A stretch of 28,981 bases of DNA. Source: a virus. Below the pieces are notes generated by a model. That model ran no database searches, had not been told where the DNA came from, and saw only the letters and a list, made by a program, of their open reading frames with translations. Shown here one piece after another: positions 1 through 28,981 of this stretch (position 1 is its first letter; each line of letters starts with the position of its first letter). Both the position numbers and the translations under genes were made by a program. The stretch covers positions 1 through 28,981 of IMG/VR virus record IMGVR_UViG_3300021963_000504; one strand, given 5' to 3'.

Positions 1-358
1 CTTCAGTATCTTTCCGAAGTTGTCTAATCGCTTTTGACACAAACCAAGAAGTGATGTTATATTCTCGTGACTGCGTACTAGGTTCGATGCAAAGTCTTGA
101 AAGTTCGAAGAGTCCTTGTTGTTCATTACGATTTAATCCAAATGCTCCTTTTGCTATTTCTGGAACTGGGAGACCAGTAAAAATGCAAGCACCAAGACAG
201 TTGCCAATTCTAAGGACATCTGTGAAAGTGTTTCTGTAAAGTCCGTAATTAAAACCAGATTTAAAATCTTTGGATTCATCTTTAAGATAATGGTGAGTAT
301 AAAGAAGGTCTTTGACTTCCTCCTTACTTACCTTATCTATAAAGAAATCTGATTTCAT
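1..358 (-). CDS. Mom-like (GNAT-fold) protein, C-terminus cut by window edge
   Basis: An open frame starts at the ATG at 358 and runs off the left edge, so about 119 residues are visible. It begins MKSDFFIDKVSKEEV and contains LYTHHYL, a central basic and aromatic stretch, and the motif FELSRLCIEP near residue 90. This order (HY motif, then ELxRL followed by a serine-containing helix) resembles the Mu Mom-like acyltransferase-fold proteins that occur as unassigned genes in many phages. Mom of phage Mu modifies adenines in DNA. Whether this protein modifies DNA is not shown by the sequence. The Mom link is from memory of the motif pattern; a different GNAT-type protein is the main alternative. 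Confidence 0.55.
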   Translation of the reverse strand, partial: MKSDFFIDKVSKEEVKDLLYTHHYLKDESKDFKSGFNYGLYRNTFTDVLRIGNCLGACIFTGLPVPEIAKGAFGLNRNEQQGLFELSRLCIEPSTQSREYNITSWFVSKAIRQLRKDTE

Positions 359-368
359 CTAAGTATTT

Positions 369-542
369 TTACTCACTTTGTTTGCATTCTAACATATATT
401 CCACTGTATTTGCTACATCATTCATAGCATCACGAAGGTGTGGTTGTTGTCCAGATTCTTGTTTGAGAATAGGTCTGGAATCATCAGTGAGAATCCAACG
501 CCACTGCTTCATAGATTCACAATACCAAAGATTAATTTTCAT
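369..542 (-). CDS. Small hypothetical protein (57 aa)
   Basis: The ATG at 542 gives MKINLWYCESMKQWRW and a 57-residue product rich in Trp, Met and acidic residues. It overlaps the end of the upstream 52-residue gene by 11 bases, which suggests translational coupling. A longer reading with its ATG at 653 is open in this frame, but its N-terminal part lies over the better-looking upstream gene in another frame. No domain recognised; probably one of the small conserved cyanophage proteins. Confidence 0.55.
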   Translation of the reverse strand: MKINLWYCESMKQWRWILTDDSRPILKQESGQQPHLRDAMNDVANTVEYMLECKQSE

Positions 543-690
543 GCTTGAAGTGCTCCAATTCAACCCAGTTAAGGAGTGTTTGGAATGCACTGATAGAGGC
601 AGGAGTGCAGTTATCTTCCTTAAGTTTCTGAACATAATATTCAAGTGCTTCAATGACCATCTGACGGTCTTGTTGTGAAATAAGTGACAT
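532..690 (-). CDS. Small hypothetical protein (52 aa)
   Basis: The product starts MSLISQQDRQMVIEALEYYV and ends LEHFKHEN. It looks like two or three amphipathic helices. It sits directly downstream of tRNA-Thr on the same strand, and its last 11 bases overlap the start of the next small gene. The regular helical composition and the overlap favour a real gene over the alternative frame. Function unknown. Confidence 0.55.
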   Translation of the reverse strand: MSLISQQDRQMVIEALEYYVQKLKEDNCTPASISAFQTLLNWVELEHFKHEN

Positions 691-708
691 TGGAGTTATA
701 GAACTCAG

Positions 709-780
709 AGCCCCCGATCTGATTCGAACAGACGACCAACGGTTTACAAAACCGTTGCTCTACCACTGAGCTACAAGGGC
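709..780 (-). tRNA. tRNA-Thr (anticodon TGT)
   Basis: The minus strand folds into a full cloverleaf. The 7-bp acceptor stem is GCCCTTG/CGGGGGC with two G-U pairs. The D arm carries AGCTCAGTGGTAGAGC, the anticodon stem is ACGGT/ACCGT around loop TTTGTAA, and the T loop is GTTCGAATC. The anticodon TGT reads ACA and other Thr codons. The 3' CCA is not encoded. AT-rich cyanophages often carry such tRNAs, probably to match their own codon use. Confidence 0.95.
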
Positions 781-781
781 A

Positions 782-1051
782 TTAGTCAGCAGGTAACATT
801 TCTGGATTTTCCAGTTCCAATTCATATAAAAGAGGATGACATTCTTCAAGCATTAAGTAGTATGATGCTTGATAAAGGTCTTCTGGTTCAAAACGTCTTT
901 CGTTATCTGCTAATTTGATCAGTTCCAAATCGAATATTGATTCGTCTGGAAGGTCATCGAAAGTAAAAGGTATTTGATTTATGAAATACATTAGAACTAT
1001 TTGAGTTCCGCGATTATACCAAACGTATCTGGTATCTATTCTGTATTTCAT
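782..1051 (-). CDS. Hypothetical protein (89 aa)
   Basis: The 89-residue product starts MKYRIDTRYVWYNRG and is acidic in its C-terminal half (LYELELENPEMLPAD). A clear ribosome site (AAAGGA) lies about 8 bases upstream of the ATG at 1051. It lies between the two tRNA genes on the same strand, so all three are probably co-transcribed. No domain recognised. Confidence 0.65.
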   Translation of the reverse strand: MKYRIDTRYVWYNRGTQIVLMYFINQIPFTFDDLPDESIFDLELIKLADNERRFEPEDLYQASYYLMLEECHPLLYELELENPEMLPAD

Positions 1052-1093
1052 AGAATAGTCCTTTACTTTTGTTTATTTAGAGGTAGAACCTCA

Positions 1094-1177
1094 TAGGGCG
1101 AGGGAGACTTGAACTCCCACGGGCATAAGCCCAACAGATTTTAAGTCTGGTGTGTCTACCGATTCCACCACCGCCCC
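1094..1177 (-). tRNA. tRNA-Leu (anticodon TAA)
   Basis: An 84-base class II tRNA on the minus strand. The acceptor GGGGCGG pairs with TCGCCCT (G-U at both ends) and the discriminator is A73, as expected for bacterial tRNA-Leu. The D arm is GTGGAATCGGTAGACAC, the anticodon loop is CTTAAAA, the long variable arm is GTTGGGCTTATGCCCGT, and the T loop is GTTCAAGTC. The anticodon TAA reads UUA, a frequent codon in AT-rich phages. CCA is not encoded. Confidence 0.95.
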
Positions 1178-1184
1178 AAAAAAC

Positions 1185-1388
1185 TTACGCTTCGTAAGTA
1201 GTAGGATTATACTTCAAAAACTCAAAGAATGTCAACTTCATTTCTTTTTGTGACATTCCACAGTGCTTTGCTGCTTTGGGAAGATTCCACTTTGCGGAAA
1301 AGAGTGCTTCGTTTGCCTCTTTTACATTTTCGGGAGTGGTTTTGACTGGTTCCTCTTTGAGGTCTTTGTATGAAATTTTATAAACCAT
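1185..1388 (-). CDS. Small helix-turn-helix-like protein (67 aa)
   Basis: The ATG at 1388 gives MVYKISYKDLKEEPVKTT; the frame can be read upstream only from a TTG. The C-terminal half, NLPKAAKHCGMSQKEMKLTF, has the spacing of a helix-turn-helix of the Fis/ParB-like type (AA, then G-M-S, then a second helix). A small DNA-binding or regulatory role is therefore possible but not demonstrated. It lies just upstream of tRNA-Leu on the same strand. Confidence 0.6.
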   Translation of the reverse strand: MVYKISYKDLKEEPVKTTPENVKEANEALFSAKWNLPKAAKHCGMSQKEMKLTFFEFLKYNPTTYEA

Positions 1389-1450
1389 ACTTTTCAAAAA
1401 AGTAATAAGGGCAATTTTTACCGGGAATTTTTTTGGACCAAAAATGGAAC

Positions 1451-1633
1451 TTAAAGTGGATTTGCGTATGAGAGAGTCTCTTCATCCACCGTAGCACGAA
1501 CGAACTCTAGGACATTCATAAATTCTTCTACCGTATCACAGGTCACTTGCTTTTCTGATCCTTCACTAGAATACAGATACACTGTACGCTTGATAGGATC
1601 TACCACGCAGCGTGAGAGGTACTCGTCTTGCAT
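1451..1633 (-). CDS. Small hypothetical protein (60 aa)
   Basis: The product MQDEYLSRCVVDPIKRTVYL... is 60 residues long. An N-terminal half of beta-strand character (TVYLYSSEGSEKQVTCDT) is followed by a helix (VEEFMNVLEFVRATVDEETL). It looks like a single small alpha/beta domain. It sits 26 bases downstream of the tail-fibre gene on the same strand. No family recognised. Confidence 0.6.
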   Translation of the reverse strand: MQDEYLSRCVVDPIKRTVYLYSSEGSEKQVTCDTVEEFMNVLEFVRATVDEETLSYANPL

Positions 1634-1659
1634 TCGGTCGTCCGTTGATTACCTAGGTA

Positions 1660-3873
1660 TCATAGCAGATCCTTAAGTCTGGTGTCAAGCTCTTTAACTT
1701 TTGTTTCTAAAGTTTTAATATGTTCTTGCTGTTCTTTAATTGCTTCAATCAGTAATGCAGTAATGTTTCCATAAGCAACTGATTTTGTTCCACCATTTTC
1801 AGAAACTAATTCAGGAACAACTGCTTCAATTTCTTGAGCGATTACACCAATTTGATGATTTCCTTCAAGGTCAATCCTATCAAACTCAACACCTCTCATT
1901 TGAAGTACTTTTTCAAGAGAATTTGTAAGTGTCTTAATATTAGTTTTAAGTTTTATATCGGAAGTTTGAGTTACCGTACCAACTACTGTTAGTCCAGAAG
2001 TAGTAAATCTTGCTCTTTCGATTCCAGTTGCATATACACCAAATCCATTAGAGGGTGTAGATCCGCTTCTAATATTTCCTAAAGACCATACATTACCATA
2101 CCAATCAAAGTTTAAAAGTTTAACCGGTTGATCCGTCGTATAAGAAGGTTGTGTAATATAAATTGAGTTTGATTCTATTGCTGTTGCTAGAGTTACTGTA
2201 CCACTATTTGAAATATTTGTCGCACTCGCTGCATTACCACTAATATTGCCGCTGATTAGACTTCCACTTATAGAACCAGTAATATTACTTCCACTTATAG
2301 AACCACTTAATGTGGTTGCAGATACTACTCCAACTACATCAACAGTTCCCTTGAAGTATGCTGCTCTAGTTGATGTTATTCCAGTAAACTTTCCTAGAAT
2401 ACCAGCACCAGTTGTAGTACCATCAACACTCAAACGATATCTAATATCAGGTCTTGTACCAATAGCAGCAATATCCTCAACATAGAGACCCATTTGATAT
2501 TGATCAAAATTATAGTCTCCGTGAGTACTAACTAAAGTTCCTGGGCAGTTGCTAGAACCAATGTCAAGTTCACCTTTTTGGTTTTTGAATCTATTGTTAA
2601 AAACTGAAAGAATAGGGTCTGGTTGAACCTTTGTATTTGCATTGCCATTGATGGTTGCCGTTACTGCACCAACACCAATTCCTTGGTTATGTCCAATAAA
2701 GGTTCTTCCTTCAAAATAATTTTTTACTTCAGCATCAATATAAACTCCCCATCTACCAGTGATATTATATGCAGTGTATCTACTTGTATTTCCATCAACA
2801 CCAGCAGCACCTAAAGAAGAAGATCCAGTTTTACTTGTACCATCAGGTTCTTTACCATAATAGTAAGCATAAGAATACTCTGAAGTGTATTCCTTCGTTA
2901 GTTTATAATCTTCGGGTGAAGTTGGAGAAGAACCTTCATCAACATAATAGTGATATCCATAATATCCATATTCTCTATTAATTTTTGAAGGACCGATCCT
3001 TCTAACTTTAAAGGTATGTGCTATTCCAACAGTACCTGTATAAGTATGTGATTTATTAAGTGTATATGTTGTACCAGATTTAACTTTTATTCTTGTATTT
3101 CTTGGAATATATCCATTAGTTGCGGTTGCTGCCTTGTCATTATCATGTACTAAATCACCTTCATATACAACAGTATAATTACCACCGGCAACTCCATTAC
3201 AACTTGTTGGTCTGGCATCAAATGTAATTATTACATTGGTAATTTTAGTTGGATCACTTCCACTAATTATTCCTGTAGCGATACCAACCTGAGTTCCAGG
3301 CCAGTTTGCTTCTGCCATTCTTGTTTCTTGTGGAGGCAGGAATGAATAATGTTTTAAATCTGTGATACCTGCAACTTCAAACATTCCACCATCAGTGGGT
3401 CTCCATAAGTCTGGTCTAGATAGAAAACTTGTGTAGGAGTCAATTGTACTTGCATAATTTGATCCACTATCAGTTCTTTCTTGACCAACATCACTTGCAA
3501 TAACAGGTCGTGTGTCTATAGAAAAGAATTCATTGCCATTTACTTCCTCTGGTACGGGGAAAGATGGACCGGGTGATGGTTGGTCGTTGTTGTTATTATT
3601 AATTTGAAAAGTATCTGCTAAAAGATTTCGGATTTCATTTCTACCATTGATTGCAGAATACTCAATTGAATATGAGGATTCGCTTACAGAACCAACATCT
3701 TCAACTCCAGATCCAAAAGGAACATTAGAGGCAAAAGCAAAAGGTTCTGGAGGCAGTCCTGGTGGATCGTTTCCTTGAAATCCTACCGCACTCTTGGTTA
3801 CATTTGAACCTGTGGGTGATGATTGCAAATCATCTGCAGGTGTGCTTAGTTGTGAATTTACTTCATCTGCCAT
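1660..3873 (-). CDS. Tail fibre-like virion protein with C-terminal S74 chaperone domain
   Basis: A 737-residue protein. Residues 637-737 form a peptidase S74 (intramolecular chaperone) domain: SDIKLKTNIKTL at its start, then HQIGVIAQEIEAVVPE and a C-terminal coiled coil. In this family the domain drives fibre trimerisation and then releases itself by cleavage before the conserved Ser (about S638 here). A low-complexity segment of GS-I-S-G repeats (about residues 527-550) precedes it, as in trimeric beta-structured fibres. The N-terminal 130 residues are Ser/Pro-rich. The start is supported by AAGGGA upstream. It probably contacts the host surface; the receptor is unknown. Confidence 0.8.
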   Translation of the reverse strand: MADEVNSQLSTPADDLQSSPTGSNVTKSAVGFQGNDPPGLPPEPFAFASNVPFGSGVEDVGSVSESSYSIEYSAINGRNEIRNLLADTFQINNNNNDQPSPGPSFPVPEEVNGNEFFSIDTRPVIASDVGQERTDSGSNYASTIDSYTSFLSRPDLWRPTDGGMFEVAGITDLKHYSFLPPQETRMAEANWPGTQVGIATGIISGSDPTKITNVIITFDARPTSCNGVAGGNYTVVYEGDLVHDNDKAATATNGYIPRNTRIKVKSGTTYTLNKSHTYTGTVGIAHTFKVRRIGPSKINREYGYYGYHYYVDEGSSPTSPEDYKLTKEYTSEYSYAYYYGKEPDGTSKTGSSSLGAAGVDGNTSRYTAYNITGRWGVYIDAEVKNYFEGRTFIGHNQGIGVGAVTATINGNANTKVQPDPILSVFNNRFKNQKGELDIGSSNCPGTLVSTHGDYNFDQYQMGLYVEDIAAIGTRPDIRYRLSVDGTTTGAGILGKFTGITSTRAAYFKGTVDVVGVVSATTLSGSISGSNITGSISGSLISGNISGNAASATNISNSGTVTLATAIESNSIYITQPSYTTDQPVKLLNFDWYGNVWSLGNIRSGSTPSNGFGVYATGIERARFTTSGLTVVGTVTQTSDIKLKTNIKTLTNSLEKVLQMRGVEFDRIDLEGNHQIGVIAQEIEAVVPELVSENGGTKSVAYGNITALLIEAIKEQQEHIKTLETKVKELDTRLKDLL

Positions 3874-3879
3874 TTTAAA

Positions 3880-4695
3880 TTATCCCTTAACATCATAGTG
3901 GTATCCAGAAACAGAGTATTCATCATTGTTTCCAGGATAATCTGCTGGAGTACTTCCTTCATACTCAACAATTAATTTTTCACCATCAATTCTTTCAGCA
4001 ATAATATGGTAAAAACAATCAATGGGCATTCCTCCCTTTGATTGAAGATAAACTTTATTTTCGTTCCATCTCTTGACAATAATGTCTTGATGCGCTCCAA
4101 TTGGTTGTAAAGTAATTACAATAGTTTGGATATTTACAAAATCTTTCCAGTAACTTGGAAGATGTATCTCTGTATTATTTTTTACTCTACCTTTAATATA
4201 AACATCATTTGAAGGTCCTTCAATACAAGTATGTCTTAATCTCCATCCTTCTTTTGATGGATGTGGAATATCAAAATTTTTCTTTTTAGATAAGACATGA
4301 CCACCACAATGAGATTTAACTTCTCCTTGTGCAGTGATGTTTCTTCCTGCTCTTATATTTCTTCCAGCAACAACATCAAGATTTACATCACAATTATCAA
4401 GAATTGCAGCATCTCCAATCACTGCAAGAGAATAAGGTGAATTATTAATTGCACCACAAGCAAGCAAAGCTCCTGGAAGCAAAGGAGTAGGTGAATCACT
4501 ATTAACTAGTGGTCCAATCATCGTGGTAGCCCAGATGTTTGGAAATGCTTTGTCCCAACCTTCTAGATTTGGACCTTGCTGATAAGTTGCTCCATGAATA
4601 GAAAAAGGACCTCTTCCCAGAATTTCTGGTTTTGCTGGATCTTTTGTTACGTGAAGTTGACCATGAATCAACTCATAATCACTTGAACTTGCCAT
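3880..4695 (-). CDS. Virion structural protein (271 aa), tail fibre-associated
   Basis: Residues 141-171 contain FDIPHPSKEGWRLRHTCIEG followed by DVYIKGRV, a block I recognise from fibre and appendage proteins of T4-like cyanophages and related marine phages. The preceding segment (VVAGRNIRAGRNITAQGEV, residues 109-127) repeats short turns and suggests a beta-helix entering a globular C-terminal domain. It is only 6 bases upstream of the S74 fibre gene and is probably part of the same appendage. Confidence 0.65.
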   Translation of the reverse strand: MASSSDYELIHGQLHVTKDPAKPEILGRGPFSIHGATYQQGPNLEGWDKAFPNIWATTMIGPLVNSDSPTPLLPGALLACGAINNSPYSLAVIGDAAILDNCDVNLDVVAGRNIRAGRNITAQGEVKSHCGGHVLSKKKNFDIPHPSKEGWRLRHTCIEGPSNDVYIKGRVKNNTEIHLPSYWKDFVNIQTIVITLQPIGAHQDIIVKRWNENKVYLQSKGGMPIDCFYHIIAERIDGEKLIVEYEGSTPADYPGNNDEYSVSGYHYDVKG

Positions 4696-4699
4696 AAGG

Positions 4700-5278
4700 T
4701 TATATTGGTAATTCGGGTACTAATTGTTTTAAGTTTCCAAGTATAGGAAGAGAAGGTAGTTTGATAGCACTCATAGATGTCATTTTCTGAATGCTTCCAC
4801 CATAAATCTTCATAATATTTATCGCACTCTGCATCATCTCTCCATCCGTGTATAAACTGAGAGATTCATTAGCGTTTACTGTAAACTTTTTAGTTTCTAC
4901 GTTTACGCTTTCATTAGAAATAATATTGATAACACCTTTTGATGGATCAGGACCACGAGCAATCAAATCAATATTCTCTGCTTCCATTCTAATTCTTCCT
5001 TTTGTTTGAATTAGAATATCACTAGACTCTGCATTTATCCAAAATCCAACTTGATCCTTTGGAATATCATCTCCACATCCTACCTGATAACGTCCTCTGC
5101 AACGATGAGTCATCCATCGTTTTCTTGGTTCTGTTTGATCGATGGCAATATATTCAAGAGCTTCTTGTCCTTGAATCATTACTGAAGACTTAACTTGGTC
5201 AGGATGAATATGTCCAAAGGAAAGCATACCATCCTTTGTACCTGTTCTTTTTGTTTCGTAATTCTTAGATTTTGTCAT
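4700..5278 (-). CDS. Beta-helical baseplate/spike-like protein (192 aa)
   Basis: The central part (about residues 80-155) has short alternating strands such as SSDILIQTKGRIRMEAENID and NESVNVETKKFTVNANESLS. This resembles the C-terminal triple-stranded beta-helix of T4 gp5 and VgrG spikes. The N-terminus carries Cys- and basic-rich RKRWMTHRCRGRYQVGCGDD. Its ATG overlaps the stop of the upstream gene (ATGA), so the two are translationally coupled. It may supply the needle part missing from the short gp5 in this window; that is inference from fold resemblance and position. Confidence 0.6.
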   Translation of the reverse strand: MTKSKNYETKRTGTKDGMLSFGHIHPDQVKSSVMIQGQEALEYIAIDQTEPRKRWMTHRCRGRYQVGCGDDIPKDQVGFWINAESSDILIQTKGRIRMEAENIDLIARGPDPSKGVINIISNESVNVETKKFTVNANESLSLYTDGEMMQSAINIMKIYGGSIQKMTSMSAIKLPSLPILGNLKQLVPELPI

Positions 5279-6951
5279 CGTGGTACTCTATCAAACTTTG
5301 TTTTTGGTGCAATCTTTCCTACACAATCAACAACATTAACCAATTTAACTCCATCAGGAATATCAAAAAATGCTTGCTCATCAGTAATTGGAGTAGCACT
5401 TAATACTGGATATAGTTTTGCATTATAACCTGTTTGTGATTCAATTATAATCTCAGGAAGATCTGTATATCCACATCCTTTTGAAAGAACTTTGATGGAT
5501 ACGATTTCGCCTCTTTCATTTATTTGCAATTCAACTTGAGATCCATTTTCAGGAACAACTCTTGCAGTATCTCCAGGAACAAATCCAAATCCACCATCTT
5601 CAACATAAATATCATCCAAACACATCAAGACTTTATATGTAGTTCCTCCGGGAATTGGTTCGGGAGGAGCAGGTGGAATAGGAGGTACTGGTGGTACTGG
5701 AGGAATAGGAGGTACTGGTGGTACTGGAGGAATAGGAGGTACTGGAGGTACTGGTGGTACTGGAGGAATAGGAGGTACTGGAGGAATAACACGAGATCTA
5801 TAAATTACAGCAACCTTTTGCTTTACAACTCCACCAGGTCCAGTAGCAGTTAAAGTATAAGTTGTTGTGCTTCCTATAGTTAAAGTTCTTTTACCTTCTT
5901 TAGTTACTATGCCAATTCCATTATCAATCTCTACACTGGTTGCATTAGTTACTTGCCATATTAAATCAAATTGTTCATTATCAGTTACCTCATATTTTGA
6001 GGACACAAAGTTCACAGAAGGTGGTCGTGCAGGATCTGGAACTGGTGGTTCTGGAGGTAAAGTTGGTACAAGAGAAATTGTAACAGTAGAAGTAACAGTT
6101 CCTCCTGGTCCAGAAGCAGTTAATTTATAAGTTGTTGTTTTTTCGACTTTAACTTTCTGAGAACTTGTTAAACGAAGATTATTTCCAATTTCTGTAATAT
6201 TAACAGTAGTAACATTTTGAGTTGTCCAAAATAGAGTTACTTCTTCTGGAGAATTTATAAGATACTTAGATGCAGTAAATGTAACAAATGGAAGTCTTGG
6301 TGATGGATCATTAGGATCTGGAGCAGGATTAATTACTATACCATTTCCTCCTTTACTTCCATTAGGAGCAGAAAGATAACCTCTTCCAGGGGCAGTGATA
6401 ATAACATCTTTTACTTCAAGTCCACCTTTTGTTCCAGTTTTTTCTCCTTCATATGGTTTTGTTCGAACAAATAATGTTCCTCCAGAACCATTTCCGCATT
6501 CATCAATTAATTGAGCAAATGGTGGTTTTAGATAATTAAATCCAGGATTGACGATATCAAAACCTATAACTGAACTTGAGTTAGGACTTACGATAGCATT
6601 TGCCATTGCTCCCATTCCCATGCCGCCAAAAAATTGAACCTTTGGAGGACCGCAAGGTTGAGGACCTGTTGGACAAGGTGCTGCAGTTGATGGCAAAGCA
6701 TCAGGAATATTAAGAGCGTTTACTTCATTAATCAAAAGTTCTCTTTGATAACCATCACCATCTTGAAAATAAAACAGCATTGCTGGATTTTGTGCAGCAA
6801 TACAATTTGCTTCACTTCGAGTCACATCATTAATTCTCATTCCATCTTTATCATAAAATGAAACACGAATTGGATCATTAGTTTTTCCATTAAAAACTTT
6901 TCTTTTTTTATTTTGCCTGTCTACACAGGAATCTCTATATTGATCTGCCAT
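5275..6951 (-). CDS. Virion protein with two Ig-like domains and a proline-rich linker
   Basis: A 558-residue protein. Residues 1-90 are a polar N-terminal domain. Residues about 222-295 and 312-384 are two similar Ig/PKD-like domains, each ending TTTYxLTAxGPGG. Residues about 389-436 are a PPVPPIPPVPP repeat, followed by a Cys-containing domain (KVLMCLDDIYVEDGG... SKGCGYTDLPE). Ig-like domains in phage structural proteins often bind weakly to cell-surface glycans. The proline stretch would be a rigid spacer. The end overlaps the next gene by 4 bases. No T4 counterpart recognised. Confidence 0.7.
   Translation of the reverse strand: MADQYRDSCVDRQNKKRKVFNGKTNDPIRVSFYDKDGMRINDVTRSEANCIAAQNPAMLFYFQDGDGYQRELLINEVNALNIPDALPSTAAPCPTGPQPCGPPKVQFFGGMGMGAMANAIVSPNSSSVIGFDIVNPGFNYLKPPFAQLIDECGNGSGGTLFVRTKPYEGEKTGTKGGLEVKDVIITAPGRGYLSAPNGSKGGNGIVINPAPDPNDPSPRLPFVTFTASKYLINSPEEVTLFWTTQNVTTVNITEIGNNLRLTSSQKVKVEKTTTYKLTASGPGGTVTSTVTISLVPTLPPEPPVPDPARPPSVNFVSSKYEVTDNEQFDLIWQVTNATSVEIDNGIGIVTKEGKRTLTIGSTTTYTLTATGPGGVVKQKVAVIYRSRVIPPVPPIPPVPPVPPVPPIPPVPPVPPIPPVPPVPPIPPAPPEPIPGGTTYKVLMCLDDIYVEDGGFGFVPGDTARVVPENGSQVELQINERGEIVSIKVLSKGCGYTDLPEIIIESQTGYNAKLYPVLSATPITDEQAFFDIPDGVKLVNVVDCVGKIAPKTKFDRVPR
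5662..5790. repeat. In-frame tandem repeat encoding the poly-Pro spacer
   Basis: Nine-base units (ggtactggt, ggaggaata, ggaggtact) are arranged in a higher-order period of about 27 bases and repeated about four times. On the minus strand they encode PPV/PPI triplets. All units are multiples of three, so unit gain or loss would lengthen or shorten the spacer without breaking the frame. Confidence 0.85.
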
Positions 6952-6952
6952 A

Positions 6953-7951
6953 TTAGAATAATTGCAACTTACTAATTGCTTCTTGTCTTTGCGTGAGTGT
7001 TATATCACCATACCAATCAACTCCACCGCTATTAGCAGTATTTGTATCTAAAGTGGCAGGAGTTTGACTTGTTCCAACACCTTTACCAGATCCATATGAT
7101 CCTGATTTTGATATTGCTGTTACTGAATCACCGGTATTTGCAGAAGTCTCGGATGCATCTCCAGAACGACTGATTTCATTTTGTGTTGGACACGCTTTGT
7201 CATCATCACACTTAAAGAAGTTTAGGATTCCCGTCACAAAATCAATTGCATTAAACAAACTATCTGCCAAATTTGTAATTGCTCCTACAGCAGATCCTAG
7301 GAAAGAATTTATTGCACCTATTGCGGCAGAAATTGGATCAGTAATTCCTTTAAGTAGATCTGCAAGAAAATCTTCAACGATGCACATAGGTCCATTGACA
7401 TACTTATCAATCAGTCCTAACAATAAACTACCAACTGTTTTTGCAAGACCTCTTACTATTTTTGCAAAAGCACATGATAATCCATTAATTCCTTTACCTA
7501 ATCCATCTAAAAATGATGGCATTTCTCCGGGAAACAAAAATGGAAGAACCTTTTTCACACCATTTTGAATTTGGTTCATTACCCAACCACGAACTCTTCC
7601 CATAATATTTTTTGCATAACCAGCAATATCTGTAGTAGCAATACTGACTATTTTCTTGATAGTCTTTCCAGGTTCTACATCTTCATTAATTAAAGCATCA
7701 ACCGCAGAGTTTATATTTGAAAATCTTTTAATTGTTGATATTGCGTTCTGAAGATTTTTAATTGTCCTTTGAATTCCTTTAGTGTCACCATTGTCAGACT
7801 TACAAGGACTTGCTACTGAATATACTTTTCTAATATCATCCTTATACTGATAAGCAAATTTTGTGATCTCATCAAAATCAATTGATCGAGACTTATCAAT
7901 TGCTGATTGTATAATACATTGTCCTTGTGGAGATAAAACGCCGCTTGTCAT
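6953..7951 (-). CDS. Virion structural protein (332 aa)
   Basis: The N-terminal 100 residues are helical. Residues about 120-245 are a long run of hydrophobic and amphipathic helices rich in Gly and Ala (FLDGLGKGINGLSCAFAKIV, PISAAIGAINSFLGSAVGAI). Then comes a short Cys segment (FFKCDDDKACP) and a low-complexity Ser/Gly/Thr tail. Its place between gp5 and the Ig-like protein points to a tail or baseplate role. I do not recognise a family. Confidence 0.6.
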   Translation of the reverse strand: MTSGVLSPQGQCIIQSAIDKSRSIDFDEITKFAYQYKDDIRKVYSVASPCKSDNGDTKGIQRTIKNLQNAISTIKRFSNINSAVDALINEDVEPGKTIKKIVSIATTDIAGYAKNIMGRVRGWVMNQIQNGVKKVLPFLFPGEMPSFLDGLGKGINGLSCAFAKIVRGLAKTVGSLLLGLIDKYVNGPMCIVEDFLADLLKGITDPISAAIGAINSFLGSAVGAITNLADSLFNAIDFVTGILNFFKCDDDKACPTQNEISRSGDASETSANTGDSVTAISKSGSYGSGKGVGTSQTPATLDTNTANSGGVDWYGDITLTQRQEAISKLQLF

Positions 7952-7954
7952 AAT

Positions 7955-8662
7955 TTATTCTTCTATAGGTAAAGATCCGTTCTCTATTATGTATTGTTCT
8001 GTTTGTATTTCTTTAATAACTTCTTGATTAGTGACAACTTCTCCAACATTTCCAATTCCGATTCCTTGCGCCTCTCTTACTGAGGTTCTTTGTCTCAATT
8101 CATCTAAAGTGTATGGAATTGATGGTGTTACTTTATACTGTGTACTTGCTCCACTTGGTCTTTCTGGACATTTAATAGCAATTAAATGATCAGGAACATA
8201 CGCAGCAAGTTGTGGTGTGGTTCCTTTATATGTATCATTAAAGAGTTGAAGTCCTCCAGTATCATCTTTTGGTTGTTGTTTTGGAACACTATTATTTGAA
8301 TTAATTAGTACACCAAAAATATAAGGTTCTTGTGCTGCCATTCCATCAAGAAAAAACCCAACGACAATTGATCCTGCTAAAATAGTTGGAGTATCAAGAG
8401 ATCCTCCAAGACCAGATCCTCCAGTTACTGGCATAATCACATTTGCCATGGGTAACTGTTCGTCAGGAAGATCTTTTGTATTTGGAGAATGTAATCCAAA
8501 ATATCTCACACGATAACGATATCCCCAACCTTTTTGATCTTTAGGATCAAAGTGCGCTGCTTCAATATTATCTTGCCACGATACACTGGAAACTACTCTT
8601 CCTAACCACATAGGAAAGGAAGATACAGTGTTTAAATCAAAGTTTCCAGAATACTGTGTCAT
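7955..8662 (-). CDS. gp5: Baseplate hub protein gp5-like, OB-fold domain only (no lysozyme)
   Basis: This 235-residue protein matches the N-terminal OB-fold of T4 gp5/VgrG: MWLGRVVSSVSWQDNIEA, then RYRVRYFGLHSPNTKDLPDE, then a Gly-rich loop and AGSIVVGFFLDG...PYIFGVLINSN. T4 gp5 is 575 residues, with a lysozyme domain and a beta-helix after the OB domain; neither is present here. The C-terminal 90 residues are an extension of unknown role. Its ATG overlaps the stop of the upstream 71-residue gene (TGATG). It should sit under the gp27 hub at the tail tip. Confidence 0.8.
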   Translation of the reverse strand: MTQYSGNFDLNTVSSFPMWLGRVVSSVSWQDNIEAAHFDPKDQKGWGYRYRVRYFGLHSPNTKDLPDEQLPMANVIMPVTGGSGLGGSLDTPTILAGSIVVGFFLDGMAAQEPYIFGVLINSNNSVPKQQPKDDTGGLQLFNDTYKGTTPQLAAYVPDHLIAIKCPERPSGASTQYKVTPSIPYTLDELRQRTSVREAQGIGIGNVGEVVTNQEVIKEIQTEQYIIENGSLPIEE

Positions 8663-8877
8663 CAGTCGTCATACATTCTACATTCTAGAGCATCAGGATG
8701 TTCGTCACAGTACATTTCTAATCCAGATGGATCGTGATCTGTGTCGGGATGATTTACCTGATACTTTTCTAAAGCATCAAGTTCTCCCTCTAAATGACGA
8801 CGACGTTGACCACTTGTGTTTGGGTTATCAAGTTCATCGCGATCATCATTAATATGTTGCTGAAGTGTTCTGTCCAT
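8662..8877 (-). CDS. Conserved small cyanophage protein (71 aa)
   Basis: The ATG at 8877 gives MDRTLQQHINDDRDELDNPN; a 4-residue longer reading would need a TTG. The protein is very acidic and His-rich, with a helical centre (RRRHLEGELDALEKYQVNHP) and the C-terminal pattern CDEHPDALECRMYDD. I recognise this type as a conserved small protein near gp5 in cyanomyoviruses, with no known function. It is coupled to gp5 by TGATG and has a late-promoter-like sequence just upstream. Confidence 0.75.
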   Translation of the reverse strand: MDRTLQQHINDDRDELDNPNTSGQRRRHLEGELDALEKYQVNHPDTDHDPSGLEMYCDEHPDALECRMYDD

Positions 8878-8901
8878 ATGAACACACAAATTGATTGATA
8901 T

Positions 8902-8909
8902 TATTTATC
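8902..8909 (-). promoter_or_regulatory. T4-type late promoter element GATAAATA
   Basis: The minus strand reads GATAAATA, fitting the cyanophage late consensus NATAAATA. It lies about 25 bases upstream of the ATG at 8877 and overlaps the gp27-like stop codon. It would start transcription of the small acidic gene, gp5 and the downstream virion genes. Confidence 0.6.
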
Positions 8910-10251
8910 ACATTTTTGCTGCTTTTCTTCCAATAGATTCTCTTACTAAATTTATCCTTGTGTAACATCCATTTTTTGTAACACGATGAGCAATATCAAC
9001 TATCATATAAACACCACTTTTCTTTTGACTGACTAGTGTGTTTTTCTTATCGGATATTTCTGGAAAGTCGCAGTGAATTAGATCACCAGCTCTCAAACTC
9101 ATATCACCAGCAATTGCAATGGAAAGTTTGATTGAGAAAAGATTATTATATCTCATATAGGATTGTCTCAATACCTCATCATTATTGTAGTTGTTATAAG
9201 TAGACTTTGGAAGTTGAGATAACAAATCCTTTCCTTCAACAAGAATACCTGTATCATCCCATTTATAAGATCTTCTTGTAACTTGTTCTTGCAACTTTAA
9301 ATCTGAAGCAATTAATGGTTGCTCTTTTCCACCAGTATTGGTTTCAAAGAATTGACTGGAAGAAGAAAAAGAATTTTTTCTAAATGCACTTTCATAAAAA
9401 TTTCCAGCACTTAACTCAGTTGAAGTTTGAGATCCCGTCATCAATACATTTTTCAAATCTAAAGTACTATCAAAAGCAAAATCCAAAATCTTCCCATCGT
9501 ATCCATCTGGTTTTTCTCCTGCCTCACATCGTATTAAATTATTGAAGATATATTTTTTCTTTGGTTGTTGCTCAAACAGTTTGTCTATAGACTTGAACTT
9601 AAATCCGTCATAGGTTTCATAAAAGAAAAATCCAGCAAGGTTTGCTTTTGCATCTTTAATATCAGGAACAGATCTTGAAGCTAACCAAGTCGCTGTATAA
9701 AAAGGTGTATCAACAGTCTTTCCAACTAAACTTTGTGAGTTAAGAGTGGTATCAATGTCAAGAGTTTTTGGAGTTTTTAAATTCTCTTTAAGAATTTTCG
9801 TAACTGAGTCAGATATCTTACCATCAAACCTTTGTATTACTCTATTTTGTGCTAGTGTATTATCAATAGACTCTTTTGAAAATAAGTCAATAGTGAACAT
9901 CATTTTATTATTACTTTCATCAACATTTCTAACTTCTTCAATTCTAAACTGTTTATCACCACTAAAATTTAAATTATATTGATTTCCATCAGTAACTTTT
10001 AAATTAACTTTTTCACCAACTGTTAAATTAATATCATCTTTTTCAACTGCAGCAGATCCACCACCAGAAGAACGAAATCCAGTATCAACCAAAGTTGCTG
10101 TTGCTCTAACACTATTATCCAACAAACTCTCATAGTACATCAATTCAATACAACCAGAAGAAACATCTACTGGTTTTCCATAGTTTGAATAAATTTCAAA
10201 TAAATTAATCTGGGCTTCACCTGCCTGAGCGGCAACATTTGCAGCGGGCAT
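8908..10251 (-). CDS. gp27: Baseplate central hub protein, gp27-like
   Basis: A 447-residue protein with the layout of T4-type gp27 hub proteins: an N-terminal beta-rich segment (IELMYYESLLDNSVRATATL, VDTGFRSSGGG), a central domain, and a C-terminal module (AGDMSLRAGDLIHCDFPEIS...GVYMIVDIAHRV) typical of gpD/gp27/VgrG hub folds. GAGGA lies 5 bases upstream of the ATG. It follows the two large tail proteins and precedes gp5, the expected partner. The assignment rests on fold-type motifs and synteny, so the T4 number is less certain than the hub role. Confidence 0.7.
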   Translation of the reverse strand: MPAANVAAQAGEAQINLFEIYSNYGKPVDVSSGCIELMYYESLLDNSVRATATLVDTGFRSSGGGSAAVEKDDINLTVGEKVNLKVTDGNQYNLNFSGDKQFRIEEVRNVDESNNKMMFTIDLFSKESIDNTLAQNRVIQRFDGKISDSVTKILKENLKTPKTLDIDTTLNSQSLVGKTVDTPFYTATWLASRSVPDIKDAKANLAGFFFYETYDGFKFKSIDKLFEQQPKKKYIFNNLIRCEAGEKPDGYDGKILDFAFDSTLDLKNVLMTGSQTSTELSAGNFYESAFRKNSFSSSSQFFETNTGGKEQPLIASDLKLQEQVTRRSYKWDDTGILVEGKDLLSQLPKSTYNNYNNDEVLRQSYMRYNNLFSIKLSIAIAGDMSLRAGDLIHCDFPEISDKKNTLVSQKKSGVYMIVDIAHRVTKNGCYTRINLVRESIGRKAAKM

Positions 10252-10252
10252 T

Positions 10253-13105
10253 TTATCCTCTGTATACTAACATATCATTATTTACACTTCCACCACCGGC
10301 AATCATAAAGTCAGTTCTTGACTTTCCTTTCATAGGCATAGGAACCTTTTTCTCAATAAAAATCCTTTGAATAACGACTCTTGTTCCTGCTCCGCTCTCT
10401 GAATAGTCTGGATACATTTCAATTGACTTTGTATTGTATTTTGATGGTTGCTTTGGAATATAATTATTACTTGAAGAAATTCTAGATATGTCTCCACCTT
10501 TTTGAGCTTTTCTTGCTTGTTCTATGATTGCTCTTTCTGCTTTTGTTGCATTATCTGCTGGACCTACCCAAGCACCAATTCCAGCTTCCTTTAGATATTG
10601 CAATGCAAGTTTATCTTGAACTTCGGGAGTAAATTTTGCAGAAGTTGGAACTCCTGCTCTTGCTACAACTCCAGGTAAAGTACCACCAATAAATTGATAC
10701 CTTCCTACAGCATGTAATCTTCCCTGTTTTATCCATTCATCATTAGACATTCCTGGTTTTTCTGCTTGTAAAGCCATAATTTCGGCAATGGTCATATCAG
10801 TGAGTGCTCTTCCTTTATGCTGCTTCATCTGTCTGAAGTCACCAGCATAACCTAATACTCCTCTACCACCAGCAACTCCTATCTGATTTACTGCATTATA
10901 TCCACCAGAACTGGCAGACTCATATTTGGAAAGTATATTTAGAGCTTGTTTTTGTATACTTGTTATTTGCCCAGATCCAACAGGAGCGGAAGGTTCAGAT
11001 ACCTTTGATCCTGAAGTATCATCTAATTTTGCAGTTGCTTTTTGTTTTTCTTGAAGTTCTTTAATTTTTTTAGGATCACTTGGACCACCAGATAAATGTC
11101 CTATCAAATATTTTCTTCCAGATGAATCTGATAATATTAGAGAATTACCATATCCAGCATTGTAACCTTCATCATATTCTACAAATTTAAGACCACCTTT
11201 AATAACAATTGGAGCGCCACTTCTAATAGCATAGTCAAAACCTTGATGACCTCTGCCTGCACCAATTCCATCACCTTGAGCATATGAAGATAAAGGTTTT
11301 CCATCAACAATTATATTATCCAAAATTGACTTAGGTATTTGTCCACCCTTTCCACTATATCCATCACCAGTTTCTATATGAATATGAGGTCCACTACTCC
11401 TTCCGGTGGAACCAACATATCCTACTATCACTCCACCAACATCAACTCCTACTGTGCCACCAGGTCTCATTACATCTCTTTGAGAACTTTGAGTTTGATC
11501 TGCTGGTTTTTCTTTTTCTTCTTTCTTTCTCTTACCTTTACTCAATTCATTTTGAATATTGTTCAATGCAGAATCAGCAGCACTCTTAATAACGCCAAAG
11601 ATAATAGAACGAACATCAATATAATTTTTATCTTTATCATAATTAGCATAAAACATATTTTCAAGTCCTATACTCGCATTTAAGATTGTAGTGTCTGATA
11701 ATTTTTGTCCAAGAGCAACATCAATCGCACCACCCATTAAAGATCCAAGACCATATGGAGCACTCTTAAAATCACTTGCAGTATTTTCAAGTGCATAGAA
11801 TGGATTTGGTTTTCCATATGTTAAAATGTTTTCATTTGGATTTGGAAAAAGTTTTTTGATTTCTCTTTGTCCACCAACATCTCTACCCGGTTGTGTAGAT
11901 TGTTGTGGTGGTGCTGGTTTTTTAGATCTCTCAACTTCAAGAGTTCTTCCTAATCCATAATCACCTAAAATACCACCACCCTTAGCATAAGCTTTGATAA
12001 CTCTTCCACCATTTCGATATGCTGCAGGTTTTTTACCACCAAAAAATGTATCGTATAATCTACCACCAACTTCTCCACCTAGTATTCCACCAATTGCAGC
12101 ACCTATTGGACCACCAATTGCTGTTCCAACTGCACCAACAATCAGAGAACCAATACCTCGGAACGCTGCTTTACCTACAGGATCTCCAAGAGCCCAAGAA
12201 AGACCAAACTCAATTAAAGCACCGACAACAGGCAATCTGGATAATGCTGGTTTGACAGTTCTTCTGAGTATATTTTTTGCAATATTTCTCTCAACTACTT
12301 CGCCACCAGTTGTTGTAATTCGTGCAGCACCTGCTCTTATAGATGTTCCACCTACACCTCTAGTAACTCTAGGTCTACCTCCAATAGCAGGTTCTCTTAC
12401 TTGAGGTTGAGGTTTGAATTTACTTACGTTACTTGCAAAAGCATCAATGGCACCGGTGAGTGCCATTCCACCAATCAAAATATAATTAATATATTCGTTT
12501 AGATTTGACGATAGAGCATCAAAACTTTTTTGTGCTCCTTCTCCACCAACACTTTTTACAAGTGCTCTAATTTTATCGTAAGTTTCATATCCACGTTCAA
12601 TAAAATTAACAACAGAAGAAAGTATAAACTTAAATACATTTTCAACAACTCCATAAAGAGGAGTAATAATCTTTACGATACCAAGGAGTTTAGGTAGTTG
12701 ATCCTGAAAGTTTGTAAATAACCAACCGATTCCAGTGAATAGTAAAAATCTTTTAACTCTATCCAGAAAACTCATTCCCGGAAGAGAGACTTGAGGTAAT
12801 CTAAATTTTTTCTGCTCTTTAGGAACTTCTAATTTTGATTCTCTTTCTTCAAACTCCTCACGCTCTTTTCTTTTTCTTTTTAGTTCTGTAGTGTTCCTAT
12901 CTTCAGTTAAAACGGTTTTTAAAAGAGTATCAACATCAACTAAAGATTTTTTTACTATATCAACGTTTTGTTCATTATATTTTAAAGATAACTGTGATAT
13001 TCTATTAACTTCAGTAGTTTTCTTCTGGATTGATAGTCCAGAAAAATTAGCAAGAGGTGATGATATTTTTGCAGGAGGTAGAAATTTTTGTGGATTAATT
13101 GCCAT
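10253..13105 (-). CDS. Large tail protein with permuted M23 peptidase and lysozyme-like domains
   Basis: A 950-residue protein starting at ATG 13105 with GAGGTG upstream. Residues 60-100 are a charged coiled coil; 110-175 and 290-355 are hydrophobic/Gly-rich segments like those of tape-measure proteins. Residues about 548-675 hold M23 (LytM) peptidase motifs: GRSSGPHIHIE (His574, His576) comes first, then HQGFD (His620, Asp624), GYGN and YLIGHL. This order is circularly permuted relative to ordinary M23 enzymes. Residues about 710-865 resemble a lambda/SLT-type lysozyme (KYES near Glu729, then AVGRYQFIGGT and QDKLALQYL). It probably opens peptidoglycan during DNA injection, a job done by gp5 in T4. 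Confidence 0.75.
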   Translation of the reverse strand: MAINPQKFLPPAKISSPLANFSGLSIQKKTTEVNRISQLSLKYNEQNVDIVKKSLVDVDTLLKTVLTEDRNTTELKRKRKEREEFEERESKLEVPKEQKKFRLPQVSLPGMSFLDRVKRFLLFTGIGWLFTNFQDQLPKLLGIVKIITPLYGVVENVFKFILSSVVNFIERGYETYDKIRALVKSVGGEGAQKSFDALSSNLNEYINYILIGGMALTGAIDAFASNVSKFKPQPQVREPAIGGRPRVTRGVGGTSIRAGAARITTTGGEVVERNIAKNILRRTVKPALSRLPVVGALIEFGLSWALGDPVGKAAFRGIGSLIVGAVGTAIGGPIGAAIGGILGGEVGGRLYDTFFGGKKPAAYRNGGRVIKAYAKGGGILGDYGLGRTLEVERSKKPAPPQQSTQPGRDVGGQREIKKLFPNPNENILTYGKPNPFYALENTASDFKSAPYGLGSLMGGAIDVALGQKLSDTTILNASIGLENMFYANYDKDKNYIDVRSIIFGVIKSAADSALNNIQNELSKGKRKKEEKEKPADQTQSSQRDVMRPGGTVGVDVGGVIVGYVGSTGRSSGPHIHIETGDGYSGKGGQIPKSILDNIIVDGKPLSSYAQGDGIGAGRGHQGFDYAIRSGAPIVIKGGLKFVEYDEGYNAGYGNSLILSDSSGRKYLIGHLSGGPSDPKKIKELQEKQKATAKLDDTSGSKVSEPSAPVGSGQITSIQKQALNILSKYESASSGGYNAVNQIGVAGGRGVLGYAGDFRQMKQHKGRALTDMTIAEIMALQAEKPGMSNDEWIKQGRLHAVGRYQFIGGTLPGVVARAGVPTSAKFTPEVQDKLALQYLKEAGIGAWVGPADNATKAERAIIEQARKAQKGGDISRISSSNNYIPKQPSKYNTKSIEMYPDYSESGAGTRVVIQRIFIEKKVPMPMKGKSRTDFMIAGGGSVNNDMLVYRG

Positions 13106-13107
13106 TA

Positions 13108-15345
13108 TCAAACACCTCTAACATCATAGATTGTTGTTTGCATACCTCTTGCACTCTTTGGTGAGATTGCAGAGAACGGTGGAACTTGAGCACCACCACC
13201 TTGACCAGAAGCAGAAACTCCTGCTGCAGATTGATTAATATCAGGTAAATAACTAACTCCACTTTTTCCTTTTGAAAGTGGTTTTATTTCAGGAAATTTT
13301 GGATCTGCTTGATACTTAAGTTCTTTTGCCGAGTTTGACTCTGGTGCAAGATTGGCGACAAGTTTTTCAATCTCAGGAACTGCACCATTTTTAACTGCTT
13401 CCTTAGGGATAATAAAACCTTTTTCTCCTGGTTGAAGAGCAAGTGGAACAAATTGAGTATCAACACCAGGAAACATTGATTTTGGAATTTCAAATCCTGT
13501 TTTTGATGTTACATCAAAAACTCCACCACCCTCTTTCTTTTGAACTGCAGCAGCACCCCCAAAAAAACCAAAGGGATCATACCAAGGTCTTTGTTGCCTT
13601 TCTTCTTCTTTCTTATCTTTTGTTTTTGCAGCAGGAGGTCTTTTTAACTTCTGTTCAAGTTCTTGACCAACAGCAAGTCTCCTATCTAAATGACTAACTC
13701 CTGCCTTTTCATATCTAGTTAAAAATAATTGTGTTGCTTCTTGTGTATTTTTTGCTTGATTTAAAGCAAATTTTAGTGGTTTAAATTCTGGATGATGATT
13801 AAGTTCATGAACAATAAAATCTACTTGAGTATTCAAATCATTCCAAGATTTATTTCGTGATCTTGCAAATTCTTGCAAATTGATTCTATCGCTATCAAAC
13901 CTTCCTCCACTTTCCCATTGAACTATCCCTCTACCTGGACCTCCACCTTGTTGCATTGTTGATGGACTATAAGTATAACCAGTTTCAACTCCAATATTAG
14001 CAACAATTCCCATCGCAGCTGTTGGAGACAATCCTCTTGATCTTAAACGATTAAAAATATGAAGTGCTCTAGAATTTAACAAAGAAGATTGTCCACCAAC
14101 CATTCCACCTGTATTAAATAGTCTTCCTAATTTTGGTTGGTTTGCTCCAGGTCCACCATAATAACGATTAAGATTTAAAAATGTATCTGCACCAACTGCA
14201 TCAACAGTTCTTTTATTGATAACAATTTCTCCAGGTTGTGCAGCAATCAATTGAGTATCTGGACCAAATCCAGAGATTCTTTGACCTGTATCATTTGTGA
14301 TTCCACCATAACCAAATAACTGTGCATATGGATTACCACCACTGAATCCAAATAAAGATTTTAAAATAGAACCACCAGAAGAAAATTGTTGAACCTGTTG
14401 TTGTGCATTTAATACTTCTTGATCTTCAGACTCTTTCTTTTGTTGTTTATTGAAGTAACTAACAGTTGCTGCAATACCACCTGCTGCAGCTGCACCAACA
14501 GCCAAAGTGGCAAGTAAAGGATGTCGAGATGCAACCATTCTTAGTACACCAATTGCGCCACCAAGTTTTGGTATTTGTGCAACTAATCTTCCAGTTAATC
14601 CACCAACAATTTTCAGAATTCCTCGTACAAATCTACCAAAAGGAGTGAAGAATAAAACTGCTGCACCTAAAAGTGTAGGCCACCAATCTTTAAAAAACCT
14701 TTGAAGAACCTGAACCTTTTGAGTATTTTTTGGATCACTAAACCAACCTATCAATTGAGTAAATGTTCTACCCAATAAAGTAAAGAAAACAAATCTCCAA
14801 ATTTTATCTACAATACCTTGAAATGGTGATATAAAAGTTTTAACAGCATTTGAAACTGCCGACATTCCTTTTTGAACATTTTCTAATACTGCTTCTCTTT
14901 TTGCTCTTCTTTGAGCTTCATAAGCTCTTCTCTCTTGCTCGTCGGAACCTTTTCTAAATTTTAAAAATGCATCTAAAGTATTTTTAATTGAATCTAAAGG
15001 TTCTTGAAGTGGAGTTAGATTTACTCCTTGGACTTGTGGAGTTTGAACCTGTGCAGGTAAAAGAGGAGTTGAGATTGGTTGAACAACTGGTTTTAAAAAC
15101 TTGGTTGTTGCAAACTTATCTGCTGTTATCTTTTGTTTTTGTGGTTTAAATCTACCTTGTTTGCCTCTTACTCTTTTCTTTTCGTTAGATAATAATGCAA
15201 GTTCTTCTGCAGGTAGTCTACTTCTACCAGAAAATATTGCTTCATTAAGTAAGGTCAGATAAGTTCCATAATCAAGATCGCCAACAAAATCAAGGCCCAG
15301 TAACCTTAGAATCCTTTCATCTACTTTTTCGGATACTGGAGCCAT
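13108..15345 (-). CDS. Large tail protein (tape-measure/hub type) with phage tail lysozyme domain
   Basis: A 745-residue protein. A basic and helical N-terminus with a coiled coil (about 130-160) is followed by hydrophobic helices at 170-300 (WRFVFFTLLGRTFTQLIGWF, LLATLAVGAAAAGGIAATV). Residues about 420-570 match the phage tail lysozyme family: NRLRSRGLSPTAAMGIVANI, then ETG with probable catalytic Glu454, then GRGIVQWESGGR. Two QPGE-containing segments (367-402 and 632-666) resemble each other and occur in many tape-measure proteins. The gene lies just downstream of gp51/gp26, where T4-like phages place hub and tape-measure genes. Whether it or its neighbour is the length ruler is not clear. 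Confidence 0.7.
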   Translation of the reverse strand: MAPVSEKVDERILRLLGLDFVGDLDYGTYLTLLNEAIFSGRSRLPAEELALLSNEKKRVRGKQGRFKPQKQKITADKFATTKFLKPVVQPISTPLLPAQVQTPQVQGVNLTPLQEPLDSIKNTLDAFLKFRKGSDEQERRAYEAQRRAKREAVLENVQKGMSAVSNAVKTFISPFQGIVDKIWRFVFFTLLGRTFTQLIGWFSDPKNTQKVQVLQRFFKDWWPTLLGAAVLFFTPFGRFVRGILKIVGGLTGRLVAQIPKLGGAIGVLRMVASRHPLLATLAVGAAAAGGIAATVSYFNKQQKKESEDQEVLNAQQQVQQFSSGGSILKSLFGFSGGNPYAQLFGYGGITNDTGQRISGFGPDTQLIAAQPGEIVINKRTVDAVGADTFLNLNRYYGGPGANQPKLGRLFNTGGMVGGQSSLLNSRALHIFNRLRSRGLSPTAAMGIVANIGVETGYTYSPSTMQQGGGPGRGIVQWESGGRFDSDRINLQEFARSRNKSWNDLNTQVDFIVHELNHHPEFKPLKFALNQAKNTQEATQLFLTRYEKAGVSHLDRRLAVGQELEQKLKRPPAAKTKDKKEEERQQRPWYDPFGFFGGAAAVQKKEGGGVFDVTSKTGFEIPKSMFPGVDTQFVPLALQPGEKGFIIPKEAVKNGAVPEIEKLVANLAPESNSAKELKYQADPKFPEIKPLSKGKSGVSYLPDINQSAAGVSASGQGGGAQVPPFSAISPKSARGMQTTIYDVRGV

Positions 15346-15346
15346 G

Positions 15347-15526
15347 TTATCTATTCTGTTGCTGTTGTTGTTTGAGTTCTTCTTCTTCTAAATGATTCTT
15401 GAGAAGACCAACGTAAATGTCTCTTTCCCAAGGTATCATGTTTTCAATCTCAGTTAATGAATATTTATGGAACTGTATCAAAGAAAAATTTAACCTGAAG
15501 TAACTCTCCAGGTTCATATGAGACAT
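15347..15526 (-). CDS. gp51: gp51-like baseplate hub assembly protein, likely made as a gp26 fusion
   Basis: The 59-residue frame starts MSHMNLESYFRLNFSLIQFH and contains IPWERDIYVGLLKNHLEEE, the short W-E-x-x-x-Y-V-x-L-L pattern of small tail-assembly chaperones. In T4, gp51 acts in hub assembly and lies next to gene 26. The ATG at 15526 overlaps the end of gp26 in the -1 frame and has no properly spaced ribosome site (AGGA is directly against the ATG). Entry by -1 frameshift from gp26 is the more attractive way to express it, giving a fusion of about 300 residues. The stop is 1 base before the next ATG. Confidence 0.7.
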   Translation of the reverse strand: MSHMNLESYFRLNFSLIQFHKYSLTEIENMIPWERDIYVGLLKNHLEEEELKQQQQQNR

Positions 15527-15555
15527 TCCTATGCGAAAAAACTGGATAACCCTTC
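15492..15555 (-). promoter_or_regulatory. Predicted programmed -1 frameshift site between gp26 and gp51
   Basis: On the minus strand the heptamer T TTT TTC (15541-15535) is in the zero frame of gp26, whose codons are TTT 15540-15538 and TTC 15537-15535. It lies one codon before the terminal GCA TAG. A -1 slip continues as CGC ATA GGA ATG into the gp51 frame. An SD-like GAAGGG (15555-15550) lies 8 bases upstream of the heptamer. A 9-bp stem (15514-15506 with 15500-15492, one G-U, 5-base loop) lies 20 bases downstream. The layout is that of dnaX-type sites, though the spacer to the stem is long. Confidence 0.7.
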
Positions 15556-16248
15556 TAAAACAACTTCACTTTCTACTTTCGTGTTTGGATTTAATACTTT
15601 AATCTTGTGAGAAAGTTTAGGCATGGTTTCAAAAAACTTTTCAATCTCTTTAAATTGAGATGTATTCATTTGATCCAAAAATTCCATCAACTCTTTTTTA
15701 GTTACATCTTCTGCAACCCAAACTTCATCTTCTGTGAAAATCTTACCAATACAGGATGCAATCAACTCAAATGATTGATCTATTGTACTATTAGATGAAA
15801 TATCAAAGTTACTCTTAATAAACTGATCCAGAGATGGATACTTCATTTCCATCATGATAGAATCGTCAAGTTTAATTTTATTGCTGTGATCTGAACTCTT
15901 TTGAACTTTAATATCATCAACATTAATACTTATTGGAACGGTTGTTTCCTCATCATCAGGACAAATAATATTAACTTCAATTTCTTCTCCTACCGACTTT
16001 CCACGAATATTCAGAAAGAGATACTCAATATCAAAAGTTGGAAGTGACTCTACTTTTATTCCTTTTGTTTCAATACAATTTTTAATAACAACTTTAATTG
16101 CATTAGTAATCTGTTTAGTGTCTTCAGATTCTAATGCAAGAACTAGGAGTTTTTCTTCTTTTACAAGAAAAGGTCTATACTTAATTTTTTGTCCAGTTGA
16201 AGGCAACTCAAGTTCATAAGTTGGCGTAGAAATCTTAGGTAAAGGCAT
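15529..16248 (-). CDS. gp26: Baseplate hub assembly protein gp26-like (T4 baseplate family)
   Basis: A 239-residue protein. It has the ordering I associate with the T4 gp26 baseplate family: an N-terminal beta domain (YELELPSTGQKIKYRPFLV, KEEKLLVLALESED), then LPTFDIEYLFLNIRGKSVGE, IEVNIICPDDEE, and a helical C-terminal half (ELMEFLDQMNTSQFKEIEKF) ending in a VVLEGLSSFFA tail. This family acts as an assembly factor for the baseplate hub. The last codons form the slippery sequence that leads into gp51. An AATAAATA element precedes the gene, and AGGA is close to its ATG. Confidence 0.85.
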   Translation of the reverse strand: MPLPKISTPTYELELPSTGQKIKYRPFLVKEEKLLVLALESEDTKQITNAIKVVIKNCIETKGIKVESLPTFDIEYLFLNIRGKSVGEEIEVNIICPDDEETTVPISINVDDIKVQKSSDHSNKIKLDDSIMMEMKYPSLDQFIKSNFDISSNSTIDQSFELIASCIGKIFTEDEVWVAEDVTKKELMEFLDQMNTSQFKEIEKFFETMPKLSHKIKVLNPNTKVESEVVLEGLSSFFA

Positions 16249-16275
16249 AATGTCCTATAGAAACTTCAGTGTGAT

Positions 16276-16283
16276 TATTTATT
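16276..16283 (-). promoter_or_regulatory. Late promoter-like AATAAATA upstream of gp26
   Basis: The minus strand carries AATAAATA in the 39-base gap between gp54-like and gp26, 27 bases before the gp26 ATG. It fits NATAAATA. The region is AT-rich, so a chance match is possible. Confidence 0.5.
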
Positions 16284-16287
16284 ACTC

Positions 16288-17244
16288 TTACTCAACGATA
16301 CCACCACTACCAGGATTAATACTTCCTGGAGTTGTTCCGAGTCCTCTTCTAAGTCTTATTTGCTGCTGAAGTGGTAATGATTGAGGATTACTAACTCCAA
16401 ATTGAGGATTAATTGATTGAATCTTCGGAGTAGGTAACTGAGAAATTTCTGATGATGTAGGTTGAGAAGGTTCTGACTGCAATCTATTTGCACGACTTCT
16501 TAAAACATAACGATTATATGTAAACGATACCGTACATTTAAGTAGTTCAGATGCATTATACGAAACTGGCATTGAAGTAATAGCAATTGGATATGCTCTT
16601 ACAAAAACATACTCCAAATAATTTCCTAAAAAGTCTCTTTCAAATTTTTGAATGAACATCTCAGTTCGATATCCAGTTACAGGTTCATCTGGATATCTTA
16701 CTCTGTAATAGTAATTCGAATCTGGTGCTTCAGTTGTTTCTCCCATTGCATATCTAATCCATTCTTCAAATAATCTGATTACATTATATCCACCATTTCC
16801 AGTTCCATGATCAACATAAAAAGTAAAATCAGTAGTGTTATCATACTGTCTACGATATCCTAATCTTTCAGTTACACCAGTGTAATCATCATTAATCTCA
16901 TTAGTAAGAACAGATGATCCTGGAAGAGATGCATCACTACAAAGTAAAGTGATTGTATTTCCTTGACCACCTTCCAAATAATACTGTCTTATTTGAGAAA
17001 CATCTGGCGGATTAAATACGCACTGAAAATGAGATGTTAGTGCAGGTCTTAATAATTTTTGCTTTATTTCAAAATTGGCCACTTTTTGTGGAGTAGGACC
17101 AGAAGGCATTACAGAGGACGTGTTAGTTCCGTTTCCTGGACTTGATCCAGTTCCAGAAGTCGTCGGATTTGATGGAAGAGGAACTCCTGGAGCAAGATTT
17201 GTTTCTTGTTGTGCTAGTGTAAATCCACTTATTGGATCTGCCAT
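16288..17244 (-). CDS. gp54: Baseplate-tail tube initiator, gp54-like
   Basis: A 318-residue protein. A disordered Pro/Ser/Gly-rich N-terminus (residues 1-55) precedes a tube-fold domain: ALTSHFQCVFNPPDV, LLCSDASLPGSSVLTNEIND, then TFYVDHGTGNGGYNVIRLFE and NYLEYVFVRAYPIAITSMPV. These motifs are shared by the T4 gp19/gp48/gp54 tube family and mark the protein that caps the baseplate hub and starts the tube. The C-terminus (from about 255) is Gln/Pro-rich. Since gp48 is on the other strand, gp54 is the better call, but the two are related. Confidence 0.65.
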   Translation of the reverse strand: MADPISGFTLAQQETNLAPGVPLPSNPTTSGTGSSPGNGTNTSSVMPSGPTPQKVANFEIKQKLLRPALTSHFQCVFNPPDVSQIRQYYLEGGQGNTITLLCSDASLPGSSVLTNEINDDYTGVTERLGYRRQYDNTTDFTFYVDHGTGNGGYNVIRLFEEWIRYAMGETTEAPDSNYYYRVRYPDEPVTGYRTEMFIQKFERDFLGNYLEYVFVRAYPIAITSMPVSYNASELLKCTVSFTYNRYVLRSRANRLQSEPSQPTSSEISQLPTPKIQSINPQFGVSNPQSLPLQQQIRLRRGLGTTPGSINPGSGGIVE

Positions 17245-17245
17245 C

Positions 17246-17253
17246 TATAAATA
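17246..17253 (+). promoter_or_regulatory. Late promoter TATAAATA for the gp4-gp53 block
   Basis: A perfect T4-type late -10 element TATAAATA sits in the 39-base divergent gap, 30 bases before the gp4 ATG. It is the only clear promoter for the plus-strand block gp4, 128-residue gene, gp48 and gp53. Confidence 0.75.
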
Positions 17254-17283
17254 CTTTTACTATTATATTATGTATGTCAGAAA

Positions 17284-17727
17284 ATGGCAGAAAGTCTTAA
17301 GAGTATCTACAAACCATCTTATCCAGAAAAGTATAAAGGTGATGCTAATAATATAATCTGTAGAAGTAGTTGGGAAAGAAAGTTTTGTTATTACTGTGAT
17401 CATAATCCAAGTATTATTTCTTGGGCATCAGAAGAATTTTGTATCGGTTATGTGTCTCCTGTTGATGGTAGAGTGCATCGATACTTTCCAGACTACTTAA
17501 TAAAAGTTAAAGAGTCGTCTGGAAAAATAAAGACATATGTAATTGAAGTGAAACCAAAGAAACAAACAGTTCCTCCCAAACAAAAATCAAGAGTGACTAA
17601 ATCATATCTTCATGAATGTAGAACTTATGCAGTTAATCAAGCAAAGTGGAAAGCAGCTGAAGAATGGTGTGCTGATAGAATGTTAGAATTCAAAGTCATC
17701 ACCGAAGAAGAACTAGGTATCAAGTAA
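17284..17727 (+). CDS. gp4: Head completion protein gp4 (nuclease-like fold)
   Basis: A 147-residue protein matching T4 gp4 in size and motifs: RSSWERKFCYYCDHNPSIISW near the N-terminus (Trp-Glu pair), then YVSPVDGRVHRYFPDYLIKV with the conserved Asp, YVIEVKPKKQ (E-x-K), and a helical QAKWKAAEEWC. The E...D...ExK arrangement is that of restriction-endonuclease-like folds. In T4, gp4 completes filled heads before tail joining. It is first in the late plus-strand block, and its stop TAA shares a base with the next ATG. Confidence 0.85.
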   Translation: MAESLKSIYKPSYPEKYKGDANNIICRSSWERKFCYYCDHNPSIISWASEEFCIGYVSPVDGRVHRYFPDYLIKVKESSGKIKTYVIEVKPKKQTVPPKQKSRVTKSYLHECRTYAVNQAKWKAAEEWCADRMLEFKVITEEELGIK

Positions 17728-18113
17728 TGGCAGAAGGTTTCGGACAATATGCAAATGTTCCTCCAAGAATGAGAGAACTCAAAAAGAAAATTGCTGATGC
17801 AGGAACCAATGATCCAGAAGATCTAATGTTGATTATTATAGATACCTTAAAAGAAGAAGTACTATACCCAGAACCAGGAAAGTTTTATACCTTTGTTTAC
17901 AATCCAAAAACACCAGATATCGAGTACGACCAACATCCATTAATTGCATGTACCTCATTAGAGAGGTGGGGATTCAAAGGTATTAACTTTCATTGGAGAG
18001 AAGGTAGGCAATACACATGGGAGGAAGTTGCGGGCAAACTTCATGTTATAAAGTATGATGAACTTGATGAGATGCTATCGATACCTTATAGAAAAGTGCG
18101 TCTAAATAAGTAA
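17727..18113 (+). CDS. Conserved cyanophage protein between gp4 and gp48 (128 aa)
   Basis: The product begins MAEGFGQYANVPPRMRELKK and contains NDPEDLMLIIIDTLKEEV, FYTFVYNPKTPDIEYDQHPL and WGFKGINFHWREGRQYTWEE. I recognise it as a protein conserved at this place in cyanomyoviruses; its role is not established. It overlaps gp4 by one base (TAATG), so the two are probably coupled. Its position suggests a virion or assembly role, possibly at the baseplate. Confidence 0.75.
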   Translation: MAEGFGQYANVPPRMRELKKKIADAGTNDPEDLMLIIIDTLKEEVLYPEPGKFYTFVYNPKTPDIEYDQHPLIACTSLERWGFKGINFHWREGRQYTWEEVAGKLHVIKYDELDEMLSIPYRKVRLNK

Positions 18114-18127
18114 AAAGATTGCGTCTA

Positions 18128-19390
18128 ATGGCACAAGAGGTTGTAACTGGCGTCAATAAAGTAGGAGACAGTTTTTATAGAACGAAAGTAGTAGACAATG
18201 GAGATGGTACTTTTAGTTCTACATTGTTAAGAACTGACGCGCAGGGAAATAATGGAGTGCCTATTGCTGGATATGGTGCGGTAGGAAATCAAGTTGCACG
18301 AGAAATAAACACAACCAACGCTACTGCCACAGAACAACAACTTCTTTCTGATCCAAATTCACAACTAAATCAAGTAAGAAGAGAGCAAGTAAAATCAACT
18401 GAAAATCAAATTCTTGGTCCTGGCGCAACTCCAGTAAAAGAAGCAGCATTAGCACAAGCAGGTGGTGGAAGCGGAAATGCTGCAAATACAAGTGGAGCAC
18501 CAAACCAACAAGGAGGAAGCACTCCAACAACTGATCCAAGACAAACACAGGCAACATCAGGTGATGGAGTTTTAATTTATCCTCTCAAAATGAGATCGAC
18601 ACAACAAGACAGACTTAAATTTACTGCAGTCGAATATCAACCACCAGGAAATCTTACAGGAGGAACATTAAGTTCTCAAAATAGAACAAGCACTCAAGGT
18701 AAAAGTATTATAGGTTCTGTTTTCTTACCAATCCAATCATCAATATCTGATTTTAATAGTGTAGAGTGGCAAGGTGGATCACTAAACGAAATTGAAAAAT
18801 TAGCTTTGAATACATCTTTAAAAGCAATGAATGCTGATAAACCGGGAGATGTAGTAAAAGCTTTTGAAGAAGCAGGTGGAAAAGCGGCTAAAGAATTGAT
18901 AAGAAATCAAAATCAACTAAAGGCTTACTTAGCGCAAGAAGCACTTGGAGTCCAAAATCTTCTTTCAAGATTTGGAACCGTTCTTAATCCAAATCTTGAG
19001 TTATTGTTTTCGGGTCCACAATTAAGACCTTTTGAATTTAAATTTCAAATGTCTGCAAGAGAAAGAGCAGAAGGTGAGAATATTAAAAAAATTATAAACT
19101 TTTTTAAGAAAAATATGGCAGTAAAGAAAAGTGATGGAGCTGGCGTGTTTTTAAAAGCACCAAATACTTTTATGATTGAATATAAATTCAATGGATCAGA
19201 CACAACTCATCCAGGTATTAATAAAATCAAAGAATGTGCCTTATTGTCATGCTCAGTTGAATATACACCACTTGGAACTTACATGACATATCCAGACGGA
19301 ACTATGGTTTCTTATACAATGTCTCTATCTTTCCAAGAACTTGAACCGATTTATGATAAGGACTACGATAATCATCCAATAGGTTACTAA
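18128..19390 (+). CDS. gp48: Baseplate tail tube cap, gp48-like
   Basis: Start set at ATG 18128 (MAQEVVTGVNKVGDSFYRTK); the in-frame extension to 18119 would need a TTG. It has 420 residues. The middle is a disordered Gly/Gln/Ser-rich region (about 95-150). The C-terminal domain carries LLFSGPQLRPFEFKFQMSAR, FLKAPNTFMIEYKFNG and CALLSCSVEYTPLGTYMTYP, typical of the gp48 tube-cap family related to the tail tube. In T4, gp48 and gp54 sit on the hub and nucleate tube growth. Confidence 0.8.
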   Translation: MAQEVVTGVNKVGDSFYRTKVVDNGDGTFSSTLLRTDAQGNNGVPIAGYGAVGNQVAREINTTNATATEQQLLSDPNSQLNQVRREQVKSTENQILGPGATPVKEAALAQAGGGSGNAANTSGAPNQQGGSTPTTDPRQTQATSGDGVLIYPLKMRSTQQDRLKFTAVEYQPPGNLTGGTLSSQNRTSTQGKSIIGSVFLPIQSSISDFNSVEWQGGSLNEIEKLALNTSLKAMNADKPGDVVKAFEEAGGKAAKELIRNQNQLKAYLAQEALGVQNLLSRFGTVLNPNLELLFSGPQLRPFEFKFQMSARERAEGENIKKIINFFKKNMAVKKSDGAGVFLKAPNTFMIEYKFNGSDTTHPGINKIKECALLSCSVEYTPLGTYMTYPDGTMVSYTMSLSFQELEPIYDKDYDNHPIGY

Positions 19391-19392
19391 AA

Positions 19393-20541
19393 ATGACTAA
19401 ACCATACTTCAGACAAGTTCCTAACTTTGATTATGTCTCTAGAAATCCAGGAGACAAATATATCTCAGATTACATTTCAGTTAAAAATCTTTTCAAGCGT
19501 GGAAAACTTCGTGAAGATATCTTCGGCAATCTTTCATTCTTTGAAAAATATTCAATCATTGGTGATGAAAGACCTGATAATGTTGCCTATAAATTCTATG
19601 GAGATTCTACATTAGATTGGGTTGTTCTTCTTTCAAATAATATTCTGAATATTCAATCAGAATGGCCAATGACTCAAAGAACTCTTGAAAAAGTAATGTT
19701 GAAAAAGTATGGAACCTCAGAAGCAGCAGTAAAATATTATAGAGATCTTGGAATAGATGTTAGTGAATCAGAAATTGCACTTACTGATGAACTTGCATAC
19801 GGAATTTTATATAATGGAACTCATCATTATGAAACACAAGAAATTAAAAACTCCTTAGGTATTACTGTTCTTAAAGGTGGTATTCATATTTCACCAACTT
19901 GGAAAACCAATGGAAACTTTATAGAAACTATCAACTCACAAATCGCAGATATTTCTGCTGAAAATTATGATTATGAAACTTTACAAATAGTTCCAACAAA
20001 CATTGTCACCGTTTCTATGGTTAATGGATTGCTTGGAGTTAACGTTGGAGATCAAATAATTGTAGATAACGTATCAGAATCTCAGTATAATGGTAAGCAT
20101 GTAATAACAGAGATAGTTTCAAAAACTGATAATATAGTTTTTACATTCAAATATGAACTTCCAGTTATTCCTAATGTTACAAAACCAATACTATCTAACC
20201 CAAGAAAAGAACAGGTTTTATTTACAATACCAGAAAAAGCAATACTTGATAATACTGGAGCACCAATACTTTTCAGTTCAAATGCAAGATATTATGAATA
20301 CTGGGATTCTGGTTTAAACAATTCAGTTTTAGTTCCTTCAAATTCTTTTGTAAGAAAAGTCACTAATTATGAATATGAATTAAACATAGAAGAAGAAAAA
20401 AGAAATATTTACGTTCTTAAACAAAGGTATCTTAATGTAGTCTTTAATGATATGGATGATATTATGCCATATAAAAAAGGTTCTCAGCAATACGTCACTG
20501 AGAACCTTAAGAAGTGTGATAATATCAGACTTTATGAATGA
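19393..20541 (+). CDS. gp53: Baseplate wedge protein gp53-like
   Basis: A 382-residue protein. The N-terminus (YFRQVPNFDYVSRNPGDKYI, then IIGDERPDNVAYKFYGDSTL and DWVVLLSNNILNIQSEWP) matches the gp53 family, which fills gaps between wedges and hub. T4 gp53 is about 196 residues. The extra 180 residues here form a beta-rich insert, and the C-terminal YVLKQRYLNVVFNDM probably completes the conserved domain. Its last 70 bases carry an inverted repeat that looks like a terminator for the opposing gp32 gene. Its stop TGA abuts the gp32 stop TCA without a gap. Confidence 0.8.
   Translation: MTKPYFRQVPNFDYVSRNPGDKYISDYISVKNLFKRGKLREDIFGNLSFFEKYSIIGDERPDNVAYKFYGDSTLDWVVLLSNNILNIQSEWPMTQRTLEKVMLKKYGTSEAAVKYYRDLGIDVSESEIALTDELAYGILYNGTHHYETQEIKNSLGITVLKGGIHISPTWKTNGNFIETINSQIADISAENYDYETLQIVPTNIVTVSMVNGLLGVNVGDQIIVDNVSESQYNGKHVITEIVSKTDNIVFTFKYELPVIPNVTKPILSNPRKEQVLFTIPEKAILDNTGAPILFSSNARYYEYWDSGLNNSVLVPSNSFVRKVTNYEYELNIEEEKRNIYVLKQRYLNVVFNDMDDIMPYKKGSQQYVTENLKKCDNIRLYE
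20473..20508 (-). terminator. Intrinsic terminator of gp32, inside the gp53 coding sequence
   Basis: A perfect 11-bp inverted repeat (20477-20487 with 20498-20508, 10-base loop) is followed on the minus strand by a run of T ending at 20473. Read from the gp32 side it is a standard rho-independent terminator 34 bases past the gp32 stop. On the plus strand it codes for gp53 residues and is not followed by T. Confidence 0.8.
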
Positions 20542-21495
20542 TCAGTCTTCAGCAAGTTTCTGGAAATAACTGAGAGCATCATCTTCATCTTCGTCGTCTG
20601 AAGTAATTTTAGGAAGTGAAGGAGACTTACTGCGATTGTAAGATTCTTCAAGTTCTTCCATTACTTTAGTCTCACGACTTTGAGTAGGCATATAAGAATC
20701 ATACTCTTCTTCTTGTTCTGCTACAGCACGAGACTGAGTAGGAGTGTTAGTTCCACCAAGACCAAGAACATAATTCATACGCTTCTCAAGATCTTCGTAT
20801 GACTTGAACTGATCTGGAGCAGTGATTGCAGAAAGAGAGTACTCTTTCTTCCAGATTGCTTCGAGTGCATCGTCGTCATCCAGGAGAGGAGCAACGCGAT
20901 CAAACTCAGACTTATCGTAATTCCAGTAACCATCCTTCTTCACGATCTTGATCTTGAAGTTTGCACCTTGCCAGAAGTCAAAAGGATTGATTGGATCTTC
21001 ATCATCAAATTCAGGTTGCATAGCATTCAGAATCTTATCAAAGATCTTCTTACCATACTTAAAGAGAAATACTTTACCTTCATTTGCAGGATTAGCAGGA
21101 TCCTTTACAACGTAAACATTGGAGTAGTAAGACAGTTTACGCTTTTGTTTACGAACAGTGTCCTTATCTTTTTCACTACCACTGTTCCACAGACCGCGAT
21201 TATATTCAGACACGGGATCTTTCTGACCAATTGTAGTCAGACTATTTTCAATATACCAACCACCAGGACCTTGGAAAGCGTGAGTATACATCTTTACCCA
21301 AGGAACATCTTCACCATCAGGAGCAGGCAGGAAGCGAATGACTGCAGAACCTACACCAGTTTTATCCATCTCTGGTTTCCAGAGACGTTCATCAGCACCA
21401 CCAGAAGTGGTATTCATCTTTTCTACTTGCTTCACCAGTTTCTCAGTCAGTGAACCAAGAGAAGATTGCTTTTTCAGATTTGCAAAATTAGACAT
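20542..21495 (-). CDS. gp32: Single-stranded DNA binding protein gp32
   Basis: A 317-residue protein. The core matches T4 gp32: WVKMYTHAFQGPGGWYIENS, RKLSYYSNVYVVKDPANPAN, EGKVFLFKYGKKIFDKILNA and FWQGANFKIKIVKKDGYWNY. The acidic tail (TSDDEDEDDALSYFQKLAED) is the partner-binding domain. The N-terminus NFANLKKQSS is the cooperativity segment. Of T4's zinc ligands (His64, Cys77, Cys87, Cys90) only the His is kept; the cysteine positions are Ser, Asp and Ser (IENS, KDPVSEY). GAGGT precedes the ATG. A sigma-70-like promoter and a terminator bracket the gene, so it can be made separately. Confidence 0.95.
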   Translation of the reverse strand: MSNFANLKKQSSLGSLTEKLVKQVEKMNTTSGGADERLWKPEMDKTGVGSAVIRFLPAPDGEDVPWVKMYTHAFQGPGGWYIENSLTTIGQKDPVSEYNRGLWNSGSEKDKDTVRKQKRKLSYYSNVYVVKDPANPANEGKVFLFKYGKKIFDKILNAMQPEFDDEDPINPFDFWQGANFKIKIVKKDGYWNYDKSEFDRVAPLLDDDDALEAIWKKEYSLSAITAPDQFKSYEDLEKRMNYVLGLGGTNTPTQSRAVAEQEEEYDSYMPTQSRETKVMEELEESYNRSKSPSLPKITSDDEDEDDALSYFQKLAED

Positions 21496-21539
21496 TTGTA
21501 CCTCGTATTTGTTGAGATTTGGCCTTTGTGTACTTCGTT

Positions 21540-21568
21540 ATTCTACAGGTCAGAACCCGTCTTGTCAA
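21540..21568 (-). promoter_or_regulatory. Sigma-70-type promoter for gp32
   Basis: The minus strand reads TTGACA (21568-21563), 17 bases, TAGAAT (21545-21540). This is one base short of full consensus with ideal spacing. The expected transcript start near 21533 is about 38 bases before the gp32 ATG. It overlaps the 3' end of the DUF1825-like gene. Confidence 0.75.
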
Positions 21569-21887
21569 TCTGGTTCTTCATCGCCTCAAGCATCTTGGTC
21601 ATATTACCAAAGATGATATTCATATCGACATTGGAAGGAAGACCCATCATCATAGCAGACTCGGCAATACGTTGCTTCATTTCTTTTGCTTCTGGGTCAT
21701 CAGAAAGACTTAAACGTGTATAAAGAATCTGTTGCTTATTTAAAAGTTTTTCAAGAAGATCAACATGATGAATCTTATCTTCTTTGGTCATTGATGGAAA
21801 CTTAAAAACGCTTCCATAAATTTCTTCTTGAAGTTCAGAAATTTTAGTCATCTCTGCGCGAACGACTTCAGAATCAAAGAAACTCAT
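21543..21887 (-). CDS. DUF1825-like protein (114 aa)
   Basis: The start MSFFDSEVVRAEMTKISELQ is nearly the same as that of a small cyanobacterial protein family (DUF1825), and the central YTRLSLSDDPEAKEM corresponds to the family's F-E-L-S-D-D pattern. All-helical. AGGAG lies 5 bases upstream and the ATG overlaps the gp59 stop (ATGA). It sits between gp59 and gp32 in the replication cluster, where cyanophages commonly have it. A link to ssDNA handling is suggested only by this placement. Confidence 0.75.
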   Translation of the reverse strand: MSFFDSEVVRAEMTKISELQEEIYGSVFKFPSMTKEDKIHHVDLLEKLLNKQQILYTRLSLSDDPEAKEMKQRIAESAMMMGLPSNVDMNIIFGNMTKMLEAMKNQIDKTGSDL

Positions 21888-22480
21888 TTTTCTCCTAGAA
21901 TTACTTCTTTCAAAATTTTACGAAATTTAAGTACATCAATATTTAGAAATGGATTATATTTTTTAATCCGCCGACTTACGGTTTGCCACACCGGGTCTTG
22001 AAGTTTTTTATCAAAGTTATTTGAGTATGCAAAGATTTTATCCAGAAGAACCATTGTTTCCAATGAAATCTTTCCACTCAAATATTTTTTTAATACAACT
22101 GGATGTCCTTTAGAACACTTAAAGACATCCTCAAATTTATTTTCTTCAAAGAGAGATTGACTCTCTTCCTTAAAGACATACGAAAGTGATTGTACTTTTT
22201 TCTGCCAGTTTTGATATCTTGCTTCTCCTTCTTTGATCATTTCACCAATCCAAAGAGACTCTGGATCATTACAAGATACAAAGTTAGCAACAAAGAAATC
22301 TACAACTTCTTGATCAGTTTTTTGTCTTGAAATCTTTTCAAACCACATTCTATCTTTCCTTTTGTAGAAAGACTGAATAGTTGCTCTTGACTTACCACAA
22401 TATTTGAAATAATCATAACTGTCTTTAGTGAAGTGATTCTTCAAAGACAGATAACATTTATATGAATCAAAGGGCATCAT
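21884..22480 (-). CDS. gp59: Replicative helicase loader gp59
   Basis: A 198-residue all-helical protein with the size and order of T4 gp59: MPFDSYKCYLSLKNHFTKDS, YDYFKYCGKS, then RMWFEKISRQ, CNDPESLWIGEM, and the C-terminal half KYLSGKISLETMVLLDKIFA and DPVWQTVSRRIKKY. gp59 places the gp41 helicase on gp32-coated DNA. The start at 22480 overlaps the gp33 stop (TGATG); a second ATG follows immediately. Its partner gp32 lies two genes downstream. Confidence 0.9.
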   Translation of the reverse strand: MMPFDSYKCYLSLKNHFTKDSYDYFKYCGKSRATIQSFYKRKDRMWFEKISRQKTDQEVVDFFVANFVSCNDPESLWIGEMIKEGEARYQNWQKKVQSLSYVFKEESQSLFEENKFEDVFKCSKGHPVVLKKYLSGKISLETMVLLDKIFAYSNNFDKKLQDPVWQTVSRRIKKYNPFLNIDVLKFRKILKEVILGEK

Positions 22481-22737
22481 CAAAAAACTAATTTAGCACG
22501 GGAAGTTTTCTTAAGAAAATTAAGTTCCATTGCTTCATACTTAATTTTCTCTTTCAGAGGTTTAGAAATAAGTTTTGGAACTGACTCCAGATCTATATTA
22601 TTCTGCTCACAAAAATAAATGATCGCATCAATATAGTTCATTTCAACATTAACTTGCACAAGATTTTCAATTTCTTGTGCAAACCGTGATGGGCAGAAGA
22701 ACTTGCTTTCCAGTACCTTTTCTAATTCATTCTCCAT
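22480..22737 (-). CDS. gp33: Late transcription co-activator gp33
   Basis: The ATG at 22737 gives MENELEKVLESKFFCPSRFA and 85 residues; extending upstream would need a TTG. The block VNVEMNYIDAIIYFCEQNNI followed by KPLKEKIKYEAMELNFLKK is the conserved core of T4-type gp33, which bridges host RNA polymerase and the sliding clamp at late promoters. AGGT lies 6 bases upstream. It overlaps the end of the nuclease gene and is coupled to gp59. Its presence agrees with the TATAAATA-type elements in the window. Confidence 0.8.
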   Translation of the reverse strand: MENELEKVLESKFFCPSRFAQEIENLVQVNVEMNYIDAIIYFCEQNNIDLESVPKLISKPLKEKIKYEAMELNFLKKTSRAKLVF

Positions 22738-23407
22738 CTGACCTAGTATTGTGATGTACAAATTCTTTAATGTAGCGAACTAATAGTCTAATATAATCTG
22801 CTTTGTTTCTTTTGTCAAATACTTTGACTTCACCACCAGGAGTTACCATTAAGGTAATTAATTTGACAGGAGGAATGTTGGTAAGTTCATAATAAGCAGC
22901 CGCATAAAAGGTTTCTTGAACAAAGTAATTTTCAATCCACTCTTCGGGTTTAATCTTTTCTGAAGTCTTAAAGTCAATAACTGCTAACTCTCCTTCATAT
23001 TCAGCAATACAATCGACTCGTCCAGCAAGTCCAAGATATTCAGAATAGAGAGTTCTCTCAATCGCGTGAATATTATTTATCTTATCAAGATAAGGTTTCG
23101 CGTGATGAAACATAAACTTTGTCAACGGTTGATAATCATCCCAGTTCAGTTCTTTATTTTCAAGATAGTCTTGACAAACTTGGTGAAAATCAGTTCCTCT
23201 TGCTGTTGCCTTTTTAGTAATCGCATTTGCCTTTTCTGTACCAACTCTCTTTCTCCATTCAACAAAAATTTGTCGATTGTAAAAAGAAGTCACAGAAGTA
23301 ATTGAAGGCACCCATTGACCATCAGGAAGATGGTACAAACGAATGCCATTTGTTTCTTTCTTTTCTAATTCAAGATCACCTAAGTAATTATGATGAATAA
23401 AACTCAT
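22727..23407 (-). CDS. RecB-family (PD-D/ExK) nuclease
   Basis: A 226-residue protein with the RecB nuclease motif series: RGTDFHQVCQDYL (residues 70-82), GRVD (Asp132), AVIDFKTS (Asp145, Lys147) and QETFYAAAYY (Gln164...Tyr, the QxxxY motif). Such single-domain exonucleases are found in T4-like cyanophages and may process DNA ends in recombination or degrade host DNA. Its ATG overlaps the PhoH-like stop (ATGA). A sigma-70-like promoter for gp33 lies within its 3' part. Confidence 0.85.
   Translation of the reverse strand: MSFIHHNYLGDLELEKKETNGIRLYHLPDGQWVPSITSVTSFYNRQIFVEWRKRVGTEKANAITKKATARGTDFHQVCQDYLENKELNWDDYQPLTKFMFHHAKPYLDKINNIHAIERTLYSEYLGLAGRVDCIAEYEGELAVIDFKTSEKIKPEEWIENYFVQETFYAAAYYELTNIPPVKLITLMVTPGGEVKVFDKRNKADYIRLLVRYIKEFVHHNTRSDGE
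22790..22818 (-). promoter_or_regulatory. Sigma-70-type promoter ahead of gp33-gp59
   Basis: The minus strand reads TTGACA (22818-22813), 17 bases, TATATT (22795-22790). The predicted start near 22783 is about 46 bases before the gp33 ATG. It lies inside the nuclease coding region, so chance cannot be excluded, but the -35 and spacing are ideal. Confidence 0.55.
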
Positions 23408-24159
23408 ACACCAACTTCCATTTTAGCAAGGATATATTCTTTCACGAATCCAGAGCGAACAATATCATCAACTTCAAATTCAATAATATCAATTGAAGGC
23501 ATCACACGAAGAACTTTCATAAAGTCTACAATACCATTCTTTTCATTGGTCTTAATAAGATCAGATTGAGTAGCATCACCACAAAACATAATCTTACTAT
23601 TTTCACCAACTCGTGTAATTATACTATCAAGTTCGTGGAAGTTCAAGTTCTGAAATTCATCCACAATAATAATAGCATTGTCAAGAGTAGTTCCACGAAT
23701 AAAGGAGGTACTCCAGAAACTAATGGTTCCTTGAGTTTTGAGATTACCATAGAGCATCTCAAACGATGCATCGTCAGGCATCTGGAACATATACTTTACC
23801 ATATTCTTATAAGGAATTTGATAAAGTGAGGATTTATCTTCGTGGTCTCCAGGAAGAAAACCAATCTCACGAGTAGCAACAAGAGACCTTACAATATAGA
23901 TTTTTTCGTAAGGACTTCTTTCATCTAATACATCTTGAAGAGCATTATAAAGGGTGATGAATGTTTTACCTGTTCCAGCACATCCATAGGCAACAATATG
24001 TTGATTTTTTTCATATGCTTTATATAAAAGTTTTTGATTATCTGTGAGAGGTTCAATCTCTCTCATCAAATCAAGACCAATTGGTTTTTTGCGTTTCATT
24101 TGCTTTGCAGTCATTCCAACGCCAATTGGTTGATCTTCTGCCCTTCTTCTTCTTGCCAT
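23404..24159 (-). CDS. phoH: PhoH-like ATPase
   Basis: A 251-residue protein. Walker A is GCAGTGKT (residues 59-66) and Walker B is NAIIIVDEFQN. The family blocks EKIYIVRSLVATREIGFLPG and GENSKIMFCGDATQSDL are all present. PhoH is part of the Pho regulon in E. coli and is one of the commonest host-like genes of marine phages; its biochemical role in infection is unsettled, with RNA helicase or nuclease-associated roles proposed. The N-terminus (MARRRRAEDQ, KQMKRKK) is basic. It is coupled to the nuclease gene by a 4-base overlap. Confidence 0.92.
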   Translation of the reverse strand: MARRRRAEDQPIGVGMTAKQMKRKKPIGLDLMREIEPLTDNQKLLYKAYEKNQHIVAYGCAGTGKTFITLYNALQDVLDERSPYEKIYIVRSLVATREIGFLPGDHEDKSSLYQIPYKNMVKYMFQMPDDASFEMLYGNLKTQGTISFWSTSFIRGTTLDNAIIIVDEFQNLNFHELDSIITRVGENSKIMFCGDATQSDLIKTNEKNGIVDFMKVLRVMPSIDIIEFEVDDIVRSGFVKEYILAKMEVGV

Positions 24160-24166
24160 AGAATGA

Positions 24167-24415
24167 TTAAATTGGTTTTACTTTTGATCCTGGTGCTTTT
24201 GATGCCTTATGAAGAACATCATTCCATCCTGGGTGAGACTTTACAAGTCGGTCATAAATCTCACCAACTTCTCCTGATGCTGGACAAGTTGATGGATCCG
24301 ACCAATCTCTATCCCAGTCTGGATTATCTTTTTTCCATTGCTCCCAATCATGAACACTGAGAACAACTTCTTTTTGTTCACCGGTTTGTTTATTAATCAC
24401 TGGATATGTTGCCAA
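24167..24415 (-). CDS. Short conserved phage protein with TTG start (82 aa)
   Basis: The frame begins at TTG 24415 (MATYPVINKQTGEQKEVV), placed 7 bases after a perfect GGAGG, so this start is well supported even though it is not ATG. The C-terminal pattern (SHPGWNDVLHKASKAPGSKV) resembles a family of short marine-phage proteins that begin like FmdB zinc ribbons (MPTY...) and end gFxEVLxxI...HPG. Only one Cys is present, so a zinc site is unlikely. Function unknown. Confidence 0.75.
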   Translation of the reverse strand: MATYPVINKQTGEQKEVVLSVHDWEQWKKDNPDWDRDWSDPSTCPASGEVGEIYDRLVKSHPGWNDVLHKASKAPGSKVKPI

Positions 24416-24441
24416 TGTTACACCTCCATTGTATGTAAGGA

Positions 24442-24449
24442 TATTTATT
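24442..24449 (-). promoter_or_regulatory. Late promoter-like AATAAATA at the thyX stop
   Basis: The minus strand carries AATAAATA overlapping the thyX stop codon, 27 bases before the TTG start of the 82-residue gene. It fits NATAAATA and is correctly spaced for that gene and phoH. Confidence 0.5.
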
Positions 24450-25155
24450 CAATAGTGATAGAAGGTGCATCGGAGCACTCAGAACAACCATCACGAGTCC
24501 AACCAAGTGCTTCAGATACAGCAGGAAACTGACAAGTAAAGATGCAACGGACGAGTTCTGCAATCTCTATATGCTCCTTCTGCGTACCGTGTGCAGAACG
24601 AAGATCAATATAATGGATCCACGACCGCACAGAGCCAGTCATATAGAGGCGTGTGGGCGTTGCTAGTGGCAGTACAAACCTTGCACACTCCTTTGCCACA
24701 CCTTTCTCCAGAAGGCGATTGTAGAGGCGTAGAGACTGCTCAAAATGAACACGGATATCTTCAGTCAGAGTCAGTTTCAGATAATCAGGAATATCATCAA
24801 TAGAGTTCTGTCGATTCTTAGTGTCCTGACGACGGAGTTCTGGAAGAGGAATAGTTTTATTCAAAAGATTAGTATCAGCATATCGTTGTGAAAATTCTTG
24901 ATATGTGAAAGAACGGTGGCGAAGGATTTGTGCTGCCAGACCACGAGTCGTATTGATCTCTACAGTCATCGAAGCTTGTTCGAAGATACTCCAGTGTTGA
25001 TGCTGAATACAATACTTGAGTAGTCCAGAGAACTTTTCATTCTCCTGATTTGCAGGGTTACTTACGCGAGCACAATATGCCATGTGCTTTTCTGCGTCAG
25101 GAGTAACACTGATTAGTTTTACTTCTGGTTTCATAAACTCAAAATCATCGTACAT
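24445..25155 (-). CDS. thyX: Flavin-dependent thymidylate synthase ThyX
   Basis: The ThyX signature is present as RHRSFTYQEFSQRY, followed by LPLATPTRLYMTGSVRSWIH and the Arg/His-rich C-terminal YIDLRSAHGTQKEHIEIAEL. The enzyme makes dTMP from dUMP using folate and FAD, supplying nucleotides for phage DNA. Three ATGs are possible (25176, 25164, 25155). I chose 25155 (MYDDFEFMKPEVKLIS), which has GAGGAA about 10 bases upstream; the longer forms add at most 7 residues. The start overlaps the small acidic gene by 11 bases. Confidence 0.93.
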   Translation of the reverse strand: MYDDFEFMKPEVKLISVTPDAEKHMAYCARVSNPANQENEKFSGLLKYCIQHQHWSIFEQASMTVEINTTRGLAAQILRHRSFTYQEFSQRYADTNLLNKTIPLPELRRQDTKNRQNSIDDIPDYLKLTLTEDIRVHFEQSLRLYNRLLEKGVAKECARFVLPLATPTRLYMTGSVRSWIHYIDLRSAHGTQKEHIEIAELVRCIFTCQFPAVSEALGWTRDGCSECSDAPSITIE

Positions 25156-25324
25156 TGTATTCATCTTCCTCGTCATAAAATACTTCGTCGTAATCAGTTA
25201 AAAAAGTTTTAATCTCTTCATAAGTGGGTTCTTTAATATCAGGATCAGAACCAATCTCTTCTTTAAGACAGTTTACCAGAGACTCAAGGTTTTTTACAAT
25301 CAACTTAAGTTTTTCTCTATCCAT
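25145..25324 (-). CDS. Small acidic protein upstream of thyX (59 aa)
   Basis: The ATG at 25324 gives MDREKLKLIVKNLESLVNCL and 59 residues ending in a very acidic tail (DYDEVFYDEEDEYNVR). The frame is open further upstream but only from a non-ATG start, and that part crosses a terminator. It is coupled to thyX by overlap. No domain recognised; a helical hairpin with an acidic tail is the visible layout. Confidence 0.65.
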   Translation of the reverse strand: MDREKLKLIVKNLESLVNCLKEEIGSDPDIKEPTYEEIKTFLTDYDEVFYDEEDEYNVR

Positions 25325-25355
25325 TTTTACCAATCTATACAAGATAATTCTACAT

Positions 25356-25384
25356 AAAAAAAGAGGGAGAGTCAAGTCTCCCTC
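25356..25384 (-). terminator. Intrinsic terminator after the riboswitch cassette
   Basis: A perfect 8-bp stem (GAGGGAGA, 25363-25370 with 25377-25384), 6-base loop, then seven T on the minus strand (25362-25356). It lies 4 bases past the stop of the 32-residue gene and ends that unit before the acidic thyX-linked gene. Confidence 0.92.
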
Positions 25385-25388
25385 CGAA

Positions 25389-25487
25389 TCATTTTGCTGC
25401 TACCAGAGTAGCAAGAGATGCTTTATGACGCCTCTCTTCCTTTTGCTTCTGCTCTTTGATGAGTTGAAGTACGTTGAGTTTTTTCAT
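25389..25487 (-). CDS. 32-residue basic peptide, second gene of the riboswitch cassette
   Basis: The product MKKLNVLQLIKEQKQKEERR... ends HKASLATLVAAK. It is a single strongly charged helix followed by a small hydrophobic end. An unusually strong ribosome site (AAAGGAGGGG) lies 6 bases upstream, and the ATG overlaps the stop of the 45-residue gene (ATGA). These signals make a real gene very likely despite its length. Function unknown; perhaps a partner or regulator working with the first peptide. Confidence 0.75.
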   Translation of the reverse strand: MKKLNVLQLIKEQKQKEERRHKASLATLVAAK

Positions 25488-25621
25488 TTGTGCCCCTCCT
25501 TTACAAACTTAACACCACGATAGGTTTCGTTGTATTGTTGAGGTTGTTGCATCATTTGCTGTTGATACTCAAGACGCTTTTGAGTATCATACTCAACACC
25601 GCGATAAACTACTTTAGACAT
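25484..25621 (-). CDS. 45-residue DUF4278/PirA-like peptide under the glutamine riboswitch
   Basis: The product starts MSKVVYRGVEYDTQ and ends ETYRGVKFVKEGHK, with two copies of YRGV separated by a Gln-rich helix (RLEYQQQMMQQPQQY). The YRGVxY motif near the N-terminus and a second YRG copy are the hallmark of cyanobacterial DUF4278 proteins. As I recall, these include PirA, a small protein that binds PII and alters arginine synthesis. AAGGAG lies 9 bases before the ATG. The leader is a glutamine-riboswitch-like RNA, whose known targets in cyanobacteria and cyanophages are short peptides. PII binding by this phage version is inference. Confidence 0.8.
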   Translation of the reverse strand: MSKVVYRGVEYDTQKRLEYQQQMMQQPQQYNETYRGVKFVKEGHK

Positions 25622-25652
25622 TAGGGTTCTCCTTAGTTTTTTAGGTTAAAGA

Positions 25653-25749
25653 GCGTTCCTTCAGTCGGCGTTTGCGTTCGCTATTTGCAAATAGCGAATG
25701 AACGATCCGTTCCGCGTCGGCTTACTTCCGTCTGTTTCCAGATGAACGT
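25653..25749 (-). ncRNA. Glutamine riboswitch (glnA / Downstream-peptide type)
   Basis: Minus-strand RNA carries the family's conserved blocks in order: CGTTCATC (25748-25741), a small hairpin TCTG-GAAA-CAGA, then GACGGAAGTAAG, and at the 3' end CTGAAGGAACGC. The first CGTTC pairs with the last GAACG as P1. Between them is a 22-base perfect palindrome (25677-25698) forming a long extra hairpin, and an additional GGAACG copy at 25713-25708, so the inner pairing is uncertain. The predicted transcript start (about 25749) is at the first base of P1. It lies 31 bases upstream of a short-peptide gene, the usual context. Confidence 0.82.
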
Positions 25750-25755
25750 AAGGTC

Positions 25756-25784
25756 ATTATAGACCTGTTAGTATAGTTATACAA
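25756..25784 (-). promoter_or_regulatory. Sigma-70-type promoter of the riboswitch cassette
   Basis: The minus strand has a perfect -10, TATAAT (25761-25756), 17 bases after TTGTAT (25784-25779), a half-matching -35. The start would fall at about 25749, the first base of the riboswitch. No NATAAATA element is present, so early expression by host polymerase is expected. Confidence 0.7.
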
Positions 25785-25802
25785 AAACTTTTGTAACTTT
25801 TG

Positions 25803-26129
25803 TTACCGTTCAATATAACTCAATGAATGATTATTTGCACAGAGTTGATTGGTAATAATATCACAACCTATTTTTGGATTACAATCTCCGCAGGTATAGA
25901 CATCAACCGCTGCTTTACCTTCTTCTGGCCAAGTATGAATACTGATATGACTTTCAGACAATAAACAAATTACAGTGACTCCCTGTGGTTCAAACTTTTT
26001 TGAAATAGTCTGAATTACAGTAGCACCACTAGCAACTGCTGCTTTTTCTAATAAGTCTATAAGACAACGCTCGTCGTTCAAAAGAACAAACGAGCATCCA
26101 TACAAGTTAAGTAAGTAATGCTTTCCCAT
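25803..26129 (-). CDS. speH: S-adenosylmethionine decarboxylase proenzyme
   Basis: A 108-residue protein of class 1B AdoMet decarboxylase length. The self-processing site is LLSESHISIHTWPEEG: cleavage before Ser60 would create the pyruvoyl group, His65 follows, and Cys80 in VYTCGD is the usual catalytic Cys. It makes decarboxylated AdoMet, the aminopropyl donor for spermidine. It is a recurrent host-like gene of cyanophages. No ribosome site is obvious. It lies upstream of, and in the same direction as, the riboswitch cassette, whose own promoter begins just past its stop. Confidence 0.92.
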   Translation of the reverse strand: MGKHYLLNLYGCSFVLLNDERCLIDLLEKAAVASGATVIQTISKKFEPQGVTVICLLSESHISIHTWPEEGKAAVDVYTCGDCNPKIGCDIITNQLCANNHSLSYIER

Positions 26130-26130
26130 T

Positions 26131-26343
26131 TTACAGTGGATTCTCCTCCGCTTCTTTTATCAATGAACTCACAATATCTTCTGTGCCGTCCATTGTTTTG
26201 ATAGCATACAGAGATGATTTTTGATATTTTTTAATTTTTTTATATTGTTTAATAACGTTATCGATATTATCCAAATCAATTTGGATATTTAGATCCTTAC
26301 CAACTCTTCCTTGGTTTGGATCTCCACCAAATCCTGCACTCAT
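26131..26343 (-). CDS. Small hypothetical protein (70 aa)
   Basis: The product starts MSAGFGGDPNQGRVGKDLNI and has a central amphipathic part (NIDNVIKQYKKIKKYQKSSL) and an acidic end (SSLIKEAEENPL). Its ATG overlaps the stop of the upstream gene (ATGA), and its stop is 1 base before the speH start. Conserved arrangement is likely, but I recognise no domain. Confidence 0.65.
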   Translation of the reverse strand: MSAGFGGDPNQGRVGKDLNIQIDLDNIDNVIKQYKKIKKYQKSSLYAIKTMDGTEDIVSSLIKEAEENPL

Positions 26344-26648
26344 TTTCTTTTCTTTTTCTCAGGTTGTTTATATCCCCAAAGTTTTGGATTGGTTCTACCA
26401 TATCCAAAATCAATCTTTTTAACAGCACCTGGACCATACTTGTCGTAATACATATCAAAAAGATTGACTCGCTTGGGGCAACGAGTTAGATCAATACATT
26501 CTTTTCCATCAACAACATACCAAATCAAATATGCATCGTTAGGAAGTGAAGAATCTTTTACTTTTTCTACAGTAGTTTTTTCAAAAAGAATCTCACATCC
26601 ATACTCATGAGGCAGAACTTTATTGATATTGAATTTATTGTCTGCCAT
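26340..26648 (-). CDS. Conserved hypothetical protein (102 aa)
   Basis: The chosen ATG at 26648 (MADNKFNINKVLPHEYGCEI) has AGGAG 11 bases upstream. An in-frame ATG at 26678 overlaps the previous stop (ATGA) and would add 10 residues, so either may be used. The protein has VYxDxxE-like segments (AYLIWYVVDGKECIDLTRCP) and a basic tail (QPEKKKRK). It looks like a small alpha/beta domain of unknown role. Coupled at both ends to neighbours. Confidence 0.65.
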   Translation of the reverse strand: MADNKFNINKVLPHEYGCEILFEKTTVEKVKDSSLPNDAYLIWYVVDGKECIDLTRCPKRVNLFDMYYDKYGPGAVKKIDFGYGRTNPKLWGYKQPEKKKRK

Positions 26649-26674
26649 TTTTTTCTTTTCTCCTACTGCTACTG

Positions 26675-27244
26675 TCATGAACGACCACCCCATTGAACAT
26701 CAGGATATGCCTCTTTGACATTTTCAAAAGATATTTTGTATTTATCCGTAAGGTTCTTATCTTTTGTAAGAATTAATACTTCTGCTTCTTTTGGATGAAG
26801 TCCTCGTAAAAGGTTAATAAACATCATTTCTCTACGAATGGATGTAAGAGAATCATTACCACCTTTTACATAATGATAAAGATTCTGCCACTCTTTGCGG
26901 AGAGATGTTCTTCCTCTTCCATCAAGATCTTGACCTGTTGCCAGTTCTCCACCATATGCTTCTTTCTTTAAATTCTCGGAAAGAGTTCCAGAATACACTG
27001 ATTGTTCATCAGCATTTCCGTAAGGAACTTCTCCAGTTGGAAGTAAAGAAATTACACTCTCATCAAAGTTCCAGATAAAAATTGCTTTCAGAGAGTCGTG
27101 TTCGTATGTCTTAAGAACTTCTACTTTCTTTGCATTGCTTCTTTGCTTTGATGCAAGTTCTAGAATTTCGAATACAAAAGGATTCGTTGGAAGAGTTTCA
27201 ATCGGTTTTTCAGTCGTTGTCCTCTTCGTCTTCGTCGTAGTCAT
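26675..27244 (-). CDS. DUF6433-like conserved phage protein (189 aa)
   Basis: The ATG at 27244 gives MTTTKTKRTTTEKPIETLPT; the frame further upstream has only a TTG. The motifs PFVFEILELASKQRSNAKKV, LKAIFIWNFDESVISLLPTG and FINLLRGLHPKEAEVLILTK match a protein conserved across T4-like marine phages (DUF6433 as I recall). Its function is not known. It overlaps the membrane protein gene by 35 bases, in the stretch coding for that protein's acidic tail. Confidence 0.75.
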   Translation of the reverse strand: MTTTKTKRTTTEKPIETLPTNPFVFEILELASKQRSNAKKVEVLKTYEHDSLKAIFIWNFDESVISLLPTGEVPYGNADEQSVYSGTLSENLKKEAYGGELATGQDLDGRGRTSLRKEWQNLYHYVKGGNDSLTSIRREMMFINLLRGLHPKEAEVLILTKDKNLTDKYKISFENVKEAYPDVQWGGRS

Positions 27245-27443
27245 AATCGTAATCGTTTTCAAATCGTACAGATACTATTTCGTCAGGAATAACCTGCCCA
27301 TTTTCGTCAAAGAACTCTGGATGCAAATATGGAGGTCTTGATTCCAGAAGATGCCTATAAGTTAACCAACCTATTATACCTCCTACCATAAAAAAGAGCA
27401 AGGTGAACATTGTGACAAATGTTACTACGTATGCTGTTTCCAT
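27210..27443 (-). CDS. Small single-pass membrane protein with acidic tail (77 aa)
   Basis: Residues 5-28 (YVVTFVTMFTLLFFMVGGII) form one transmembrane helix with a short N-terminus. A polar domain (HLLESRPPYLHPEFFDENGQ) and a Tyr/Asp/Glu-only end (DYDYDYDEDEEDND) follow. Lack of a cleavage site suggests it stays membrane-anchored. The acidic repeat is encoded in the region that overlaps the next gene. No family recognised. Confidence 0.7.
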   Translation of the reverse strand: METAYVVTFVTMFTLLFFMVGGIIGWLTYRHLLESRPPYLHPEFFDENGQVIPDEIVSVRFENDYDYDYDEDEEDND

Positions 27444-27461
27444 TTATTTTCTCCAGAGAGT

Positions 27462-27668
27462 TTATTTTTTCCTAACATCAAAGTGAAATTCTATAAAGAA
27501 GTGAAACTCTCTACGGAAGAGAGAAATCATCTTACCAAACCTCACTTGAAAAGTTTTTGGCTTTGATTCTCTCCTCCTCTTATTCCTAAGTAATAACTCA
27601 ACACCACGATTAATTTGTGGTTCTGATTTATTTAGTTTTCTTCTTCCGCCTTCCTGGTCGTTTATCAT
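27462..27668 (-). CDS. Conserved small basic protein (68 aa)
   Basis: The ATG at 27668 gives MINDQEGGRRKLNKSEPQIN, then RGVELLLRNKRRRESKPKTF, and ends FFIEFHFDVRKK. It is strongly basic with an alternating hydrophobic C-terminus. I recognise the general sequence from cyanomyoviruses. It overlaps the end of the upstream 119-residue gene by 41 bases in another frame; an earlier ATG at 27701 would enlarge this overlap. Function unknown; nucleic-acid binding is plausible from charge alone. Confidence 0.65.
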   Translation of the reverse strand: MINDQEGGRRKLNKSEPQINRGVELLLRNKRRRESKPKTFQVRFGKMISLFRREFHFFIEFHFDVRKK

Positions 27669-27987
27669 GACTATATCTCCAGGCATCTTCAAGAATACCA
27701 TAAAGGTAATTTCTTATTTTTCTTGCTTGTGGTTTAGGAATGTGTCCATAACCTTCTCGAAGTTGTTTATGAATCTCATCATTTCCACCTTCAAGATAAT
27801 CGTCCAAATCCATTACAAGACTATTCAGTTCACTGGCAGTAGCACTTTCAATAAACTGTTCAACCTCAACTCTCTTTGTTCCACGAACTTTTAGATAATC
27901 ATAAAACTTCAAAACAAATTGTCCATTAAAAGCATAATCAATTGCTTTTTCAACATCGTTGTAAACTTCGTGAATGGTGTTTTCCAT
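27628..27987 (-). CDS. Conserved cyanophage protein (119 aa)
   Basis: The protein starts MENTIHEVYNDVEKAIDYAF and contains KFYDYLKVRGTKRVEVEQFI, SLVMDLDDYLEGGNDEIHKQ and PKPQARKIRNYLYGILEDAW before a basic tail (RPGRRKKKTK). It is all-helical. The sequence type is familiar from cyanomyoviruses, without an assigned role. Its first base is shared with the glutaredoxin stop, so the two are coupled. Confidence 0.7.
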   Translation of the reverse strand: MENTIHEVYNDVEKAIDYAFNGQFVLKFYDYLKVRGTKRVEVEQFIESATASELNSLVMDLDDYLEGGNDEIHKQLREGYGHIPKPQARKIRNYLYGILEDAWRYSHDKRPGRRKKKTK

Positions 27988-28223
27988 TAAACTAGATTTT
28001 GCTCCTTTAGATATTGAACAGTATCAGTGCATCCACCAATATGTTGGTCATTAACAATTACTTGGGGAAACGTAGAACCTTCTCCAAACTCAGCATAAAA
28101 CTCATCGCGAGTAAAATCATTATTCAATTTGTAAACTACGTGCTGAAGTTGTGCCAACTCTAACACCTGTTGAACTTTTGTGCAATATGGGCAACCGTCT
28201 TTTGAGTAAACTGTAAATTTCAT
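27987..28223 (-). CDS. grx: Glutaredoxin
   Basis: A 78-residue protein with the CPYC active site (residues 11-14) in YSKDGCPYCTKVQQVLELAQ, the cis-Pro TFPQV, and the GG-containing C-terminal helix start HIGGCTDTVQYL. It reduces disulfides with glutathione and could support ribonucleotide reductase. Phage glutaredoxins of this length are usual in T4-like cyanophages. Confidence 0.93.
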   Translation of the reverse strand: MKFTVYSKDGCPYCTKVQQVLELAQLQHVVYKLNNDFTRDEFYAEFGEGSTFPQVIVNDQHIGGCTDTVQYLKEQNLV

Positions 28224-28243
28224 AAGGTTTATAAAACTGAAAG

Positions 28244-28528
28244 TTATTTAGCGTTAACTGGAATTCCTTGTCCTTTAGGCAACCATACTTGTTGTTGAAG
28301 TTCAATAGGAGGTAGTTCTTCTTTTGCAGCAGGCAAACCTTGTTGTCCAGGAAGTTGTTTATCTGTTGTTGATGTTACTGTAATCACCTGATCCATAATA
28401 AACTTTTGTTTTCTATAAGTTCTTTTATCTTTATCGAATCCTACTAACATCAATGCATCATTCTCTTCTCCACAATGAGCAATAACTCTACCTGTGGTTT
28501 TGTCTGTTACCACCCAATAATCATGCAT
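28244..28528 (-). CDS. Conserved hypothetical protein (94 aa)
   Basis: The product begins MHDYWVVTDKTTGRVIAHCG with a beta-rich N-terminal half (DALMLVGFDKDKRTYRKQKF) and a Pro/Gln-rich C-terminal half ending QVWLPKGQGIPVNAK. It overlaps the previous 39-residue frame by 8 bases. No domain recognised. Confidence 0.65.
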   Translation of the reverse strand: MHDYWVVTDKTTGRVIAHCGEENDALMLVGFDKDKRTYRKQKFIMDQVITVTSTTDKQLPGQQGLPAAKEELPPIELQQQVWLPKGQGIPVNAK

Positions 28529-28640
28529 TTTTTTCTGGTTCTTTTGATTGATTATAAGTCTTTACTGGTGGTCTGTAAAGTCCAGGCCAAGTATCTCTAA
28601 TGATTTCTGCGAGTTTGTATGGTGTTGTAGAAGTTATCAT
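28521..28640 (-). CDS. Very short protein (39 aa)
   Basis: The frame starts at ATG 28640 and reads MITSTTPYKLAEIIRDTWPG, then LYRPPVKTYNQSKEPEKNA. It overlaps the preceding 27-residue frame (TTATGA) and the following gene, so the three ORFs form a chain. The Trp-Pro and Tyr-rich sequence does not look random. There is no good ribosome site; coupling would be needed. Confidence 0.5.
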   Translation of the reverse strand: MITSTTPYKLAEIIRDTWPGLYRPPVKTYNQSKEPEKNA

Positions 28641-28720
28641 AAGTCTTGAATAACAGATAATATAAACATTAGGATTCCAAAGAGTGGAAAGAGTACAAAA
28701 AAGAAAAGAAAAGCGAGCAT
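28637..28720 (-). CDS. Possible 27-residue membrane peptide
   Basis: The frame MLAFLFFFVLFPLFGILMFI... ends LSVIQDL and is a single hydrophobic helix. Its ATG begins right after the T-run of the psbD terminator, and its stop overlaps the next ATG (ATGA). It lacks a ribosome site, so it may be unexpressed; the ATGA link is the main support. Confidence 0.35.
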   Translation of the reverse strand: MLAFLFFFVLFPLFGILMFILSVIQDL

Positions 28721-28745
28721 AAAAAAAGGAGTTCAGAGAACTCCT
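28721..28745 (-). terminator. Intrinsic terminator downstream of psbD
   Basis: A perfect 8-bp stem (AGGAGTTC, 28738-28745 with 28727-28734), 3-base loop, followed on the minus strand by seven T (28727-28721). It lies 12 bases after the psbD stop. Confidence 0.88.
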
Positions 28746-28757
28746 CTTATTTATTTT

Positions 28758-28981
28758 TTAGAGTGCGTTGCCTCGGGGCAATACTTCCTCAGGGAATACA
28801 AAATTCTCATGTGGTTGGTCAACGGGTGCCATCCAAGCACGAAGACCCTCATTCAATAAAATATTCTTTGTATAGAACGTTTCAAATTCGGGATCCTCTG
28901 CTGCACGAATTTCTTGAGAAACAAAATCGTAAGCACGAAGGTTAAGGGCAAGACCAATAATACCGATACTGGAGGTCCAGA
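28758..28981 (-). CDS. psbD: Photosystem II D2 protein, C-terminal part (5' end outside window)
   Basis: The last 74 residues of D2 are visible: [58 protein letters not shown] and the terminal VLPRGNAL. This is the standard cyanobacterial D2 C-terminus and is intact. Cyanophage psbD keeps photosystem II working during infection. The product is a thylakoid membrane subunit; only its last helix and stromal/lumenal tail are in view. A terminator follows. Confidence 0.97.

What the first reader, a model, noticed from the sequence alone, without database searches (positions are those of the whole stretch)
25356..25784. Self-contained glutamine-riboswitch cassette expressing a PirA-like 45-residue peptide
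In 430 bases there is a sigma-70-type promoter (perfect TATAAT, 17-base spacing), a leader with the conserved blocks of the glutamine riboswitch starting at the predicted +1, two tiny genes with strong ribosome sites linked by ATGA, and a perfect intrinsic terminator. The first peptide has two YRGV motifs typical of DUF4278, the family of the PII-interacting regulator PirA (from memory). Seen: the elements and motifs. Known: this riboswitch class occurs in cyanobacteria and cyanophages ahead of short peptides. Inferred: the phage senses glutamine and tunes host PII/arginine control during infection.
Basis: partly seen in the sequence, partly recalled or inferred. Interest (0 to 1): 0.9.

Follow-up and report, generated by a model that had tools for sequence, protein, structure and literature searches.

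The report
Intertwined double glutamine riboswitch in cyanophage
A virus of photosynthetic bacteria carries an RNA that looks like two interlocked glutamine sensors in front of a tiny protein gene, and in related viruses the loops of the same RNA hold up to three further protein genes, one of them resembling a DNA-cutting homing enzyme.

Summary
But the leader is not one ordinary aptamer. It holds two glnA-type modules (25748-25653, minus strand), each below Rfam's cut-off alone. Comparison with relatives (277 distinct sequences, the window included) indicates a swapped fold: module 1's 5' half pairs with module 2's 3' half to form one canonical aptamer, the remaining halves form a second, permuted core, and P3 is shared. 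The diagnostic long-range pair fits the swapped fold in 277/277 and separate aptamers in 198/277 (125/125 and 61/125 among sequences from loci found by the peptide alone). Eight further loci show a compensatory change in the inner P1. In many relatives small genes under purifying selection (omega about 0.15-0.18) lie inside the P2 loops; a homing-endonuclease-like gene lies in the inner hairpin loop of some. Phage Sf-CH5 has all three. The window has the empty form. The literature seen describes glutamine doublets as complete units in series. DUF4278 kinship is supported; the PirA/PII link is not. Ligand binding, regulation and peptide function are untested, and the expression platform is unresolved.

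The parts
25756..25761 (-). -10 box TATAAT; predicted +1 at about 25749, immediately before the aptamer
   Evidence: Sequence; -35 at 25784-25779 is TTGTAT (3/6), 17-base spacer
25751..25766 (-). Inverted repeat AGGTC-TATAAT-GACCT around the -10 (5-bp arms)
   Evidence: Sequence; arms of >=6 bp in 114 of 230 distinct upstream 30-mers of composites against 62 of 1150 shuffles
25653..25748 (-). Composite (domain-swapped) double glutamine aptamer
25744..25748 (-). Outer P1, 5' strand CGUUC (pairs with 25658-25654)
25731..25742 (-). P2a hairpin, empty (short) form
   Evidence: Covarying P2a in A5
25723..25730 (-). CGGAAGUA: S1 (25728) and the AGUA strand of the loop E motif
   Evidence: S1-Z2 pair 277/277
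25715..25722 (-). P3, 5' strand AGCCGACG (pairs with 25670-25663)
   Evidence: X-Y pair 268/269, equal strand length 269/277
25700..25712 (-). Inner P1' hairpin GAACG-GAU-CGUUC; site of the homing-endonuclease-like gene in some relatives
   Evidence: Compensatory CAACG/CGUUG in 8 loci; loop 3-4 nt in 259 of 277
25677..25698 (-). P2b hairpin UUCGCUAUUUGCAAAUAGCGAA, empty form; site of a 49-69-aa ORF in many relatives
25674..25676 (-). CGC of module 2; S2 (25674) pairs with Z1 (25707)
   Evidence: S2-Z1 271/277
25653..25670 (-). P3 3' strand, GAA strand of loop E, outer P1 3' strand GAACG and Z2 (25653)
25629..25653 (-). Possible SD-sequestering hairpin CUCUUUA/UAAGGAG
   Evidence: Forms in the window MFE; not enriched in relatives
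25484..25621 (-). 45-aa peptide gene, DUF4278-like (phrog_5049)
25389..25487 (-). 32-aa peptide gene overlapping by ATGA; weak match (E 0.026) to the N-terminal part of phrog_545
25362..25385 (-). Intrinsic terminator

Best explanation
The leader is a glutamine-I riboswitch in a domain-swapped double form. The 5' half of module 1 (CGUUCA-P2a-CGGAAGUA) and the 3' half of module 2 (GAAGGAACGC) close one canonical three-way-junction aptamer with its loop E. Its P3 stem is formed between the modules, and the P3 loop contains a second, circularly permuted glutamine-binding core (GGAACGG-loop-CGUUCA-P2b-CGC). Supported by comparison: the base pairing. Inferred: glutamine binds at the outer and perhaps also the inner site, and folding turns on translation of the DUF4278-like peptide, as in cyanobacteria. 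In relatives the three loops (P2a, P2b, inner hairpin) can hold protein genes whose starts, and mostly also whose stops, lie in the aptamer's own sequence. Ribosomes starting on a P2 gene would have to open P1/P2, so nested translation and ligand-bound folding should exclude one another (inference). The window carries the empty form.
For: S1-Z2, the long-range pair of the glutamine site (PMC6698751, passages; its position in glutamine-I taken over by alignment): C-G 197 and G-C 80, 0 exceptions in 277 distinct sequences; S2-Z1 271/277. Sequences from loci found by peptide alone: S1-Z2 125/125, S2-Z1 120/125, against 61/125 for S1-Z1 and for S2-Z2. In the window S1=G, Z1=G, S2=C, Z2=C, so only the swapped pairing works. 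Inter-module P3: X-Y Watson-Crick 268/269 with three pair types against a shuffle mean of 185 (0 of 2000 reach it); strands of equal length in 269/277. Eight further loci have the inner P1 as CAACG/CGUUG while the outer P1 stays CGUUC/GAACG. RNAalifold unaided returns outer P1, P2a, inner P1, P2b, though not P3. In 5 of 80 peptide-found loci the whole insert is replaced by a local P3 hairpin at the same place, CGGAAGTA-GGGAAACY-GAAGGAACG. Nested ORFs: 70/71 P2a and 168/171 P2b inserts, all ATG; omega 0.15 and 0.18 in frame against 1.0-2.2 off frame. Endonuclease-like gene in the inner loop in 10 of 10 loci found by its protein (close relatives only) and in Sf-CH5, S-H68 and RN05-S.
Against: No glutamine binding was measured. 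Each half is below Rfam's cut-off. The unconstrained MFE of the window leader (-31.6) keeps P2a, inner P1, P2b and the SD hairpin but not the outer P1. The parser required CGTTC and GGAACG, so P1 columns could not vary in the 277. The eight inner-P1 variants share one P3 class and may be one lineage, and one of them (L210) has Z2=A, which breaks S1-Z2. The long P3 class contains two C.A or A.C mismatches; P3 overall is 1515 of 1788 cells paired. The SD-sequestering hairpin is not enriched in relatives (116 of 192 against 648 of 960 shuffled), so the expression platform is not established. The inner core lacks a loop E and may be a degenerate site. The sequences are related, and shuffles do not correct for that.
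Confidence: 0.82

Rival explanations
1. Two independent glutamine aptamers in tandem, giving pseudo-cooperative control, as the literature describes glutamine doublets.
For: [quoted passage not shown] A tandem-riboswitch survey lists 157 glutamine doublets and 4 triplets as pseudo-cooperative (PMC9481103, passages). Rfam matches each module apart. With P3 added as a pseudoknot, the tandem structure still pairs 92.6% of cells in A5.
Against: S1-Z1 and S2-Z2 are not Watson-Crick in 79 of 277 each (two of the S1-Z1 cases are G.U). Module 1 lacks the GAA strand and module 2 the AGUA strand of loop E. The eight inner-P1 variants would break both tandem P1s. RNAalifold prefers the swap.
Confidence: 0.08
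2. One functional glutamine-I aptamer with an elaborate P3 insert; the inner permuted core is a decayed duplicate that binds nothing. (A sub-variant of the swapped fold, not exclusive of it.)
For: Only the outer site has the full consensus with loop E. Single-aptamer forms exist in close relatives (5 of 80).
Against: S2-Z1 is kept in 271 of 277, including 7 swapped G-C pairs; the inner core's blocks are conserved in A5 (though partly required by the parser), and the inner P1 is compensated in 8 loci.
Confidence: 0.35
3. The nested ORFs are passengers in tolerant loops, as in group I introns, with no regulatory coupling to glutamine. (Compatible with the swapped fold.)
For: P2a, P2b and inner loop are all peripheral. 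Gene content differs between relatives, and one ORF family occurs in either P2 (L468). The inner-loop gene is of homing-endonuclease type.
Against: Start codons lie at P2 offset 3-5 in 234 of 238 spanning ORFs, and stops cluster at a few places in or near P2 and the conserved 3' elements, which puts the initiation region over P1 and P2 of the aptamer.
Confidence: 0.5

Closest known systems
Glutamine-I (glnA) riboswitch, RF01739
   Same: CGUUCA-P2-CGSAAGUA-P3-GAAGGAACG consensus, loop E, long-range pair, DUF4278-type gene downstream
   Different: P3 opened and shared with a second, permuted core; protein genes in the loops of relatives
Tandem glutamine riboswitches (157 doublets in PMC9481103)
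   Same: Two glutamine modules in one leader; possibly overlapping sets (not checked)
   Different: Described there as complete riboswitches in series with pseudo-cooperative output; here the strands are swapped. That survey accepted tandems only if no intervening ORF was seen, so nested-gene forms would probably fall out
Glutamine-II (Downstream-peptide) riboswitch, RF01704
   Same: Same binding core CGUUC/GGAACG and long-range pair; short peptide downstream
   Different: A pseudoknot with its second helix closing behind GGAACG; the phage RNA has a nested three-way junction with loop E
Group I introns with homing endonuclease genes in loops (recalled)
   Same: Protein gene, including a homing-type endonuclease, housed in a peripheral loop of a structured RNA without destroying it
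   Different: No splicing seen; the host RNA is a ligand sensor, and the gene ends overlap the sensor sequence
Melnitz-type phage glutamine riboswitch (PMC9004378, passages)
   Same: Predicted glutamine riboswitch in a marine phage
   Different: Placed at tmRNA; no double fold or nested genes in the passages read

Membership tests
Glutamine-I riboswitch (RF01739) | Score at or above Rfam gathering cut-off | tested here: not met
   Window 33.8 and 22.6 (or 31.7) bits against 35; relatives L001 and L004 reach 35.6 and 35.1
Glutamine-I riboswitch (RF01739) | P1, P2, CGS, loop E strands AGUA and GAA, long-range pair, all in one junction | tested here: met
   Met only by the swapped fold; loop E itself judged from sequence
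Glutamine-I riboswitch (RF01739) | Selective L-glutamine binding | not testable with these tools
   Needs in-line probing or ITC
Tandem glutamine riboswitch (independent aptamers) | Each module closes its own P1 and long-range pair | tested here: not met
   Each long-range pair is not Watson-Crick in 79 of 277, and not in the window; 8 compensated loci
DUF4278 (PF14105) | Score above Pfam gathering cut-off | tested here: inconclusive
   Window 19.1 against 25.3; P-SSM2 relative 29.0; 7 of 7 peptides, window included, match at E<=0.01
PirA (PII-interacting regulator) | Homology to Ssr0692 and PII binding | not tested
   No PirA sequence was compared; no DUF4278-PirA link found in the held library
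Homing endonuclease (relatives' inner-loop gene) | Family match and endonuclease activity | tested here: inconclusive
   PHROG homing endonuclease E 1.8e-5 and HNH endonuclease E 2e-8; relative annotated so in Sf-CH5; no relevant Pfam match, none in solved structures; activity not testable. GIY-YIG look is recalled, not tested

The most novel reading that the evidence does not exclude
Cyanophages evolved an interlocked, quasi-two-fold symmetric double glutamine sensor whose three loops are docking sites for whole protein genes. Ligand folding and translation of the nested genes exclude each other, so one RNA acts as a two-way switch: nested proteins at low glutamine, the DUF4278-like peptide at high glutamine. 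A homing endonuclease uses the riboswitch as its insertion site.
Probability: 0.35. Interest if true: 0.92.

Novelty: new variant of a known kind. Interest (0 to 1): 0.8.

Why it matters
It recasts at least these cyanophage 'tandem' glutamine riboswitches as a single interlocked RNA, which changes how cooperativity should be modelled and tested. It indicates that a ligand-sensing aptamer can house complete protein genes in its loops, something I know (recall) from introns but not from riboswitches; searches (capped listings, with passages read of PMC9481103, PMC10085705, PMC6698751 and some others) showed no report of it. It supplies many natural variants (empty, one, two or three genes) for testing whether translation through an aptamer and ligand binding exclude each other, and it points to a concrete nitrogen-sensing step in infection of cyanobacteria.

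Tried and rejected
Independent tandem aptamers: rejected on the long-range pairs, inner-P1 compensation and RNAalifold. The energy comparison (-21.5 swapped, -16.7 tandem) counts for little, because P3 is a pseudoknot in the tandem fold and was left out of that figure.

PirA/PII reading: not supported by what I could search.

General SD-sequestering hairpin: present in the window but not enriched in relatives (116 of 192 against 648 of 960).

PreQ1, Glutamine-II and STnc50 low scores in the window: treated as chance or as cross-matches of the glutamine core.

It looks chance-dominated and says nothing about cyanobacteria. Whether hosts have the double form is open.

Sequence search of solved structures with the endonuclease-like protein gave nothing useful. 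P1-variant scan: apart from the inner-P1 variants most rows come from a wrong upstream P1 choice and were not used.

Selection effects: fix parts of the motif (fixes S2=C), and the parser requires CGTTC and GGAACG. Loci found by peptide alone: 60 of 80 and 44 of 80 composites by the strict parser, 5 and 0 single forms, 15 and 36 'other' (variant motifs, truncated contigs, endonuclease-bearing loci, single forms with CGTTG/CAACG). P2 inserts without a spanning ORF: 1 of 71 (L222) and 3 of 171 (L434, L446, L480); L480 looks like a triple module. S2-Z1 exceptions: 4 C.A and 2 C.U of 277. Eight of 277 P3 strand pairs differ in length. P2 end pairing across P2a ORFs is weaker when only distinct ends are counted: 48 of 56, shuffle mean 40.9, 2 of 2000 shuffles as high.

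Full report
What the window is. A 28,981-base virus record. Its last 9 kb match 16 phage records at the DNA level, 15 of Synechococcus phages and 1 marine virus. Next to the cassette lie an S-adenosylmethionine decarboxylase gene and a thymidylate synthase gene.

The cassette. On the minus strand: TATAAT 25761-25756 (with a weak -35), a leader whose structured part starts at the predicted +1, a 45-aa ORF (25621-25484), a 32-aa ORF (25487-25389) overlapping by ATGA, and a terminator at 25385-25362. The 45-aa peptide is DUF4278-like: below the Pfam cut-off alone, but it and six relatives all match. Of 277 composites 186 are followed by a YRG peptide at once, 5 by a contig end and 86 by another start; of these 86, 12 were printed, 11 of which begin MNTL and most show YRG further on, resembling (not searched) the fused peptide family phrog_545 that the window's second ORF weakly matches.

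Two modules, not one. Rfam places two sub-threshold glutamine aptamers head to tail. Module 1 has CGGAAGUA but no GAAG before GGAACG; module 2 has GAAGGAACG but no AGUA. Each therefore lacks one strand of the loop E of glutamine-I. The glutamine-II structure paper (PMC6698751, passages) says that the P1 helix of glutamine-I is the equivalent of the glutamine-II pseudoknot helix, each ended by an equivalent long-range pair; in glutamine-II this joins the third base of CGC to the base after GGAACG. I used this pair (S-Z) as a topology test.

Swapped topology. I gathered loci by peptide alone (80 kept of 410 and of 503 confirmed), by two DNA patterns and from named phages. A parser found 277 distinct composites, the window's among them, in 323 loci. 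S1-Z2, which joins module 1 to module 2, is C-G in 197 and G-C in 80, with no exception; S1-Z1 and S2-Z2, needed by two separate aptamers, are not Watson-Crick in 79 of 277 each. S2-Z1 holds in 271 of 277. In the 125 distinct sequences from peptide-found loci, which no RNA pattern selected, the figures are 125 and 120 for the swap and 61 and 61 for separate aptamers. The linkers that form P3 between the modules have equal length in 269 of 277, and their innermost pair is Watson-Crick in 268 of 269 (G-C 156, U-A 95, A-U 17) against a shuffle mean of 185. Eight further loci have the inner P1 as CAACG/CGUUG while the outer stays CGUUC/GAACG; two separate aptamers would be broken twice. These eight share one P3 class and may be one lineage; one, L210, has Z2=A and so breaks S1-Z2. 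On an alignment of 65 short-loop composites without the window, RNAalifold by itself returns outer P1, P2a, inner P1 hairpin and P2b, but not P3. Pair counts are 94.9% paired for the swap and 92.6% for the tandem (with P3 as a pseudoknot), both far above slid controls; the difference sits in the two long-range pairs (100% and 98.5% against 69.2% and 67.7%). The window's unconstrained MFE (-31.6 kcal/mol) lacks the outer P1. Five of 80 close relatives have a plain P3 hairpin (GGGAAACC or GGGAAACT) in place of the whole insert, so the double form reads as a single aptamer with P3 opened to hold a second, circularly permuted core.

Genes inside the sensor. In many relatives P2a and/or P2b is not a short hairpin but encloses an ORF. 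Of distinct inserts over 80 nt, 70 of 71 (P2a, 59-75 aa) and 168 of 171 (P2b, 49-69 aa) carry an ORF that spans them, always from ATG, at P2 offset 3-5 in 234 of 238. Stops fall mostly at P2 3' end +13 or +16 for P2b (160 of 168, in GACUGA/GACUAA just before GGAACG); for P2a they fall from -14 to -2 (53 of 70) or at +9, inside CGCAAGUAA (17 of 70). With shuffled interiors a spanning ORF survives in 26 of 1420 and 227 of 3420. Substitutions are mostly synonymous in the ORF frame (omega about 0.15 from 17 pairs, 0.18 from 49 pairs) and not in the other frames (1.0-2.2). The P2 ends still pair and covary across the ORF (Watson-Crick 259 of 280 and 638 of 672 in the first four pairs; shuffle means 221 and 506). 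Of the five nested proteins searched, four of P2b match phrog_504 (E 0.015 to 1.8e-19) and one of P2a phrog_6471, both of unknown function; a P2b relative occurs in 188 phage records, of which I opened seven through these hits.

Named phages. All 13 phages fetched from the 18 records with the peptide (the other five are duplicate records) have the double form with at least one nested ORF, as do 10 more fetched because they encode a nested protein or the endonuclease. In P-SSM2 record AY939844.2 the nested ORF is not annotated, though it is in P-SSM5.

An endonuclease-like gene in the third loop. A 189-196-aa protein gene fills the inner P1 hairpin loop in L136, L150, L154 and L205. A protein-only search gave 10 loci (some from the same contigs), all 10 with the gene in that loop, 549 nt long. 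It matches PHROG homing endonuclease and HNH endonuclease profiles; relatives at about 53% identity in Sf-CH5 (annotated homing endonuclease), S-H68 and RN05-S lie in the same loop (591 nt). Sf-CH5 has all three loops filled. Of 21 phage records with a match I opened four; the partial relative in S-PM2 is elsewhere, next to F-CphI between psbA and psbD. L191, L253 and L286 have 21-, 64- and 99-nt loops, perhaps remnants. The window is empty at all three loops.

How it probably works. Supported: architecture by covariation, coding selection on nested ORFs, gene order. Established elsewhere: glutamine-I/II RNAs bind glutamine and raise expression in cyanobacteria (reviewed in PMC6316151). Inferred: glutamine accumulation in the infected cell folds the RNA and raises the DUF4278-like peptide; where nested genes exist, ribosomes that start in P2 keep the sensor open, giving opposite control. 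The AUG could pair fully with the facing P2 strand in only 80 of 238 inserts, so any exclusion would be mainly steric. The expression platform is unresolved: the window has a 7-bp SD hairpin, but relatives show no enrichment. DUF4278 resembles the N-terminus of IF17, a glutamine synthetase inhibitor, though that part is reported dispensable for inhibition (PMC6316151); action on host nitrogen assimilation is plausible, but nothing here shows the target.

Novelty. Tandem glnA RNAs and the link of glutamine riboswitches to DUF4278 are known (PMC2864571, PMC9481103, PMC6316151), and cyanophage glutamine riboswitches have been mentioned (PMC9964418, PMC9602691; passages). I saw no report of the swapped double fold or of protein genes in aptamer loops in searches, whose listings were partly capped. 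Ames 2011 and Klahn 2018 were not held, so prior description there cannot be excluded.

Noticed in passing
window 25766-25751; upstream of relatives' aptamers: The -10 box sits in the centre of an inverted repeat; in many relatives the arms differ but stay complementary (for example TGTGTTA/TAACACA, GGATAGTG/CACTATCC); arms >=6 bp in 114 of 230 against 62 of 1150 shuffles. L001 and L002 do not show it.
   Followed up: partly
window 25698-25677: The empty P2b hairpin is a perfect palindrome UUCGCUAUUUGCAAAUAGCGAA; near copies recur in P2b, and sometimes P2a, of many relatives.
   Followed up: no
L003 2680-2881: In AG-345-E15 a manA RNA (162 bits) follows closely behind the DUF4278-like peptide gene.
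   Followed up: no
L480 1146-1467: Three glutamine modules in a row, the first with an apparently unpaired P3 strand; L468 carries the usual P2a ORF family in P2b, so P2 cassettes seem to move.
   Followed up: partly
L201-L203, L206, L207 upstream of the peptide: Single-aptamer forms with a compensated P1 (CGUUG/CAACG) and a local P3 CCA-UU-UGG.
   Followed up: no
L161, about 145 nt upstream of the peptide: A diverged double form in which the two linkers still pair (GGCAUAA/UUAUGUC).
   Followed up: no
L004 2312-2461: The nested ORF of P-SSM2 is unannotated in AY939844.2 but annotated in P-SSM5.
   Followed up: yes
window 25487-25389: The window's second peptide weakly matches the N-terminal part of phrog_545, while the first peptide's YRGV stretch matches positions 25-37 of that family: the two genes look like a split and reordered version of one fused peptide.
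   Followed up: partly
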